From NCBI RefSeq assembly GCF_030540765.1, contig NZ_JAUOEL010000001.1:682001-746000 (forward strand): DNA of 64,000 nucleotides. The letters run 5' to 3'. The notes under the pieces were generated by a model. It did not search any database. It was not told the origin of the DNA and saw only the letters and a list, made by a program, of their open reading frames with translations. Position numbers and translations under genes: made by a program. The stretch comes from Flavivirga jejuensis (GTDB lineage Bacteria; Bacteroidota; Bacteroidia; Flavobacteriales; Flavobacteriaceae). Shown piece after piece: positions 1 through 64,000 of this stretch (positions are counted from its first letter, which is position 1; every line of letters begins with the position of its first letter).

Positions 1-387
1 TTTTTAAAATACCTAGATACAGGTTTTCCTCAAAATATTATTAGGAGCAAGGGTTTATTTTGGTTGGCATCAAGATCAGATCAAGCTTTGGTATGGAGCA
101 CGGCAGGAGGTTCTTTCAAAGCTGATAATGCTGGAGTTTGGTGGGCATCCATGTCTTATGGTGAGCGAATTAATTACGCTGCCTTCAATGAAAATAAAAA
201 CCAAATTGAATCAGGATGGGATGCTTTATACGGAGACCGAAAAATTGAACTGGTCTTTATTGGACAATACCTGGAAAAAGAAAAAGTCATAACCCAATTG
301 AATGATTGTTTGCTTACAGACAACGAAGCACAGCTATGGAAAAAACAATTATTCCCTCAAGAAGATCAATGGCCAATAGAGCAATAA
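1..387 (+). CDS. CobW/COG0523-family GTPase, C-terminal part only
   Basis: The frame is open from the first base, so this is the 3' end of a gene starting before the window. About 128 residues are visible and match a CobW C-terminal domain: RSKGLFWLASR near the edge, a Trp-rich middle, then GDRKIELVFIG and a tail with NDCLLTDNEAQLW. COG0523 GTPases insert metals, often zinc, into client proteins; the N-terminal P-loop domain is outside the window. An ATG-started reading from 64 would miss conserved residues. A zinc-requiring alkaline phosphatase follows 157 bp downstream, so a shared metal-related role is possible but is only inferred from position. Confidence 0.85.
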   Translation, partial: FLKYLDTGFPQNIIRSKGLFWLASRSDQALVWSTAGGSFKADNAGVWWASMSYGERINYAAFNENKNQIESGWDALYGDRKIELVFIGQYLEKEKVITQLNDCLLTDNEAQLWKKQLFPQEDQWPIEQ

Positions 388-544
388 CATATGGAATTCT
401 ACAAAATTTAAGATGATACAAACAGATAATCTCACATTTCATTATAAAAAAAGGGAACCTACTTTCTGCTTCTCTAATAATTATATCCTGACAGGATGTA
501 CAGGCCAACTTATTAATTTAAAAAACTTGTAACACAAGATTAAA

Positions 545-1960
545 ATGAACAGAAGAAAATTTTTTAAAAACGGATCGCTACTCACTCTAGGAACAACTTT
601 ATTACATCCTTTCAGTGGTATGGCCAACACTATTCAATATGATACTGAAGGTAAAAACAAAAAAGCAAAGAACATTATCATGATTGTAAGCGATGGCATG
701 AGTACTGGCACCTTAAACATGACCGATCTTCACCTTTCAAGAAAGACAGGCAAATGCTCTAACTGGTTACAACTATACAAAGATAATAGAGTAAACAGAG
801 CCTTAATGGATATGGCTTCTGCAAGTTCTATTGTCACAGACTCTGCCGCAGCAAGTTCTTCTTGGGGAGGCGGAGTGCGTATTAATAACGGTTCCTTGAA
901 TGTAAGTGAAAATGGAGAAGAACATCTTCCTATTTGGCAAAAATTTAAAAAAGTAGGTAAAAAGGCAGGTTGCGTTACTACAGTTCCCATCACCCATGCT
1001 ACTCCAGCTGGTTTTTGTATAAACTCCAAGTCCAGAAATGCCCAAGAAGAAATAGCCGAAAAGTATTTAGAACAAAAATTTGATGTTATGATGGGTGGTG
1101 GGAATAATTACTTTTCTCCAGAAAAGAGAAAAGATAAAAAAGATATGTACAAAGCGTTTGCATCAAACGGATATGAAGTGGTCAAGACAAGAAACGACAT
1201 GTTTTCTGCTTCAATTGATAAACCCATTTTAGGTGTATTTGAAGATAAAGGCCTTCCTTATTCGATTGATAGAGAAAATAACAAAGAATTACTTCAAAAA
1301 GTTCCCTCGCTTGCCGAAATGACCAAAAAAGCTATTGAAGCTATGAAAGATCACCCTATGGGTTTTGTGTTACAGGTAGAGGCAGGAAAAGTAGACTGGG
1401 CTGCACATGGTAACGATATAACGGGGCTTATTTATGACCAAGTAGCTCACGACGAAGCTATACAAGTAGCCATGGATTTTGCAAATCAAGACGGGCAAAC
1501 ACTAATCATAATGGCTACAGATCATGGCAATGCGAACCCAGGGATTATTTATGGAAAAGAAGCAAATGATAATTTTGATTCCATTCAAGGATATAGCCAC
1601 AGCAATGAATGGATTTTAAATGGTATTGGAAAAGAAACGTCCATATCTCAAATAAAAGAAAGGGTACACTATGCCAATAATTTTGCACTTACTGATGAAG
1701 AATGTAAGCAATTATTAAACTATTATACCAATCTACAAACAGAAAAAGGTCTTTACAATCCGAAGCATCTTCCTTTTAAGATTTTGGCCGAAATCCAGAA
1801 ACAGTATAATTCCGTGGGTTGGATAAGCATGCACCATTCTGCCGATTATGTGGAATTGGCTCTATACGGTTCAGGAAGTCATCTCCTAAAACCCTTCATT
1901 AAAAATACCGATTTACATTACCTCATGCTTGAAGCGGCTGAAATAGAAAACAAATTTTAA
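545..1960 (+). CDS. Alkaline phosphatase, Tat-exported
   Basis: This is a 471-residue PhoA-superfamily phosphomonoesterase. The N-terminus carries a twin-arginine-type signal (RRKFFKNGS, then a hydrophobic stretch), so folded export to the periplasm is likely. Metal and catalytic motifs are in family order: IVSDGM with metal ligand Asp50, TDSAAASS with candidate nucleophile Ser100, PITHATPA around His151, VEAGKVDWAAHGND, MATDHGN, and a late histidine block MHHSADYV. Family members hydrolyse phosphate monoesters using two zinc ions and one magnesium. The next gene, an outer-membrane receptor, starts 18 bp downstream, so the two are probably co-transcribed; the receptor may import something linked to the phosphatase product or its metal. 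Confidence 0.93.
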   Translation: MNRRKFFKNGSLLTLGTTLLHPFSGMANTIQYDTEGKNKKAKNIIMIVSDGMSTGTLNMTDLHLSRKTGKCSNWLQLYKDNRVNRALMDMASASSIVTDSAAASSSWGGGVRINNGSLNVSENGEEHLPIWQKFKKVGKKAGCVTTVPITHATPAGFCINSKSRNAQEEIAEKYLEQKFDVMMGGGNNYFSPEKRKDKKDMYKAFASNGYEVVKTRNDMFSASIDKPILGVFEDKGLPYSIDRENNKELLQKVPSLAEMTKKAIEAMKDHPMGFVLQVEAGKVDWAAHGNDITGLIYDQVAHDEAIQVAMDFANQDGQTLIIMATDHGNANPGIIYGKEANDNFDSIQGYSHSNEWILNGIGKETSISQIKERVHYANNFALTDEECKQLLNYYTNLQTEKGLYNPKHLPFKILAEIQKQYNSVGWISMHHSADYVELALYGSGSHLLKPFIKNTDLHYLMLEAAEIENKF

Positions 1961-1978
1961 AAACATTCATCTATAGTT

Positions 1979-4345
1979 ATGGCATCTCATATAAAAACAT
2001 TCCTATTGTTCTTTTTAGTTTCTTTTCCTTGTTTTATTTTTTCACAGGAATTAGAAATTCAAGGAGTAGTTACCGATATTGAAAATCAAGCTTTATCTGG
2101 TGTAACTATTTTTATAAAAGGAACCAACCAAGGGACGCTTACCGATTTGGATGGTAGATATTCTATAAAAGCCTTTGCAGGAAGTGTTTTGGTATTTTCC
2201 TATATTGGAATGACAACTGAAGAAAAAGAAATAAAAGGCCAAACAAAATTAAATATAACGCTAAAGGAAGCCGTCCAATCATTGGACGAAGTGGTTCTTA
2301 CCTTTAAAGAACCCTTTGTAGAAGCTGAAAAAGGAAAACTAACCTTCAATCTTAAAAATTCGGCACTAACAACAGGACAGACAGCTCTTGGTATAATTAA
2401 AAAATTACCAGGCGTAAGCGTAGGGCAAAACGATAATATTTTATTTAGGGGAGCAGCTGGTATCAATGTAATGATTGATGGAAAGATGACGTATTTATCT
2501 GGAAACCAATTATCCAACTTGCTGAATGGAATGAGTGCAGAAGATATCAATAAGATAGAACTAATCACATCACCTACGGCTGAATTTGATGCAGCTGGTA
2601 ATACAGGAATCATCAATATTATACCTATAAAAAATCTAAAAAAAGGCTATGCTGTAAATTTGCGTGCCGCTGTTTCAAAAGGAAAATATTGGATGACCAA
2701 CGAAAACATATCGGCAAGCGTTCGTACCAAAAAAATAAATCTGTATGGTTCCTTTGACTACAATACACCACATAGGTTTACTCAAAATAAAAGTGAGAAC
2801 ACTATAAATGAAGAAGAAAACACTTTACGACTCCACCGGGAAAATGAAAAAGCTTTTAAAATTAAATATTATACTTGGCGGCTTGGAACCGAGTGGCAAT
2901 TTTTGCCAAAACACAATATAGGAATAAGCTATCATGGTTATCTTGATGATTTTAAAGGCTTAAATAATTCTAGAGTAAACAAGGTTAATAATTCAGGTGA
3001 TTTACAATCTTTTATCCTTTCAGGTAACAATATTATCGAACCTTATCACTACGATGCAATAAGCACGCGTTATACATTTGATATAGATTCTCTGGGTAAA
3101 AAAATAACTGCCGATGCTAATTATACATCCTACCGAAATTATTCGGATGGGTTGCTGAAAACCGATAATTATGATGCAAACCAAAACAAACAAAACACAG
3201 AGGTACTTAAGTCCCATCAACCTGGATCCGTCAAAATTATTTCTGCTCAAGCTGATGCCGATTTGCCCTTTAAAAAGTATTCCATTAAAACGGGTATTAA
3301 ATATGCCGAAGTAGAAAATGATAATCAATACCGTTTTGATTCATTGCAGTTGGGAAATTATGTTGAAATAGAAGATTTAAGTAACCATTTTAAATATAAA
3401 GAACGTATTGCCGCAGCTTATTTGTCGGGCTCAAAAAAAATCAACAAAACTACAATTGATGCTGGCTTACGTTTGGAATATACTCGTGCTGAAGGTTATA
3501 CCGTAAAACAGGACATTTCCAACAAATGGCAATATACTAAGCTGTTCCCCTCGCTTTCAATAGGGCAAATCATCAATGAAGACAATAAAATGGATTTTTC
3601 GCTCAGCAGACGTATCAACCGCCCTTCCTATACTGATCTAAATCCAGTACGGTGGTATAATGACCAATATTTCTATTATTCTGGAAACCCTGATTTAATT
3701 CCTGAATTGGTTTGGATTTACTCACTTGCCTATAGTCTAAAAAACAAGTATATTTTTTCTGTTATTTATAACCAAAGCCTCAATTTCATAAACCGAAGGC
3801 TGTCAATAGATGATAATGGGATAACCATTAAAAGTCAAAGTGATAATTTTGGTAATCGCCATCGTTTTGATTTTACAGTATCAACACCGTTTAAAGTGTT
3901 CCCTTTTTGGGATATACTTTTCTTTTCGGACATTAGTTATACCAAGTACCCCATATCAGAGTTTTCAGGTGAAAAACAGCTATCAAAATGGGCGACAACA
4001 TTGATGTTACGACAAGATATTTCTTTGCCAAAAGAATATAAAATCAATCTTTCCGCCCATTGGTTTTCCTCCGAACTACTTGGCATCTATAGTTCACATC
4101 CTACAGGTTATGTTGATTTCGGTATTAAAAAATCATTCTTCAAAAAGAAACTAGTCACTCAGCTAACCTTAAGCGACATTTTCAATACCAACCGTTACCA
4201 GGCGCATTCGCTAAGTGAGATTATCGATTATAGCTACAACGATAAACCTGATTCAAGAAGAGTTGGATTCACTTTACTTTATCATTTAGGAGGGAATCTT
4301 GTAAAAGAAAAAAGTCGTGAAACAGACGAACAAAAGCGATTATGA
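1979..4345 (+). CDS. Outer-membrane beta-barrel receptor with CarboxypepD_reg-like domain
   Basis: A 788-residue protein with a signal peptide (about 1-22, ending FIFSQ), a CarboxypepD_reg-like domain (about 24-100, with GVVTDIENQALSGVTIFIKG and DLDGRYSIKA), a plug-like region (about 110-215, with IIKKLPGVSVGQND and INKIELITSPTAEFDAAG) and a long barrel. This is the arrangement of the TonB-dependent-receptor-like outer membrane beta-barrel family, which lacks the classical siderophore plug motifs. There is no SusD partner. It follows the alkaline phosphatase by 18 bp and probably shares its transcript. The substrate cannot be read from sequence. Its stop codon overlaps the end of an antisense gene relic at 4340-4438. 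Confidence 0.85.
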   Translation: MASHIKTFLLFFLVSFPCFIFSQELEIQGVVTDIENQALSGVTIFIKGTNQGTLTDLDGRYSIKAFAGSVLVFSYIGMTTEEKEIKGQTKLNITLKEAVQSLDEVVLTFKEPFVEAEKGKLTFNLKNSALTTGQTALGIIKKLPGVSVGQNDNILFRGAAGINVMIDGKMTYLSGNQLSNLLNGMSAEDINKIELITSPTAEFDAAGNTGIINIIPIKNLKKGYAVNLRAAVSKGKYWMTNENISASVRTKKINLYGSFDYNTPHRFTQNKSENTINEEENTLRLHRENEKAFKIKYYTWRLGTEWQFLPKHNIGISYHGYLDDFKGLNNSRVNKVNNSGDLQSFILSGNNIIEPYHYDAISTRYTFDIDSLGKKITADANYTSYRNYSDGLLKTDNYDANQNKQNTEVLKSHQPGSVKIISAQADADLPFKKYSIKTGIKYAEVENDNQYRFDSLQLGNYVEIEDLSNHFKYKERIAAAYLSGSKKINKTTIDAGLRLEYTRAEGYTVKQDISNKWQYTKLFPSLSIGQIINEDNKMDFSLSRRINRPSYTDLNPVRWYNDQYFYYSGNPDLIPELVWIYSLAYSLKNKYIFSVIYNQSLNFINRRLSIDDNGITIKSQSDNFGNRHRFDFTVSTPFKVFPFWDILFFSDISYTKYPISEFSGEKQLSKWATTLMLRQDISLPKEYKINLSAHWFSSELLGIYSSHPTGYVDFGIKKSFFKKKLVTQLTLSDIFNTNRYQAHSLSEIIDYSYNDKPDSRRVGFTLLYHLGGNLVKEKSRETDEQKRL

Positions 4346-4438
4346 TTTTTTTATTTCAGCTTTAGCAGCAATGGATTTTAGTCGGTCATTGAACTTTTTA
4401 TTTGCAGTTTCGAGCTTATTATATAGATCCCAATATCA
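4340..4438 (-). pseudogene. C-terminal relic of an unidentified gene beside the IS110 element
   Basis: Reading the minus strand from about 4436 down to a TAA at 4340-4342 gives YWDLYNKLETANKKFN followed by a Lys/Ala-rich tail ending AEIKKS. An in-frame TGA lies just upstream of the YWD, and nothing continues the frame further. The amphipathic, charged composition and clean stop suggest the tail of a once longer protein rather than chance coding. It overlaps the 3' end of the convergent receptor gene by six bases, as true convergent neighbours often do. The missing 5' part may have been lost when the IS110 element arrived. I do not recognise the family. Confidence 0.45.
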
Positions 4439-4461
4439 TTAAATAAAGGTGATTTATGTCT

Positions 4462-4481
4462 GTTCGAGTGTAATCGAGAAC
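4462..4481. repeat. REP-like short palindromic repeat
   Basis: The 20 bases here begin GTTCGAG and end TCGAGAAC, forming an interrupted palindrome. They resemble the TTGAGCGAAGTCGAA units at 56421-56435 and 62638-62652 and the diverged copy near 52613. Elements with a TCGAG-N-TCGA core are common between genes in flavobacterial genomes. No gene is linked to it; it lies between the gene relic and the IS110 transposase. Confidence 0.4.
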
Positions 4482-4640
4482 TCATCATTCTAACAAATAA
4501 AGAGGTTGCGACAGCGCTCAACCAGACGGTTGAGATGGAAAAACCTTAACTCACATATAACGTATCTTAAAAAAAGGCACAAATATTCCTATTAATTCTT
4601 TTAGGAATTAAAATTAAGCAGCAAAATATGAGTTAATCTT

Positions 4641-5996
4641 TTAATTTAAAGCAACAGCCAAATCCTGTTTGCTTATTCCTAGTTTTTTTATAGATTTAAT
4701 AGTTTTGTTAATTTGAATTTGTTTAAACCGTTCGCTTTCTTTCTTTGAATATTCATAACAAAAGTCTTTCTGATTTTCCAACATCTTGTAAATAATCACG
4801 GCAATTTTCCGAGCCGTTGCAATTACGGCAACAATTCGTCCTTTCCTATAAGCTATCCTTCTAAAAAAGTCTCCTAATTTTCCTTTGCTATTACCAGCTG
4901 CATTTGCTGCATCTCGTATTGCTTTTGATAAAGGATTTTTTACTTTTGGTGTATTTGAAGATATTGTTTTTCCGCCAGTAATCTTTCTGTTGGGGGCAAA
5001 ACCCAACCATGAACTGAAGTGCTTTGCGCTATGGAAATCTGATTTTAAATCAAATCCCGTTTCTGACATGAGTGCCATTAGAGTCCCGACTCCAACACCG
5101 TCAATTAGGGTAAGATCTATCCCATTTGTCATTTGATGGGCATACCTGGCAACATCAAAATTAGGATCGTTTTTTTGCCGTGCTTTACGTTTTACATAAG
5201 GTTTAATTTTGGATTCTTTACCTCCATCTCCTTTCTTTTTTAAAAGGGTTTCAATTTGATTATCGGTTTCCTTGATCTTTGTCCATGTAAATTGATGTAG
5301 GGAATAATTTTGTTCCAATTCAAATAAATGTTCTTCACGCCAATTCCCTTCTAACGCTTTTTCAATATCTTTTCTTGATGCTTTGACATTTTTACCCACG
5401 TTTTTGGCTAACCGAACTGAGTTCCTTTCTCCTTCTAAAATGGCTCTTATCACTTTTAAACCAGACTCCCCTGTAAGGTCTCGAAGGACTGTTTTTAACT
5501 GAATGTTCATCAACACCAATGATTTATTCATTTTTGATATATACCTACTACTCGTTTCTATCAGGGATTTACGATGGCGAACATATTGGCGTAGTTCTTT
5601 TGTGAAAATATCTGGCTGAAAACTGTTGGATAAAAGTCCAATACTGTGTAACAACTGTAACCATTTACTATCCACAACATCCGTTTTATGTCCTTTTACG
5701 TTTTTGACATGTCTGGCATTTACTAAGATTATTTCAAATCCATAACTTTGAAGTAATGTGAATAATTGTTGCCAATAAAATCCTGTGGATTCTAAGGCTA
5801 CTGTTTTGATTCCATGAAATGTCAAATGCTTTGCGATCTCGTGAAGGTCTGTTGTAAAACTCGTAAATTCTTTTACATTGTCTTGCGATACACATACATA
5901 ATGGCTACGACTACCAATATCTACCCCTGCTGCATGGGGATTTACAACTGGCATTTTTATCATTTTGATTGGTGCTTTTTTCCTCTTTTTTGCCAT
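4641..5996 (-). CDS. IS110-family transposase (DEDD recombinase)
   Basis: A 451-residue transposase, apparently full length. The N-terminal DEDD RuvC-like domain shows AAGVDIGSRSHYVCV (first Asp), VALESTGFYW (Glu) and HKTDVVDSKWLQLL (paired Asp). A central charged helical region is followed by the C-terminal Transposase_20 domain: LTLIDGVGVGTLMALMSETG, FSSWLGFAPN and DAANAAGNSKGKLGDFF. In IS110 elements this protein works with an RNA encoded in the element's non-coding end that pairs with both donor and target DNA. No frameshift or stop interrupts the frame, so the element could still be active. It separates the phosphatase-receptor region from the inositol locus. Confidence 0.95.
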   Translation of the reverse strand: MAKKRKKAPIKMIKMPVVNPHAAGVDIGSRSHYVCVSQDNVKEFTSFTTDLHEIAKHLTFHGIKTVALESTGFYWQQLFTLLQSYGFEIILVNARHVKNVKGHKTDVVDSKWLQLLHSIGLLSNSFQPDIFTKELRQYVRHRKSLIETSSRYISKMNKSLVLMNIQLKTVLRDLTGESGLKVIRAILEGERNSVRLAKNVGKNVKASRKDIEKALEGNWREEHLFELEQNYSLHQFTWTKIKETDNQIETLLKKKGDGGKESKIKPYVKRKARQKNDPNFDVARYAHQMTNGIDLTLIDGVGVGTLMALMSETGFDLKSDFHSAKHFSSWLGFAPNRKITGGKTISSNTPKVKNPLSKAIRDAANAAGNSKGKLGDFFRRIAYRKGRIVAVIATARKIAVIIYKMLENQKDFCYEYSKKESERFKQIQINKTIKSIKKLGISKQDLAVALN

Positions 5997-6200
5997 CTTA
6001 AATATAATTTAGTTAAAATGTACTCGACCAAATGTTTGTTGCTGTTAATTCTCACATGCGGGATTGGTTTAAGACAAACAAACCATCTCCAATAATTTTC
6101 TCAAGACATTTGGCTGCCATGCTTAATGACGGGTTTTTACAAACTCCATGTTAATAACGGCTTACCTCCAAGTACTTGCACTAAGTTATATATTTTTTTA
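5997..6200 (-). ncRNA. Candidate bridge-RNA region upstream of the IS110 transposase
   Basis: About 200 bases 5' of the transposase contain no convincing reading frame but do contain secondary structure: on the minus strand GATGGTTT pairs with AAACCAATC (about 6065-6085) across a 9-base loop with one bulge. In IS110-group elements the bridge RNA is encoded in this 5' non-coding end, while in the IS1111 group it is on the 3' side, where hairpins are also present here. The position is therefore only a candidate, and its guide loops were not identified. Confidence 0.25.
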
Positions 6201-6691
6201 TTTCCAAAGGTAAACGTGGCTTAATGACATTGATCTTATGGTACTTTAAAATAAAACCTATCCAGGCTTTATCGCAGGATAGACGATTTAGTTTATTCGA
6301 TGGCTCCAAATCATTTAGATGCTCTTAATCTATTTCGAAGGAAATAGCATTGCTGCAAGAGAAATATATCTCTTTCTTAATTTGGTTTGCGGGGCATCCT
6401 TGTTTTTAGATTGTAAAGTTATAAGTGCTTTGTTTGCTTCGGAAAGTTTTTGAGAAAATAAACTATTTAGATTGTTTGAATTGTAATTTGACTTTTTTAC
6501 ACGAATATTTTTTTCATTCCAATCCTCAAGTTCAATATAATGACCGATATATTATATTGATACGTCGAGCGACGATCTTTAGTAATGCGAATTACGAGAG
6601 GATACAAGCTTTTTTATTAGGCTTTTTACGAAGAACTGTATAACATCTATACATCTATAAATCATGGAATTTATTCCAAAATATCAAACTG
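6201..6691. other. Gene-free stretch between IS110 and the LacI-type gene
   Basis: No frame here has convincing coding features. The 72-codon plus-strand frame at 6425-6643 is of odd composition, rich in Cys, Leu and Asn, and has no recognisable family. On the minus strand a roughly 50-codon open stretch (about 6190-6335, containing NDLEPSNKLNRLSCDKAWIG) ends in a stop and could be a decayed gene remnant, but the support is weak. The phrase CTTAATGAC occurs twice (about 6122 and 6220) without evident meaning. Confidence 0.4.
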
Positions 6692-7735
6692 TTAAATGTG
6701 GTATTCCGAATTTTCCTTTACAATAACATGTATCGGAGATATGTATTTACTTTTTAAATCGGTGTTATGTGCTAAATGATCAAACATTAATTTTACACTA
6801 TTGTAGCCTTGGTTAAAAGGCTCTTGGCCAATGAGAAAAGTAATCACTCCAGATTTTAAATATTTTAGATTATCAATAGTTAAGTCATAACCAACAACAG
6901 TATCCATTTCTATTTCAAATTCATCTAAATATTCTGCAACAATATTGATTTTTATAGATGGAACAAATATGCCTTTTATATCATTATTCGTAATGAGCTT
7001 TTTAGTCAAGTCCTTAGTAATGTTTTCTCCAAACTTAGGAATCTCTAAAGTTTCAATTTTCAGGAGAGAAGAAGGTTTTTCCTCAAAGTACTTTCTAAAA
7101 CCTTTAATTCTACTATCTAATATATGGTAATTTTCTATTTCTTGAAGCGCCGTTATTATTAGTATAGTAGATTCTTTTGTTTGTGAAATATCGAAGAGCT
7201 TAGCAGATAAATAACCGCTTTTAAACGAATCTTGACCTACAAAAGAGGCGTAGTTAAACCCATCTAAATCAGTATTAACAAAAATGTAAGGGACTTTTAG
7301 TTTTTTGAAAAGGTTTTTATGTTTGATCGATTCTTTTACAAAATGTGGAGAAATTATAAATCCGTCAACACCTTTAAGTGATAATACAGCAATAAGCTCT
7401 TTTTCAAAGGATTCAGGATTATATTGATCGAAATAGTGCACATCCACTTTAGCTCCAAAATGGGACACTTCTTTAATTGCTTTTTCTATTCCCTGTTTTG
7501 GGAATATCCAAAAAGGGCTATCCTCATTAGAAAAGGGAATAAGGACTACCAGATTATATTCCTTATTAAGTTTCAGATTTCTACCAATCAGGTTAGGCTC
7601 AAATCCCGAATCTTTAATAATCTGATTAACTAATTTCTTTGTTTTTTCAGAAACCCCACCTCTGTTATGAAGGACTCTATCTACCGTTCCTGCAGAAATA
7701 TTGGCTAGTTTGGCAATATCCTTAATAGTTTTCAA
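6692..7735 (-). CDS. LacI-family transcriptional regulator, probable repressor of the inositol locus
   Basis: 347 residues. The N-terminal LacI helix-turn-helix is clear: MKTIKDIAKLANISAGTVDRVLHNRGGVSEKT, then a hinge region to about residue 60. The rest is a periplasmic-binding-protein-like sensor domain (VVLIPFSNEDSPFW, GVDGFIISPHF, GYDLTIDNL, IGQEPFNQGYNSVKL). It diverges from the inositol locus across a 225-bp gap. A perfect palindrome GTGTTCGAACAC lies before the TonB receptor, a 14-bp version before iolJ, and a 10/12-matching copy before this gene, as expected for an autoregulated LacI-type repressor. The inducer is inferred to be inositol or an inositol catabolite. Confidence 0.92.
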   Translation of the reverse strand: MKTIKDIAKLANISAGTVDRVLHNRGGVSEKTKKLVNQIIKDSGFEPNLIGRNLKLNKEYNLVVLIPFSNEDSPFWIFPKQGIEKAIKEVSHFGAKVDVHYFDQYNPESFEKELIAVLSLKGVDGFIISPHFVKESIKHKNLFKKLKVPYIFVNTDLDGFNYASFVGQDSFKSGYLSAKLFDISQTKESTILIITALQEIENYHILDSRIKGFRKYFEEKPSSLLKIETLEIPKFGENITKDLTKKLITNNDIKGIFVPSIKINIVAEYLDEFEIEMDTVVGYDLTIDNLKYLKSGVITFLIGQEPFNQGYNSVKLMFDHLAHNTDLKSKYISPIHVIVKENSEYHI

Positions 7736-7810
7736 ATCTTTTTTTTTTACAATTTACTAAATAAAATAAAATTTAGAACAATTAGGCTTTATAAGTTTTT
7801 AAACAAAAAC

Positions 7811-7822
7811 GTTATCGAACAC
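7811..7822. promoter_or_regulatory. Diverged operator copy in front of the LacI-type gene
   Basis: GTTATCGAACAC matches the GTGTTCGAACAC operator at 10 of 12 positions; the right half is intact and the left half has two changes. It lies 76 bp upstream of the regulator's start codon, suggesting weak autoregulation. The assignment rests only on similarity to the two perfect copies at 7933-7944 and 11263-11276. Confidence 0.55.
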
Positions 7823-7903
7823 TATTTGACTTTTCGAATTTACGATTTTTTCATTAAAAAGCACCTGTTTTTATCTATTTGTTAATATTTTGTCAACATT
7901 TTT

Positions 7904-7933
7904 TTGGTATATTGAAAATAAATATTATATTCG
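7904..7933 (+). promoter_or_regulatory. Bacteroidota-type promoter of the TonB receptor gene
   Basis: TTG at 7904-7906 is followed after exactly 19 bases by TATATTCG at 7926-7933, a one-mismatch fit to the -33 TTG / -7 TAnnTTTG promoter of Bacteroidota. The operator at 7933-7944 begins on the last base of the -7 box, so a bound regulator would cover the transcription start. This supports repression rather than activation. Confidence 0.65.
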
Positions 7934-7944
7934 TGTTCGAACAC
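7933..7944. promoter_or_regulatory. LacI-type operator upstream of the receptor gene
   Basis: GTGTTCGAACAC is a perfect 12-bp palindrome with a central CG step, typical of LacI-family sites. It lies 16 bp upstream of the receptor start and directly downstream of its -7 box. A 14-bp version recurs before iolJ and a diverged one before the regulator gene; the half-site GTTCGAAC was not noticed elsewhere in the window. Confidence 0.8.
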
Positions 7945-7960
7945 TATTCAAACACTAGAC

Positions 7961-10900
7961 ATGAAAAACAAACTAATCTTGATAAAAACGTCAATAAGGA
8001 AATTGGCTTTTATCGCATTATTACTAGGAAGCAGCGCTACTGCCTTCGCTCAAAACGAAGCAGAAATCTCAGGAACCGTAAAAGATATTCAGGACAATGA
8101 ACCTATTACAGGAGCAAACATTATAGCAGTGAATAGCTCAACAGGCTTTAAGGCTGGAGCTATAACAGATTTTGATGGTAATTTTGTAATACGTGACCTT
8201 CAACTAGGTGGTCCCTATACTATTACTGTTAGTTATATTGGTTATCAAACCATTACAAAAAAAGGATACCAGCTTAATTTAGGTGATAAGTTAAAGTTAC
8301 CTTTTAATTTGACTTCAGGAGAAGCTTTAGATGAATTGGTGATTGTTGCCGATGCGTCTCGTTTTCAGAATAGCGACCGATTAGGAGCTGCTCTTTCTGT
8401 AGTTGGTAAAACACTGGAAAAAATTCCAACTACAACCAGAAACTACGAAGATTTAGCAAATCTATCTCCATTATCAACTCCTAATATAGGACTTAATGAA
8501 GGGAGTTCCTTTGGTGGAATTAGCGTAGCAGGATCCAATGGCGGTAGTACAGGAATAACCCTGGACGGTGTGAATAATAGACGTAATGTTTTTGGAGGAA
8601 CAGTTGATGGTCCTGCATTTTCAATATCATTAGAGGCTATACGAGAATTTGAAATTGTAACTAACGAATATGATGTATCTGGACCTAGAGGTTCTGGTGG
8701 TTCAATTAAAGCGGTTACAAAAAGTGGTTCAAACGACTGGAGTGGTGCCGTATGGTACTATGGTTCTGGTGGTAGTTTAAGTGGAGATAAAAATTTTGAT
8801 GGCAGTTCTAAATTGGTCGATTTTAATAATAATCAATTCGGAGCTAGAGTATCTGGACCAATTATTAAAGATAAACTTAACTTTATTGCTGTTTACGATC
8901 AATTTACACAAGAAAGTCCAGTGGGGGCAGGTAGTAATTCTGCAGGGTTTATTAATTTTAATTCAGGGCAAACCTACCCTTTTGTTGAAAGTGATGTTCA
9001 GAATTATGTAGACGAACTTGTAAATTTAGGAGTCTTAGAAAATAATGATTTATCCACTCAAATAGGAGAACTAGGTGAAGAAAAAGTTACAAAGAATATA
9101 TTTTTGAGAATGGATTGGAATATCAATGATAATAATAATTTATCATTACGATATAACGATTTAGACTATACAGAAGGCTTTCAAGCGGGATCTGATGGTT
9201 TTGATAATGTAACCTTATTTTCTAGAGGATATCCATTTCTAACTAAAGATAAAAAGGTTATTGCTAGTTTGAAATCGCGCCATAAATCAGGTTCAAATGA
9301 TCTAAGAGTGTCTTATTCAAGAGGAGAAAGAGTAAACGAATTAGCTCCTGGTGTAACGCGTACCCCTAGAATTTCTGTTGGATCAATAAATAATGGCCCT
9401 CAATTTAGAGTAGGATCTGGTTTAGCGACCTGGGTTCCTGAAGAAGTCTATTTTGATAGCTTTCAATTTATTGATGTGCTTACTAAACAAATAGGAAATG
9501 ATACCTATACATTTGGAACAGACATTTTAATTACAATGTCTGATGAAAACATACCTCATAATATAGCATCCAGCTTTAGGTATGATACGCTTGAAGATTT
9601 ACAAAACGGAACACCTTTTTTCTTTAACAAAAAGTTTGCTAATGATCCAAATGATGATGGTCGATTAAAATACACAGCTTCTGAATTAGCATTGTTTGCA
9701 CAAGGAGAATATAATTTAACAGATGACCTAGAGCTAAAAGTAGGAATTCGTTGGGATGGAACTATTTTTAATCCAGAAATAGACCCTACCAATCCAAATT
9801 TAAATAGCATCGTTTTTAGAGGTGAAAACATTGTGAATAATAGTGAATTGAGAGATTTTAATAATATTCAACCTCGAGTTAGTATTACATGGGATAAAAA
9901 AGGTGAAGGAAAAGAAATTTTTAAATTTGGGATGGGTTTCTTTGCATCTCAGTTCACAACACAACCTTATACTTCTACTTTAGCGAACAGTGGTTCACGT
10001 TTCACTACGGTTAGTACGACCGATCCAACCGCATTAGCAACTATTCATCAGAATTTTGTTAACAACGGAGGTTTTAGCGATTTAGATAGCCAGATAACGG
10101 CTGAGGAATATGCAGCAGCAACAGGAGTAGACTTTGATGATATTGCCCCCGACGTGGTGATATTAGATCCAGATTTTGACATGCCAGTAACATTTAAGGC
10201 TAATCTAAGTTACCATCGTTTTTTTAATAATTGGTTTCGCTTAGGAGGTAGTTTGTACTATAACAATACTAAAAACGTACCTTATTACAACAACATAAAC
10301 CTTCAAGAAAATGGTACTAACCCTTTAGATGGCAGGGTTGCATATACAAATGGGGCGTCTCCTAATTTCGGAAATATACATGTATTTCAGAATTCAGATT
10401 GGAAAGCTACATTTTTTGCAGCTTCACTCGAAGCCTATGCAAGGTTACCAAAAGGTGGTAATGTAAGTGTATCATATACAAAATCAGCATCAAAAGGATT
10501 CTCTTATTATAATGCTGGCGGCGGCATAGAAGATGGTAAACCAATAAGTTATGCTTATAATAGTTACCCTACAGAAGCTCAAAATTGGCACGATGGAAAC
10601 TCTATTCCAAATAAATTAGTCTTTAGCTTTGTAACTCCAGAAATACATGGGTTTACATTAAGTGGCTCATTGGTGGCAGGTCAATTTGGTAGGTTTACCG
10701 CAACAACAACCCCTAACGCTAATGGAAATGTTATAGGTGGTTTAAATCTAGCATATATTCCTACTGAGGCAGAGGTTGAAAACACGGAATTAATTGACCC
10801 TAATACAAACACATCGTATAATCCTTACGAAGGGTTTAATTTATTATTAGCGTCTACAAGTCCAGAGTTTAGAGAATACATAAACAAAAACAGAGGTGAA

Positions 10901-11182
10901 TTTGCAGACTTTAACGGAGGCATTCAACCATGGGCATATACTACAAATATGAGTTTGATTAAAAGCTTCACTTTTGCCGAAAAGCATAAAATAAGCCTGA
11001 GAATGGACATTTTCAATGTACTAAACTTATTCGACTATAAAGATGGATCATTTGACGTTGTTAGTAATACCAACTTATTTAATGAATCTGATGGTGTCTA
11101 TTCGGTAAACCCGATTGCAGGTAAATATAATACTGGCGGTGATCAATTTAGAATGCAATTTGGGTTGAAATATGAATTCTAA
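7961..11182 (+). CDS. Oar-like TonB-dependent receptor of the inositol locus
   Basis: A 1073-residue outer-membrane protein. It has a signal peptide of about 30 residues ending AFAQ, a CarboxypepD_reg-like domain (about 35-120, with ISGTVKDIQDNEPITGANI and YIGYQTITKKGY), a plug (about 130-260, with ISVAGSNGGSTGITLDGVNN and GGSIKAVTKSGSNDWSG) and a long barrel ending in a terminal Phe (MQFGLKYEF). The long plug-to-barrel layout resembles Oar-type receptors rather than SusC. No SusD lipoprotein gene follows, which fits uptake of a small solute rather than a glycan. With its own operator and promoter it is probably induced with the iol genes and is the likely outer-membrane entry route for an inositol compound. 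Confidence 0.87.
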   Translation: MKNKLILIKTSIRKLAFIALLLGSSATAFAQNEAEISGTVKDIQDNEPITGANIIAVNSSTGFKAGAITDFDGNFVIRDLQLGGPYTITVSYIGYQTITKKGYQLNLGDKLKLPFNLTSGEALDELVIVADASRFQNSDRLGAALSVVGKTLEKIPTTTRNYEDLANLSPLSTPNIGLNEGSSFGGISVAGSNGGSTGITLDGVNNRRNVFGGTVDGPAFSISLEAIREFEIVTNEYDVSGPRGSGGSIKAVTKSGSNDWSGAVWYYGSGGSLSGDKNFDGSSKLVDFNNNQFGARVSGPIIKDKLNFIAVYDQFTQESPVGAGSNSAGFINFNSGQTYPFVESDVQNYVDELVNLGVLENNDLSTQIGELGEEKVTKNIFLRMDWNINDNNNLSLRYNDLDYTEGFQAGSDGFDNVTLFSRGYPFLTKDKKVIASLKSRHKSGSNDLRVSYSRGERVNELAPGVTRTPRISVGSINNGPQFRVGSGLATWVPEEVYFDSFQFIDVLTKQIGNDTYTFGTDILITMSDENIPHNIASSFRYDTLEDLQNGTPFFFNKKFANDPNDDGRLKYTASELALFAQGEYNLTDDLELKVGIRWDGTIFNPEIDPTNPNLNSIVFRGENIVNNSELRDFNNIQPRVSITWDKKGEGKEIFKFGMGFFASQFTTQPYTSTLANSGSRFTTVSTTDPTALATIHQNFVNNGGFSDLDSQITAEEYAAATGVDFDDIAPDVVILDPDFDMPVTFKANLSYHRFFNNWFRLGGSLYYNNTKNVPYYNNINLQENGTNPLDGRVAYTNGASPNFGNIHVFQNSDWKATFFAASLEAYARLPKGGNVSVSYTKSASKGFSYYNAGGGIEDGKPISYAYNSYPTEAQNWHDGNSIPNKLVFSFVTPEIHGFTLSGSLVAGQFGRFTATTTPNANGNVIGGLNLAYIPTEAEVENTELIDPNTNTSYNPYEGFNLLLASTSPEFREYINKNRGEFADFNGGIQPWAYTTNMSLIKSFTFAEKHKISLRMDIFNVLNLFDYKDGSFDVVSNTNLFNESDGVYSVNPIAGKYNTGGDQFRMQFGLKYEF

Positions 11183-11262
11183 TAAAGAAGCGACACTAGC
11201 AGGCACATTGATGGCATGTATTGGTTCTTTTTCTTCGGAAAAATATTTAAAATCTATAATAT

Positions 11263-11276
11263 CGTGTTCGAACACG
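11263..11276. promoter_or_regulatory. LacI-type operator upstream of iolJ
   Basis: CGTGTTCGAACACG is a perfect 14-bp palindrome extending the 12-bp site at 7933-7944. It lies in the 129-bp gap between the receptor gene and iolJ, 35 bp before the iolJ start. Its presence implies that iolJ and the genes after it have a second regulated promoter in addition to any read-through. A possible -7 element (TAATATCG, 11257-11264) is a poor match. Confidence 0.8.
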
Positions 11277-11311
11277 TAAATTAATTAAGTATTTAAACGC
11301 ACATATTGCAA

Positions 11312-12250
11312 ATGAAAGTTAATGCAAACAAATTATTTGAAAAGGCTTACGGCAGCTTTTGTATTCCTGCAATAAACATCTCAAACCCAGAGCAAGTACA
11401 TGGTTTATTTGCGACGGCACAGAAAATGGAAGCGCCTATTATCGTGCAAACCACGCCAGCAGCACGAGAATATGCGCATCCTCTTATGTTATTAAGTTAT
11501 ATCAATGCCGCAGCACAACTCTATCCTGATGTTGTTTATGCAGTACATGTAGATCATGGTTATGAAGCGCATATTTACGACGCCATAAATAGCAATGAAT
11601 ATACCTCGGTAATGATTGATGCTTCACACGATACATTAGAGAAAAACATTGAACGTACAAAAGCAATTGTCTCATTAGCACATTCAAAAGATATTTCTGT
11701 TGAAGCAGAATTAGGGGTGCTAAGCGGGAAAGAGGATGATATTGATATTAATGATGAAAATGCATTATATACAGATCCAGCAGAGGTAGAATATTTTGTT
11801 AAACAAACCCATTGCGATTGCTTAGCAGTGGCCGTAGGAACAAGTCACGGAGTCTATAAGTTTTCAGGCGGTAGAGGTTTGCGTTTTGATTTACTGGAAG
11901 ACATTCAGCGAAGAGTTCCAAACTTTCCAATTGTATTGCATGGAGCATCCACCATTGATCAGAACGAAGTTTCCCGGATTAATGCAGCAGGAGGTGGGCT
12001 TCAAGACAATGCAAAAGGTATAACAGAAGCAGAAATAAAAAAAGCAATCACGCATGGTGTCTGTAAACTCAACATTGCTACAGATTTACGATTGCTATGG
12101 ACCCGAATTTTTCGGGAATACTTTCGCGATCATAACGGTGAATGGGATCATTTAATCCCTGGAAAACAATATATGGAGGAGCTAGAAGTGCTTCTCGCTA
12201 AAAAATTCGAATTGCTAGGTAATGCCGGAAAGGCACATTTATATAAATAA
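11312..12250 (+). CDS. iolJ: IolJ-like class II aldolase
   Basis: A 312-residue class II fructose-bisphosphate-aldolase-family protein. The zinc-site motif AVHVDHGYE, the following SVMIDASHD, VEAELGVLSG, VAVGTSHGVYKF and VLHGAST are intact. In inositol catabolism IolJ cleaves 5-dehydro-2-deoxygluconate 6-phosphate into dihydroxyacetone phosphate and malonate semialdehyde, and the surrounding iol genes support that over a glycolytic role. The start is set at the ATG at 11312 (MKVNANKLF); an upstream TTG at 11306 would add two residues with no benefit. It is the first gene of a tightly spaced row continuing to the symporter. Confidence 0.9.
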   Translation: MKVNANKLFEKAYGSFCIPAINISNPEQVHGLFATAQKMEAPIIVQTTPAAREYAHPLMLLSYINAAAQLYPDVVYAVHVDHGYEAHIYDAINSNEYTSVMIDASHDTLEKNIERTKAIVSLAHSKDISVEAELGVLSGKEDDIDINDENALYTDPAEVEYFVKQTHCDCLAVAVGTSHGVYKFSGGRGLRFDLLEDIQRRVPNFPIVLHGASTIDQNEVSRINAAGGGLQDNAKGITEAEIKKAITHGVCKLNIATDLRLLWTRIFREYFRDHNGEWDHLIPGKQYMEELEVLLAKKFELLGNAGKAHLYK

Positions 12251-12266
12251 ACATAATAAAATTAAA

Positions 12267-13151
12267 ATGATAAAACTTGGAATAGCTCCTATAGGGTGGA
12301 CCAATGATGACATGCCCGAACTAGGTGGTGAAATCACTTTCGAACAATGCATAAGCGAAATGGCTTTAGCAGGTTACGCGGGTTGTGAAGTTGGCACAAA
12401 ATATCCCGTGCACGACAAACAATTGTTAAAACACATGTTAGATATTCGTGGGATTACAATTTGCAATCAATGGTTTAGCTATGAGTTCTCAACAAAACCA
12501 TTTCAAGAAGTAAAAGAAAATTTTATCAATCATATCGATTTTCTTAATTACTTCAATGCAAAAGTAGTTGGAGGTGCAGAATGTGGAAATACATTACACG
12601 GACAATATCACACGCCACTTTCTTATAGAAAAGAAGCCAGTAAAGAAGACTGGAAAAAACTAACATCAGGCTTGAATGAATTAGGGCGTATTTCATTAGA
12701 AGAATATGGAATAAAATTAGCGTACCATCATCATATGGCAACAATGGTTGAAACCCAAAGTGAAGCAGATAGATTGCTTAATGAAACGGACGATAAATAC
12801 GTGACACTAAATTATGATTGTGGCCATTTTTATTTTGCTGGTGAAGATCCAGTAGCAATGCTACAAAAATATATTTCCAGGACGTCTCATATTCACTTTA
12901 AAGATGTTAGGCATAGTGTAAGAGAGCGCGTTCGTAAAGATGACCTCAGCTTTTTAAAAGCTGTTAAATTAGGTATATATACAGTACCAGGTGATGGAGA
13001 TTTAGATATGCATGCCTTGGCAGATATAGTACATAAAAGCAATTACGAAGGTTGGCTTGTAGTAGAAGCCGAACAAGACCCTTCTGTTGCTAATCCATAT
13101 GAATATTCTAAAAAAGGATACGAGTTTTTAACGAATCAATTAAAATTTTAA
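12267..13151 (+). CDS. iolE: Inosose dehydratase
   Basis: A 294-residue xylose-isomerase-like TIM-barrel protein. It begins MIKLGIAPIGWTNDDMPELGG, a typical IolE opening, and carries the metal-site regions YHHHMATMVE, NYDCGHFYFAG, HIHFKDVR and VVEAEQDPS. IolE dehydrates 2-keto-myo-inositol to 3D-(3,5/4)-trihydroxycyclohexane-1,2-dione. The ATG at 12267 is chosen because the preceding in-frame codons from 12222 overlap the iolJ end and are not family-like. It starts 16 bp after iolJ and is followed by iolB after 3 bp, so translation is probably coupled. Confidence 0.93.
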   Translation: MIKLGIAPIGWTNDDMPELGGEITFEQCISEMALAGYAGCEVGTKYPVHDKQLLKHMLDIRGITICNQWFSYEFSTKPFQEVKENFINHIDFLNYFNAKVVGGAECGNTLHGQYHTPLSYRKEASKEDWKKLTSGLNELGRISLEEYGIKLAYHHHMATMVETQSEADRLLNETDDKYVTLNYDCGHFYFAGEDPVAMLQKYISRTSHIHFKDVRHSVRERVRKDDLSFLKAVKLGIYTVPGDGDLDMHALADIVHKSNYEGWLVVEAEQDPSVANPYEYSKKGYEFLTNQLKF

Positions 13152-13154
13152 AGT

Positions 13155-14006
13155 ATGATAAATCATCATATAGAACCATATGATAATAAAAATAAACCTA
13201 TAGTAGATGTAGATAACACATCTGTTCCCTTAGTTTATTTTAATCATGTGAAGCTAAATAAAGGAGAATCACATAGCTATCAATTAGAAAATCATGAAAG
13301 TGTGATGTCTGTTGTACAAGGCACCATTGATGTCACTGTAGATAGCGAAGCATTTAATAGCGTAGGGAAAAGAAAATCGCTATGGGAAGGCAAACCAGAA
13401 GGTGTTTATGCTGGTAAAGGAGCAGAAGTAAAATTTACTGCAGTTTCTGAAAATGGAGCTGAAATCTATGTAGCAGGAGGAAAAATAGAAACAAAATATC
13501 CTCCATTTTATGTAGATCAAGATGAAGTGGATAAAGTACAGTACGGAAGTGATGACACCAAAACACATCGTAAAATCTTTCATATTCTAGGTCAGAATGC
13601 CAATGGTAGAGCAGGTCGCTTATTGGTAAGCGAACTTTTTACGGTAGGTGCTGGTGGCTGGTCTGGTTTTCCGCCACATAAACACGATGAAGACCGTCAC
13701 CCTGTCGAAACAAGATTTGAAGAAGTATATCAGTTTCGATTTAATCCGCCACATGGTTTTGGCGCACAATTTATGTACCCAGAAGACGATAGTTACGGAC
13801 CTGTTTATCATGTAAAAGATCAAAGTAATATCATGATAGATAAAGGGTATCACCCATCAGTAGCTGCACCTGGTTACGAAATGTATTATTTCACAATTAT
13901 TGTTGGAGAAACCCATCGTTCATTAATACAATATTTCCATCCCGATCACGCCTATCAATTAGAAACAATTCCGGGAATAAAAGATATGATAAGCCATTTT
14001 AAATAG
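13155..14006 (+). CDS. iolB: 5-deoxy-glucuronate isomerase
   Basis: A 283-residue bicupin of the KduI/IolB family. The C-terminal cupin shows the metal-binding PPHKHDEDRHP, a Glu in RFEEVYQFRF and a later His in KGYHPSVAAPGY; the N-terminal cupin lacks an obvious metal set, as is usual. IolB isomerises 5-deoxy-D-glucuronate to 5-dehydro-2-deoxy-D-gluconate, the substrate of IolC. The start is 3 bp after the iolE stop. Two further iol enzymes that act around this step, iolD and iolC, lie downstream in the same row. Confidence 0.95.
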   Translation: MINHHIEPYDNKNKPIVDVDNTSVPLVYFNHVKLNKGESHSYQLENHESVMSVVQGTIDVTVDSEAFNSVGKRKSLWEGKPEGVYAGKGAEVKFTAVSENGAEIYVAGGKIETKYPPFYVDQDEVDKVQYGSDDTKTHRKIFHILGQNANGRAGRLLVSELFTVGAGGWSGFPPHKHDEDRHPVETRFEEVYQFRFNPPHGFGAQFMYPEDDSYGPVYHVKDQSNIMIDKGYHPSVAAPGYEMYYFTIIVGETHRSLIQYFHPDHAYQLETIPGIKDMISHFK

Positions 14007-14015
14007 ATATAACAA

Positions 14016-15053
14016 ATGATAAAATTAAATATAGGCATAGTAGGCCTAGGAAGACTTGGTAAAGAATATGCTAATAACATAGCATACTTAGTACATAACG
14101 CAAACCTTATTGCAGCTTGTAGTTTAGTTCAGGAAGAATTAGATTTTGCAAGAGATACTTGTGGCGTTAAGAATTTGTATAGTTCTTACGAGGACATGTT
14201 AACCAATAAAGAAATAGATGCTGTAGCGATTATTACTTCTACAGATCAACATGCAGATCAAATAATTATGGCTGTTGAGGCAGGTTTTCATGTGTTTTGT
14301 GAAAAACCTTTGGCCATTAATATTGAAGACTGTTATAAGGTTGAGAAAGTGGTAGAAAAATACCCAGACCAAATTACAATGTTAGGTTTTGTGCGTAGGT
14401 ATGATCCGAGTTATGCAGATGCAAAAACAAAATTAGATGAAGGTTTGGTGGGCAGTCCATTCTTTGTACGCTCACAAACTGTAGATAAAGATGTTTTTGC
14501 GCCTTTTCAAATAGAATATTGTACAGCTAGTGGCGGTATGTTTCATGATTTTAGTGTTCATGATATAGACCTTGCACATTGGTTTTTAGGTAGCGATATT
14601 AAAAAAGTATGGTCGTTGGGTGGTGCCTATCGATTTAAGGAATTTGGTGAAGCAGGAGATGCCGACAACGTTTTTGCTATGTGTGAATTAGAAAATGGAA
14701 CAACAGCTGTAATCGCAGCCTCTAGAGTGTCTCCTTTTGGTCACAATACGTTTACAGAGATAATGGCAACCGAAGGTAATTTAAAAGTGGGGGATCCACC
14801 GCGAAAAAATATGCTGGAAATAGCAGATGTACATGGTGTTCGTTATGAGTGCTTAGAGACTTTTTTCGAACGTTTTAAAGGCGCCTTTTTAGTGCAAATT
14901 CAAGATTTTGTAGACTGCGTTTTAGAAGGAAAACAACCCGCATTAACCATGCAAAACGCTACCAAAGCAACTTTAGTAGCAAACGCGTTAACCTTATCTT
15001 TTAAAGAAAAACGATTAATTAATGTTGATGATTTGGTTTTGCAAGCGAAATAA
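14016..15053 (+). CDS. Gfo/Idh/MocA oxidoreductase, inositol dehydrogenase-like (copy A)
   Basis: 345 residues. The N-terminal Rossmann fold shows GIVGLGRLGKEYANNIAY, the EKP motif is present (HVFCEKPLA) and the Asp/His pair lies in MFHDFSVHDIDLAHWF, so the Lys-Asp-His catalytic set of this family is intact. Proteins of this type oxidise inositols or other polyols at one hydroxyl with NAD(P). It resembles copy B at 16927-17943 more than the canonical IolG at 21363-22346, so a different stereoisomer such as scyllo- or chiro-inositol, or a modified inositol, is plausible. It starts 9 bp after iolB; the following gene is the PhyH-type dioxygenase. Confidence 0.88.
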   Translation: MIKLNIGIVGLGRLGKEYANNIAYLVHNANLIAACSLVQEELDFARDTCGVKNLYSSYEDMLTNKEIDAVAIITSTDQHADQIIMAVEAGFHVFCEKPLAINIEDCYKVEKVVEKYPDQITMLGFVRRYDPSYADAKTKLDEGLVGSPFFVRSQTVDKDVFAPFQIEYCTASGGMFHDFSVHDIDLAHWFLGSDIKKVWSLGGAYRFKEFGEAGDADNVFAMCELENGTTAVIAASRVSPFGHNTFTEIMATEGNLKVGDPPRKNMLEIADVHGVRYECLETFFERFKGAFLVQIQDFVDCVLEGKQPALTMQNATKATLVANALTLSFKEKRLINVDDLVLQAK

Positions 15054-15088
15054 ATCAAAAAGGATCATAATAATAGCTTGATAATTAT

Positions 15089-15910
15089 ATGAGTATTATA
15101 CGAACTTATTCCGACGAACTCCTCTATGGCAAAGGCTATATAGTGTTGCCTGGAATTTTTTCAAAAGCAGAAATAAAAGAGGCAAATAATCGTATTCAAG
15201 ACTGTATCGCTCAAGAAAAACAAAAAGTAACCCATTTTCAAGGTGCTAATAAAGATACTATGCACTTGCAAAAAAGAGTATGGAATCTTTTAAATAAAGG
15301 AGATATTTTTATAAAAATGGTACAACACCCTAAGATCATGGAGATTGTAGGCGATTTTCTTGGGAGTGAATTCTGTTTAGGTTCTATAGCAGCAAATTGT
15401 ATTCTCCCCGGTGGACCTGGGCAAGAACCCCATGTAGACTATCCTTATTGGGATATGTACAAGAAAAAAACATTTCCTCAGAATATCAATGCTTCATTTC
15501 CTTTAAACTGTCAGGTAACCATATTATTAGATGATTTTACAAAAGAGAATGGTGCTACAGGAGTACTTCCTTATTCACAGAAATTATGCAGATATCCAAA
15601 TGAAAAAGATGCCAAACTTTACTATAAGGAGTCAGAACGAATGACTGGTAATGCAGGAGATATTGCTATTTTTTATGGGCTTACATGGCATAGTTCAATG
15701 CCAAATAAAACGAAAGATCAAATGCGTAGCGCCATTTTGATACAGTATTTGCCAAAGTTTGTAAAACCTTTAGAAGATCAAAAACAAGGAGTTAAAAAAA
15801 ATATTATTGAAAATGCTTCACCAATGCTAAAACAATTATTGGGCTTTGATTATCCCTATCCAAAAATATTAGATAGCGTAGAAGCTTCAAATGCAGAAGG
15901 AAGAAACTAA
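15089..15910 (+). CDS. Phytanoyl-CoA dioxygenase-family (PhyH) protein in the inositol operon
   Basis: 273 residues of the PhyH family of Fe(II)/2-oxoglutarate-dependent oxygenases. The iron ligands are visible as HVD (His115, Asp117) and His201 in LTWHSSMPN, with Arg213 in the expected 2-oxoglutarate-binding position. The family hydroxylates diverse small molecules. It sits between two Gfo/Idh dehydrogenases and iolC, in the same direction with short spacing (35 bp before, 11 bp after), so it belongs to the operon. The classical inositol pathway has no such step. A role in oxidative removal of a substituent, for instance demethylating a methylated inositol, is my inference. Confidence 0.85.
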   Translation: MSIIRTYSDELLYGKGYIVLPGIFSKAEIKEANNRIQDCIAQEKQKVTHFQGANKDTMHLQKRVWNLLNKGDIFIKMVQHPKIMEIVGDFLGSEFCLGSIAANCILPGGPGQEPHVDYPYWDMYKKKTFPQNINASFPLNCQVTILLDDFTKENGATGVLPYSQKLCRYPNEKDAKLYYKESERMTGNAGDIAIFYGLTWHSSMPNKTKDQMRSAILIQYLPKFVKPLEDQKQGVKKNIIENASPMLKQLLGFDYPYPKILDSVEASNAEGRN

Positions 15911-15921
15911 ATAGAAAAAAA

Positions 15922-16926
15922 ATGAATTTTGACGTATTAACATTTGGTAGAGTATCTATCGATTTATATTCTAAAAATATTGGAGCAGAGTTCAACGATA
16001 TAAAAGAATTAACGACCTCAATTGGCGGTTCACCTACCAATATCGCCGTTGGGTCACAACGATTAGGCTTAAAAACAGGATTGTTTTCTGCCGTAGGTCC
16101 AGACCCAACAGGTGGATTTATAATCAATACTTTAAAGAATGAAGGTGTAGATATAACACATGTGCAAACTATAAATAATACAACGAGTACAGCGGTAATT
16201 TGTGGTATCATACCACCAGACCGTTTTCCTTTAATTTTTTATAGAGATAATGCTCCTGATGAAAAAATCACCATAGATCATACCGAAAAAATAAATTTTT
16301 CAAGATACAGATCTTTTCTTATGAGTGGTACGGCACTTGCCGTAGAACCTGCAAGAAGCGCCGCTTTATATGCTACAGAAAAAGCAAAAGAAGCTGCTAT
16401 TCCTGTGATTTTAGATATCGATTTTAGAGCTATTTCTTGGAAAGATATTCGAACACATGGCATTGTATTGCGACAATATCTAACACAATGTAATATAGTT
16501 ATAGGTACAGAAGAAGAATTATTATCTGTTTTTTTAGAAGACTCTAACCAAGTCTCAATAAAAGAAAGCGCCATTACAGACCCCACTATTAGCGGTAATG
16601 TAAATGAAGCTATTGCCAAAGTGATGAAATTTGGTGTAGACTTACTCTTAGTAAAAACAGGAGCCGAAGGTGTGGTTGCCTATCATAAAGACGGTACTGT
16701 AGAAAAAGTACCAGGTTTTAAGGTAGATCCCGTTAATATTCTTGGGGCTGGTGATTCGTTTGCTGCAGGCTTTTTATATGGATACCTCAACGGATGGGAT
16801 ACCTATAAATCATGTCGTTTGGCAAATGCATGCGGTGCTTGGATGGTAACCAAACAGGGGTGCTGCAATTTTGCACCTTACTATGAAGAAATTATACAAT
16901 TTATAGAAAATAAAGGAGGGTTTTAA
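15922..16926 (+). CDS. iolC: 5-dehydro-2-deoxygluconokinase
   Basis: A 334-residue PfkB-family sugar kinase. It opens DVLTFGRVSIDLYSKNIGAEF with SIGGSPTNIAVGSQRLG, typical of IolC, and has the C-terminal ATP/catalytic motif GAGDSFAAGF with the general base Asp278. IolC phosphorylates 5-dehydro-2-deoxy-D-gluconate using ATP, making the IolJ substrate. The stop codon is followed immediately by the ATG of the next gene at 16927, indicating coupled translation. The C-terminal end matches single-domain IolC, not the fused IolC-DUF2090 form. Confidence 0.94.
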   Translation: MNFDVLTFGRVSIDLYSKNIGAEFNDIKELTTSIGGSPTNIAVGSQRLGLKTGLFSAVGPDPTGGFIINTLKNEGVDITHVQTINNTTSTAVICGIIPPDRFPLIFYRDNAPDEKITIDHTEKINFSRYRSFLMSGTALAVEPARSAALYATEKAKEAAIPVILDIDFRAISWKDIRTHGIVLRQYLTQCNIVIGTEEELLSVFLEDSNQVSIKESAITDPTISGNVNEAIAKVMKFGVDLLLVKTGAEGVVAYHKDGTVEKVPGFKVDPVNILGAGDSFAAGFLYGYLNGWDTYKSCRLANACGAWMVTKQGCCNFAPYYEEIIQFIENKGGF

Positions 16927-17943
16927 ATGGATAAAATTAAAATTGGAGCCGTAGGGATTGGACGCTTAGGCGCCACCCATGCTAGAAATATAGCCTATCA
17001 GATTCCACAAGCCAATTTGTTTGCTGTCTGTTCACGTACCCTTTCTTCTGCTCAAGCCTTACAACAAGAACTAGAAGTGCCTTATGCGTATGATAGTTTT
17101 GATGAAATGCTGGAGAATAAAGAATTGGATGCCATTTGCATTACAACATATACGCGGTTTCATCCAGAACAAATACTAAAAGCCTTAGAAGCAGGACTGG
17201 CAGTATTTTGTGATAAACCGATCGCAGAGAACTATGAAGCATCTAAAAAAGTTGTTGAGCAAATAGAGAAGTATCATGCAGATAAAATTTGCATGATTGG
17301 ATATATGAAACGTTACGACCCATCCTATGCCTTTGTAAAAAAAGAAATAGAAGCAGGTAAATTAGGTAAGCCTATATTGTTTAGGGGCTATGCCGTTGAT
17401 AGCAAAAAAATATCAAAACAAACCATCGATTTTTTAAGTGAAAGCGAAGGGATATTTTATGACTTCTTTGTGCATGATTTTGATTTGTCCCGTTGGTTAG
17501 TAGGCAGCGATTGGATTGATGATAGCGTTTCTGCTATGGGATCTAACTACCTATTCAAAGAATTTGAAAAATATAATGACCTTGACAATGCAACCTGTCA
17601 TGCACAGTTCAAAAACGGCGCTATGGGGTTATATTACTGTGGAAGAACAGCCCCTCATGGGTATCTTATGGAAACAGAAATTATTGGCACCAAGGCCATT
17701 TATCGTATCGGATCTTCACCATCAAAAAACTTAGTAGAAGTTATAGATGGCACAGGAAAAGTGGTGGAAGAGCATTTAATGTTTCTAGACCGTTTCAAAG
17801 ATGCCTACGTTGAAGAAATGAAAGCGTTTGTTGACTGTGTAGTCAATAATCGGCAACCAGATATTACAATAAAAGATGCTTTGGAATCGAACCGAATGGC
17901 ATATTTAGCCACAACATCCTTCAAAAAAAGAATAAGTATTTAA
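16927..17943 (+). CDS. Gfo/Idh/MocA oxidoreductase, inositol dehydrogenase-like (copy B)
   Basis: 338 residues with GAVGIGRLGATHARNIAYQI at the nucleotide-binding end, an EKP-type motif in the form VFCDKPIAEN, and the Asp/His pair in FYDFFVHDFDLSRWLV. It shares the GRLG...NIAY opening and the FKEF segment with copy A, suggesting the two arose by duplication. The start codon directly abuts the iolC stop. It may act on a second inositol stereoisomer or on the keto-intermediate in the reverse direction; the sequence alone does not decide. Confidence 0.87.
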   Translation: MDKIKIGAVGIGRLGATHARNIAYQIPQANLFAVCSRTLSSAQALQQELEVPYAYDSFDEMLENKELDAICITTYTRFHPEQILKALEAGLAVFCDKPIAENYEASKKVVEQIEKYHADKICMIGYMKRYDPSYAFVKKEIEAGKLGKPILFRGYAVDSKKISKQTIDFLSESEGIFYDFFVHDFDLSRWLVGSDWIDDSVSAMGSNYLFKEFEKYNDLDNATCHAQFKNGAMGLYYCGRTAPHGYLMETEIIGTKAIYRIGSSPSKNLVEVIDGTGKVVEEHLMFLDRFKDAYVEEMKAFVDCVVNNRQPDITIKDALESNRMAYLATTSFKKRISI

Positions 17944-17954
17944 AAAATTAAGTT

Positions 17955-19832
17955 ATGACAAGACGATTGACAGTAGCGCAGGCAACAGTTGAATTCTTAA
18001 AAAAGCAATACGTAAAAAGAGACGGAGTAGAAACGCCATTTTTTGCAGGTTGCTTTGGAATTTTTGGACATGGAAATGTAGTAGGAATGGGAGAAGCTTT
18101 AAAACAACATCCCGATTTTAGATATTATCAAACACGGAACGAACAAGCCATGGTGCATACCGCAGCAGCATACGCCAAGATGAAAAACCGTTTACAAACC
18201 TTTGTTTGTACAACGTCTATAGGCCCTGGTGCAACAAATATGATTACGGCTGCTGCAACAGCTACAATTAATAGAATTCCAGTGTTACTTTTACCAGGAG
18301 ACTTTTTTTCAACAAGAACTGCCTTACCTCTTTTACAGCAGCCAGAATATAGTTTTACACAAGATATGTCTGCGAACGATTGCTTTAAACCTATTTCTAA
18401 ATATTGGGATAGAATCAATCGTCCAGAGCAATTAACATCTTCTTTATTAGATGCTATGCGGGTATTAACCTCACCAGCAGATACAGGAGCAGTGACCATA
18501 GCCTTGCCACATGATGTACAGGCAGAAGCCTATGATTTTCCTGAGGAATTATTTGAAAAACGAATCTGGTATATTCCAAGAGCAACTCCAGATGTGTATT
18601 TAATAGAGCAAGCCATAGAGACTATAAAGAAAGCCAAAAAACCAATGATTATTGCTGGTGGTGGCGTGCTGTATTCTGAAGCCGAAGACGTATTAAAAAC
18701 CTTTATCGAAAAAACAGGAATACCAGTTGCCGAAACCTATGCAGGGAAAGGGTCATTACACTTTCAACATCCATTAAATTTAGGAGCAGCTGGTGCCACA
18801 GGTACCAAAGGTGCTAACGAAATTGCTGCAGAAGCAGATGTGGTTATTGGTATAGGAACACGTTATGGCGATTTTATGTCGGCTTCCAAATCTGCATGGC
18901 AAAACCCAGATGTTACTTTTATTAACATCAATGTTGCCGAAATAGATGCTTTTAAACATAGCGCCATACCGTTACAAGGAGATGCTAGAGAAACCTTGAA
19001 GAAATTAGAAGAAGGACTCAGAGATTACCACACAGGCGAAGCATATGTTCGAAGAGCCAAAACATATAATCAAGAATGGGACACCATAGTCGATAAGGCT
19101 TATGCGCCAGTAGATGAAGCACATCCTGTACAATCTGAATATTTGGGAGCCTTGAATAATTTTATGAAAGATAACGATGTCGTATTATGTGCTGCTGGTA
19201 GCGCTCCTGGTGATTTACACAAATTGTGGCGTACCAAAAACTCAAAAGGATTTCACTTAGAATACGGTAATTCCTGTATGGGGTATGAAATACCCGGTGG
19301 CTTAGGGGTAAAAATGGCAGACCCTTCTCGAGAAGTATATGTAATCTGTGGGGATGCTACCTATTTAATGCTACCATCCGATTTAATTACAACCATACAA
19401 GAAGGGTATAAAATTACGATGATACTCATTAACAATAACGGTTATGCTAGTATTGGCGGACTTTCTAATGAAGTAGGAGGCAATGGTTTTGGTACACATT
19501 TTAAATACAGAGACGAAGAAACAGGGCAATTAGATGGCGATTACCTCCCTGTTGATTTAGCTAAAAATGCGGAGAGTCTAGGAGCTATTGTTTATAAACC
19601 AAAAGGCATGCAAGAATATAAAGAGGCCTTAGCAAAAGCAAAGAAAAATACAAGAACTACAGTTATTTATGTAGAAACCATTCGTGATAGAAAATTAGCA
19701 GGATATGGGCATTCTTGGTGGGAAGTTCCTATTCCTGAGGTATCCGAATTTGAAGATGTTCGTAAGGCAAGAAAAAAATATGAAGAAGAAAGGAAAATCC
19801 AAAAACAATATATAAAACCTAATAAATACTAA
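17955..19832 (+). CDS. iolD: 3D-(3,5/4)-trihydroxycyclohexane-1,2-dione hydrolase, ThDP-dependent
   Basis: 625 residues of the thiamine-diphosphate enzyme superfamily. The N-terminal domain has the conserved Glu in QTRNEQAMVHTAAAYAK, and the C-terminal ThDP-Mg site reads CGDATYLMLPSD followed by INNNGYASIGG; the GG-T-Q-like pocket SCMGYEIPGGLG is also present. IolD opens the ring of the trione to 5-deoxy-glucuronate. Length and motifs fit IolD rather than acetolactate synthase, and the neighbours confirm it. It lies 11 bp after copy B and 12 bp before iolA. Confidence 0.95.
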   Translation: MTRRLTVAQATVEFLKKQYVKRDGVETPFFAGCFGIFGHGNVVGMGEALKQHPDFRYYQTRNEQAMVHTAAAYAKMKNRLQTFVCTTSIGPGATNMITAAATATINRIPVLLLPGDFFSTRTALPLLQQPEYSFTQDMSANDCFKPISKYWDRINRPEQLTSSLLDAMRVLTSPADTGAVTIALPHDVQAEAYDFPEELFEKRIWYIPRATPDVYLIEQAIETIKKAKKPMIIAGGGVLYSEAEDVLKTFIEKTGIPVAETYAGKGSLHFQHPLNLGAAGATGTKGANEIAAEADVVIGIGTRYGDFMSASKSAWQNPDVTFININVAEIDAFKHSAIPLQGDARETLKKLEEGLRDYHTGEAYVRRAKTYNQEWDTIVDKAYAPVDEAHPVQSEYLGALNNFMKDNDVVLCAAGSAPGDLHKLWRTKNSKGFHLEYGNSCMGYEIPGGLGVKMADPSREVYVICGDATYLMLPSDLITTIQEGYKITMILINNNGYASIGGLSNEVGGNGFGTHFKYRDEETGQLDGDYLPVDLAKNAESLGAIVYKPKGMQEYKEALAKAKKNTRTTVIYVETIRDRKLAGYGHSWWEVPIPEVSEFEDVRKARKKYEEERKIQKQYIKPNKY

Positions 19833-19844
19833 AAACACCTTTTT

Positions 19845-21323
19845 ATGAAAGTATTACCTAATTATATAAATGGTGCATGGGTTTCTAGTAAAAGCAAAGA
19901 ATCTTTAGATGTGCACAATCCAGCAACACAAGAAGTTATTGCTAAAGTGCCTTTTGGTTCTGGAGCAGCTATAGATGTGAACAATGCCATAGAACTTGCA
20001 CACGAAGCTTATTTAGAATGGAAAGATGTGCCGACGATGCAACGTATCCAACCGCTGTTTAAGTTGAAGACTCTTTTAGAAAATCATAAAGAAGGGATAG
20101 CAACGCTCATAACTAATGAGTGTGGTAAGACGTTTGGCGAATCTATGGGAGAAATACAAAGAGCTATTGAAAATGTTGAAGTGGCATGCGGTACTCATGT
20201 TCTGAGTCAATCGGAATTTTCGGAGAATGTCGCAACTGGTATTGATGAATTTATGATTCGACAACCCTTAGGAGTTTCTGCCTGTATTACGCCTTTTAAT
20301 TTCCCAGGAATGATTCCTTTTTGGTTTTTACCCTATGCCATTGCTACAGGTAATGCCTTTATATTAAAAACGTCGGAAAAAGTACCGATGACCATGCAAT
20401 ACGTCTTCGAACTTATCGATAAACATATCGATCTTCCAAAAGGTTTATTAAATATGGTACATGGTGGTAAAGAATCCGTAGATGCCCTATTGCAACACCC
20501 CAAGGTAAAAACCATAAGTTTTGTTGGTTCTACAGCAGTCGCGCGATATATTTATTCAGAAGGCACAAAATATGGCAAACGCGTACAAGCGCAAGGAGGG
20601 GCTAAAAACCCAGTTGTTATTATGCCCGATGCAGATATAGAGATGACCACTAAAATTATTACCGATTCTGTTTACGGTTGTGCAGGACAACGTTGTTTAG
20701 CAGCTTCAATTATTATACCTGTTGGTGATGATAAAGGTATATTCCAAGAAGCCTTGGTAGAAGCCGCAAAAACAAGAACCGTTGGCTATGGGATGGATAA
20801 AAGTACCGAGATGGGGCCAGTAATTAATTCAGACAGTAAAGTTCGCGTTGAAAGACTCATAGAAAAAGGTATTCAAGAAGGAGGAAATCTTTTGGTAGAT
20901 GGAAGAAACCCGAAAGTTTCAGGTTTTGAAAAAGGTAATTTCATTGCGCCAAGTATTATAGAAGGACTTCCGTTAGATGGTGAACTTATTAGCACCGAGA
21001 TTTTTGGTCCAGTAATGAGTTTAGCCAACTTTAAACAGTTAGACGATACCATTGATTTTATTAATAAAGGACTTTATGGCAATATGGCCTGTATTTTTAC
21101 TCGTGATGGTTTAGCTGCTAGAAAGTTTAGAAGTGAAGTAATGGCAGGTAATATAGGTATCAATATAGGCGTTGCAGCTCCTGTGGCGCAATTTCCTTTT
21201 TCAGGATGGAAAGAATCCTTTTTCGGTGATTTACACGGTCAAGGTAGACATGCTATAGAGTTTTTTACACAAACCAAAGTGGTTATCGAAAGGTGGCCAA
21301 AAAATTGGTCAAGAAAATTTTAG
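19845..21323 (+). CDS. iolA: CoA-acylating (methyl)malonate-semialdehyde dehydrogenase
   Basis: A 492-residue aldehyde dehydrogenase. The catalytic Cys is in YGCAGQRCLAAS, the Asn in TPFNFPGMIP, and the C-terminal block SGWKESFFGDLHGQG is diagnostic for MmsA/IolA. These enzymes convert malonate semialdehyde to acetyl-CoA (and methylmalonate semialdehyde to propionyl-CoA) with CoA and NAD, without the usual general-base Glu. Here it completes inositol breakdown to dihydroxyacetone phosphate and acetyl-CoA. A role in valine degradation is also possible, but placement inside the iol row argues for inositol. Confidence 0.94.
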   Translation: MKVLPNYINGAWVSSKSKESLDVHNPATQEVIAKVPFGSGAAIDVNNAIELAHEAYLEWKDVPTMQRIQPLFKLKTLLENHKEGIATLITNECGKTFGESMGEIQRAIENVEVACGTHVLSQSEFSENVATGIDEFMIRQPLGVSACITPFNFPGMIPFWFLPYAIATGNAFILKTSEKVPMTMQYVFELIDKHIDLPKGLLNMVHGGKESVDALLQHPKVKTISFVGSTAVARYIYSEGTKYGKRVQAQGGAKNPVVIMPDADIEMTTKIITDSVYGCAGQRCLAASIIIPVGDDKGIFQEALVEAAKTRTVGYGMDKSTEMGPVINSDSKVRVERLIEKGIQEGGNLLVDGRNPKVSGFEKGNFIAPSIIEGLPLDGELISTEIFGPVMSLANFKQLDDTIDFINKGLYGNMACIFTRDGLAARKFRSEVMAGNIGINIGVAAPVAQFPFSGWKESFFGDLHGQGRHAIEFFTQTKVVIERWPKNWSRKF

Positions 21324-21362
21324 GAAAACTCTTGATTAATAGTATTCAAAAACAAAAAGTAT

Positions 21363-22346
21363 ATGAAAATAGGAATTATAGGATTGGGAAGAATTGGGAA
21401 AACCCATCTTAAAGCAATACAGAAAATAGATGGTTTGAAAGTGATAGCTGTTTCTGATATTGATGAAAAACAATGCAATCAAATAGCCGAAGAAAATAAG
21501 ATCCCTTATTCCTATATTGATTATAACAAGCTTATAGCTAATAAAGAAGTAGAGGCTATATGGATCTGTTCTCCTTCTAAATTGCATTATGAACAAGTTT
21601 CAGCAGCGCTTGAACATAAAAAGTTTGTGTTTTGTGAAAAACCATTAGAAATTGAAATTGATAAAATAACCGCTCTTCTCAATAGTTTTTCAGATATTGA
21701 TAAACGATTAATGATTGGTTTTAATAAAAGGTTTGATTCAGAATTTATCGAGGCTAAGAAAAATATAGCTAAAATAGGGGTTCCTACAATTGTAAAGATT
21801 ACCAGTAGAGACCCTGCGCCACCAACTTTAGCATATCTAAAAACCTCTGGAGGCCTATTTAAAGATATGACCATTCATGATTTTGATATGTCACGTTTTA
21901 TTGTAGAAGATGATGTAGTTGAAGTATATGCAACAGGAAGTATTAATTATATAGAAGGGATTGATGGCCTTGATATAGATACTGCCATGGTCACTTTAAA
22001 ATTCAAAAACGGAATAATATGTACAATAGATAATAGCAGACAGAGTCCATATGGGTATGACCAACGTTTAGAAATACTCGGCACTTTAGGAATGCTACAA
22101 GTAAATAATAAAAAGGTGAACCACAACAGTTTTTACACGACCCAAGGGAAGCAATCAAGTGTCTATCAGAATTTTTTTCTTGAAAGATATGCAGATGCTT
22201 ATGAGCAGGAAGCTCGCGCTTTTCTAGATTGTGTAGTTGCTAAACGCGAATTTCCAGCTACTGCATACGATGCTTTAAAGGCTTTGGAATTGGCTGAAGC
22301 TTGTAAAAAATCTTTACTTGAAAATAGAGCGGTTAGAATATCCTAA
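21363..22346 (+). CDS. iolG: Inositol 2-dehydrogenase
   Basis: 327 residues. This is the copy closest to canonical IolG: GIIGLGRIGKTHLKAI, the EKP motif FCEKPLE, the substrate-loop block SRDPAPPTLAYLKTSGG and the catalytic MTIHDFDMSRF. IolG oxidises myo-inositol to 2-keto-myo-inositol with NAD, the first step of the pathway. It follows iolA after 39 bp and precedes the symporter by 37 bp, so uptake and first oxidation are encoded side by side. Two other Gfo/Idh genes in the locus (14016, 16927) are more diverged. Confidence 0.93.
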   Translation: MKIGIIGLGRIGKTHLKAIQKIDGLKVIAVSDIDEKQCNQIAEENKIPYSYIDYNKLIANKEVEAIWICSPSKLHYEQVSAALEHKKFVFCEKPLEIEIDKITALLNSFSDIDKRLMIGFNKRFDSEFIEAKKNIAKIGVPTIVKITSRDPAPPTLAYLKTSGGLFKDMTIHDFDMSRFIVEDDVVEVYATGSINYIEGIDGLDIDTAMVTLKFKNGIICTIDNSRQSPYGYDQRLEILGTLGMLQVNNKKVNHNSFYTTQGKQSSVYQNFFLERYADAYEQEARAFLDCVVAKREFPATAYDALKALELAEACKKSLLENRAVRIS

Positions 22347-22383
22347 AATTAAATTATAAAGACAAAATTTAAAATAACAAATT

Positions 22384-23961
22384 ATGCAAACTTTCCTTAC
22401 TTTTATTGGCTTTACGGCTTTCGTTGCTATTTATTCATGGCTAAAACTTAGAAAAGAAAAACTAAGTTCTGAAGAAGGCTATTTCCTTGGAGGTAGAAGT
22501 TTAACAGGTGTGGTGATAGCCGGATCTATGTTATTGACCAATATTTCAACTGAACATCTTATTGGTATGAATGGGTCTTCATACAAAAACGGATTCATCA
22601 TTATATCATGGGAAGTCACTTCGGCATTAGCGCTTGTGGCTGCGGCTATTTATTTTGTGCCCAGGTATTTAAAAATGGGATTGACTACTATTCCAGAGTT
22701 TTTGGAAAAGCGCTTTGATAAAACGACCAGAACCATAGTCGCTTTCTTTTTAATTATTTCATTTGTGGTAACACTTTTACCTGTTGTATTATATACAGGA
22801 GCAATCAATCTGGAAAGTATTTTTAATATTTCGGAAGTCTTAGATGTTACTAAAGAAAAAGGGCTTTGGATAACCGTTGTTGCTATAGGTGCTTTAGGGT
22901 CGTTATATGCTATTTTGGGAGGTTTAAAAGCTGTTGCTATTTCAGATACCATTAACGGTTATGGTCTATTGATTGGAGGTTTAGCAGTTCCTTTAATTGC
23001 CTTAATAAGTATTGGGGATGGAAATTTTTTAACAGGTATAGCTAAGGTTTATGAGAACAGTCCCGAAAAATTTAATGTCATGGGCGCCAAAGATTCTGTG
23101 TTGCCATTTGAGGTTCTCTTTACAGGGCTTATTATTAACCAACTTTATTTTTGGGCCATGAACCAGACTATTATACAGAGGGCATTGGGAGCAAAAAATT
23201 TAATAGAAGCTCAAAAGGGATTATTATTTACTGGAGTTCTTAAAATTTTAATTCCTATCGTAATTATTCTACCAGGGGTTATTGGGTACTATTATTATGG
23301 TGATTCACTTTATGACAATCAAGATATGATTTACCCAGAACTTATTAAAAAAGTACTGCCTTTAAGCTTGGTTGGTATTTTCGCAGCTGTAGTTATGGGT
23401 GCCGTATTAAGTACTTTCAATAGTGTATTAAACAGTGCAGCGACTATTTTTAGTATTGATATCTATAAGCAGCATTTTGGAAAAAATACTAGTGACCTAA
23501 AACTGGTAAGGATTGGTAAAACGGTCTCTACAATTTTAGCAGTCTTTGCAATTATGGCAGCACCTATGGTAGCCAATGCGCCAGATGGTCTCTTCCAGTT
23601 ATTACAACAATTAAATGGCATCTTTTTTATTCCTATAGGGTCTATTATGATTGCTGGTTTTTTCTTAAAAAGAATATCTGCCATGGGCGCAAAGGTGTCA
23701 TTATTTGTGGGGCTTGCCTTCTATATCTTATCTACGTTTATTTTAAAATTGGATATTCACTTCGTTCATATTTGGGGTATAGAATTTTTATTGAATGTAG
23801 CAACCATGTTCGCGGTATCTTATTTTTACCCAGCAGACAAGTCTTTTACTTTACAAGATTTACATGTCGTGGATATGCATGAATGGAAATATACCAAGCA
23901 TCTGTCTATATTCTTATGCGTGGCAACCTTATTGATTTATATATTACTTGGAAGGAACTAA
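22384..23961 (+). CDS. Sodium:solute symporter, probable inositol transporter
   Basis: 525 residues of the SSS (SLC5) family with about 13-14 hydrophobic segments. The opening YFLGGRSLTGVVIAGSMLLTNISTEHLIGMNG is typical of the SGLT/inositol branch, followed by ALGSLYAILGGLKAVAISDTING and AAVVMGAVLSTFNSVLNSAATIFSID. Members couple sodium entry to sugar or inositol uptake across the inner membrane. It is the last gene of the iol row, so myo-inositol is the natural candidate substrate. A convergent sigma-factor gene follows 78 bp later; a weak inverted repeat, CTCAA/TTGAG around 24000-24015, might end transcription. Confidence 0.9.
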   Translation: MQTFLTFIGFTAFVAIYSWLKLRKEKLSSEEGYFLGGRSLTGVVIAGSMLLTNISTEHLIGMNGSSYKNGFIIISWEVTSALALVAAAIYFVPRYLKMGLTTIPEFLEKRFDKTTRTIVAFFLIISFVVTLLPVVLYTGAINLESIFNISEVLDVTKEKGLWITVVAIGALGSLYAILGGLKAVAISDTINGYGLLIGGLAVPLIALISIGDGNFLTGIAKVYENSPEKFNVMGAKDSVLPFEVLFTGLIINQLYFWAMNQTIIQRALGAKNLIEAQKGLLFTGVLKILIPIVIILPGVIGYYYYGDSLYDNQDMIYPELIKKVLPLSLVGIFAAVVMGAVLSTFNSVLNSAATIFSIDIYKQHFGKNTSDLKLVRIGKTVSTILAVFAIMAAPMVANAPDGLFQLLQQLNGIFFIPIGSIMIAGFFLKRISAMGAKVSLFVGLAFYILSTFILKLDIHFVHIWGIEFLLNVATMFAVSYFYPADKSFTLQDLHVVDMHEWKYTKHLSIFLCVATLLIYILLGRN

Positions 23962-24039
23962 AAAAACGGGCTAGGTTTTAAGTTTAAGATTTTAGGATCT
24001 CAATTGTCTGGTTGAGGTTCAGGAAATTCTTTATTGCCC

Positions 24040-24891
24040 TTATGATTCTCGAATTTTGCAATCTGAAACAATGGCATCAGTATTTTTCCCTAATACATGT
24101 TTCTTTTTACCTTCCTCAACCCAGTTTTCATTATTTTCAAGCATATAAGTATTCAATATAGAGTTCTTTGCATGTAAGGGGTTTATTCCTTGTACTAATT
24201 CTAATCTTAAATCAAATAAATAGTCAGAATTTTGACGATCTTTTTCCTTTATTAATTTTAATTCTTGCGCTTTAACATGGGCATCTTGTTTCGGGTTTAA
24301 AACTCCTTTTAAAGTAGTACATTGATGACAGATTCCTTTTTTGTTAACGAAAGCACATCGGTTATCAAAAATACGAATCATATTTTTTCGGGCATCAGCC
24401 AATGAATGTTTTACAATACCTTCTGTAAAGCCAGTAATTTCGATAATTTCAGAAACCTTAAAGTGATAGACCTCTTTTAATAATATGCATACTTGTTGTT
24501 TTAAAAGTAAGGTCTTGTTAATACAATTAAAACAATATGAAATGTGTTCTTTTATTTCATAATCCCGTTCAGGTGTCGTTTCAAAAATCATTCGCATTTT
24601 ATCTATTAATTCAGGAGATTTCGAATGTAAAGCTGCTCCGTAATCTTGAGAATTTTCAACCCAGCGTTTTTTACCTTTCAATTGATTTTTAGCTGAATTT
24701 AAAGCAATACTAAAAACCCATGTTTTAAGCGAGGATTTTCCTTGAAATTTTTTAATATTATCTAGACCTTTAATATAGGTGTCGTGTACAATATCTTCTG
24801 TGTCCTGACGATTAGTAAGCAGTCTGAAAATAAAGGAAGATAATTCATCTTTAAATCCTATAAATTCTGATTCATATTGTTGTTTCATCAT
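24040..24891 (-). CDS. ECF-type RNA polymerase sigma factor with cysteine-rich C-terminal extension
   Basis: About 283 residues from the ATG at 24891 (MMKQQYESEF); an upstream ATG at 24933 would overlap the HxlR gene by 23 bp. Region 2 is clear (FIFRLLTNRQDTEDIVHDTY, KTWVFSIALNSAKNQLK), and region 4 follows (LLKEVYHFKVSEIIEITGFTEGIVKHSLADARKNM). After it comes a Cys cluster, CAFVNKKGICHQC, that could bind zinc, then about 80 unassigned residues. Typical ECF factors are near 190 residues, so this extended form may sense something directly. No anti-sigma gene is adjacent. It lies 19 bp after the HxlR-type gene on the same strand, so the two are probably one transcript. Confidence 0.82.
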   Translation of the reverse strand: MMKQQYESEFIGFKDELSSFIFRLLTNRQDTEDIVHDTYIKGLDNIKKFQGKSSLKTWVFSIALNSAKNQLKGKKRWVENSQDYGAALHSKSPELIDKMRMIFETTPERDYEIKEHISYCFNCINKTLLLKQQVCILLKEVYHFKVSEIIEITGFTEGIVKHSLADARKNMIRIFDNRCAFVNKKGICHQCTTLKGVLNPKQDAHVKAQELKLIKEKDRQNSDYLFDLRLELVQGINPLHAKNSILNTYMLENNENWVEEGKKKHVLGKNTDAIVSDCKIRES

Positions 24892-24910
24892 TGATTTAAC
24901 CGAATTATAT

Positions 24911-25360
24911 TTAGCAATAATTTTTAGCATCAAAGCTTTTTACAGAAGCAACTATTTCCCGAAGAAATTCGTCTTTGTCTGTTTTAACTCTTTTAATTAT
25001 TTCATTCATCATCTCGGCTTTTTGATTTGGAATAATTAAAGAATCATCAAAATTAAATCCCCAAATGAGCATCTCTAATAAAATAGGAATCAGTCCAATC
25101 CCGTTTTCGGTAAGAGTATAAACTTTTCTGGTTTTTTGCAGTTCATATTTTTTACTCACTAAAAAACCATTAGACTCTAATATTTTTAACCTGTCTGATA
25201 AAATATTAGTTGCAATACCTTCTCCGCCTTCTAGAAATTCATTGTAAAAACGAAATCCCCGAAACACAATATCCCTTACTATTAGCAATGTCCATTTATC
25301 TCCTAGTATGTCTAAAGCCCTACTTATAGGGCATTCGGATCTTTTTACATTTTTTTTCAC
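24911..25360 (-). CDS. HxlR-family transcriptional regulator 1
   Basis: 149 residues. The winged-helix HxlR signature is complete: SECPISRALDILGDKWTLLIVRDI, FYNEFLEGGEGIATNILSDRLKILE and RKVYTLTENGIGLIPILLEM. The Cys in ECP near residue 10 matches the conserved N-terminal Cys of redox/electrophile sensors in this family (YodB, HypR type), so thiol sensing is plausible. It diverges from a SnoaL-like gene across an 80-bp gap with two palindromic ACTTG-type sites flanking a promoter, the probable binding sites. It is transcribed with the ECF sigma factor downstream. Confidence 0.93.
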   Translation of the reverse strand: MKKNVKRSECPISRALDILGDKWTLLIVRDIVFRGFRFYNEFLEGGEGIATNILSDRLKILESNGFLVSKKYELQKTRKVYTLTENGIGLIPILLEMLIWGFNFDDSLIIPNQKAEMMNEIIKRVKTDKDEFLREIVASVKSFDAKNYC

Positions 25361-25365
25361 TAATC

Positions 25366-25418
25366 ACTTGTTTTTTGCAAGTTAATATTTATATTTGCAT
25401 AGCTTGTTTTTTGCAAGT
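25366..25418 (+). promoter_or_regulatory. Promoter flanked by twin palindromic operators (HxlR module 1)
   Basis: CTTGTTTTTTGCAAGT occurs twice as a direct repeat, at 25367-25382 and 25403-25418, offset by 36 bp; each copy is itself palindromic (CTTG-N7-CAAG, extended to ACTTG-N7-CAAGT in the first). The first copy contains the -33 TTG (25368-25370); after 19 bases comes a perfect -7 box TATATTTG at 25390-25397; the second copy sits just past the expected start. This should let a dimeric regulator shut off the SnoaL-like gene. The same layout recurs at 26254-26308. Confidence 0.8.
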
Positions 25419-25440
25419 AACAAATATAACTAAAAGAATT

Positions 25441-25785
25441 ATGAGAAATTCATTAGAAGTAGTGGAAGGTTTTTTTAAAGCGATAAATGCTGGAGATTTC
25501 AATCAAGCAAAAAAGTTTATGGCAGATAATCATGAGTATCACGGGCCAATGTTTTCAACAAATACACCAGATGCTTATTTTGAAGAATTAAAAGCTTTTG
25601 AAATGGAGTTTGCGGTAGAAACTCAAGACATGATAGTTGCTAAAGATGCCGTAACACATGTGGCAATTTTAAAAATTTTAAAGCCACAAGTGTCAATCCC
25701 TACCTGTGAGGTTTTTAAAATTAAAAAAGGAAAAATTGCAAGGCAGTCATTCTATTTTGATACGGCATTGTTCCCCAAGGTCTAG
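25441..25785 (+). CDS. SnoaL-like / NTF2-fold small protein
   Basis: 114 residues from the ATG at 25441 (MRNSLEVVEGFFKAINAGDF); the longer frame from 25375 would translate the operator and promoter. The pattern of an N-terminal helix, a FKAINAGDFNQAKKFMADN segment and a strand-rich C-terminus fits the SnoaL-like polyketide-cyclase/ketosteroid-isomerase fold. The reaction, if any, is unknown. It is divergent from HxlR regulator 1 and under a promoter bracketed by its presumed operators, so it is probably induced by whatever that regulator senses. Confidence 0.8.
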   Translation: MRNSLEVVEGFFKAINAGDFNQAKKFMADNHEYHGPMFSTNTPDAYFEELKAFEMEFAVETQDMIVAKDAVTHVAILKILKPQVSIPTCEVFKIKKGKIARQSFYFDTALFPKV

Positions 25786-25805
25786 TAAACTATAAAAATA
25801 ACATG

Positions 25806-26231
25806 TTACTTTTTAGAAATTTTTTTGAACTCTTTTAGAAGTGTAGAGCTTATTTTTTCTTGTAAAGGTTTCCCACCGTCAACTAATTCTTTGACATGCA
25901 TTTTATCTTTATCGTTTACTTGCCTATGCTTAACACTCCAATGGGCAATTTCAATCATTATTGGCATTAAATCAATACCCATTTTTGTAAGAGTGTACAC
26001 GTTTTTCTGTTTGTGATGAAGATCTTTGCTCTTAATAATAACTTTCAATTCTTCTAATTTATTCAACCGATCGGTTAAGATATTACTAGCAATCTTCTCA
26101 TCCGATTCACGCATTTCATTGAAATAACGCTTACCCTCAAACATAATATCCCTTATAATTAATAAGGTCCATTTATCTCCAAAAACTTCCAGGGCTTGAT
26201 TTACAGGGCATTCTGATTTAGATTCTTTCAT
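25806..26231 (-). CDS. HxlR-family transcriptional regulator 2
   Basis: 141 residues, clearly paralogous to regulator 1: SECPVNQALEVFGDKWTLLIIRDIMF, IASNILTDRLNKLEEL and KNVYTLTKMGIDLMPIMIEI. It also keeps the N-terminal ECP cysteine. It is convergent with the SnoaL-like gene (21 bp gap) and divergent from the DUF1330-like gene. The upstream gap holds two near-identical palindromic sites in the same arrangement as in module 1 but with a different core (TAGTTGT rather than ACTTGT), so the two regulators probably recognise separate sites. Confidence 0.93.
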   Translation of the reverse strand: MKESKSECPVNQALEVFGDKWTLLIIRDIMFEGKRYFNEMRESDEKIASNILTDRLNKLEELKVIIKSKDLHHKQKNVYTLTKMGIDLMPIMIEIAHWSVKHRQVNDKDKMHVKELVDGGKPLQEKISSTLLKEFKKISKK

Positions 26232-26253
26232 TTTTATAGTTTTATTTTAAAAC

Positions 26254-26308
26254 TAGTTGTATTTTAAAATTGGTTTTATATATTTGTATAGTTGTTTTTT
26301 ACAACTGG
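26254..26308 (+). promoter_or_regulatory. Promoter flanked by twin operators (HxlR module 2)
   Basis: Two 20-bp sites, 26254-26273 and 26289-26308, both begin TAGTTGT and end TGG; they match at most positions and are offset by 35 bp. The second contains the palindrome GTTGT-N5-ACAAC. The -33 TTG (26257-26259) lies in the first site, and 19 bases later a perfect -7 box TATATTTG (26279-26286) lies between the sites. Spacing and logic match module 1 almost exactly. Confidence 0.78.
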
Positions 26309-26335
26309 TCAAAGATACTAATAAAACATTGTTTA

Positions 26336-26632
26336 ATGAGAAAAGGATACATTATTGAAAGTTATGAGATTATAAATAAGGAAGACTATATACCTCCAGT
26401 AAAAGTGATAAATAAAATATTGGAGAAGTTTTATGGGAAGTTTATCGTAGCCACTCCAAAATCGGAAACATTAAAAGGAACTCCTTTAGAAGTCATTATA
26501 GTCATGGAATTCGATTCTGAAGACCATGCAAAAGCATTTTATAATTCCCCAGACTATAGCGATTACAAAAAACTTCATGAAAGAACAACTGAGGGTTGGA
26601 TCCTATTTTCTCCAGAATATCAAAAGAAATAA
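26336..26632 (+). CDS. DUF1330-family protein
   Basis: 98 residues from the ATG at 26336 (MRKGYIIESYEI); a longer frame from 26270 would run through the promoter. The protein has the dimeric alpha-beta barrel layout of DUF1330: KGYIIESYEIINKEDY at the start, then LEVIIVMEFDSEDHAKAFYNSPDYSDYKKLHE. The function of the family is not established. It diverges from HxlR regulator 2 and is separated by 17 bp from the following SDR gene, so the pair is likely co-transcribed and regulated together. Confidence 0.85.
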   Translation: MRKGYIIESYEIINKEDYIPPVKVINKILEKFYGKFIVATPKSETLKGTPLEVIIVMEFDSEDHAKAFYNSPDYSDYKKLHERTTEGWILFSPEYQKK

Positions 26633-26649
26633 CAATTAATAAAGCTAAA

Positions 26650-27432
26650 ATGAAAAATCAGTTATTAGAAAATAAAAATGCTCTTGTTTTTGGAGCTAAA
26701 GGAGCCACAGGAATGAAAGTTGCCGAAGCATTAAAAGAGAATGGTGCTAAAATATTCTTGTCAGATATTAATGTAGAGGGGATAGAACAGTGCGATTTTG
26801 GAGAAATACGAAAGCTGGATACTTTAAATGAAGACGAGGTAAAACAATATTTTAGTTGGTTTGAGAAAGAAAATGTACCTGTTGATATTGTTATTAATTT
26901 GAGTACTTCAAACCCAGAGGATTTTAATCATGGCAAACCTGTAACAGATGTTTCTTTAGAACAATTCATGATTCCTTTAAAAACGACTACTGCTTCACAG
27001 TTTGTAACAGCCAAGGCTGCCTATCCAATAATGTCTAAACAAAAAAACGGTGTCATTATTTTTATAACATCTACACTGGCAAAAGTGGGTTCGCCATGGA
27101 GTTCTGCATTAACAGCGTCGCATGCTGCTACAGAAGGATTGCTAAAAAGTTTAGCTAATGAATGGGGAGCAGAAGGTATTAGAGTTGTAGGTATACGATC
27201 TGAAGCCATGCCAGAATCCCCTACAATAGATTATACGTTTACCACCATGGGAGCAAATATGGGTATGAGTAGAGACGAAATGCAAGCTTTTATTGAGCAA
27301 AATAAAACAGCATTAAAAAGACTCCCATCTATTAAAGAAACAGCAAATGTTGTTGTTTTAGCAGCATCAGATTTTGCGAGTTATATGACTGGAACAATAC
27401 TGAATCACTCTGGTGGTCATATACTTGAGTAA
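26650..27432 (+). CDS. SDR-family protein lacking the catalytic Tyr and Lys
   Basis: 260 residues from the ATG at 26650. The Rossmann start reads ALVFGAKGATGMKVAEAL and the body follows the short-chain dehydrogenase plan: VDIVINLSTS, IIFITSTLAKVGSPW, TASHAATEGLLKSLANEWGAEGIRVVGIRSEAM, and the C-terminal ASYMTGTILNHSGGH. Aligning the segment before EGLLKSLA with the usual YxxxK motif places Leu and His where Tyr and Lys should be. The Ser in ITST is kept. It may bind a nucleotide without standard oxidoreductase activity, or use a different chemistry. It is downstream of the DUF1330-like gene under HxlR module 2. Confidence 0.85.
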   Translation: MKNQLLENKNALVFGAKGATGMKVAEALKENGAKIFLSDINVEGIEQCDFGEIRKLDTLNEDEVKQYFSWFEKENVPVDIVINLSTSNPEDFNHGKPVTDVSLEQFMIPLKTTTASQFVTAKAAYPIMSKQKNGVIIFITSTLAKVGSPWSSALTASHAATEGLLKSLANEWGAEGIRVVGIRSEAMPESPTIDYTFTTMGANMGMSRDEMQAFIEQNKTALKRLPSIKETANVVVLAASDFASYMTGTILNHSGGHILE

Positions 27433-27509
27433 ATGTCATGTACATGGCTGGTTATGTCTATCCAATTCGTAATAAGTAAGAATCAATTAAATGATAAAGT
27501 CATAGAACA

Positions 27510-27947
27510 ATGAAAAATCAAAAAGAAGAAAGAAATTATACTACAGAAATTACAATGAGAGCAAGCGCAGTAGATGTTTTTTCTGCTTTGTCTGAAAAAA
27601 TAAATTTATGGTGGGGAGAAACCGATACCCCTGTATCTAAAGTAGGAGATGTTTTTACCATAGTTTTTGGAGAAGCTTGTTGGACTTTTAAAATAATGAC
27701 GTACACCCCACATTCAAAACTTACATGGGTATGTATTGGAGGTGTACCAGATTTTAATGCCGAATGGATTGGAAACCAGTTGCATTGGAGTATTGAAGAG
27801 CAGGGAGACACGACTAAAGTGCGTTTTTTACAAATTGGACTTACACCCAATATGAACTGTTACGATGTATGTGCGTCCACCTGGGATAAGTTTATCATGA
27901 TAAGTTTAAAAAGTTTTGTTGAGACTGGTAAAGCTGAATCTTTTTAA
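27510..27947 (+). CDS. SRPBCC (AHSA1/START-like) protein
   Basis: 145 residues: YTTEITMRASAVDVFSALSEKINLWWGE, then VGDVFTIVFGEACWTFKIM, LTWVCIGGVPDF and a C-terminal helix WDKFIMISLKSFVETGK. This is the helix-grip fold of SRPBCC proteins, which bind hydrophobic ligands in a cavity. No catalytic function is implied. It follows the SDR gene after 77 bp and is probably part of the same inducible group. The stop is followed by a cluster of GC-richer hairpins. Confidence 0.85.
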   Translation: MKNQKEERNYTTEITMRASAVDVFSALSEKINLWWGETDTPVSKVGDVFTIVFGEACWTFKIMTYTPHSKLTWVCIGGVPDFNAEWIGNQLHWSIEEQGDTTKVRFLQIGLTPNMNCYDVCASTWDKFIMISLKSFVETGKAESF

Positions 27948-27960
27948 TCGAAAAGAATTC

Positions 27961-28120
27961 CTCGAGGCTCTGCCTCGGGCCTGCCTGCCGGCAAAGGCAG
28001 GGTTTCCGTTGAAATTGTCATTCCCGTGAAAACGGGAATCTAAATACAGAATTTTGGTTTTTGACCTTTTTAGGTCAAAATGAAACTAGCGAAATACCTC
28101 TATGGCTCTGCCGAGGATAG
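27961..28120. repeat. Composite intergenic repeat with consecutive hairpins
   Basis: Four hairpins lie in series, with much higher GC in the first two than the surroundings: CGAGGC-TCT-GCCTCG (27963-27977); CCTGCC (27980-27985) with GGCAGG (27996-28001); ATTCCCGT-GAAA-ACGGGAAT (28020-28039); and TTTTGACCT-TTTT-AGGTCAAAA (28059-28080). A fifth, imperfect pair lies near 28097-28119. The ATTCCCGT unit is a version of a dispersed element common in flavobacteria; a decayed relative is near 37316. The cluster may also end transcription of the SRPBCC gene. Confidence 0.75.
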
Positions 28121-28180
28121 TTGGTTTCAAGAAATTCTTTATTAAAGAATTGTACCTCTTATAAAATTAAAACATTCAAT

Positions 28181-28675
28181 ATGGAAAATCATAAATCAAT
28201 AGATAGGTTAATAGAACAGTACGAACTTCATAACATGTTGTTTAAAAATGCCATTGATGGTATAAAAGATGAAGATGCCAAAGTTAGAATATATGGAAAA
28301 ACCAACCACATACTCTGGTTGGCAGGTAATTTAGCCTCAACGCGATATGATTTAGCTAAAAATTTAGGGGTCGCTATTGAGAATACATATGCTGAGTTTT
28401 ATGAAAACCATAAAAGTTTTCAAGAAGATCTGGAATATCCCAACTTAGAAAAATTATTAAAAAATTGGAACACCATTTCTCCTGTATTGAAAGAAAAATT
28501 AGAAGCCCTATCTGAAGATACACTTTTTAAGAAACCAAGTTTTAAAACCCCTCCAATGTTTAACCAGACGCTATTATATTATATACTTTTTTTAATAGAT
28601 AGAGAGTCTTATGTCATTGGTCAGATAGCTTTTATAAGGAAATCCTTGAGCTATGAGGCGATGAAATATAACTAA
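28181..28675 (+). CDS. DinB-like four-helix protein
   Basis: 164 residues from the ATG at 28181 (MENHKSIDRLIEQYELHNM); the frame upstream to 28121 would translate the repeat and has no family resemblance. The helical pattern with HILWLAGNLASTRYDLAKNLG and a late LYYILFLIDRESYVIGQIAFIRKSL fits the DinB/DUF664-like superfamily, which often binds a metal through three histidines. Here only some His residues are in place, so activity is doubtful. It stands alone between the repeat cluster and the RND operon. Confidence 0.7.
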   Translation: MENHKSIDRLIEQYELHNMLFKNAIDGIKDEDAKVRIYGKTNHILWLAGNLASTRYDLAKNLGVAIENTYAEFYENHKSFQEDLEYPNLEKLLKNWNTISPVLKEKLEALSEDTLFKKPSFKTPPMFNQTLLYYILFLIDRESYVIGQIAFIRKSLSYEAMKYN

Positions 28676-28767
28676 TCTAAAAAAAACACCAATTTTTCGT
28701 TCGAAATGGAGGGCAGAATTGTCTAAAATATATCAGCTAGTAAAAAATTAACAAATCACTACAAAAC

Positions 28768-31140
28768 ATGGAAACAAAAAAAATGAGTCAGTCTGAAATC
28801 TTTTTTAATAAAGCCTTAAAATACCCTTGGTTTGTTATTTTAGGAACCCTACTAATCATAATTGGTTTAGGAAGTCAATTACCAAAAATGGTGATAGATA
28901 CCACGATCGAAGCTTTTATTCCACCAAATCACCATTCATTAAAAAACAGAGAAGAAGTTCGAGAATTATTTGGACTGTCTGATCCCATTGTTATTGCAGT
29001 TGTAAATGAGAGTAAAGAAGGCGTATATACTCCAGAAATGTTGAATTTTATCAAAAAACTTAGTGATGAAGTACAATTAATTGAGGGCGTAGACCCAGAT
29101 AAAATCACAAGCCTGTCTACCGAAAATAATATCTATGGAACAACAGAAGGAATGGTTGTAGATCCTTTTATTGAAGAAACTATAAATACTAATGAAGAAG
29201 CAAACGCCATTCGCAGTGGCGTATTGGAGTATCCACTTTACTCAGGTAATTTGGCTAGTAAAGATGGTACAGCCTCGCTAATAGTTATAGAACTTTTAGA
29301 TAAAATTAAATATGGAAAACAAGCTTATAACGACATTAAAAAACTCGCAGAAGAATTATTAGCTAAAGAAGTCACGAGTGTAACAGCAGCGGTGCATGTT
29401 GCAGGAGAAGGGGGTGTTGTATCACATCAGGCAGAGTATATAGATGGCGATGCTAAAAAAATGACCCCTCTGGCATTTTTAGTAATCCTATTGGTATTGA
29501 TAATTGCTTATAGAACATTTAGAGGATTATACCTTACAGTTTTTGTAATTCTGGGTGTCGTAATTTCCACAATGGGTATTATGGCTGGACTTGGAGTACC
29601 CATGTACCTAACTTCAAATATTATTCCTGTTATATTAATTGCTATAAGTGTTGCAGATGCTATTCATATTCTTGGTGCCTATTATGAATTTCTTGCAAAA
29701 CATCCCGAAAAAACATCCCGAGAGATTACGCTAATGGCCATGAAGGATATGTGGCGCCCAGTTACTTTTACTAGTTTAACCAATGTTGCTGGGTTTATGG
29801 CTTTGAGTATAACCACTACGATTCCCCCATTAAAAATGGTAGGCATATTTTCATCTATTGGAGTATTGATGGCATTACTGTTGTCACTTTTATTAGTGCC
29901 TGCTATTTTGATTTTACTAAAACCAAAATTGAGTAAAGCCTATCAAAAAAGTGTAAATAACGAGGGAATTAAAACCGATTTCTTCGGAAAAATAGTCTCT
30001 AAAATGGGTGTCGTTATAGTTTCCAATCCTAAAAAAATATTATACACTACATTAATCGTATTGCTGATTGGTGTTTTTGGAGCTTCCAAAGTTTATGTAG
30101 ACGAAGCCAGTATAGATAACTTCAGCGAAACTACAGATATCTATAAGGCAGATAGATTAATAAATACTAAGATGGATGGCGCCAATACATTTGATGTTAT
30201 GGTTTCTGCAAACGAAACAGAAGGATTATTTGATTCGAAAAAACTTAAAAAGATTGAAGCATTACAAAAATTTATTGAAAGTTTACCTTATGTAGGCAGT
30301 ACAACTTCTATTGTTGATATTATTAAACAAATGAATAAATCGCTTAACGAAAACAAACAAGATCAATATATAATCCCCGAAAATAATGATATTATTCCTC
30401 AGTTATTTCTTTTGTATAGCGCAAGTGGCAACCCAGCCGACCTTGAAAAATTTATAGATTACGATTACCGACATGCCAATATTAGCGTGTCATTAAAAGA
30501 TGGTAAATATAGTAGTGTCAAACAAATTATAGAACCGCTTAAAACTCACATCGCATCAGAATTTAAAACGGATGATGTTAAAGTTAAAATAGCGGGTTGG
30601 ATGAATATATTTTACTACTGGTTAGATGGTATTGCATTTAGCAACTATCTTGGTTTATTCGTTGCACTTATAGCAGTTTGGTTGTTAACCTCTATAAGCT
30701 TTAAGTCTATTATTGCTGGGTTTTATGCTGTTACACCCGTATTTACAGCCATCTTAATATTCTATGCCGTAATGGGCTTTGCAGGAATTACTCTAAATAC
30801 AGCAACTTCTATATTCGGAGCAATTGCGATAGGAGTTTCTGTCGATTTTGCGATTCATATTATTCAACATATTAAATATGCAGTAAACCAAAGGGATTTA
30901 TCTATTAATGAGGCGCTTTTAGATATGTATCCATCTACAGGAAGAGCTCTTCTTTTTAACGTTTTTGCAGTGTGTTTAGGCTTCGGAATTAACATGACTA
31001 GTAGTTTGCCGCCATTTGTAATATTTGGAGCTTTAATAACGACTTGCGTAGCGACTAGTTTTTTAGCCAGTCTTGCTATTATACCAGCATTAATAAAAAC
31101 ATTTAAGCCTAAATTTTTAAAGGAAGAAATTTCTAAATAA
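28768..31140 (+). CDS. RND-superfamily transporter, HAE3/MMPL type
   Basis: 790 residues with the duplicated RND plan: one N-terminal membrane segment (FVILGTLLIIIGLGSQL), a large extracytoplasmic loop (about 35-235), five membrane segments, a second segment and loop (about 420-640) and a last bundle of five. Both halves carry the characteristic SSD-like element, IISVADAIHIL in the first and GVSVDFAIHIIQHI in the second. HAE3-type exporters move hydrophobic molecules such as lipids or hopanoids. A LolA-like and a DUF1302-like gene follow within 25 bp, a recurring trio that suggests lipid delivery to the outer membrane. Confidence 0.9.
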   Translation: METKKMSQSEIFFNKALKYPWFVILGTLLIIIGLGSQLPKMVIDTTIEAFIPPNHHSLKNREEVRELFGLSDPIVIAVVNESKEGVYTPEMLNFIKKLSDEVQLIEGVDPDKITSLSTENNIYGTTEGMVVDPFIEETINTNEEANAIRSGVLEYPLYSGNLASKDGTASLIVIELLDKIKYGKQAYNDIKKLAEELLAKEVTSVTAAVHVAGEGGVVSHQAEYIDGDAKKMTPLAFLVILLVLIIAYRTFRGLYLTVFVILGVVISTMGIMAGLGVPMYLTSNIIPVILIAISVADAIHILGAYYEFLAKHPEKTSREITLMAMKDMWRPVTFTSLTNVAGFMALSITTTIPPLKMVGIFSSIGVLMALLLSLLLVPAILILLKPKLSKAYQKSVNNEGIKTDFFGKIVSKMGVVIVSNPKKILYTTLIVLLIGVFGASKVYVDEASIDNFSETTDIYKADRLINTKMDGANTFDVMVSANETEGLFDSKKLKKIEALQKFIESLPYVGSTTSIVDIIKQMNKSLNENKQDQYIIPENNDIIPQLFLLYSASGNPADLEKFIDYDYRHANISVSLKDGKYSSVKQIIEPLKTHIASEFKTDDVKVKIAGWMNIFYYWLDGIAFSNYLGLFVALIAVWLLTSISFKSIIAGFYAVTPVFTAILIFYAVMGFAGITLNTATSIFGAIAIGVSVDFAIHIIQHIKYAVNQRDLSINEALLDMYPSTGRALLFNVFAVCLGFGINMTSSLPPFVIFGALITTCVATSFLASLAIIPALIKTFKPKFLKEEISK

Positions 31141-31163
31141 TAACAGATTTAAAAATAATCATC

Positions 31164-31967
31164 ATGAAAAAATCACAATATATAACCATTTTTATCACAT
31201 TATTTATTACGAGTATTGCCATCGGGCAATCGCTTCCTAGCGGAGAAGATATTTTGAAAAATGTAAACGAACGCAATGAAGGCGAACATCTAATACAGGA
31301 TCTTAAAATGACTTTGATTAATAAAAAAGGAAAAAAACAAATAAGAGACGTTAAGAGTTACCGCAAAGATTACGACAATCAAAGAAAAACCATTTTAGTA
31401 TTTACGAAACCATCAAACGTGAAAAATACAGCATTCATGTCTTATGATTATACCGATAAAACTAAGGATGATGACCAATGGCTGTATTTGCCTGCTCTTA
31501 GAAAAACAAGAAGAATATCTGCAGCAAATCGAGGTGATTACTTTTTAGGAACAGATTTTACCTATGAAGACATAAAACTTGGTACTAAAATGAGTGAGTC
31601 TGATTATCATTATAAAACGATAAAGGAAGAAATCATTAATGGACACCCTTGCATTTTATTAGAGGCTATACCAAGAACTGATAAAATAGCAAGAGAACTT
31701 GGATACAGTAAAGTACATCAATGGGTAGATAAAGGAATTTGGATGGTAAGACAAACCAAATATTGGGACATTGCAGGAAATGATTTAAAAACAACTTATG
31801 TAAAGGACATTAAAAAAATACAAGAGGTGTGGACATTTCAGGCATTAGAAGCTATAAACCATAAAAACAATCATAAAACGGCTATGGTTTTCGGAAATAG
31901 TGATTATAATACTGTTATTGATGATGTCCTGTTTTCTGAAGAATCCTTAGTAAGAGGTGCTAATTAA
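31164..31967 (+). CDS. Outer-membrane lipoprotein-sorting (LolA-like) protein
   Basis: 267 residues with a signal peptide (about 1-21, ending AIGQ). The mature part shows LPSGEDILKNVNERNEGEHLIQDLKM, SYRKDYDNQRKTILVFTKP, AFMSYDYTDKTKDDDQWLYLPALRKTRRIS and GDYFLGTDFTYEDI, features of the outer membrane lipoprotein-sorting family related to LolA/LolB. Such proteins have a half-barrel that can hold lipid acyl chains. Coded 23 bp after the RND exporter, it is likely to be its periplasmic partner. Confidence 0.9.
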   Translation: MKKSQYITIFITLFITSIAIGQSLPSGEDILKNVNERNEGEHLIQDLKMTLINKKGKKQIRDVKSYRKDYDNQRKTILVFTKPSNVKNTAFMSYDYTDKTKDDDQWLYLPALRKTRRISAANRGDYFLGTDFTYEDIKLGTKMSESDYHYKTIKEEIINGHPCILLEAIPRTDKIARELGYSKVHQWVDKGIWMVRQTKYWDIAGNDLKTTYVKDIKKIQEVWTFQALEAINHKNNHKTAMVFGNSDYNTVIDDVLFSEESLVRGAN

Positions 31968-31976
31968 TTAAAATAT

Positions 31977-33323
31977 ATGAAGGCCTCGTATTATATTACC
32001 GTCTTATTTTTTTTAATACTTAATCTCATTGTAAATGCTCAAAACGATTCAATAATTTCTAAAAAGAAATACATATCAAATACCCAGTTTACTATGTTGG
32101 TAGATGCCAGAACGTCTATTGAGTTTAAATCTGCCAATGTTCAAAAAGCTGAGTTTTTTATACGCCCAGAATTAGATATGCCTTTGTCAAAAAATTTTAG
32201 ACTTAAAATGATAGGTCGTGTATATACAGAAATATTTGATAATCTTGAACCTGGTAAGCCTGAGCAAGATGCAGTATCAGAATTTTCAAAAAGAGCACTA
32301 ATTGGAGACCGATTAGAAGCAGAACTACGTGAGTTCTATTTCGATTGGAAAATAGGAAAGCATTATTTAACCTTTGGGAAACAGCAAATTGTTTGGGGGA
32401 AATCTGATGGATTAAAAATATTGGATATAGTAAACCCCACAAATTTTAGAGCGTTTTTATTAGATGATTTTGACAATTCGCGGATTCCATTATGGGCCAT
32501 AAAAGCCGATTTGAAATTATCAAAAATAAATGCTCAATTAATTTGGATTCCAGATATGACCTATCATGATTTTCCTCCTCAAACTGGCATATTTTTCCCA
32601 ACAGCGTTGTTTTCTGATGTACCACAAGGAGTCTCAGTTATAAATAACCCACTAGCAAAGCCTGATAAAAAACTTATTAAAAATGCCGATTATGGCATTC
32701 GAGTATCAGCTTTTTTAAATGGTTGGGATGTTACTGTAAATTATTTATACCAATATGATAATTTCCCTGTTACCAAAACGATGACTAATGATGTAAACGA
32801 TGACATAACGATTAGCCCTATGTTTAAACGGTATCATTTATTTGGAGGAACATTTAGTAATGCATTTGGGAATTATACATTGCGTGGAGAAATAGGATAT
32901 TCTAAGGATAAATATTTTTCATCTAATAATAGTAATGTTTCAGAAGGCATTTTTAAAAGCGACCAAATAATGGGTGTTGTTGGTATTGATTATTCAGGAA
33001 TCAGCAATTCTACATTGAGTTTTCAGATTTTTGAAGATTATATCTATAATAACCAAAATACTATCGGAAGAGAGACTTCAGAAACCAATGCATCATTTTT
33101 AATTGACAGACGGTTTGCAAATGAAACCTTGACAGCTTCTGTAATTTGTGTTCAAAACCTAAATGAAGGCGATGGATTTGTAAGACCCAAGGTGACATAT
33201 TTAGTTTCAAATAATCTAACAGCTTCTTTAGGCGCCGATTTATTTTATGGAAATGAAAGCAGACCGTTTGGGCAATTTAAATCTTTAAATAGGGTGAGCC
33301 TGGGATTGCAATTGGGAATTTGA
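31977..33323 (+). CDS. DUF1302-like outer-membrane protein
   Basis: 448 residues with a signal peptide (about 1-21, ending VNAQ). The body is rich in amphipathic strands and includes LREFYFDWKIGKHYLTFGKQQIVWGKSDGLKILDIVNPTNF, a block seen in DUF1302-type outer-membrane proteins that accompany HAE3 exporters, and ends LQLGI as a barrel might. It starts 9 bp after the LolA-like gene. Together the three could form a route from inner to outer membrane. The substrate is unknown. Confidence 0.78.
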   Translation: MKASYYITVLFFLILNLIVNAQNDSIISKKKYISNTQFTMLVDARTSIEFKSANVQKAEFFIRPELDMPLSKNFRLKMIGRVYTEIFDNLEPGKPEQDAVSEFSKRALIGDRLEAELREFYFDWKIGKHYLTFGKQQIVWGKSDGLKILDIVNPTNFRAFLLDDFDNSRIPLWAIKADLKLSKINAQLIWIPDMTYHDFPPQTGIFFPTALFSDVPQGVSVINNPLAKPDKKLIKNADYGIRVSAFLNGWDVTVNYLYQYDNFPVTKTMTNDVNDDITISPMFKRYHLFGGTFSNAFGNYTLRGEIGYSKDKYFSSNNSNVSEGIFKSDQIMGVVGIDYSGISNSTLSFQIFEDYIYNNQNTIGRETSETNASFLIDRRFANETLTASVICVQNLNEGDGFVRPKVTYLVSNNLTASLGADLFYGNESRPFGQFKSLNRVSLGLQLGI

Positions 33324-33869
33324 AAGAATTGATCTCTATCCTAATATCAACCATGAGAGAAATATATAAAGTTAAAGGCCTCTAAGGTTCAGATCTCTAA
33401 CTTCTACCAGGAGAAAGAACCTTTTATAAAAGAACAATTTTATTAGAGATGAGGAACAAAACATATTTTATATAAACCTATCAATATTTTGATGAGTTAG
33501 TATATGATAGATAGTTATATGATAGGTGATATAAGGCTTAACGCTAGAGAATGTTACAAAAGCTAAATCGAATCCTTCTATTAAATTTAGAAATCTTTCC
33601 TGTTTTTAAAATAAAATAAATAGTATCTACTTGATATTTAGCAAAAAGTAATTATTTAACAAAGAAGTTAATAGTTGTTATTAAATTATTCAATTTTAAT
33701 AATACCTAACAGGTTAAAGGTTATATATTTGCAAAATATATTTTTCTGCAGTGTTGAAAAAGAAATTTTTAGATGAAAAATCTATGTTTTTCTTAATTAA
33801 TTCTAAGAGATATATTAAATAAAATTAAGCATTGATAGTAGTCTATTAAATATAAACCATACATTAAAA
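33324..33869. other. 546-bp non-coding region before transketolase
   Basis: No gene is visible. A stem AAGGTTC (33384-33390) pairs with GAACCTT (33417-33423) and is followed by Ts, a weak candidate terminator for the RND operon. Near the other end is an exact -7 box TATATTTG at 33724-33731, about 140 bp before the transketolase start, but with no TTG at the ideal 19-base spacing; the preceding bases include CCTAACAGGTTAAAGG. The long, AT-rich leader after the promoter could be regulatory, yet I see no known riboswitch motif. Confidence 0.45.
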
Positions 33870-35921
33870 ATGAATAAAAAAATCGATCAACAAGCAGCAG
33901 ATAATATTAGAGCATTAGCTGTGGCAATGGTAGAAAAAGCAAATTCAGGACACCCAGGAGGCCCTATGGGAGGTGCAGACTTTATGCATATCTTATATTC
34001 TGAGTTCTTCAATTACGATCCATCAGATATGACATGGCCTTTTAGAGATCGATTTTTTATGGATGCTGGTCATTTATCTACCTTGATGTATGCACAGTAT
34101 TATCTTTTAGGAAATTATGAGAAAAAAGATGTTGAAAGTTTCAGACAATGGGGTTCTATTACACCAGGTCACCCTGAAGTTGATGTAGCAAGAGGTATAG
34201 AAAATACATCTGGACCATTAGGACAAGGTCATACTATGGGTGTTGGTGCAGCCATTGCAGCTAAATTTTTAGAAGCTAGATTTGGAGATTGGATGAATCA
34301 TAAAATTTATGGTTTTATTTCTGATGGTGGAATTCAAGAAGAGATTTCACAAGGAGCTGGTAGAATTGCAGGACATTTAGGACTGAGCAATTTTATTATG
34401 TTTTTCGATTCTAACGATATCCAGTTATCAACAGCAACAGATGAGGTAACTACCGAGGATACCGCTATGAAATATGAAGCATGGGGATGGAATGTTGTTA
34501 CTATCGACGGGCATAACCATGAAGCTATTAGAAAAGCATTAACAGATGCTAATAATGAAACAGAAAGACCAACCTTAATTATTGGTAAAACCATTATGGG
34601 TAAAGGTTGTCTTGCTGCAGATGGAAGTATGTTTGAAGGTCACTGTGAATTACACGGACAGCCTATTGGTAATTCAGGAGCAGATTACACAAAAACCTTA
34701 TTAAACCTAGGCGCTAATCCAGAAAGCCCTTTTGATAAGTATGACGATGTAAGTGCATTTTACGAAACATTATTAAAAGAGAAAACAGCTAAAGCAGCAG
34801 AAAAGAAAGCAGCCATTGAAACTTGGAGACAAGGCAATGAAGCGCTTGCAAATAAATTAGATTACTTTTTGTCTGGAGCACTTCCAGATTTAGATTTTGA
34901 ATCTATCGAACATAAAGCAGGTTTAGCTACAAGAGCAGCATCTTCTAACGTACTTGGGTATTTAGCAGAACATGTTGAAAACATGATTGTATCATCTGCA
35001 GATTTATCTAATAGTGATAAAACAGATGGTTTCTTAAAGAAAACATCAGCACTTAAAAAAGGCGATTTTAGTGGTTCGTTCTTACAAGCAGGTGTTGCAG
35101 AATTAACCATGGCATGTATTGCAAATGGTATCGCACTACATGGTGGAATTATTCCAGTGGTAGCAACATTCTTTGTGTTTTCAGATTATATGAAACCAGC
35201 CATTCGTTTAAGTGGTATTCAGGAATTAGGTGTAAAATACGTATGGACGCATGATGCATTCCGTGTTGGAGAAGACGGACCTACACACCAACCAGTTGAG
35301 CAAGAAGCTCAAATAAGATTGTTAGAGAAACTTAAAAACCATAGCGGTAAAAATAGTTTCTTAGCTTTACGCCCTGCAGATTCGGCAGAAACTGCTGTAG
35401 CATGGAAAATGGCTTTAGAAAACAATAATACACCTTCAGGTTTAATATTATCCAGACAAGGGATAAAAGATCTTCCTGCAAATGGAGCATCTAGATATCA
35501 AGAAGCTTTAGCAGCAGAAAAAGGAGGGTATTTAGTGAAAGAAGTAGAGAATCCAGACGCTGTATTAATTGCAAACGGATCTGAAGTAGCAACATTAATT
35601 GAGGCAGCAAAATTACTTGAAGAAAGAGAAAATATTAAAGTGAATATTGCTTCTGTAATTTCTGAAGGCTTATTTAGACTTCAATCTAAAGAATATCAGG
35701 AAAGTGTTATTCCTAAAAACAAACCATTATATGGCTTAACAGCTGGCTTACCGGTAAATTTAGAAGGTCTAGTAGGAGAAAACGGTAGAGTTTTTGGACT
35801 TAATCATTTTGGTTATTCAGCACCTGCAGGCGTTTTGGATGATAAGTTTGGTTTTACAGGAGAAAAAGTATGCCAAAATGTAATCGAATATTTAAATGAA
35901 ACATCAATGGCTAAAATTTAA
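33870..35921 (+). CDS. tkt: Transketolase
   Basis: 683 residues in a single chain. The ThDP-binding N-terminal domain shows MVEKANSGHPGGPMGGADFMH, GPLGQGHTMGVGAAIAAKFL and the cofactor motif SDGGIQEEIS followed by FFDSNDIQL; the middle domain has VWTHDAFRVGEDGPTHQPVEQEAQIR. It transfers two-carbon units between sugar phosphates in the non-oxidative pentose phosphate pathway. A small transaldolase gene follows after 101 bp, completing the pair. SDG in place of the more usual GDG is the only visible variation in the cofactor motif. Confidence 0.96.
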   Translation: MNKKIDQQAADNIRALAVAMVEKANSGHPGGPMGGADFMHILYSEFFNYDPSDMTWPFRDRFFMDAGHLSTLMYAQYYLLGNYEKKDVESFRQWGSITPGHPEVDVARGIENTSGPLGQGHTMGVGAAIAAKFLEARFGDWMNHKIYGFISDGGIQEEISQGAGRIAGHLGLSNFIMFFDSNDIQLSTATDEVTTEDTAMKYEAWGWNVVTIDGHNHEAIRKALTDANNETERPTLIIGKTIMGKGCLAADGSMFEGHCELHGQPIGNSGADYTKTLLNLGANPESPFDKYDDVSAFYETLLKEKTAKAAEKKAAIETWRQGNEALANKLDYFLSGALPDLDFESIEHKAGLATRAASSNVLGYLAEHVENMIVSSADLSNSDKTDGFLKKTSALKKGDFSGSFLQAGVAELTMACIANGIALHGGIIPVVATFFVFSDYMKPAIRLSGIQELGVKYVWTHDAFRVGEDGPTHQPVEQEAQIRLLEKLKNHSGKNSFLALRPADSAETAVAWKMALENNNTPSGLILSRQGIKDLPANGASRYQEALAAEKGGYLVKEVENPDAVLIANGSEVATLIEAAKLLEERENIKVNIASVISEGLFRLQSKEYQESVIPKNKPLYGLTAGLPVNLEGLVGENGRVFGLNHFGYSAPAGVLDDKFGFTGEKVCQNVIEYLNETSMAKI

Positions 35922-36022
35922 TCATATAATGATTAAGCCGATGACCTTTGCAGAGCACTTTGGCTGTGCTAAAGGTAAATTAAAGTTAAAGTAAGGCAGA
36001 TTAAACAATAAATTATAAGCAA

Positions 36023-36679
36023 ATGAAATTTTTTATAGACACAGCTAACTTAGGTGATATTGCAGAAGCACAAGCTTTAGGCGTTTTAGATGGCGTTACA
36101 ACCAATCCATCATTGATGGCAAAAGAAGGTATTACTGGTGCTGAAAATATTTTAGCACATTACCAAAAAATTTGTGATCTAGTTGATGGCGATGTAAGTG
36201 CAGAAGTTATATCTACCAATTTTGAAGGTATGGTAGAAGAAGGCGAAAAATTAGCTGCTTTACACCCACAAATAGTAGTGAAATTACCACTAATTGCTGA
36301 TGGGATTAAAGCATGTAAATACTTTTCAGATAAAGGAATAAGAACCAATGTGACTTTAGTTTTTTCTGCAGGACAAGCATTATTAGCTGCTAAAGCAGGA
36401 GCTACTTATGTGTCTCCGTTTATTGGTAGACTAGACGATATTTCTACAGATGGTTTAAACCTAATTGCTGAAATAAGACAGATTTATGATAACTATGGCT
36501 TCGAGACTCAAATTTTAGCAGCTTCTGTACGTCATACAATGCACGTTATAGACTGTGCTAAGTTAGGATCTGATGTTATGACTGGACCTTTATCATCAAT
36601 TAAAGGACTGCTTAAACATCCATTAACAGATATTGGTTTAGCTAAATTTTTAGAAGACTATAAAAAAGGAAATCAGTAG
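36023..36679 (+). CDS. Transaldolase, small (FSA/TalC) type
   Basis: 218 residues, the length of the short transaldolase/fructose-6-phosphate aldolase subfamily. It opens [20 protein letters not shown] with [13 protein letters not shown], has the Schiff-base Lys87 in VVKLPL, and [31 protein letters not shown] followed by LAASVRH. In an organism with transketolase and no long transaldolase nearby it probably serves as the pentose-phosphate transaldolase. It shares direction with tkt and ends in a strong terminator. Confidence 0.93.
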
Positions 36680-36700
36680 GTTTCTTTTAAATTTATAAGA

Positions 36701-36740
36701 AAAAGCTTCTCAAATTTTTTTTGAGAAGCTTTTATTATTT
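36701..36740. terminator. Rho-independent terminator after the transaldolase gene
   Basis: AAAAGCTTCTCAA (36701-36713) pairs with TTGAGAAGCTTTT (36721-36733) across a 7-base AT-rich loop, followed by TATTATTT. The stem is flanked by A on one side and T on the other, so it could end transcription from both the transaldolase gene and the convergent membrane-protein gene at 36755-37177. Confidence 0.9.
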
Positions 36741-36754
36741 GAATTAATATATAA

Positions 36755-37177
36755 TTATCCTTCAGCAGTAAACTTTCTATAAACTAAACTAGCTATAATA
36801 CCCATTATAACATAATGCACAACATAAATAATGGCGTTTATAATAGTTCCAGGCAGATCCATGATGTTTGAAGTAGAGTAACCAATTAGTCCACCGCCTA
36901 AACCTATTAAAATACCAACCCATATACCAAATTGAACACCATGAGAAATACCGTGCGTACCTCGTGCCCATTTTGAATATATAGTTGAAAATGCGAAACC
37001 TATAACTAAACAACCAATGGCTAGTAAAGCCATATCTGGCATTTCTTTCATAAGACCAGCAGTAGTAGCATGGTCTGCTAGCATTGGATCCCCTATAATA
37101 CCCCAAAGTAGCCACCCGCCAAGGAAGCCCCAAATGGAGGTAATGATCGTTGAAATTAAATTTGTTTTAGAAAACAT
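36755..37177 (-). CDS. Small four-helix membrane protein, unknown function
   Basis: 140 residues with four predicted membrane spans: about 7-29 (IITSIWGFLGGWLLWGIIG), 49-67 (LLAIGCLVIGFAFSTIYS), 84-105 (GIWVGILIGLGGGLIGYS) and 111-134 (IINAIIYVVHYVIMGIIASLVY). The Gly-rich third helix and short polar links are notable. I do not recognise the family; no catalytic motif is visible. It is convergent with the transaldolase gene and shares the terminator between them. A frame on the same strand at 36789-37133 is its shadow. Confidence 0.75.
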   Translation of the reverse strand: MFSKTNLISTIITSIWGFLGGWLLWGIIGDPMLADHATTAGLMKEMPDMALLAIGCLVIGFAFSTIYSKWARGTHGISHGVQFGIWVGILIGLGGGLIGYSTSNIMDLPGTIINAIIYVVHYVIMGIIASLVYRKFTAEG

Positions 37178-37551
37178 AATTTTAGTTTTAAATGGTTAAT
37201 ATGTAGTTAAATATATGTAAAATTATTAAATTCATATATTTTTAGTTAATAAATTGCGAACATTTCAGTTTTAAAAACATTCGAAGCTTGTTCGAAGGTT
37301 TTTATTTAAATTATTATTCCTGTAAAAACGAGGATTTAAATAGCGTTCGTAGCCCTAAACGCATCAAATATTATATCGTGTTTTCTATTGGTTAAATATT
37401 TTTAAATAGGTATGAATGCAACCAAATTTAAATAGTTAAAAACACAGTAAATTTTAACATTTAAATTTGTAACATTTTTGGTGTTAACAAGTCTAATTTA
37501 TAACGACTAAACCAATAATTTGTAACTTTGTATTTTAAGAAAACTGATAAT
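37178..37551. other. Non-coding region before the GAF gene, with promoter element
   Basis: No gene is visible in these 374 bases. TTCGAA occurs twice five bases apart (37280-37285 and 37291-37296). Around 37316 a decayed copy of the ATTCCCGT-type hairpin element lies in CCTGTAAAAACGAGG. Near the end, TAACTTTG at 37523-37530 is a good -7 box, 22 bp before the GAF start; no TTG sits at 19 bases upstream. That box falls inside the longer frame starting at 37528, which supports the later ATG. Confidence 0.55.
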
Positions 37552-39924
37552 ATGGATATTAACGATAATATCGAATCGCCTTTAAACTTAAAAGTGAGTT
37601 TTAATATGCTGTTAAAGCATTACAAGACATTAGCTGAAAGTGATGATGAACTTGTTTCAGCTAAAGCAAAGCATATTATAAAGGTTGCAGCAGATTATCC
37701 AGAATTAGAAGAAGGTTTTAGTGACTTTTCGATACTAGAAGAAAGAGAAAAAGAAATAGCGATAATTCTCGAAGATTCATTTAGTACGATCTTAACTAAA
37801 AACGAAATAAAAACAGCATCAGTTCCTTTCCATAATTTAATTTTTAATTCTTCAGAGCGGTTTAAAAGTATTATTAAAACAGCAGGTGACGATTTTGAGC
37901 TTGAAATGAAAAATATGCCTGATAATGATACATATATTATCGCATGTACCATCATTTTAAATTTTTGTTATGGCTACAATTTAAATTTTAAAAGACCATT
38001 TTATTACGAAATACCAGATGTTAACGGAATACTTCATTATTATAAAATATTATATAATGCAGATTTCTGTGAAATTATTCCAACTGAGACCGCTAAAAAG
38101 ATCACTCGCGAGGATTATGACGAATTACTAGATAATTTTGAGAATATAGAGCTTTGGAAAGAGAAGTTTCCGCCAAATAGTTACATTTTCAAGGGGTTCG
38201 TTATATCAAATATTTTTGATGTTACCGACGATCAATCTATATCCAATATAAAAACGACCTTAATAGGAGAAGATAAGCGGAATAATGAAAGCTTTATGGA
38301 CGGTTTTCATGAAATTTTCAGATCTCTTTTAGGAATAAATGATATAAAAGTTGGTTTTTCAATTTACAATGAGGAAGAGCAGACCTTTGAACATGTTTAT
38401 GGTGTTGGTGTGAACAGTTTTCTGCTGAATAATATAGAAAGTGCCTCTTGTTCTGGAGCCTTATGTGGCTGGTCCTACGATAGGCTGATGAATGAAAAGA
38501 AGTACTTTACGGTTTCGGATGTAGATAAAATGTTTGGATTATCTGAAGGGAAAGCGCCTCATATTAAGGCATTACATGAGCAGGGTATAAAAAGTGCCAT
38601 TTTTGCTCCTATTGCTAATGATAAAGGTTTAATGGGGATATTAGAAATTGTGTCTAATAAACCCTATGTTCTTAACAGTATAAACGCTAATAAATTAATA
38701 GATGTTATGCCGTTTATTGTATCGGCGGTTGAGCGGTCAAAAAACGAAGAAGAGAATTTAATTGAGGCGATCATCCAAAAAGAATGTACCTCCATTCACC
38801 CCAGTGTGCATTGGAGATTTGAAAAAGAAGCGAAGAATTTTATTAAAGCTGATATGAATGGAGAACAAGCTATTTTTAAAAAAATAGCTTTTGAAAATAT
38901 TTACCCTCTTTATGGACAGATTGATATAAAAGGATCATCAGAAGCTCGTAATAAGGCAACAAAACAAGATTTAACACTTCAATTAAAAGCCATTAAAAGT
39001 ATTTTTGAAAGCGCTTTAGAAGTGGAGACATTGCCAATCTATGAGCAATTTATATATCAAACCAATAATTATTTAAAAAATTTAGAAGTCAATTTTCAAG
39101 TAGATAGTGAACAACAAATCTCCGAGTTTTTCAAACAAGATATAGAGCCCGTTCTTAAGTATCTTTACACAACAGATACATTAAAAGAGCAGATTGATGC
39201 CTATTTTGATAGTATTGATAATAAAGTAAATGTGCTTTACAAACATAGAAAAGAGTACGATGATACTATTGCAGTTATTAATAAAGAAATGGCGGCTCTT
39301 CTAGATGCAAAACAAGTAGAAGCACAACAAATGTATCCGCATTATTTTGAACGTTTTAAAACAGATGGTGTTGAGCATAATATGTATGTAGGTGAATCCA
39401 TTACTAAAGAAGAAAGTTTTAATCTTATCTATTTGTATAATTTACGTTTGTGGCAGTTACAAGTAATGTGTGAAATGGAAAACTCCTATTATCAAATGCA
39501 ACCAGATTTTCCAGTGGAGCTAGATGTTGCGTCCATGGTATTAGTATTTAATCAACCATTGTCCATTAGTTTTAGAATGGACGAAAAACAATTTGATGTA
39601 GATGGCACTTATAATGCACGTTACGAAATTGTAAAAAAACGAGTTGATAAAGCGCATATAAAAGGAACCACAGAACGTGTGACTCAAAAAGGAAAAATAA
39701 GTATTGTATACTCTCAAAAGCAAGATGAGAGAGAATATTTAAGATATATCAAGTTTTTGCAGTCTAAACATTATTTAGACACAGATATTGAAATAGTTGA
39801 ACTTCAAGACTTACAAGCTGTTACAGGACTTAAAGCCATTCGAGTAAGTGTGCTATATCATAAAGACGAAAACGATAAGTCCTTTTATACTTATGACGAT
39901 TTAATGAAGGAGATTAAGGCTTAA
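37552..39924 (+). CDS. GAF-domain protein of unknown signal
   Basis: 790 residues from the ATG at 37552. A GAF-like sensor domain occupies roughly 255-400 (IKVGFSIYNEEEQTFEHVYG, then SAIFAPIANDKGLMGILEIVSN). The N-terminal 240 residues and the long helical C-terminal half (about 400-790) have no recognised domain; the C-terminal half contains LRLWQLQVMCEMENSYYQM. No kinase, cyclase or DNA-binding domain is visible, so it is probably a ligand-sensing scaffold. Its last 19 codons recur as a relic at 43938-43994, across the iron-uptake pair. Confidence 0.8.
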   Translation: MDINDNIESPLNLKVSFNMLLKHYKTLAESDDELVSAKAKHIIKVAADYPELEEGFSDFSILEEREKEIAIILEDSFSTILTKNEIKTASVPFHNLIFNSSERFKSIIKTAGDDFELEMKNMPDNDTYIIACTIILNFCYGYNLNFKRPFYYEIPDVNGILHYYKILYNADFCEIIPTETAKKITREDYDELLDNFENIELWKEKFPPNSYIFKGFVISNIFDVTDDQSISNIKTTLIGEDKRNNESFMDGFHEIFRSLLGINDIKVGFSIYNEEEQTFEHVYGVGVNSFLLNNIESASCSGALCGWSYDRLMNEKKYFTVSDVDKMFGLSEGKAPHIKALHEQGIKSAIFAPIANDKGLMGILEIVSNKPYVLNSINANKLIDVMPFIVSAVERSKNEEENLIEAIIQKECTSIHPSVHWRFEKEAKNFIKADMNGEQAIFKKIAFENIYPLYGQIDIKGSSEARNKATKQDLTLQLKAIKSIFESALEVETLPIYEQFIYQTNNYLKNLEVNFQVDSEQQISEFFKQDIEPVLKYLYTTDTLKEQIDAYFDSIDNKVNVLYKHRKEYDDTIAVINKEMAALLDAKQVEAQQMYPHYFERFKTDGVEHNMYVGESITKEESFNLIYLYNLRLWQLQVMCEMENSYYQMQPDFPVELDVASMVLVFNQPLSISFRMDEKQFDVDGTYNARYEIVKKRVDKAHIKGTTERVTQKGKISIVYSQKQDEREYLRYIKFLQSKHYLDTDIEIVELQDLQAVTGLKAIRVSVLYHKDENDKSFYTYDDLMKEIKA

Positions 39925-39930
39925 TCTCTT

Positions 39931-41052
39931 TTAGTTCGATTGCTTTTTATAGTTACGCCCATACCATAAAAGTACTCCGGTAACAGGTAAACTTGCCGTT
40001 AATAAACTAATTAAAAAAGCTATTATTTTTCCAACAATGCCACCGATGGCTCCAATATGAATGTCGTAATTCATTCGGAGTAATTTATCTGCAAACTTTG
40101 CATTTTTATACGTGCCATAAACACTAGGTGTTTCAATTTCTTCTAGGGTGTTTTGGTCGAAAAAACGAAAATCCGAATCATAAAATAAATCGTTACTATT
40201 AGAGACTTCAATATAAATACTAGAAGCATCAGATTCGGGGTAATGCAATTCAAAACTTTCTGCATTTGGCGATTCTTTTTGAAGTTTTACAATTAACTTA
40301 TCAATAGGAAGTATCTCGTTATCAATTTGAGGTTCACTTTTGTTTTCAGGAATAATAAATTGAACAACGTTATCTCCTCCAGTAGATTTATAAACCACAT
40401 ACATGAGCCAATTATAAGACATTATAGAACCTGTAAAAGCAAGAATTAATGCTAAAGAACAAATGTAAAATCCAATAACAGTGTGTAAATCGAAGTTTTT
40501 ACGTTTCCAACGTGTTGTAGATTTCCAATCGAATTTTAATCGCTGCTTTAAGTTTTTACGCTTTTTAGGAATCCATAGTATAAATCCCGAAATGATGATT
40601 AAAATAAAGATTAAAATAGAAGCGCCTACCAATTGCTCTCCAAATGCCTTAGGTAACCACAACCTTACATGCCCTTTTAAAACAAAAGCAAAAAAACCAG
40701 AAAGATGGTTATCTATTTGAATGACTTCACCAGAATATGGGTTTAAAAATACGCTCTGATAAAACTCAGGTTCTTCATCATAAAAAATAACTTCAATAGC
40801 ATCATCGTTTTTTTTAAATAAACTCCCATGAATAGTATTATTTGGGAATATATTTTCTACAATATTTTTGGCTTCTGTGGGCGTTAAAATAGCCTTGTTT
40901 TGAGGTTTAACTTTTTTGTAATCGCTATAAAGACTTTCGATTTCAGTTTTAAAAGTCCAACAACAACCTGTTAGAGAAACAATAAGAACGACTAAGCCTG
41001 TGGCTAGCCCTAAAACTTTATGCAGTGTAAGTATCGATTTTTTAAATGTCAT
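39931..41052 (-). CDS. PepSY-domain membrane protein
   Basis: 373 residues from the ATG at 41052 (MTFKKSILTLHKVLGLATG). This is a PepSY-associated TM protein: a first span with LHKVLGLATGLVVLIVSLTGCCWTF, a periplasmic PepSY region (LTPTEAKNIVENIFPNN), spans near FVLKGHVRLWLP and SILIFILIIISGFILWIPKK, a conserved FDLHTVIGFYICSLALILAFTGSIM, and a final SLLTASLPVTGVLLWYGR. Such proteins accompany siderophore receptors and are thought to help iron release or reduction at the inner membrane. It is downstream of the TonB receptor on the same strand but after a terminator, with a possible own -7 box (minus strand TATTTTTG, 41058-41065). Confidence 0.9.
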   Translation of the reverse strand: MTFKKSILTLHKVLGLATGLVVLIVSLTGCCWTFKTEIESLYSDYKKVKPQNKAILTPTEAKNIVENIFPNNTIHGSLFKKNDDAIEVIFYDEEPEFYQSVFLNPYSGEVIQIDNHLSGFFAFVLKGHVRLWLPKAFGEQLVGASILIFILIIISGFILWIPKKRKNLKQRLKFDWKSTTRWKRKNFDLHTVIGFYICSLALILAFTGSIMSYNWLMYVVYKSTGGDNVVQFIIPENKSEPQIDNEILPIDKLIVKLQKESPNAESFELHYPESDASSIYIEVSNSNDLFYDSDFRFFDQNTLEEIETPSVYGTYKNAKFADKLLRMNYDIHIGAIGGIVGKIIAFLISLLTASLPVTGVLLWYGRNYKKQSN

Positions 41053-41064
41053 TTTTGCAAAAAT

Positions 41065-41109
41065 AAAAAAAGGCAACCCTTTATTTAAATAAAGAGCTGC
41101 CTTTTTTTT
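41065..41109. terminator. Bidirectional-looking terminator between receptor and PepSY genes
   Basis: A long interrupted stem: AGGCA (41071-41075) with TGCCT (41098-41102), and inside it CTTTATTT (41079-41086) with AAATAAAG (41087-41094). It is flanked by As on the left and eight Ts on the right, so it has a U-tract on either strand. On the minus strand it follows the receptor gene by 15 bp and precedes the PepSY gene, so it may attenuate rather than fully block read-through. Confidence 0.85.
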
Positions 41110-41123
41110 AATGTTTTTTTTAT

Positions 41124-43547
41124 TTAGAACGAATAGGTGATATTAGCTAAAAAGGCTCTGGTTTGTTGAGGTGTTACAGTACTCCAACCAGAGTAATAAG
41201 TTTCATCTGTAAGATTGTTTCCTTTGAGGCTTATTCTGATTTTTTTAGTCTCGTAATAAACAGAAGCATTGAAAATAGTATAAGCAGGTAGAATAAAACC
41301 TTCAGTAATAGTGTAATCACTCATGGTGTCATAATCGCTTGCGCCATTAAAGCCTGCTCCAAAACCAAAGTTTTTTGCAAAACCTTCTTTAAATTGATAG
41401 TCTCCCCAGAAATTATATAATATATCTGAACCAGATTCGGAAGTACGTACCCCAATTAAATCAGGTCTTGATATAGATGCAGTGACTTCTGCGTTGTTAT
41501 AGCTAAACCCACCTCTTAGGTTTAAACCACTAATTGGGTTCGTATTTACTTCAAGTTCTATACCTTGACTTTTTACAGTAGCATCTTGTTGTTTATCAGC
41601 ACCAAAACCCATTATTTTATCTTTAACTTCTATGTTGTAAAAGCTAAGCGTTGCTTCTAATTTGTTATTAAAAAGATTGGTTTTCATACCAAATTCCAAT
41701 TGATTAGCATGTTCTAAATCGTAAGATTGTACTGTAACTCCAGCATCTGGGTCATTCATATCTACAGGAACAATTTCTGGACTTACATATGAAAAACTAT
41801 TTTGGTAATTTGCAAATACAGATAACTCATTCAAAATAGGTTGGAATACAATACCAAATTTAGGAGAGAAAGCTGATTCTTCGTAAACTTGTTCATCATC
41901 AGAAGGATCGTTTTTATCTCCATCATAATTGAATCTATCGTAACGAATGCTTGCCATTGCCGATAAATTAGGTAGAATTTTAATCACATTAGATATATAG
42001 GCACCTAAGACATTTTGATTGATATCGATATCTGAATTTTCAGATCCTAATAAAGCAGTATCTATATTATTTGCATTAATAATAGGCTCCCCAAAAGGAA
42101 GATCTCCTTGAGCGGTAACAGTATGCAAATAAGCAAAGCCCGAACTTTCATCAATAATTTTCGATTTTAAATAATCGATACCAACCAATAATTTATTTTG
42201 AAAACTACCTAATTTAAAATCACCTGTAAAGTTTTGTTGTAAATTAAGTGTTTTTGTTCTTGCATCAGAATTTTGAGCATTTAATGAAAAATAAGGAGTC
42301 GCCAGTGGATTGGAAACATCTGTCCAATCTGCATAATTCCATAAATAAGTATAGTATCCATTAGATTTTGCTATGCCTCCAGCTACTATAGATTGAGAAG
42401 ACCAATTGTCTGAAATTTTATATGCAATTTCACCTCTATAATTTTGAGTGATGTTATTAATAGTAACATCGTTGCTTGTTAGAGATAAATTAGTATCGTA
42501 ATTTAATGCTTCTATGGTGTTAAATACTAAAGGAACAGATCTATTTAAGAAAAGAAAAGTCTGATTGGTTTGCTCATTATCGGAAGCTTCATAAGCAAAG
42601 TTTAATGTTAATTTGTTGCTTATTTTATAAGAAACTGAAGGTGCTATAAATACAGATTTTTTAAACCCATAATCTTGAAAACTATTTTCTTCTTGGTAAC
42701 CAGCATTTAAACGTAACGATAAATTTTCGTTTTCGGTTATGTTTATATCAGCGTTTAATTTTCTATAGTCAAACGATCCGCCAGCTATAGAAATACTTCC
42801 TCCATTTCCATTGTATGGCTTTTTGGTAACAATATTAATTAGACCACCGTAAGATGTAACAGTGCTTCCAAATAAGGTTGCAGAAGGCCCTTTTATAACT
42901 TCTACGCGTTCTACGTTTGATGGATTGATAAACCCATTTGTGATTCCTGCAACACCATTAACTAGTTGAGGCTGTACAGAGAAACCACGAATAGAATAAT
43001 ACCCTGCACCATCACCACTTCTACCTGTGGAAGACCATAATTTGTCTACACCTACTGCATTTTTTAAAGCATCTTCAAAGTTGTTTACAGATTGCGATAC
43101 AAGCAATTGGTTTGTAATTGTAGTATAAACCTGGGAATTCTCCATGTTTTTAAGTGGCATTTTTGCAACATAAGCACTTTGTTTTCTAGAGAATTTATTT
43201 TTTCTTTCAGTGTCCAGAATAACTTCTTGTAAAAGCTCATTGCCTTCGTAAAGCTTTATTGAACCCAAGTCTAAGACTTGATCGTTGTTTAATGAGAAGG
43301 CTACCTCTTTGGTCTTATAACCCAAATATGAAATAGATAAAATATAATCACCATTTTCAATATTAGTGATTTCAAACTGACCATCTTCATTAGTTTGTGC
43401 CCCTTTTGTTGTGTTTTTAATAATGACGTTTACACCAAAAAAAGTGTCATCAGAGGCATCGATTATTGTACCTTTTATTGTGCCTGATTGTGCAAAAGTA
43501 AAAATGCTTAGCAATAAAAAAGATACAAATGTAAGTTGTTTCTTCAT
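41124..43547 (-). CDS. TonB-dependent siderophore receptor
   Basis: 807 residues: signal peptide (about 1-19, ending TFAQ), CarboxypepD_reg-like domain (about 21-105, with GTIIDASDDTFFGVNVIIKN), plug (about 120-260) with YYSIRGFSVQPQLVNGVAG and VERVEVIKGPSATLFGS, and a barrel ending NITYSF. The plug motifs are those of ferric-siderophore receptors of the FhuE/FpvA branch. A PepSY membrane protein lies downstream, and a near-perfect Fur-like palindrome lies 74 bp upstream. Iron uptake is well supported; the exact siderophore is not. Confidence 0.93.
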   Translation of the reverse strand: MKKQLTFVSFLLLSIFTFAQSGTIKGTIIDASDDTFFGVNVIIKNTTKGAQTNEDGQFEITNIENGDYILSISYLGYKTKEVAFSLNNDQVLDLGSIKLYEGNELLQEVILDTERKNKFSRKQSAYVAKMPLKNMENSQVYTTITNQLLVSQSVNNFEDALKNAVGVDKLWSSTGRSGDGAGYYSIRGFSVQPQLVNGVAGITNGFINPSNVERVEVIKGPSATLFGSTVTSYGGLINIVTKKPYNGNGGSISIAGGSFDYRKLNADINITENENLSLRLNAGYQEENSFQDYGFKKSVFIAPSVSYKISNKLTLNFAYEASDNEQTNQTFLFLNRSVPLVFNTIEALNYDTNLSLTSNDVTINNITQNYRGEIAYKISDNWSSQSIVAGGIAKSNGYYTYLWNYADWTDVSNPLATPYFSLNAQNSDARTKTLNLQQNFTGDFKLGSFQNKLLVGIDYLKSKIIDESSGFAYLHTVTAQGDLPFGEPIINANNIDTALLGSENSDIDINQNVLGAYISNVIKILPNLSAMASIRYDRFNYDGDKNDPSDDEQVYEESAFSPKFGIVFQPILNELSVFANYQNSFSYVSPEIVPVDMNDPDAGVTVQSYDLEHANQLEFGMKTNLFNNKLEATLSFYNIEVKDKIMGFGADKQQDATVKSQGIELEVNTNPISGLNLRGGFSYNNAEVTASISRPDLIGVRTSESGSDILYNFWGDYQFKEGFAKNFGFGAGFNGASDYDTMSDYTITEGFILPAYTIFNASVYYETKKIRISLKGNNLTDETYYSGWSTVTPQQTRAFLANITYSF

Positions 43548-43589
43548 TTGTTTTTATTTAGACTTAATATAAATAATGCGTATTTGCGG

Positions 43590-43645
43590 CAAAAGTAATT
43601 GCTGGAATAACGTTATCCAAATTATTTATAATTATTCTAAATAAT
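43590..43645 (-). promoter_or_regulatory. Receptor promoter with Fur-like palindrome
   Basis: On the minus strand a -7 box TACTTTTG (43590-43597) is preceded after 20 bases by TTG (43618-43620). Directly next to the TTG, 43621-43645 is a 25-bp palindrome around a central T: left half ATTATTTATAAT, right half ATTCTAAATAAT, 11 of 12 paired. An AT-rich inverted repeat overlapping the promoter of a siderophore receptor is the expected place for a Fur operator; the match to any one consensus was not computed. Confidence 0.6.
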
Positions 43646-43680
43646 AAATTTTAACAAGTTGATATTGTGGTAAATACTAG

Positions 43681-43844
43681 TAACCTGAGTTCGACGTAAG
43701 AAAAATGAAGCTGTTTTTGTAAAATGCTATTTATCAAATATTTATCTTAAGCAAGTAAGTTTTAGATATCTGAAACATATTCAAATCTATTAGTTTCAAG
43801 CTAAAAGTCAATAAATATACGATCCTTACCTCGAACTCAGGTTA
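43681..43844. mobile_element. MITE with 20-bp terminal inverted repeats (complete copy)
   Basis: The left end TAACCTGAGTTCGACGTAAG (43681-43700) is matched at 19 of 20 positions by the reverse complement of the right end (43825-43844). Between them an internal stem pairs TTTTAG...GAAAC (from 43760) with GTTTC...CTAAAA (to 43806). The 164-bp length, lack of coding and presence of a second, truncated copy at 63507-63618 support a miniature transposable element. A TA flanks each end and could be the target duplication. No transposase with matching ends is in the window. Confidence 0.8.
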
Positions 43845-43925
43845 ATAAGTTTTTTTATTAAAAGAAGAAGGTTGTAATCTAATATAGTTGTGTTTCTAGT
43901 TTAAATGCACATCTTTCAAGATGCA

Positions 43926-43994
43926 TATTATAAATACGAAAACGATAAGTCTTTTTATGCTTATGATGATTTAATGAAGGAGGTTAAAGCTTAA
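43926..43994 (+). pseudogene. Relic of the GAF gene's 3' end
   Basis: The plus strand encodes YYKYENDKSFYAYDDLMKE followed by VKA and TAA (43992-43994). The last 57 bases match 39868-39924, the end of the GAF gene, at 52 positions. Upstream the frame is not family-like. The copy is in the same orientation, about 4.07 kb from the original, so the siderophore pair lies between two GAF 3' ends. Its stop codon overlaps the stop of the convergent pentapeptide gene. Confidence 0.88.
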
Positions 43995-44554
43995 TTTTCG
44001 ATTTTAATTTGGTATTTGCCAAGTAATCCTGCTAAATTATCTTTTGAGAACTTAGCGTTTTTCATTTTGTTATTTTCTGGATCTAAGGATATATTGTAAG
44101 ACGATTTAAAGTCAACGCGTTCTATGTTAGTGTTTTGAAAAAGAACATTTTTTAAATTACAGTTTTGAAAAGTGGAACCTGTTAAGTTGGCTTCGGAAAA
44201 ATCTGCACCTGTAAAATTGCAATCTTTAAATAGATTCTTTTTTAACATTAAGTTATAAAATACAGAAAGTTCCAGATTACAATTATCAAAAGAAATAGTT
44301 AATAAAAAATCGTTACAGTTATTAAAATGAATGCCTAATAATTTGCAATTAGAAAAATGAACACCATTAAGTACTGTCTCTTTCATAGAGGTTAAACTAA
44401 AATGGCAATCTGTGAACTGACAGTCTGTAAAAAAAATGTTTGATAGATCGGCATTTGCAAAATTACAGTTTATAAACCTACAATCTTCATATTCACCTTT
44501 CTCTAAGGGGTGTTCTGAATAGTTTTGGTTTTCAAGGTCTTTATTTTCAATCAA
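43991..44554 (-). CDS. Pentapeptide-repeat protein
   Basis: 187 residues. Repeats of the A(D/N)LXX type with a central Phe/Leu run through most of the chain: CRFINCNFANADLSN, FTDCQFTDCHFSLTSM, NLFKDCNFTGADFSEANLTG and TFQNCNLKNVLFQNTN. They should form a quadrilateral beta-helix. It resembles Qnr/McbG-like folds, but function cannot be read from sequence. The next gene upstream on the same strand, the HD-DUF5706 protein, ends 29 bp before this start, so the pair is probably one operon. Confidence 0.9.
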   Translation of the reverse strand: MIENKDLENQNYSEHPLEKGEYEDCRFINCNFANADLSNIFFTDCQFTDCHFSLTSMKETVLNGVHFSNCKLLGIHFNNCNDFLLTISFDNCNLELSVFYNLMLKKNLFKDCNFTGADFSEANLTGSTFQNCNLKNVLFQNTNIERVDFKSSYNISLDPENNKMKNAKFSKDNLAGLLGKYQIKIEN

Positions 44555-44583
44555 TGTACTTTATTTATTATAAGGTTAAGGTA

Positions 44584-45786
44584 CTAGTTTGCTCCAGAAT
44601 AAAACTGAAAAGCAATAGCAAAACTAATAACACTTACTATAATACCCAGCATGAACACACTATAAGTTAAGCGAAGTATTTTATATTTTTTGTCTAAAAC
44701 CAATCCAAGAAAATATAAATCTTTTTTCATGGAAGAATAAAGGTAATCTCTATCCTGCATCATTTCACCCATAGCCCATTCAAAATCGCTAAGACTCATT
44801 TTATGGAAATTACCAAAAAATAATAGATTTACCTTTTTATTAGCAACATCTTCTTTGGAAAACTTACCGCTTGTAACGTTAGGACGTGTGGCTAAAATGG
44901 ATAGTATAATAGATATAACAGTAAACAACACGAAAATAGAAGTAGGAACAATTAAATAATGATTAGATGCATTATCTAATTTAGATACTAAATTAGAGAG
45001 CACTAAAGATACTATTATAGCATTAACCGATAATAAAATATTAGCCTTTGTATCTGCAATATTACTTAAAGTAATGTGATTTTTAAGAGTTACTCTAAAC
45101 ATGGTCTCAATACCCCGTTCTGGTAATGCTACTTTATTCTTTTTTAATGTTAATTCTTCTTTCTTATAGTTTAGTTTGGTTGTGTCTTGCTTTAATTTAT
45201 TCAAGTTTTTTAGTAATTGCGAGAGGTTTTTGCTCTTTACTTTATCCCATTTTGCTGAAGCTTCATTAGTATAAAATCTATGATTATTAGATAAAAAATC
45301 AATATTCATACTTAACCATTCCTCTTCACTTAATTGCTTATCACATGCAAGTTCCCATTCTTTTCTAAGTAGCTCGGTAACGTTATCAAATTTTTTACTT
45401 CCAATATGGGCGCAATCAGCATCTCTAATTATTTTTTCTAGCTGGTTTTTTGGTTCATAGCCCATTTTAGTAGCTAAGATCAAATCAGATATATTTTTTA
45501 TATCGTTTTCAGATACATTATGATTCTTAAAAAAATCATTAGCAATTTTTACACTTTCAGCTTCATGATCTTTTATGCTTTTAGTATAACCAGTATCATG
45601 AAACCAGGCACTTAGTAGTAATATTGTTTTGTCTGCCTTTTTTAAGTTACTAAGCTCCGCTAGTTCATTGGTCTTTTTAACCACATCCTGTGTATGCGAT
45701 AAATTATGATAAACAAACTTGTTATCAAGATTCTCGTTTAAATATTGAATAACATATTCTTCTGCTTCTACAATAAGATTTTTCAT
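44584..45786 (-). CDS. HD-domain phosphohydrolase fused to DUF5706 (Pycsar-effector-like) membrane domain
   Basis: 400 residues. The N-terminal HD domain (about 10-190) has His31 in NLSHTQDV, the HD pair His63-Asp64 in WFHDTGY, and a late Asp in RDADCAHIGS. After a charged linker comes the DUF5706 region (about 225-400): RVTLKNHITLSNIADTKANILLSVNAIIVSLVL, a second span (IFVLFTVISIILSILATRP) and a third (YSVFMLGIIVSVISFAIAF). DUF5706/PycTM is the membrane effector of Pycsar anti-phage systems, gated by cyclic pyrimidine nucleotides. No cyclase gene is adjacent; the HD domain might instead degrade a nucleotide signal. Many Bacteroidota carry this fusion, so a housekeeping role is possible. Confidence 0.88.
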   Translation of the reverse strand: MKNLIVEAEEYVIQYLNENLDNKFVYHNLSHTQDVVKKTNELAELSNLKKADKTILLLSAWFHDTGYTKSIKDHEAESVKIANDFFKNHNVSENDIKNISDLILATKMGYEPKNQLEKIIRDADCAHIGSKKFDNVTELLRKEWELACDKQLSEEEWLSMNIDFLSNNHRFYTNEASAKWDKVKSKNLSQLLKNLNKLKQDTTKLNYKKEELTLKKNKVALPERGIETMFRVTLKNHITLSNIADTKANILLSVNAIIVSLVLSNLVSKLDNASNHYLIVPTSIFVLFTVISIILSILATRPNVTSGKFSKEDVANKKVNLLFFGNFHKMSLSDFEWAMGEMMQDRDYLYSSMKKDLYFLGLVLDKKYKILRLTYSVFMLGIIVSVISFAIAFQFYSGAN

Positions 45787-45978
45787 AAAAAGAAATGATT
45801 TTTAGTAAAAATACTAAACTTTAATTAATGCAAAGTTAACGTTATAATTTGTCGTATATTTCAATATTACTTGCATTGATGTCTAGCTTTTAGAAATTGT
45901 AAGGAATGAGACTTAATTTAGACTAGTATTGACATGAAAGGCATACTAATATTAATTTAAAAGAAAGGAAACATAGCT

Positions 45979-46425
45979 ATGCTAACTTGGAAAGAAGTAA
46001 TTAATTTTTCTGTAAAAGGAAACCCTACTCCAGACAAACGTATTGAAAAGACAGATAATGAATGGCGTGCTCAATTAACTCCAGAGCAATTTAGAATTAC
46101 CAGACAAAAAGGAACAGAACGACCACATAGTGGCGCCCTTTGTAGTGCACACGATGCGGGTAAATATAACTGTATATGTTGTGATACACCTTTGTTCGAT
46201 TCTACCATTAAATTTAGTTCAGGAACTGGATGGCCGAGTTTTACGCAGCCTATAAAGGAAAATGCTATTAAGTACGAAAGAGACACGACCTTTGGAATGG
46301 TACGTGTAGAAGTTATGTGCAATACTTGTGATGCACACTTAGGGCATGTATTCCCAGATGGTCCAGAACCTAGCGGACTACGTTACTGCATAAATTCTGA
46401 GTCTATGCAATTAGAAAAAGAATAA
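45979..46425 (+). CDS. msrB: Peptide-methionine (R)-S-oxide reductase
   Basis: 148 residues. The SelR/MsrB fold is clear: TPEQFRITRQKGTERPHSG, zinc-binding Cys pairs in NCICCDTPLF and MCNTCDAHLGHVF, FSSGTGWPSFTQP, and the catalytic Cys137 in LRYCINSESM. It reduces the R-diastereomer of methionine sulfoxide in proteins. No signal peptide is visible, so it is probably cytoplasmic. It is preceded by AAAGAAAGG, one of the more SD-like sequences in the window, and followed by msrA after 79 bp. Confidence 0.96.
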   Translation: MLTWKEVINFSVKGNPTPDKRIEKTDNEWRAQLTPEQFRITRQKGTERPHSGALCSAHDAGKYNCICCDTPLFDSTIKFSSGTGWPSFTQPIKENAIKYERDTTFGMVRVEVMCNTCDAHLGHVFPDGPEPSGLRYCINSESMQLEKE

Positions 46426-46504
46426 GAAAATTTTAAAGTTTATACTTTTTAAAGCAATCTCTAAATTTTAATTTGAAGAGAATTGAAAAACAGAAAGAGA
46501 AAAA

Positions 46505-47044
46505 ATGAACAATAAAAATATACAACTAGCCACATTTGGTGGGGGCTGTTTTTGGTGTACAGAAGCCGTGTTTCAGGAAGTTAAAGGCGTTGAGGAAGTG
46601 GTATCTGGATATTCAGGTGGGGATGTTCCTGGACACCCAACCTATCGTGAGATCTGTTCTGGTTTAACTGGGCATGCAGAAGTAATACAAGTAACGTTTG
46701 ATGCTAACATTATTACTTATAAAGCTATTTTGGTTATTTTCATGACAACACACGATCCTACAACATTGAATAGGCAAGGAGGTGATAAAGGAACGCAATA
46801 CCGTTCGGTGATTTATTATCATGATGACAAGCAAAAAGAAATTGCTGAGGTCGTTTTAAAAGAAGTCGGGGCATATTACGAAAATCCTGTGGTTACAGAA
46901 ATTAGTGCTTTAGATGTGTTTTATAAAGCAGAGGATGATCATCAAGACTACTACAGGAATAATCAAGAACAAGGCTATTGTAGTTTTGTGATTACGCCTA
47001 AATTGGCAAAATTACGTAAGCTTCATGCAGATAAATTAAAATAA
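46505..47044 (+). CDS. msrA: Peptide-methionine (S)-S-oxide reductase
   Basis: 179 residues with the catalytic Cys15 in GGGCFWCTEAVFQ, GYSGGDVPGHPTYREICSGLTGHAEVIQV, MTTHDPTTLNRQGGDKGTQYRSVIYY and a C-terminal block DDHQDYYRNN. The family usually has GCFWG; the extra Cys (GCFWC) is frequent in Bacteroidota. It reduces the S-diastereomer of methionine sulfoxide, complementing MsrB encoded just before. A second, diverged copy follows after 48 bp. Confidence 0.96.
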   Translation: MNNKNIQLATFGGGCFWCTEAVFQEVKGVEEVVSGYSGGDVPGHPTYREICSGLTGHAEVIQVTFDANIITYKAILVIFMTTHDPTTLNRQGGDKGTQYRSVIYYHDDKQKEIAEVVLKEVGAYYENPVVTEISALDVFYKAEDDHQDYYRNNQEQGYCSFVITPKLAKLRKLHADKLK

Positions 47045-47092
47045 TTAAAAAGAAAGGATTATTCTAATGTCAAATCATTTTTACAAATTTAT

Positions 47093-47602
47093 ATGAACAG
47101 TAAATTGAATAAGATAGCGTTAGGAGGTGGTTGCCATTGGTGTACAGAAGCCGTGTTTCAAGCGCTAATTGGTGTTATGAAAGTCGAACAAGGCTATGTG
47201 GCTTCGGTTAATGAAAATAGTAGTTTTTCAGAAGCTATTATTGTACATTTTAATACAGAAGGCGTGTCATTAAAAACACTTATAGAAATTCATTTACATA
47301 CACATAAAAGCACCAGTAATCATGCGATGCGAAGTAAATACAGATCTGCCGTTTATACATTTTCAGAAGAACAAAGAAAGGAATCAGAAGGTATCATAAA
47401 TAATTTACAAGAAGATTTCGAGTATAAAATAATCACAAAAGTTTACCCGTTTCAATCTTTTAAAGCTTCAAGAGAAGCCATTCAAAATTACTACCAAAAA
47501 AATCCGAATAAGCCCTTTTGCAAAACATTTATTAATCCTAAATTAGAAATCCTACTGCAAAAATTTTCTTATCAGGTAAAAAAAGTAAAGTATCACATAT
47601 AG
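47093..47602 (+). CDS. Diverged MsrA paralogue
   Basis: 169 residues. It keeps GGGCHWCTEAVFQ (catalytic Cys14), HLHTHKSTSNHAMRSKYRSAVY and a C-terminal FKASREAIQNYYQKNPNKPFC. The Phe of GCFW has become His, the GYSGG loop is replaced by GYVASVNENSSF, and the substrate-pocket Asp/Gly residues differ from the neighbour at 46505-47044. It looks like a tandem duplicate that has changed specificity or works on a different sulfoxide. The three genes msrB, msrA and this one are all in the same direction with the hydrolase-OsmC gene. Confidence 0.85.
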   Translation: MNSKLNKIALGGGCHWCTEAVFQALIGVMKVEQGYVASVNENSSFSEAIIVHFNTEGVSLKTLIEIHLHTHKSTSNHAMRSKYRSAVYTFSEEQRKESEGIINNLQEDFEYKIITKVYPFQSFKASREAIQNYYQKNPNKPFCKTFINPKLEILLQKFSYQVKKVKYHI

Positions 47603-47629
47603 ATACGACTATAGGATAAAGGTTTTAAA

Positions 47630-48853
47630 ATGAGAAGTTCAAAATTAGATATTCAAAATAGAAAAGGTTTAAAGCTTCGGGCATTTTTAGAATTGCCAGC
47701 AAATCAAAAACCAAATTACTATGCCGTTTTTGCACATTGTTTTACATGTACAAGTTCATTAAGTGCCGTAAAAAATATTAGTCGAGCTTTAACGAATCAT
47801 GGTTTTGGAGTCGTTAGATTCGATTTTACAGGTTTAGGTAGAAGTGAAGGTGAATTTGCCAAGAGTCATTTTTCTGCTAACGTTGATGATTTAATAGCTG
47901 TAAGTGATTATATGGGGAAAAATTACGAAGCACCATCATTATTGGTTGGTCATTCGTTAGGCGGAGCAGCGGTATTATCGGCTGCTGCGCGATTAGATAA
48001 TATTAAAGCAGTGGCTACTATTGGCGCACCAGCTACAGTGAGTCATGTAACACATTTGTTTTCTCATGGTATTGATGAGGTTAAAGAAAAGGGAGAAGTC
48101 GAAGTTAATATTGGAGGACGCCCTTTTAAGATCAATAAAGATTTTGTTGAAGATTTTGATAAGACAGATCTACCTGCCATTGTTAAGACACTGCGTAAAC
48201 CATTATTGATTTTACATGCTCCTACAGATGCTGTTGTTGGCATTAAAAATGCAGAACAATTATACCATCATGCCCACCACCCAAAAAGTTTTGTTACGCT
48301 AGACGATGCAGATCATTTACTATCCAACCCAGTTGATAGTCAATATGTTGGAAACGTGATTGGAACCTGGGTACAACGTTATTTTGAGCCTAAAGAAAAT
48401 AAAATGCTGGAAACTAAAGGCGAACAATTAGTAGGTCATTTAAATTTGCTTGAAGATAATTTTACAACCTCAATCCAAACTAAAAATCATACCATGATTG
48501 CAGATGAGCCCAGTGCTATAGGAGGTGATGATTTTGGGCCTTCACCTTACGAATATCTCAATGCTGGTTTGGTGGCTTGTACTGCCATGACCTTAAAAAT
48601 GTACGCACAACGTAAACAATGGGATTTACAAGAGGTATTTGTATATGTTACACATTCCAGAAAACATAGTGACGATTTAGGCTTAGAAATAGAAAAACCA
48701 ACCTATCTAGATTATATTAGTAAAAAACTGAAGCTTATTGGTAATTTGAATGAAGCACAAAAACAACGCTTAAAGGAAATTGCATCAAAATGTCCCGTAC
48801 ATAAAACCATTGCTAGTAAAGTTGTTTTTGATACTGCTATAATCAAAGATTAA
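47630..48853 (+). CDS. Alpha/beta hydrolase fused to OsmC-family domain
   Basis: 407 residues. The N-terminal half is an alpha/beta hydrolase with the nucleophile elbow [10 protein letters not shown], an Asp in HAPTDAVVG and the final His in [10 protein letters not shown]. The C-terminal half (about 270-407) is OsmC-like: [30 protein letters not shown], then KKLKLIGNL and CPVHKTI, where the two redox-active Cys of OsmC/Ohr are expected. OsmC proteins reduce organic hydroperoxides. Downstream of three methionine-sulfoxide reductase genes, it adds to an oxidative-damage cluster. The fusion is known in this phylum. Confidence 0.92.
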
Positions 48854-48886
48854 ATTATTATCTTTAATCATCCATAAAACCCTTAT

Positions 48887-51800
48887 ATGAATACGAATTA
48901 TAAAGTTGTTATAAGCTTGGCTATCATGTTTATAATCAGTGCTTGTGCTACATATAAACCGCAATATAAAGACTCAAATACAGACCGTTCTTTTCCAGAT
49001 AAAGAGATCATTCATTCTTTTTATTTGATTGGAGATGCAGGAAACTCAGCTTTAGGATCTGAAACTGAGGCATTACAAGATTTTAAATCTGAATTAAATA
49101 AAGCATCAAAACACAGTACAGCGTTGTTTTTAGGAGATAATATTTATCCAAAAGGCATGCCTAAAAAAAAGGATGAAGGTAGAGCGTTTGCAGAACATCA
49201 AATGAACGTGCAAACAAATGTTGTTAAAGATTTTAAAGGAGATGCTATTTTTATTCCAGGAAATCACGATTGGTATAGCGATGGGTTAAAAGGCTTAAAG
49301 AGACAAGAGACGTATGTTGAGAAAGCTTTAGGCAAGAATACCTTTTTGCCTGAAAATGGTTGTCCTATTGAAAAAGTAGATGTTAATGATGATATCGTAA
49401 TGATTATTATTGATTCTGAATGGTATTTAACTAATTGGGATAAACATCCAACTATAAATGACGATTGCGAGATTAAAACAAGAGCCAAATTTTTTGAAGA
49501 GTTAGAGAGTTTATTAAAAAAAGCACGAGGAAAAACAACCATTATTGCTATACATCATCCTATGTTTAGTAATGGGCCGCATGGAGGACAATATGATTTT
49601 ATGTCGCACATGAAACCTATTCCTGTTTTAGGAACCTTGAAAAACATTATTAGAAAAACCAGTGGAGTTTCTCCAGCAGATCTTCAAAATAAAAAATACA
49701 ACACCTTTAAAAAACGTGTTGTAACCTTAGCTCAAGAAAATGAAAAGTCAATTTTTGTTTCGGGGCATGAACATAGTTTACAATATTTGGTAAAAGATAA
49801 TTTACCACAAATAATTAGTGGCGCAGGATCCAAATCTACTGCAACCCGAAATGTTTCAGATGCGTTTTCATCTAGTGAAGCAGGTTTTGCAAGATTAGAT
49901 GTTTTTAAAGATGGATCATCATATGTACGGTTTTATTCGGCAAAGGATAATAAAATAATCTTTCAAACAGAAGTGCTTTCTGCCGATAAAAAAGAAATCC
50001 ATGCTAATTATGAGACCTCATTCCCAAAAGAAAAAATAGCATCCGTTTATACGGAGGAAGAAATAACTAAAAGCAAATTTTATAGATCTTTTTGGGGCGA
50101 GCGTTACCGTAAATATTATGGAACAAAGTTACTTGTACCAACGGTGAAGTTGGATACTTTATTTGGAGGATTATCACCGCTTAGAAAAGGGGGTGGCCAT
50201 CAATCTAAATCCCTTCAATTAATAAATAAAGAAGGAAAAAGGTATGTTATGCGCGCTATACGAAAAAGTGCAACAGTGTATTTACAAGCCATGGCCTTTA
50301 AAGACCAATATATTGAAGGTCAGTTTGAAGGTACAGCTACCGAAAGTTTATTACAAGATTTTTATACAGGTTCTCACCCATACGCACCATTCGTAACAGG
50401 AAAATTGTCTGATGCTGTGAATTTGCTTCATACCAATCCAGTATTGTATTATGTGCCAAAACAAAATGTTTTAGCCGATTTTAATGAAGATTTTGGAGAT
50501 GAATTATATATGATTGAAGAACATGTTTCAAGTGGACATGGAAATGTTGAAAGTTTTGGAAAAGCAAATGTCATTGAGAGTACCGATGATTTAATGAAAA
50601 AACTTCGTAAAGATGAAAAATATGTAATTGACGATACCATGTATTTGCGAGCACGCTTGTTTGATATGGCTATTGGTGATTGGGATAGGCATGTAGACCA
50701 GTGGCGTTGGGCAAAATTTAAAGATAAAAGCTCTGGTAAAGTAATCTATAAACCCATTCCAAGAGATAGAGACCAAGCATTTTCCATTATGGGAGATGGT
50801 GCTTTAATGAAATTAGCAACTAGAATTATACCACCATTAAAATTGATGGAAGGTTTTATGGAGGATGTTAGAAATGTAAAAGGCTTTAATTTTAGTCCTT
50901 TTTCGTTAGACATGATGTTACTTAATAAAACCAATAGAGATCAATGGAATGAGCAAGTAGCATTTATTCAAAACAATTTAACAGAAGAAGTTATTGATGA
51001 GGCTTTTAAAGCATTTCCTAAAGAGGTACAAAGCGAAACAATTACTAAAATAAAAACGGTATTGCTTGCTAGAATTAAAAACCTATCAACAATAGCAGAT
51101 GATTATTATGATGTGTTAAACAAATTTGCAATAATAAAAGGGACAGATAAAGATGATTTTTTTGTGATAGAAAGAATGGCCGATGGTAATACAAAACTAA
51201 CAGCCTATCGTATCAAAAATGGTGATAAAGGAATTGTGCTTTTTGAAAAAACATACAATAGAAAGAGTACTAAAGAAATTTGGATTTATGGTTTAGATGA
51301 TGAAGATGTATTTAAGGTCATAGGAACAGGTGATAATTTAATAAAACTTCGACTTATTGGAGGACAAAATAATGATACATATACTATTGAAAATGGTAAA
51401 AAAGTAGTTGTTTATGATTTTAAGTCTAAGGAAAATAACTTTACAACAAATAAGGGTAATAAAAATCTAACAGATAATTATGAGACCAATGTGTATGATT
51501 ACACAAAACCAAAAAACAACACCAACCAATTTGTACCTACAATAGGTGCTAATCCAGATGATGGGTTTAAAATAGGTTTTGTAAATACATTAACTAATTA
51601 TGGATTTGAACGAAACCCTTTTAGTGCACAACATATCTTTTCTGGTGCCTACTATTTTGCAACCAGTGGATTTGATTTTGAGTATAATGGTGAGTTTGCT
51701 AATATAGTTGGTTCCTGGAACCTCGCTTTAAATGCAAAATATACCAGTCCTAATTATGCCATTAATTTCTTTGGATATGGAAATAGTACCCCCAATTTAA

Positions 51801-52594
51801 ATGCAGATGATGAAGATAATTTTGATATGGATTTTAACCGTGTAAAATTAAGTACCCTAAAATTAGCGCCTTCATTAAATTGGAGAAGTGCTTTAGGTGC
51901 ACATTTTAAGTTAGGGTTAAGTTATGAGTCCATCGAAGTTGAAGAAACTAGCGATCGGTTTATAAATAGCTTTTATGTAGCTAATGGAGAAGAGAATCAG
52001 AAAGATTTTGTTGGAGCAGAAGCTACTTATACTTTTAAAAACAAAGATAATGAGGCTTTTCCAACTTTAGGAATGCAAACGAGCTTTCAATTTGGTTACA
52101 AATCAAATATTGATGATTCGGTTGGGTTTGCTTATTTTATTCCAGAGCTCGGTTTCGATTATAAATTGGTTTCTAGTGGGCAGCTTGTTTTAGCTACTAA
52201 AGCAAAAGCGCATTTTATCTTTGGTGATGATTTTGAATTTTATCAGGCTGCAAGTATTGGTGGCGACGATGGACTTCGTGGATATAGGAATCAAAGGTTT
52301 TCTGGTGAAAGTTCATTTTATCAAAGTACGGATTTGCGTTTAAATCTTCGTAGGGTTAAAACAGGACTATTACCCTTAAATATAGGGATTTACGGTGGTT
52401 TTGATTATGGACGTATTTGGGTTGAAAATAACCTGATATTAAATAATAATTCAGACTTTAATTCAAACGCTTGGAATACCTCAATTGGAGGTGGTATTTT
52501 TGCAAATGCGGCAGATGTTTTAACGCTTAACTTATCAGCGTTTAATAGCGATGATGGTTTGCGGTTAGCTTTTAAACTTGGATTTGGATTTTAA
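48887..52594 (+). CDS. Metallophosphoesterase lipoprotein fused to an Omp85-like barrel
   Basis: 1235 residues. A lipoprotein signal ends ISAC with Cys20. The N-terminal calcineurin-like phosphoesterase (about 40-360) has GDAGN, LGDNIYPKGMP, PGNHDWYSDG, the HHP metal site in AIHHPMFSNGPHGG and SGHEHS. A middle region (about 400-850) includes GDWDRHVDQWRWAKF and IPRDRDQAFS. The last part (about 900-1235) is a surface-antigen/BamA-type barrel with SIGGDDGLRGYRNQRFSGESS and a terminal Phe. The protein is presumably anchored at or in the outer membrane, carrying a phosphatase on its surface. Its substrate is unknown; this fusion recurs in flavobacteria. Confidence 0.85.
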   Translation: MNTNYKVVISLAIMFIISACATYKPQYKDSNTDRSFPDKEIIHSFYLIGDAGNSALGSETEALQDFKSELNKASKHSTALFLGDNIYPKGMPKKKDEGRAFAEHQMNVQTNVVKDFKGDAIFIPGNHDWYSDGLKGLKRQETYVEKALGKNTFLPENGCPIEKVDVNDDIVMIIIDSEWYLTNWDKHPTINDDCEIKTRAKFFEELESLLKKARGKTTIIAIHHPMFSNGPHGGQYDFMSHMKPIPVLGTLKNIIRKTSGVSPADLQNKKYNTFKKRVVTLAQENEKSIFVSGHEHSLQYLVKDNLPQIISGAGSKSTATRNVSDAFSSSEAGFARLDVFKDGSSYVRFYSAKDNKIIFQTEVLSADKKEIHANYETSFPKEKIASVYTEEEITKSKFYRSFWGERYRKYYGTKLLVPTVKLDTLFGGLSPLRKGGGHQSKSLQLINKEGKRYVMRAIRKSATVYLQAMAFKDQYIEGQFEGTATESLLQDFYTGSHPYAPFVTGKLSDAVNLLHTNPVLYYVPKQNVLADFNEDFGDELYMIEEHVSSGHGNVESFGKANVIESTDDLMKKLRKDEKYVIDDTMYLRARLFDMAIGDWDRHVDQWRWAKFKDKSSGKVIYKPIPRDRDQAFSIMGDGALMKLATRIIPPLKLMEGFMEDVRNVKGFNFSPFSLDMMLLNKTNRDQWNEQVAFIQNNLTEEVIDEAFKAFPKEVQSETITKIKTVLLARIKNLSTIADDYYDVLNKFAIIKGTDKDDFFVIERMADGNTKLTAYRIKNGDKGIVLFEKTYNRKSTKEIWIYGLDDEDVFKVIGTGDNLIKLRLIGGQNNDTYTIENGKKVVVYDFKSKENNFTTNKGNKNLTDNYETNVYDYTKPKNNTNQFVPTIGANPDDGFKIGFVNTLTNYGFERNPFSAQHIFSGAYYFATSGFDFEYNGEFANIVGSWNLALNAKYTSPNYAINFFGYGNSTPNLNADDEDNFDMDFNRVKLSTLKLAPSLNWRSALGAHFKLGLSYESIEVEETSDRFINSFYVANGEENQKDFVGAEATYTFKNKDNEAFPTLGMQTSFQFGYKSNIDDSVGFAYFIPELGFDYKLVSSGQLVLATKAKAHFIFGDDFEFYQAASIGGDDGLRGYRNQRFSGESSFYQSTDLRLNLRRVKTGLLPLNIGIYGGFDYGRIWVENNLILNNNSDFNSNAWNTSIGGGIFANAADVLTLNLSAFNSDDGLRLAFKLGFGF

Positions 52595-52602
52595 ATTGTT
52601 GT

Positions 52603-52640
52603 CCTGAACTGCTGCACTGAGCTTGTTGAAGTGTGTTTTC
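52603..52640. repeat. REP-like repeat in a short intergenic gap
   Basis: CCTGAACTGCTGCACTGAG followed by CTTGTTGAAGTG resembles the CCTGAATTCCAGTATTGAG and CGAAGTCGAAG stretch at 62625-62652 inside the mannosyltransferase gene. It follows the metallophosphoesterase stop by a few bases. The rest of the gap to 52738 holds no gene. Confidence 0.4.
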
Positions 52641-52738
52641 AGCATGTCATTAATATAATGTCATCCGAACGCTATCGAAAACAAAATATATTTTGTTTGA
52701 AGGCATGGGTTTACGTCGCGTTCACGTAAATATAGTTA

Positions 52739-53581
52739 TTATTTTATTTTAAACTCATACAAATTTCCACCTTCGCCATGCGCTTTTTCATCAGTAATAT
52801 AAACGGTGTTTTCATTCTTAAAACAAATACTTTCCTTTTGTGATTCACTCTTAAAGTCATATTGTTTAAAAGTGCCATTAAAAAAATTATCAGAAGTGAA
52901 ATTGCTAAAAACTAAAAGCGATTTTTGAGTTAATAATACTATCTGCTTGCCATTATCACTTATATCGGCCGAGGTTACCCAACAATGTAAATCGTTACAA
53001 GAACTAAACGTACCAACTAATTCTGCTACATGATTGCCCTTTTTAGCAGGGATCTTATATAAATGTGTTTTGCCAAAATCATTTTTTACTCGGCTTTTAG
53101 TAAATAAATATAAACTATCGTTATAATGGAAGAAAGCTTCGCAATCAAAATATAATTTTTTCTTTTTTGGAGGAAACTTTTTCTGGTCTGAATATTTAAA
53201 AGAAATGCGTTCAATATTAATTTTACCTTTATTGTTAAACGAATTCGAGGCTATTTTTAGAATAGCTAGATTCTTTCGTTTATTGTCATTGTTTCCAAAA
53301 TCACCAATATAAAGATTGCCTTTTTTGTCTGATGTTAAATCTTCCCAGTCGTGGTTTTTTGCGTCAATTTTTAACTCTTTTTTAATGTATCCTTTTTTAT
53401 TTAAACCATAAACTTTTGAAGCATTCCCACCATCATTTAACATCCAAATTAAATCTGAATTTGGTGCGATTTCAGTTCCAGAAACTTCGTGTAACGTTTT
53501 AGGGAGATTCGCAATCACATGCATACTATCTTGATTGCATGAAACTGTTAACAATATTACTAATAAAAGAAAATTATTCAT
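52739..53581 (-). CDS. Lipoprotein of unknown function, SdiA-regulated/beta-propeller-like
   Basis: 280 residues with a lipobox LTVSC (Cys15). The mature part shows LPKTLHEVSGTEIAPNSDLIWMLNDGGNASKVYGL, HDWEDLTSDKKGNLYIGDFGNNDNKRKNLAILKI, LYFDCEAFFHYNDSLYLFTKSR and SADISDNGKQIVLLTQ, a periodic strand pattern that suggests a propeller similar to SdiA-regulated proteins. No catalytic residues are evident. It diverges from the flavoprotein at 53630 across a 48-bp gap. Confidence 0.75.
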   Translation of the reverse strand: MNNFLLLVILLTVSCNQDSMHVIANLPKTLHEVSGTEIAPNSDLIWMLNDGGNASKVYGLNKKGYIKKELKIDAKNHDWEDLTSDKKGNLYIGDFGNNDNKRKNLAILKIASNSFNNKGKINIERISFKYSDQKKFPPKKKKLYFDCEAFFHYNDSLYLFTKSRVKNDFGKTHLYKIPAKKGNHVAELVGTFSSCNDLHCWVTSADISDNGKQIVLLTQKSLLVFSNFTSDNFFNGTFKQYDFKSESQKESICFKNENTVYITDEKAHGEGGNLYEFKIK

Positions 53582-53629
53582 TTAGGCAGTCATCATTTAT
53601 AGTGTTAAATTTACATCGTAATTTTTGAT

Positions 53630-54841
53630 ATGAAGGCATACGACGTTATTATTATTGGTGGTGGAGCTGCAGGTTTCTTTGCAGCTATTAATATAGCTGA
53701 ACAAAATACGAATTTAAAAATAATTATTTTAGAACGCGGTAAGGAAGGGCTTCAGAAAGTAAAAATATCTGGAGGTGGACGTTGTAATGTAACCCATGCA
53801 GAATTTATACCTTCAGAATTAGTACAAAATTATCCAAGAGGAGAAAAAGAATTATTAGGTTCTTTTCATCAGTTTATGACAGGTGATACTATGGAATGGT
53901 TTGAAAAACGAGGTGTCGCATTAAAAATTGAGGAAGATGGTCGTATGTTTCCCGTATCAAACTCATCACAAACTATTATTGATTGCTTTCTAAGCGAGGC
54001 AGAAAAGCATGGTGTTGACGTGTTGTATAACCATTCGGTAAAATCTATTCAAAAGAAGCATGATTTATGGTTGTTAGAAACTAATCAAGGTGACTTTACT
54101 TCAAAAAAAATATTAATAGCAACAGGTAGTAATTCGAAAATTTGGGATTTATTGAAACATTTAGGACATACCGTTTCGCAACCAGTTCCTTCTCTTTTTA
54201 CTTTCGATATTAAGGATACCCGAATCAAAGACATTCCTGGTGTTGTGGCTCAAAACGTAGCAATTAAAGTTGTTGATAGTTATTTAGAATCAGAAGGACC
54301 ATTACTCATCACACATGTTGGTATGAGTGCGCCAGCAATTTTAAAACTTTCGGCTTTTGGCGCTTTAGAATTTGAAAAACGGGATTATAAATTTCAAATT
54401 AAAATCAATTTTATAAGACAATCTTTTGAAGACTGTTTACATGGTTTAAAAGCATTTAAACAAGATCTTGCTAAAAAAACGGTGTTTAAATTTACTCAAT
54501 ATGACTTGCCTAAAAGGTTATGGCAACAATTGGTATTGGCATCAAATATTTCAATATCTACTACTTGGGCAGATTTAAACAAACAACAATTGGAAGCTTT
54601 AGCATTACAATTAACGGATGCTGAATTTAAAGTTACTGGAAAAAGTACATTTAAAGAAGAATTTGTAACAGCAGGTGGTATCGATTTAAAAGAGGTTAAT
54701 TTTAAAACTTTTGAAAGTAAGCTTCATAAAGACTTGTATTTTGCTGGTGAAATTTTAAATATAGATGCTATTACAGGTGGGTTTAATTTTCAGAATGCAT
54801 GGACTGGTGCTTTTATTGCTGCAAGATCTATTGTTGATTAG
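53630..54841 (+). CDS. HI0933/YhiN-family flavoprotein
   Basis: 403 residues. The FAD-binding fold begins DVIIIGGGAAGFFAAINIAE, followed by KVKISGGGRCNVTHAE, a diagnostic HI0933 motif. LLITHVGMSAPAILKLSAFG and the C-terminal LYFAGEILNIDAITGGFNFQNAWTGAFIAA also fit. The family includes BaiN and proteins of undefined oxidoreductase activity. It is a single gene by spacing, with a pseudogenised toxin-antitoxin module 109 bp downstream. Confidence 0.92.
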   Translation: MKAYDVIIIGGGAAGFFAAINIAEQNTNLKIIILERGKEGLQKVKISGGGRCNVTHAEFIPSELVQNYPRGEKELLGSFHQFMTGDTMEWFEKRGVALKIEEDGRMFPVSNSSQTIIDCFLSEAEKHGVDVLYNHSVKSIQKKHDLWLLETNQGDFTSKKILIATGSNSKIWDLLKHLGHTVSQPVPSLFTFDIKDTRIKDIPGVVAQNVAIKVVDSYLESEGPLLITHVGMSAPAILKLSAFGALEFEKRDYKFQIKINFIRQSFEDCLHGLKAFKQDLAKKTVFKFTQYDLPKRLWQQLVLASNISISTTWADLNKQQLEALALQLTDAEFKVTGKSTFKEEFVTAGGIDLKEVNFKTFESKLHKDLYFAGEILNIDAITGGFNFQNAWTGAFIAARSIVD

Positions 54842-54950
54842 AGACTAAAGACCTAAAAAATCTCAAGAACTATATCGGTCTATTTCATTAATTAAAGAAT
54901 TTAGTTATTTGTATATATAATGTGTATATTTAATATTTATATCATTTGTT

Positions 54951-55062
54951 ATGGGGAAAACAAAAAAGCTTATTGAGTTAGATGATAAAGCGAGATGAAG
55001 CAGGGGATTTAAAAACAACATCTGTTGCTGAGGTTTTAGCGAAATATGGAAGAAAATTATAG
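54951..55062 (+). pseudogene. Frameshifted antitoxin gene of a RelE/ParE-type module
   Basis: From ATG at 54951 the frame gives MGKTKKLIELDDKAR and then stops. In the +1 frame from 54988 it continues KRDEAGDLKTTSVAEVLAKY then GRKL and a stop at 55060-55062. The combined product of about 37 residues resembles short antitoxins encoded just before RelE/ParE toxins. The toxin relic's ATG (55046) overlaps its end by 17 bases, the normal arrangement for such pairs. The single frameshift should abolish the protein. Confidence 0.65.
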
Positions 55063-55319
55063 GTTTTCGGATGAAGCCAAGCAAGAACTTCATAGAGCAT
55101 TATGCTATTTTAAGTTGATGTACAAAGATGATGTGTTTATGGATGACCTAATTAGTCAATTAAGACTCATTTTTTCTATGCCTACTGCATTTCAAATTAG
55201 GTATAAAAAGCGTTAGAATTCTTGGATTTAATAAATTCAATTACTCAATTCATTACAGAATTAAAGAGGATGGTGACATTGTAATCTATCACATACTTAA
55301 CCATAAACAAGGCTTTTAA
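55046..55319 (+). pseudogene. Frameshifted RelE/ParE-type toxin gene
   Basis: Reading from ATG at 55046 gives MENYRFSDEAKQELHRALCY and on to MPTAFQIRYKKR before TAG at 55214-55216. In the +1 frame from 55215 the protein resumes RILGFNKFNYSIHYRIKED followed by GDIVIYHILNHKQGF and TAA at 55317-55319. FQIRY followed by a F-x-YSIHYRI block is typical of plasmid-stabilisation toxins of the RelE/ParE superfamily. An added base near 55211 would explain the break. The toxin is inactive by this sequence. Confidence 0.8.
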
Positions 55320-55406
55320 AACAAAAACATATATAGTATTTCACTTTTTATCTCTAATTAAATAGTGGGTTAAGGAGTTGTGCTTTTTAAATTTTTTAAT
55401 AGATAT

Positions 55407-55949
55407 ATGAAAACATACATCGCACTTTTAAGAGGTATTAATGTTAGCGGACAAAAAAAAGTTCCAATGGCAGAATTACGAGAGTTACTCACTAACTCGG
55501 GATTAGAAAATGTACAAACCTATATTCAAAGTGGAAATGTGATTTTTAAGTCACCAGAAAAAGATGTTCAAAAATTAGAATTGAAAATACATGAAGCTAT
55601 CAACACTCATTTTGGTTTTGAAGTGCCAATTCTTGTAAAAACACCAGAAGATTTACAGCAAATTTTTGATAATTGTCCATTTCCAGAAGAGGAAAAAATG
55701 AGCAGCTATTTTACGTTATTATATGCTATTCCTGATACTAACTTAATAAAGGAAGCTTCAAAGATATCTTACCCAAATGAAGTGTTTGTTATCACCGATG
55801 CGTGTATTTATTTTTATAGCTTTACAGGATATGGAAAGGCTAAATACAACAACAATTTTTTTGAGCGAAAATTAAAAACAACAGCAACTGCTAGAAATTA
55901 TAAAACTATGGTAAAGTTGTTATCTTTGTCGGCTGATTCTAACGCATAG
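55407..55949 (+). CDS. DUF1697-family protein
   Basis: 180 residues from the ATG at 55407 (MKTYIALLRGINVSGQKKVPMAELRELL); a frame from 55380 would add nine non-family residues. Conserved blocks include YIQSGNVIFKSPEKD and FFERKLKTTATARNYKTMVKLLSL, standard for DUF1697. The function of the family is unknown. It lies 24 bp before the mevalonate decarboxylase gene in the same direction, probably without functional connection. Confidence 0.92.
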   Translation: MKTYIALLRGINVSGQKKVPMAELRELLTNSGLENVQTYIQSGNVIFKSPEKDVQKLELKIHEAINTHFGFEVPILVKTPEDLQQIFDNCPFPEEEKMSSYFTLLYAIPDTNLIKEASKISYPNEVFVITDACIYFYSFTGYGKAKYNNNFFERKLKTTATARNYKTMVKLLSLSADSNA

Positions 55950-55973
55950 AAAAAAGCAACGAAATTTTAGTAG

Positions 55974-57083
55974 ATGAAAGACGTACAATTTATTCCTAAA
56001 CCCTATATAAATTATGTTGAAAGTGGAAGTTTTAGATGGTCATCGCCAAGTAACATTGCTTTGGTTAAATATTGGGGTAAAAAAGAACATCAGATTCCAG
56101 AGAATCCATCCGTTAGTTTTACACTAGATAACTGTAAAACAACCACGACATTGCATTTTTCTAAAAAAGAAAATAATGAAAAACTATCATTCGATGTTTT
56201 TTTAGATGGAGAAAAGAAAGACGATTTTAAACCAAAAATTGAAACTTTTTTCAAACGAATAGAAATCTATTTGCCATTTTTAAGAGATTACCATTTTAAA
56301 ATTGAAACGTCTAATACCTTTCCACATAGTTCTGGTATTGCGTCTTCTGCGAGTGGTATGAGTGCTTTGGCTATGTGTTTAATGAGTATCGAAAAATTAT
56401 TAATCGAATCTGATATCACCTTGAGCGAAGTCGAAAGGTCTTTAAACAATGATTTTTTCATTCAAAAAGCATCCTTTTTAGCGCGATTAGGTTCTGGAAG
56501 TGCTTGTAGAAGTCTTGAAGGTGATCTAGTAGTTTGGGGAAAACACGATGAGATTGATGGAAGTTCAGATTTATTTGGTGTCAAATATCCATTTGAAGTA
56601 CATAACAATTTTAAAAATTACCAGGACACTATTTTATTAGTAGACAAAGGAGAAAAGCAGGTAAGCAGCACTGTTGGTCATAATTTAATGCATGGCCATC
56701 CATTTGCACAAGAACGTTTTAAACAAGCACATAAAAACCTATCTAGTTTAATAACCGTATTTAAAGAAGGTGATCTAGATGCATTTATAGAAATTGTTGA
56801 AAGTGAGGCGCTAACACTACATGCGATGATGATGACTAGTATGCCGTATTTTATTTTAATGAAACCAAATACCTTAGAAATAATAAATAAAATTTGGGCA
56901 TTTAGACAAACAACAAACTCAAAAGTCTGTTTTACTTTAGATGCAGGTGCTAATGTGCATGTTTTATATCCAGAATGTGAATGTGAGAAAGTTTGCGAAT
57001 TCATTAAGAATGAATTAGTTGCATTTTGCCAAAAAGGTGAGTATATTGACGATAAAATTGGATTTGGAGCGAAACAATTGTAA
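55974..57083 (+). CDS. mvaD: Diphosphomevalonate decarboxylase
   Basis: 369 residues of the GHMP superfamily. SPSNIALVKYWGKKEHQIPENPSVSFTLDN and the phosphate-binding SSGIASSASGMSALA are diagnostic; SAC in ARLGSGSACRSLEGD and LDAGANVHVL also match. It converts mevalonate 5-diphosphate to isopentenyl diphosphate with ATP. The mevalonate kinase gene follows after 29 bp. The bases at 56421-56435 match a repeat unit found elsewhere in the window and encode LSEVE in this protein. Confidence 0.95.
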   Translation: MKDVQFIPKPYINYVESGSFRWSSPSNIALVKYWGKKEHQIPENPSVSFTLDNCKTTTTLHFSKKENNEKLSFDVFLDGEKKDDFKPKIETFFKRIEIYLPFLRDYHFKIETSNTFPHSSGIASSASGMSALAMCLMSIEKLLIESDITLSEVERSLNNDFFIQKASFLARLGSGSACRSLEGDLVVWGKHDEIDGSSDLFGVKYPFEVHNNFKNYQDTILLVDKGEKQVSSTVGHNLMHGHPFAQERFKQAHKNLSSLITVFKEGDLDAFIEIVESEALTLHAMMMTSMPYFILMKPNTLEIINKIWAFRQTTNSKVCFTLDAGANVHVLYPECECEKVCEFIKNELVAFCQKGEYIDDKIGFGAKQL

Positions 57084-57112
57084 TTTTGACAAACCAAATC
57101 AAAAGTAACTTT

Positions 57113-58042
57113 ATGAAAGGACCTTTATTTTACTCAAAAATATTACTCTTCGGAGAATATGGAATCATTAAAGATTCCAAAGGATTATCCATACCTTATA
57201 ACTTTTATAATGGTGCTTTAAAAACGGATAAAAACCCTTCAGAAACTGCTATTGAATCAAACGAAAGCTTAAAGCATTTTGTTGGCTATTTAGAAGATAT
57301 TGATTCTAAATTAGTAACGTTTGATATTGCATTATTAAAACAACACGTCAATGCTGGTATGTATTTCGATTCTTCTATCCCACAAGGTTATGGTGTTGGA
57401 AGTAGTGGCGCTTTAGTTGCTGCTATTTACGATAAATATGCTCAGGATAAAATCACAGTTTTAGAAAATTTAACTCGTGAGAAGCTGTTAAAATTAAAAG
57501 CTATTTTTTCAGCAATGGAATCTTTTTTTCATGGTAAATCTTCCGGTTTAGATCCTTTAAATAGTTATTTAAGCATTCCAATTCTTATCAATTCCAAAGA
57601 TAATATCGAAGCTACAGGAATTCCTTCACAAAAGAATGAAGGTAAAAATGCTGTGTTTTTATTAGATAGTGGCATTATTGGAGAAACAGCTCCTATGGTG
57701 CGTATCTTTATGGAAAATATGAAGCAAGAAGGTTTTCGTAGGATGATTAAAAATCAATTTGTTAAACATACCGATGCTTGTGTCGATGATTTTTTGAAAG
57801 GAGACATCAAATCGTTATTTAAGAATACAAAGAGTTTGTCGAAAGTTGTTTTAAACCATTTTAAACCTATGATTCCTCAACAGTTTCATGAGCTTTGGAA
57901 AAAAGGTATTGAAACAAACGAATATTATCTAAAGCTTTGCGGCTCTGGAGGTGGTGGTTATATTCTCGGATTTACAGAAGATATCGATAAAGCAAAGCAA
58001 TCACTTAGCAGCTATAAATTAGAAGTCGTTTATAACTTCTAA
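57113..58042 (+). CDS. mvk: Mevalonate kinase
   Basis: 309 residues from the ATG at 57113 (MKGPLFYSKILLFGEYGIIKDSKGLSIPY); an upstream TTG at 57086 would add nine residues unlike the family. The ATP loop reads IPQGYGVGSSGALVAAIYDKY and the C-terminal GHMP motif KLCGSGGGGYILGF. It phosphorylates mevalonate at O5, the first ATP step of the pathway. Next to mvaD, it shows that this organism makes isoprenoids by the mevalonate route. Confidence 0.92.
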   Translation: MKGPLFYSKILLFGEYGIIKDSKGLSIPYNFYNGALKTDKNPSETAIESNESLKHFVGYLEDIDSKLVTFDIALLKQHVNAGMYFDSSIPQGYGVGSSGALVAAIYDKYAQDKITVLENLTREKLLKLKAIFSAMESFFHGKSSGLDPLNSYLSIPILINSKDNIEATGIPSQKNEGKNAVFLLDSGIIGETAPMVRIFMENMKQEGFRRMIKNQFVKHTDACVDDFLKGDIKSLFKNTKSLSKVVLNHFKPMIPQQFHELWKKGIETNEYYLKLCGSGGGGYILGFTEDIDKAKQSLSSYKLEVVYNF

Positions 58043-58121
58043 ACTTCACTTATCACTCTGAACTCTTTCTTGCACTAAGTCTAGTCGGGATGTGTTTCAG
58101 GATTTCAATAATAAGTTTTTT

Positions 58122-59024
58122 ATGTTAAACAGAAGGCAGAAACATATTTTACTCAAGTTTTTTAGCTTATTTTCTGTTGTAAGAGGTTATAATGTTTTAA
58201 TTATTGTTATAGCGCAATATCTAACGTCTGTCTATATTTTGGCAAATAATAAACCGTTGAAACAGGTCGTTTTCGATCTTAATTTATTTATGATTGTTTT
58301 AGCTTCAGCGTTAACTATAGCAGGAGGTTATATTATAAATAATTTTTACGATTCGGAGAAAGATTTAATCAATAGACCCATTAAATCCAGATTAGACAGG
58401 TTAGTCAGTCAGAACACAAAACTCTCTTTTTACTTTGTTTTAAATTTCTTAGCAGCAGTTATGGCCAGCTATGTTTCTTTTAAAGCAGTTGTGTTCTTTT
58501 CTATTTATATTTTTGGTATTTGGTTTTATTCTCATAAATTAAAAAAGCAACCATTTATAGGGAACCTAACATCAGCGATATTAACCATTACGCCATTTTT
58601 TGCCATATTTATGTACTATAAAAATTTCGAAACGGTCATTTTTGTACATGCTATGTTTTTATTTTTAATTATTTCTATGCGAGAACTCACTAAAGATCTG
58701 GAAAATATAAAAGGCGATCTGGCGCAAAATTATAAAACCATTCCAATTACTTATGGTGAAAAAGCTTCTAAGTTGATGTTAACCATTTTATCTGTTTTAA
58801 CCTTAATTCCAACGTATTTGTTGTTGTTTAAGTTTGAAGTAGGACATATGTATCTATATTTTTACCTAAGTACATTGTTGCTGCTTGGGTTTTTGGTGTT
58901 GCTTTGGAGGTCTAAAACGAAAACACACTATCTTATTCTCCATAATGTGTTAAAGTTTATTATTGTGCTTGGCGTTTTTAGTATTTTGTTGATTGATATT
59001 ACAATCGTTTTAAATAGAATTTAA
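58122..59024 (+). CDS. UbiA-family prenyltransferase
   Basis: 300 residues from the ATG at 58122 (MLNRRQKHILLKFF), with eight or nine membrane spans. The first Asp-rich motif is NNFYDSEKDLINRP and the second KDLENIKGD followed by KTIPITYGEKAS. UbiA enzymes attach a prenyl chain to an aromatic or polar acceptor; in Bacteroidota this one is often annotated as geranylgeranylglycerol-phosphate geranylgeranyltransferase. It directly follows the mevalonate genes, which supply its isoprenoid donor. Its stop codon overlaps the next ATG by one base. Confidence 0.9.
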   Translation: MLNRRQKHILLKFFSLFSVVRGYNVLIIVIAQYLTSVYILANNKPLKQVVFDLNLFMIVLASALTIAGGYIINNFYDSEKDLINRPIKSRLDRLVSQNTKLSFYFVLNFLAAVMASYVSFKAVVFFSIYIFGIWFYSHKLKKQPFIGNLTSAILTITPFFAIFMYYKNFETVIFVHAMFLFLIISMRELTKDLENIKGDLAQNYKTIPITYGEKASKLMLTILSVLTLIPTYLLLFKFEVGHMYLYFYLSTLLLLGFLVLLWRSKTKTHYLILHNVLKFIIVLGVFSILLIDITIVLNRI

Positions 59025-59974
59025 TGGATCATATACTTAAAGTCGCACTTGCTCAGATCTCACCCGTATGGTTGAATAAAACAGACACCTTAAAAAAAGT
59101 TGAACAGTCCATTATAGATGCTTCTCAAGAAGCTGTCGAATTAATTGTTTTTGGAGAAGGTTTAGTGCCAGGTTACCCGTTTTGGTTAGCGTTAACAGAC
59201 GGCGCAGAATGGAATAAAACAGTCAATAAAGAATTGCATGCGCATTATGTATCTCATGCTATTTGTATTGAAAAAGGAGATTTAGCATCCATTTGCGAAC
59301 TATCAAAGAAATACAAAATGGCTGTTTATTTAGGTATTATAGAACGTCCACTGGATAGAGGCGGGCATAGTGTATATGCTTCTTTAGTATATATAGACCA
59401 AAAGGGAAATATTAGATCGGTACATAGAAAGTTACAACCAACATATGATGAGCGTTTAACGTGGTCTTCTGGAGATGGTAACGGTTTGCAGGTGCATCCG
59501 TTAAAACAATTTACCGTAGGCGGATTAAATTGTTGGGAAAATTGGATGCCATTGCCAAGGGCGGCCTTATATGGTTTGGGTGAAGATTTACATATTGCTG
59601 TATGGCCAGGGAGCGACCATAATACAAAAGACATTACGCGTTTTATAGCACGAGAATCGCGTTCGTTTGTTATATCTGTATCTAGTTTAATGACTAAAGA
59701 AGATTTCCCTAAAGAGACGCCACATTTAGAACGGATATTAGAAAAAGCTCCAGATATCTTAGCAAATGGAGGTAGCTGTATAGCTGGTCCAGATGGCGAG
59801 TGGATTGTTGAACCCGTTTTGAATAAAGAAGGTTTGATTATACAAACGATTGATTTTAATAGAGTATTAGAAGAACGTCAAAATTTTGATTCCGTTGGAC
59901 ATTATTCAAGACCCGATGTTACTAAGCTTAGTGTTAATAGAGAGCGCCAATCTACAGTTGAGTTTAAAGACTGA
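59024..59974 (+). CDS. Nitrilase-family carbon-nitrogen hydrolase
   Basis: 316 residues. The Glu-Lys-Cys triad is visible: Glu45 in VFGEGLVPGYP, Lys136 in HRKLQPTYDERLTW and Cys170 in GGLNCWENWMPLPRAALY. The motifs are those of branch-1 nitrilases, which hydrolyse nitriles to acids, rather than amidases. The ATG overlaps the stop of the prenyltransferase gene by one base (TAATG), so the two are translationally coupled. The substrate is not evident; a link with prenyl metabolism is only by position. Confidence 0.92.
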   Translation: MDHILKVALAQISPVWLNKTDTLKKVEQSIIDASQEAVELIVFGEGLVPGYPFWLALTDGAEWNKTVNKELHAHYVSHAICIEKGDLASICELSKKYKMAVYLGIIERPLDRGGHSVYASLVYIDQKGNIRSVHRKLQPTYDERLTWSSGDGNGLQVHPLKQFTVGGLNCWENWMPLPRAALYGLGEDLHIAVWPGSDHNTKDITRFIARESRSFVISVSSLMTKEDFPKETPHLERILEKAPDILANGGSCIAGPDGEWIVEPVLNKEGLIIQTIDFNRVLEERQNFDSVGHYSRPDVTKLSVNRERQSTVEFKD

Positions 59975-60039
59975 AACAAATTGGCATTCTTAAATCGTCA
60001 ATCATAAATTTAACTATATCTTTGCAAAAAATTAGAGTA

Positions 60040-60885
60040 ATGAGTAAGCAACAAGGAGGACAGAGAAAAGGAAAGACTTCATTTGGAGGTTCTAAAAAAG
60101 ACTTCAAGAAAAGTTTTACGAAAGGAAATGCTCCTTTTAAAAAGAGCGAGCCTCAGCAAAATAAAAAACCATCTAATCCTAATGAGATTAGATTAAACAA
60201 ATATGTCGCTAATTCGGGAATTTGCTCTCGAAGAGAGGCCGATGTTCATATTGCTACTGGATTGGTTTCTGTAAATGGAAAAGTGATCGTAGAAATGGGG
60301 TACAAAGTTAAAATAGGAGATGAGGTTCGTTATGATGGTGCGCGTATTAATCCAGAAAAGAAAGCTTATGTCTTGCTTAATAAGCCAAAAGGATTTGCTA
60401 CCACAACCAGTGAAGGTAAAGGAAGAACAGTTATGGATTTAGTTGCCAATGCAACAACTTCCAGAATAAAACCTATTGGACGTTTAGGTAGAAATTCTAA
60501 AGGATTATTATTATTCACTAATGATGATGCTGTAGTAGATAAATTTATAAACTCCAAAAATGGGGTGTCTCGTTTATTTCATATAGAACTAAATAAAAAT
60601 TTAAAGCTGGAAGACTTAAAAAAAATACAAGCGGGCTTTAAAGTAGAAGGAAAGTTAATAGCTGTTGAAGAAATTAGTTATATTGATGGCGCTTCAAAAA
60701 AAGAAATAGGTCTTAAAATTAAAAATACAGGAAACTCCATCATTCGTACTATCTTCGATTATTTAAAATATGAAATCGAGAATTTAGATTGTGTTGGCAT
60801 TGGTCATCTTACCAAAAAGGATATTCCTCGCGGATCATGGAAACATCTTACAGAGCAGGAATTAAACACCCTTAAAATGCTTTAA
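60040..60885 (+). CDS. RluB/RsuA-like pseudouridine synthase paralogue, catalytic Asp absent
   Basis: 281 residues from the ATG at 60040; a -7-like TATCTTTG (60017-60024) lies just upstream. A Lys/Gly-rich tail (about 1-50) precedes an S4 RNA-binding domain (IRLNKYVANSGICSRREADV, GLVSVNGKVI) and the RsuA-type synthase domain (VLLNKPKGFATTTSEGKGRTVMDLV). The active-site motif, normally GRLDxxTxGLLL, reads GRLGRNSKGLLLFTND: codon GGT replaces an Asp codon. The downstream QVRRMF-type block is also altered (NSIIRTIFDYL). It may be a non-catalytic RNA-binding relative acting on ribosome assembly, if the sequence is correct. Confidence 0.85.
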   Translation: MSKQQGGQRKGKTSFGGSKKDFKKSFTKGNAPFKKSEPQQNKKPSNPNEIRLNKYVANSGICSRREADVHIATGLVSVNGKVIVEMGYKVKIGDEVRYDGARINPEKKAYVLLNKPKGFATTTSEGKGRTVMDLVANATTSRIKPIGRLGRNSKGLLLFTNDDAVVDKFINSKNGVSRLFHIELNKNLKLEDLKKIQAGFKVEGKLIAVEEISYIDGASKKEIGLKIKNTGNSIIRTIFDYLKYEIENLDCVGIGHLTKKDIPRGSWKHLTEQELNTLKML

Positions 60886-61502
60886 TAAGTTTTAAGAAAC
60901 TGCTTAAATTTTATCCATTAGTTTATTGGTTTCAACTGTAGTTAAAACTATGTGCTTTAGTGCTTTTAGCTTCTAAAAATTTTAGACACGAATTTCACGA
61001 ATTCACACGAATTCAGTTTTACCATATTTCACGAAGCAGACTTTCAGTCTGTCAAAAGGAACCTATGGACTTCCAGTCCATCATGGTTTAGTTTCCCTTT
61101 GTTGGGGACTTAATACACCCAAACTAATTCCAAAAATAAAACTTAAACAGTTTCTAAAAAAAGTAAAAAAATAATTTTAAAAAAACATTAAATTAAATTT
61201 TTTATATTTCATTTGTATTAGCAATTAGCTGATCATTATGATATGTTTTTATATGTTCGGGCTTTTGAGAAACAGGAAGTCAAATTCAAAAGCAGCTTAT
61301 ATATTAAGTAACCGAATTTTAGAGCTAACTTCCATATATTCCAAAATATCTACTCAGTATAGGTATAGATTTATGCAACCCATAGGTAAGCAAATACTTT
61401 CAAATAAAATTTATTTATTTAATATTTGTATAAATAAAATTCAGAAATTTATTTGTATCTTAACACTGCCAAGTGTATTAAAACTTAACCAATTTTAAGA
61501 AA
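60886..61502. other. Gene-free region with hairpin repeats
   Basis: No convincing gene is present; the 86-codon frame at 61238-61498 has Ile/Lys/Asn-rich, low-complexity content and no family. Around 60984-61015 CACGAATT units recur three times. Two hairpins of the same design follow: CAGACT-TTC-AGTCTG (61037-61051) and ATGGACT-TCC-AGTCCAT (61065-61081). The pair GACTTTCAGTC/GACTTCCAGTC looks like one duplicated, diverged unit of a dispersed repeat. Confidence 0.6.
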
Positions 61503-61781
61503 ATGAAACGAATTATTGTAGATTATGAAAAGCTTGACAAAGATATTTTAAATCTTTTAGTCGAAAAATTTCCAGATGGATATGATGATAAAGACATCAT
61601 TTCGTTTAGAAATGCACACAACGATTTAATTGAAGCTGTTGAAGTAAAAACTGAAGATACGATCTATTTAGTGAAAGTAGGAACGTATTTAGCAAAAGCT
61701 ATGGCGGATTTTGGAGATGAAGAAGATTCTGGTAGTACAAATGCTACAGTACCAGATGCTAATTTTGAAGAAGAAGAGTAA
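61503..61781 (+). CDS. Small acidic protein, unknown function
   Basis: 92 residues: MKRIIVDYEKLDKDILNLL at the start, then VEKFPDGYDDKDIISFRNAHNDLIEAVEV and a C-terminal acidic tail (GDEEDSGSTNATVPDANFEEEE). I do not know a named family, but a small cytosolic protein of this pattern is common in flavobacteria. It precedes another small protein by 33 bp in the same direction, suggesting one transcript. Confidence 0.75.
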   Translation: MKRIIVDYEKLDKDILNLLVEKFPDGYDDKDIISFRNAHNDLIEAVEVKTEDTIYLVKVGTYLAKAMADFGDEEDSGSTNATVPDANFEEEE

Positions 61782-61814
61782 GATGATGGTTCAAATTAAA
61801 AAATCTTACTAGTT

Positions 61815-62039
61815 ATGAGTACAGCAATTTTTAAACAATACCAAGACGGTTATTATACGTTTCTGTTTGATGATGGTGTGCAGTTGGACTTCGAAGAAAT
61901 TCACCCTAAAGCACTTTATCATTACGATTTAAAAAATGATAGTTCCTATATCGGAAAGTCCTTTGAGTTATTGTTTATAGAAGCGTTTGACGATAGAGAT
62001 CAAGCCATTTATAGAATACAACGTTTAAAGCTTGTTTGA
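61815..62039 (+). CDS. Small conserved protein, unknown function
   Basis: 74 residues: MSTAIFKQYQDGYYTFLFDD and LDFEEIHPKALYHYDLKNDSSYIGKSFELLFIEAF, ending YRIQRLKLV. The strand-rich, acidic sequence could be a small beta fold. It is downstream of the acidic protein at 61503 and its last 15 bases overlap the end of the convergent mannosyltransferase gene. No function is recognised. Confidence 0.75.
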   Translation: MSTAIFKQYQDGYYTFLFDDGVQLDFEEIHPKALYHYDLKNDSSYIGKSFELLFIEAFDDRDQAIYRIQRLKLV

Positions 62040-63443
62040 GGACGTTGTCTTTTTTATGAAAACTTCCCATATAAATACGCCATAAACAATAGCGTACTCT
62101 AAACCAATAATCCAAAGGTTTTCAGACTTGTCTGCCTTATTAAGGTTTATATATGCTAAATAACTTAGTATAATAACAAAACTCCAAACCAGCGGAAATT
62201 TATACTTTGTAAATACAGATAGTATTAAAAGGGTTGCCACGTACCATGGATGTACAGTGGTGGCTGTGAAGTAATAAAAAGATAATGCCAATAGCATAGC
62301 GGTAAAAAGTTCAACAGTTGTTTTGTTTTTTCTGAAAAACGTGATGATTAAAATAAAAAGAACAACAATAATAGGCGTTATTTTACCAATAATGGCAATT
62401 TCGTTATAGCCTCTAAATAAGTATCCAATTTCTCTAGCGACGTAATAAATACTAGCATTAAACTCAAAATTCTGAAACCACAAGGCGACTGTTTGGGCAT
62501 AATTATTTATAAATTCGGAAGCATAAAAAGGAGCGAATAATAATAGGGTTGTTACCAGAATAATGGCGTAAAATGATATCAATTTTGTCATTTTGTGCCA
62601 TAGCGAAACATCTTTTTTGTTATCCTGAATTCCAGTATTGAGCGAAGTCGAAGTAAACCACTGAAAAAACAAGGGTAAAAATATCAATGGAATTAACTTA
62701 ACAGAAATGGATAATGCTAAAACAACCGCAGCCCATTGCCATTTACCAACGTATAATAAATACAAACTCCAAATAAGAAAAAATATCATAACCCCTTCAA
62801 AGTGTAGGTTTCCTGTGAGTTCAATAATTATAAACGGATTTAAGATATACCAAAAGATATTATGAGCAGGAATATTGAGTTTTTCAAGCAACTTTTTACC
62901 AAAATAAAGGGTGCCAAAATCGGCAGCAATAATAAGTAAACGTAATCCAATAACAGAGCTAAGTATGCTTTGTCCAGGAAAAAGATTAGCTAGTACAAAA
63001 CAGAATTGATTTATAGGTGGATAGTTGGTAAAGTGACTAGCGTTGAGAGGTCCCATACCTTCATATAATTCCATTTGATTTGGAAAACCTGATAGAATCC
63101 CTAAACCCATTTGAAAATCTGGAGTAGTTAGGTAAGGATTAAGCCCTATTAGTGTTATTTGCCCATCCCAAATAAAACGATAAAAATCTTGTGATAAGTT
63201 AGGTATGGCGAATATAAAGACCGCTCGAAACCCAAAAGCGATCCATGTTAAAAGCGATACATTATGTTTTAGAATTTGAACCAGTTTATAAAATAGAAAA
63301 AACAAAATAGCATATAGCATAATAAGCTTTGTGTAGTCTGTTCTAACTAAATTGTATGCAAAGGCTGTGTAAAATATAAAACAGGATACAGTTAGTAATA
63401 ATGGTATTCTGTTTAGTTTAAAGAAGGCTGAGTTTAAAAGCAT
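62025..63443 (-). CDS. GT-C-type membrane mannosyltransferase
   Basis: 472 residues with about 11 membrane spans. After the first spans comes LSQDFYRFIWDGQITLIGLNPYLTTP, the Asp-containing loop typical of GT-C enzymes that use polyprenyl-phosphate sugars. Later loops include TNYPPINQFCF and PHNIFWYILNPFIIIELTGNLHFEG. Flavobacterial homologues are usually called mannosyltransferases; the acceptor is unknown. A TTGAGCGAAGTCGAA repeat unit (62638-62652) lies within the coding region at TSTSLNTGIQDN, apparently an in-frame insertion into a loop. Confidence 0.85.
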   Translation of the reverse strand: MLLNSAFFKLNRIPLLLTVSCFIFYTAFAYNLVRTDYTKLIMLYAILFFLFYKLVQILKHNVSLLTWIAFGFRAVFIFAIPNLSQDFYRFIWDGQITLIGLNPYLTTPDFQMGLGILSGFPNQMELYEGMGPLNASHFTNYPPINQFCFVLANLFPGQSILSSVIGLRLLIIAADFGTLYFGKKLLEKLNIPAHNIFWYILNPFIIIELTGNLHFEGVMIFFLIWSLYLLYVGKWQWAAVVLALSISVKLIPLIFLPLFFQWFTSTSLNTGIQDNKKDVSLWHKMTKLISFYAIILVTTLLLFAPFYASEFINNYAQTVALWFQNFEFNASIYYVAREIGYLFRGYNEIAIIGKITPIIVVLFILIITFFRKNKTTVELFTAMLLALSFYYFTATTVHPWYVATLLILSVFTKYKFPLVWSFVIILSYLAYINLNKADKSENLWIIGLEYAIVYGVFIWEVFIKKTTSSNKL

Positions 63444-63506
63444 GTATCAAATATAATATTATTTGTTGGTCGGTTTAGAAATGTATTTGCTTACATGCGA
63501 CATATA

Positions 63507-63618
63507 AACCTGAGTTCGATGTAAGGAAAATGAGGTTGTTTATGCTGGTAAAGTGAATTTTAGATATCTGAAACATATTCAAATCTATTAGTTTCAAGCT
63601 AAAAACCAATAAGCATAC
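63507..63618. mobile_element. Truncated second copy of the MITE
   Basis: The left terminal repeat AACCTGAGTTCGATGTAAG (63507-63525) differs by one base from the copy at 43682, and 63558-63604 is identical over 47 bases to 43760-43806. Similarity fades at about 63618, where the right terminal repeat should follow but a coding fragment begins instead. The copy is therefore broken on its right side. Confidence 0.8.
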
Positions 63619-63620
63619 CA

Positions 63621-64000
63621 TTAAATGCTCCCATAGAGGGGAATGGAGCAGGAGATAGTCATGTTATTTCTGTAGATGTAGAAAACGGTATGTTATATGA
63701 GTTATACAACACGTCCCAGGTCGGTGCTGGTTTTGAAGCATCTTCGGCAGCTGTATATAATTTGAATACCATAGCGTTTAGACCAGATGGCTGGACTTCG
63801 GCAGATGCAGCAGGTTTGCCTATATTTCCATTATTAGTAAGATATCCAGAGGTAGAAAAAGGAGTGATAGACTACCCAATACGTTTTACGGTAAGCAGAA
63901 GTAAAATATATGAAGGTTATGTGCATCCCGCAAGACATCTTGTTTCTGGAAATACAGAAGATGAATTAATGCCTTTTGGTGGTAGATTAAGACTTAAAGC
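63621..64000 (+). pseudogene. 5'-truncated fragment of a secreted-type protein, open to the window end
   Basis: From 63621 the plus strand encodes LNAPIEGNGAGDSHVISVDV, then FRPDGWTSADAAGLPIFPLL, RYPEVEKGVIDYPIRFTVSR and a terminal GGRLRLK, uninterrupted to base 64000. The blocks DGWTSADAAGLPI and RFTVSR...HPARH resemble a conserved segment I recall from large secreted bacterial proteins; I cannot name a family with certainty. There is no start codon or signal peptide at the 5' end, and the sequence joins directly to the broken MITE. It may be the surviving 3' part of a gene or part of an intact exported protein whose start lies elsewhere. Confidence 0.6.

Follow-up and report, generated by a model that had tools for sequence, protein, structure and literature searches.

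One of the described systems closest to the present locus is the catDE promoter of Bacillus subtilis, where CatR and YodB, both repressors of the HxlR family (MarR/DUF24), act on one common promoter that carries two CatR boxes (PMC6212828). CatR and YodB share a redox-sensing N-terminal cysteine, and cysteine-based sensing is described for HypR as well as for YodB and CatR (PMC6943732). HxlR of B. subtilis itself is a positive regulator, whose DNA-binding helix is identified as alpha4 (PMC7835342); consequently, membership of the family leaves the sign of regulation unfixed. On the promoter side, the -7 box of the primary sigma factor of Bacteroidota is given as TAnnTTTG at -12 to -5 (PMC9723704).

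The locus lies in a 64,000-nucleotide stretch of Flavivirga jejuensis DNA, referred to below as the window, and comprises two minus-strand HxlR genes, each paired divergently with a small plus-strand gene (Table 1). Each regulator gene, together with its divergent gap and the gene or genes behind the gap, is called a module, with hxlR1 (regulator R1) in module 1 and hxlR2 (regulator R2) in module 2. Both products belong to the HxlR/DUF24 family, scoring 54.9 (R1) and 57.9 bits (R2) with Pfam HxlR (PF01638; cut-off 20.8). Among named genomes the closest match to R1 is found in Flavivirga aquimarina (93%), and one relative (L091) carries ATG where hxlR1 has its GTG start.

Table 1. Genes, predicted operators and promoter elements of the two modules (positions within the window).
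Feature	Positions	Strand	Basis and remarks
hxlR1 (regulator R1)	24911..25360	-	ORF; GTG start 25360; PF01638 7.9e-15; helix EGIATNILSDRL; Cys in SECP
Operator 1, module 1 (A-CTTGT-N5-GCAAG-T), predicted	25366..25382	.	predicted -36 to -20 of SnoaL_2 promoter
TTG, putative -33 element and left half-site of operator 1, module 1	25368..25370	+	
-7 box TATATTTG, SnoaL_2 promoter	25390..25397	+	predicted start 25402
Operator 2, module 1, predicted	25402..25418	.	over predicted starts of both genes
Mirrored -7 box, CAAATATA on plus strand	25421..25428	-	candidate hxlR1 promoter, predicted start 25416
SnoaL_2-like gene	25441..25785	+	Pfam; presumed target of module 1
hxlR2 (regulator R2)	25806..26231	-	ORF and Pfam; helix EKIASNILTDRL; Cys in SECP
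Third, degenerate dyad TAGTTTTATTTTAAAACTA	26237..26257	.	hxlR2 leader just before start codon; without TTGY; partly kept in relatives
Operator 1, module 2 (AGTTGT-N5-AAAATT), predicted	26255..26271	.	
TTG, putative -33 element and left half-site of operator 1, module 2	26257..26259	+	
-7 box TATATTTG, DUF1330 promoter	26279..26286	+	predicted start 26291
Operator 2, module 2 (AGTTGT-N5-ACAACT), predicted	26290..26306	.	over predicted starts of both genes
Mirrored -7 box, CAAAGATA on plus strand	26310..26317	-	candidate hxlR2 promoter, predicted start 26305
DUF1330 gene	26336..26632	+	Pfam; presumed first target of module 2
Short-chain dehydrogenase (SDR) gene	26650..27432	+	ORF and Pfam; start 18 bp past DUF1330

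The DUF1330 and SDR genes are probably co-transcribed. They are followed in the window by two genes that we take, from their appearance and without a Pfam match, to be SRPBCC and DinB genes, which gives module 2 the order DUF1330-SDR-SRPBCC-DinB. The genes behind the R2 promoter vary, being SRPBCC-DinB in F. aquimarina, SDR in F. amylovorans and in genome G248, and DinB-SDR in others. Compared with the segment 26336-28675 of the window, the module 2 genes of relatives differ as if they had been lost from the promoter-proximal end, the first gene being SDR, SRPBCC or DinB-like. Visual inspection shows short DUF1330-like starts in F. amylovorans and F. aquimarina, for which tblastn gave no match at 1e-5. 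On the other side of the locus, hxlR1 is followed on the same strand by a gene for a sigma-70 region 2 protein (24040-24933), whose longest ORF, from a TTG at 24933, overlaps the end of hxlR1 and whose ATG form begins at 24888. In one other genome (G306, locus L256) a tandem pair of SnoaL-like genes stands behind a single R1-type twin operator.

The preliminary description had read both divergent gaps as TTG-N19-TATATTTG, with the -33 TTG inside the first operator copy and the copies offset by 36 and 35 bp, and this layout is present in both; the second copy, which had been placed just past the -7 box, begins 3-5 bases after it, depending on where the dyad is taken to start. In both gaps TATATTTG agrees with the Bacteroidota consensus TAnnTTTG. 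A scan with the sigma-70 consensus was set aside, that consensus being unsuited to Bacteroidota promoters. Gap 1 contains two identical dyads, CTTGT-TTTTT-GCAAG from 25367 and from 25403 (offset 36), and gap 2 contains AGTTGT-ATTTT-AAAATT at 26255-26271 and AGTTGT-TTTTT-ACAACT at 26290-26306 (offset 35). To speak of different operator cores, as had been done, overstates the matter: the outer base does differ (C versus G), but both cores are variants of TTGYN5RCAA, and the module 1 site CTTGTTTTTTGCAAG is identical at 12 of 15 positions to the second copy of module 2, GTTGTTTTTTACAAC. The first copy of module 2 is imperfect, with 10 of 15 positions, counted by eye, equal to the module 1 site. 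When the 16-base site was searched for in the window with at most 3 mismatches, 6 occurrences were found (chance mean 2.6; 6 of 100 shuffles reach 6), and only the two exact copies stand out in that scan. Taken alone, module 2, with its imperfect first copy, is the weaker evidence and leans on its relatives.

Relatives of the two regulators were collected from three sources, namely 299 genomes of the family (55 with a match at E<=1e-15 to each of two queries), named bacterial and archaeal genomes (80 of 144 loci kept) and a set of 21 genomes including the own one (17 with a match). A twin site was defined as at least 15 of 16 letters, with the two copies 24-46 bp apart. An initial set of 142 upstream regions, free of redundancy, had twins in 35 of 74 from Bacteroidota and in 34 of 68 from other phyla, and in 0 of 142 when the same regions were read backwards. 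A profile built from these 142 was then applied to the fetched loci at E<=1e-6, and the 277 matches, after removal of repeats and of short upstream regions, left a set of 199 genes, which is not a random sample of HxlR genes. The twin proved to be associated with a particular motif in the recognition helix, T or S followed by N: it lies upstream of 76 of 130 [T/S]N-helix genes, both within and outside Bacteroidota, and upstream of 0 of 69 other HxlR genes (Fisher 1e-19). These counts include locus L155, sorted into the [T/S]N group by hand on account of its helix EGIASNIL (the motif search had given 75/129 versus 1/70), as well as four loci (L041, L056, L180 and L183) whose pairs look badly placed by the scorer. 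The association holds within Bacteroidota alone (40/64 versus 0/66) and with one representative per 60% cluster (17/36 versus 0/46, p 5e-8). At the threshold of at least 15 of 16 letters, 54 of the 130 [T/S]N loci carry no twin (24 of 64 in Bacteroidota), and the tree has two Flavobacteriaceae sub-branches in which 14 of the 15 rows and 6 of the 7, respectively, show no pair of even 14 or more letters.

The twin motif was derived from the same loci that were used for the counts, and the cleanest test is therefore a blind pattern search, available for the C core only. The pattern CTTGYN5RCAAG-N14-24-CTTGYN5RCAAG was found at 8 places in 8 of the 299 family genomes, all of them within 37 bp of an hxlR match (1 place in the backwards-read control). 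The corresponding G-core twin pattern gave 4 places in the same genomes (control 1): two belong to Flavivirga module 2, and the other two are not at hxlR matches. This indicates that the G form by itself is not a widespread pattern; the own genome gives no match to it because the first copy of module 2 is imperfect. Judged from sequence, the promoter-embedded twin layout is an old trait of a subfamily of HxlR regulators, many members of which carry it. HxlR genes as such are common, with a match in 14 of 14 control genomes, and 598 plasmid records gave a match as well, in each case below 60% identity. A regulon extending beyond the locus was also considered and rejected, single C-core or G-core sites not being in excess in the own genome (7 forward and 9 reverse against 6 and 9 in the control for the one core, 20 and 20 against 33 and 33 for the other); this absence is what a local switch would lead one to expect. 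Upstream of a further HxlR gene in the genome (L005, C1:127709-127954) lie a GCTACA-N5-TGTAGC dyad and a related one around TAGCTTTG, of the same 6-5-6 form with another core, which suggests that other HxlR groups may use other words in a like layout.

The position of the first site relative to the core promoter is kept among the relatives. In 30 of the 40 Bacteroidota pairs a -7 box (at least 5/6) starts at +22 from the TTG of the first site, and in 37 of 40 it starts at +22 or +24 (N19 or N21), compared to a mean of 4.5 and a maximum of 10 when the DNA between the two sites is shuffled; a second -7-like match occurs at +14 in 10 of the 40. Of the 36 pairs from other phyla, 29 have a -10 hexamer (TAnnnT, at least 4/6) that begins between +21 and +24 (null mean 5.0, maximum 13), and with one pair per cluster the register is found in 7 of 8 Bacteroidota and 9 of 12 elsewhere. 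The second site slides, lying 24-38 bp from the first in Bacteroidota and 26-46 bp elsewhere. The fixed register argues that the first half-site can serve as the -33/-35 element, the second copy being placed over the -10 or the start. A fixed dimer-dimer contact by helical phasing was considered and dropped, spacings among cluster representatives ranging from 24 to 41; with spacings so variable, positions set by the promoter are preferred to such a contact. Four Nitrosospira loci (L098, L099, L109 and L112) have their two sites at a distance of 27 bp, with mixed outer bases (G, A, C, G) and a second copy that overlaps the -10 hexamer.

Both gaps contain a further element that is absent from the preliminary description, a -7 box on the minus strand 31 bp after the plus-strand -7 box. 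The predicted starts of the two promoters so defined (25402 and 25416 in gap 1, 26291 and 26305 in gap 2) are 14 bp apart at opposite ends of operator 2. Among the Bacteroidota pairs, a mirrored box with a 6/6 match occurs 13-22 bp past the second TTG in 20 of 40 (null mean 0.6, maximum 4). Fifteen of these 20 matches belong to R1- or R2-type loci, either within the genus or in G238, and sit at +17 or +18, a position occupied in 8 of 11 R1-type and 7 of 7 R2-type loci (in G125 it is +20). In this lineage the mirrored box makes a good hxlR promoter candidate; it is no rule of the group, being present in only 3 of 8 cluster representatives.

The R1 protein was modelled with AlphaFold2 (pLDDT 89), and Foldseek matches to 2f2e, YodB, HxlR and HypR place the model among winged helix-turn-helix proteins; with the initiator left out of the numbering, the Thr of T-N is the first residue of a helix spanning 50-62. 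The two regulators are 48-49% identical over about 97-99 residues, and both have the N-terminal Cys in ECP (here SECP) that had been pointed out before. This Cys is invariant in the 31 sequences of the alignment, and a Cys motif near the N-terminus is found in 127 of 129 [T/S]N relatives and in 59 of 70 other HxlR genes; being common in both sets, it is a trait of the family.

Alignment of the helices with their operators, as had been proposed, pairs T-N in R1 with C as outer bases and S-N in R2 with G, A, G, G. In the six genomes with side-by-side modules and in G307 the R1-type operators have C at all four outer positions and the R2-type G, A, G, G, and the outer bases of R1-type operators are all C in 11 of 11 loci. 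Over the 76 pairs, all-C operators occur in 39 of 52 T rows and 3 of 24 S rows (p 3e-7, uncorrected), but the link loses significance once kinship is allowed for, with 4 independent pairs only, and there are counter-examples (L066, T with G/A; L119 and L097, S with C). The covariation of helix and base may thus be taken as a lead only.

We consider it probable that each module is a local HxlR/DUF24 repressor switch with one operator embedded in the promoter and another covering the start. According to this model, a dimer of R1 (or R2) would bind each of the two dyads. The left half-site TTGY of operator 1 would at the same time provide the TTG read by sigma as the -33 element, and operator 2 would cover the predicted start of the target and, since the mirrored -7 box faces it, that of hxlR as well, so that the same protein would shut off its target and itself together. 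Release of the repressor would come from a reactive compound that acts on its N-terminal Cys, and would turn on the small enzymes, namely the SnoaL-like protein in module 1 and the DUF1330 protein plus SDR in module 2.

Several other explanations were weighed against this model. The repeats might be palindromes that an AT-rich genome has by chance or for structural reasons, or they might form RNA hairpins, and a script did find 11 loosely defined twin dyads in the 64-kb window, the module 2 pair not among them; however, only the module 1 pair among the 11 has perfect arms and identical copies, and the layout is kept across genera and phyla and in our sample is exclusive to one HxlR helix motif, which makes this explanation exceedingly improbable. 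That the regulators could be activators, with the upstream copy bound to recruit polymerase, is suggested by the positive action of B. subtilis HxlR (PMC7835342). We regard it as improbable nonetheless, because site 1 lies over the -33 element and site 2 over the predicted start, where proteins on both would block polymerase, because this register recurs in 37/40 and 29/36 pairs, and because CatR, with its two boxes at catDE, is a repressor (PMC6212828). The mirrored -7 box could also be no promoter at all, hxlR being transcribed from elsewhere and CAAATATA being a reflection of the A-rich leader. Neither module has a TTG for it, as read by eye at N19 spacing, and the box is missing from 5 of 8 cluster representatives; against this stand the 6/6 matches at +17/+18 in 8 of 11 R1-type and all 7 R2-type loci (+20 in G125), with 0.6 in 40 expected from the null, and we hold this alternative to be rather doubtful, with some chance of being correct.

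The history of the two modules is a separate matter. The preliminary description had seen in them a tandem duplication of one switch in the lineage, followed by insulation through a change of the operator core together with the recognition helix. The common geometry, the identity of both proteins as HxlR regulators and the consistent C versus G at the outer base all stand, and six genomes from the genus (G000, G019, G248, G301, G302 and G303) do have the modules next to each other, with TN and a C core in R1 and SN and a G core in R2. Local duplication and insulation fare less well. In a quick tree the R1 and R2 clades (SH-aLRT 96 and 97) both reach beyond the genus, G238 grouping with R1 and G125 and G005 with R2, and for a joint clade of R1 and R2 the AU test decides neither way (p 0.50). 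The modules are on different contigs in G307. G125 has a G/A-type operator and its sole match is an R2-type gene, with no second one at E<=1e-15; since G-bearing operators are present in Nitrosospira too, the base change need not stem from coexistence of the two regulators. The layout occurs in several phyla, so that the shared geometry needs no local copying, and the link between helix and base carries the kinship correction and counter-examples given above. Duplication followed by insulation is thus an unlikely history, and a simpler account is the stronger one: R1 and R2 would both belong to an old HxlR group in which many regulators have a promoter-embedded twin operator.

Among 57 first genes scanned behind twin operators there are 10 SnoaL_2, 5 SDR and 3 Tautomerase_3 genes, with fewer cupin, GST, flavin oxidoreductase and other genes; no fewer than 7 of these 57 genes are orthologous to the one in module 1, and 12 of 69 gaps gave no target by the rule used. 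Such enzymes often act on small reactive compounds, and by analogy these target types agree with the cysteine-based sensing known for HypR, YodB and CatR. In its widest form, to which we give an even chance, the proposal is that of a multi-phylum HxlR group in which the TTGY half-site is the promoter's -33 or -35 element according to the host sigma factor, the second copy lies over the -10 or the start and, given the face-to-face promoters of Flavivirga, gates regulator and target together there, and the outer base is tuned by the residue before N, T or S. To our knowledge, few HxlR regulators have a known operator, and the proposal, if true, would supply a readable operator code for many uncharacterised regulators: a helix-linked, promoter-locked twin operator would allow binding sites, regulated genes and starts to be predicted from sequence in several phyla. 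R1 and R2, present in one genome, would be a natural pair for study of the determinants of DNA specificity in the HxlR family. In the open-licence literature covered by searches that were only partly aimed at the operator, no paper on a TTGYN5RCAA twin operator was found.

Compared with known regulators, the best NCBIfam likeness of both R1 and R2 is to RrpB, of the RrpA/RrpB pair of Campylobacter jejuni, at 43.1 and 58.1 bits, and membership of the RrpB family (NF047364) was rejected, these scores being far under its cut-off of 175 bits. The nearest solved structure to R1 is PA1607 of Pseudomonas aeruginosa (2f2e; sequence 3e-16, fold 5.6e-7), entered as a putative transcription factor, whose helix AKNIL has KN where the R1/R2 group has [T/S]N. 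The R1 model also matches the fold of B. subtilis HxlR with DNA (7bzg, E 1e-4), but that protein differs in being a positive regulator and in sensing formaldehyde by a Cys-Lys crosslink inside one helix. The catDE system differs from the present locus in that CatR and YodB act on one common promoter whereas R1 and R2 each have their own gap; what the two systems have in common is regulators of one family with an N-terminal Cys, and two boxes at one promoter.
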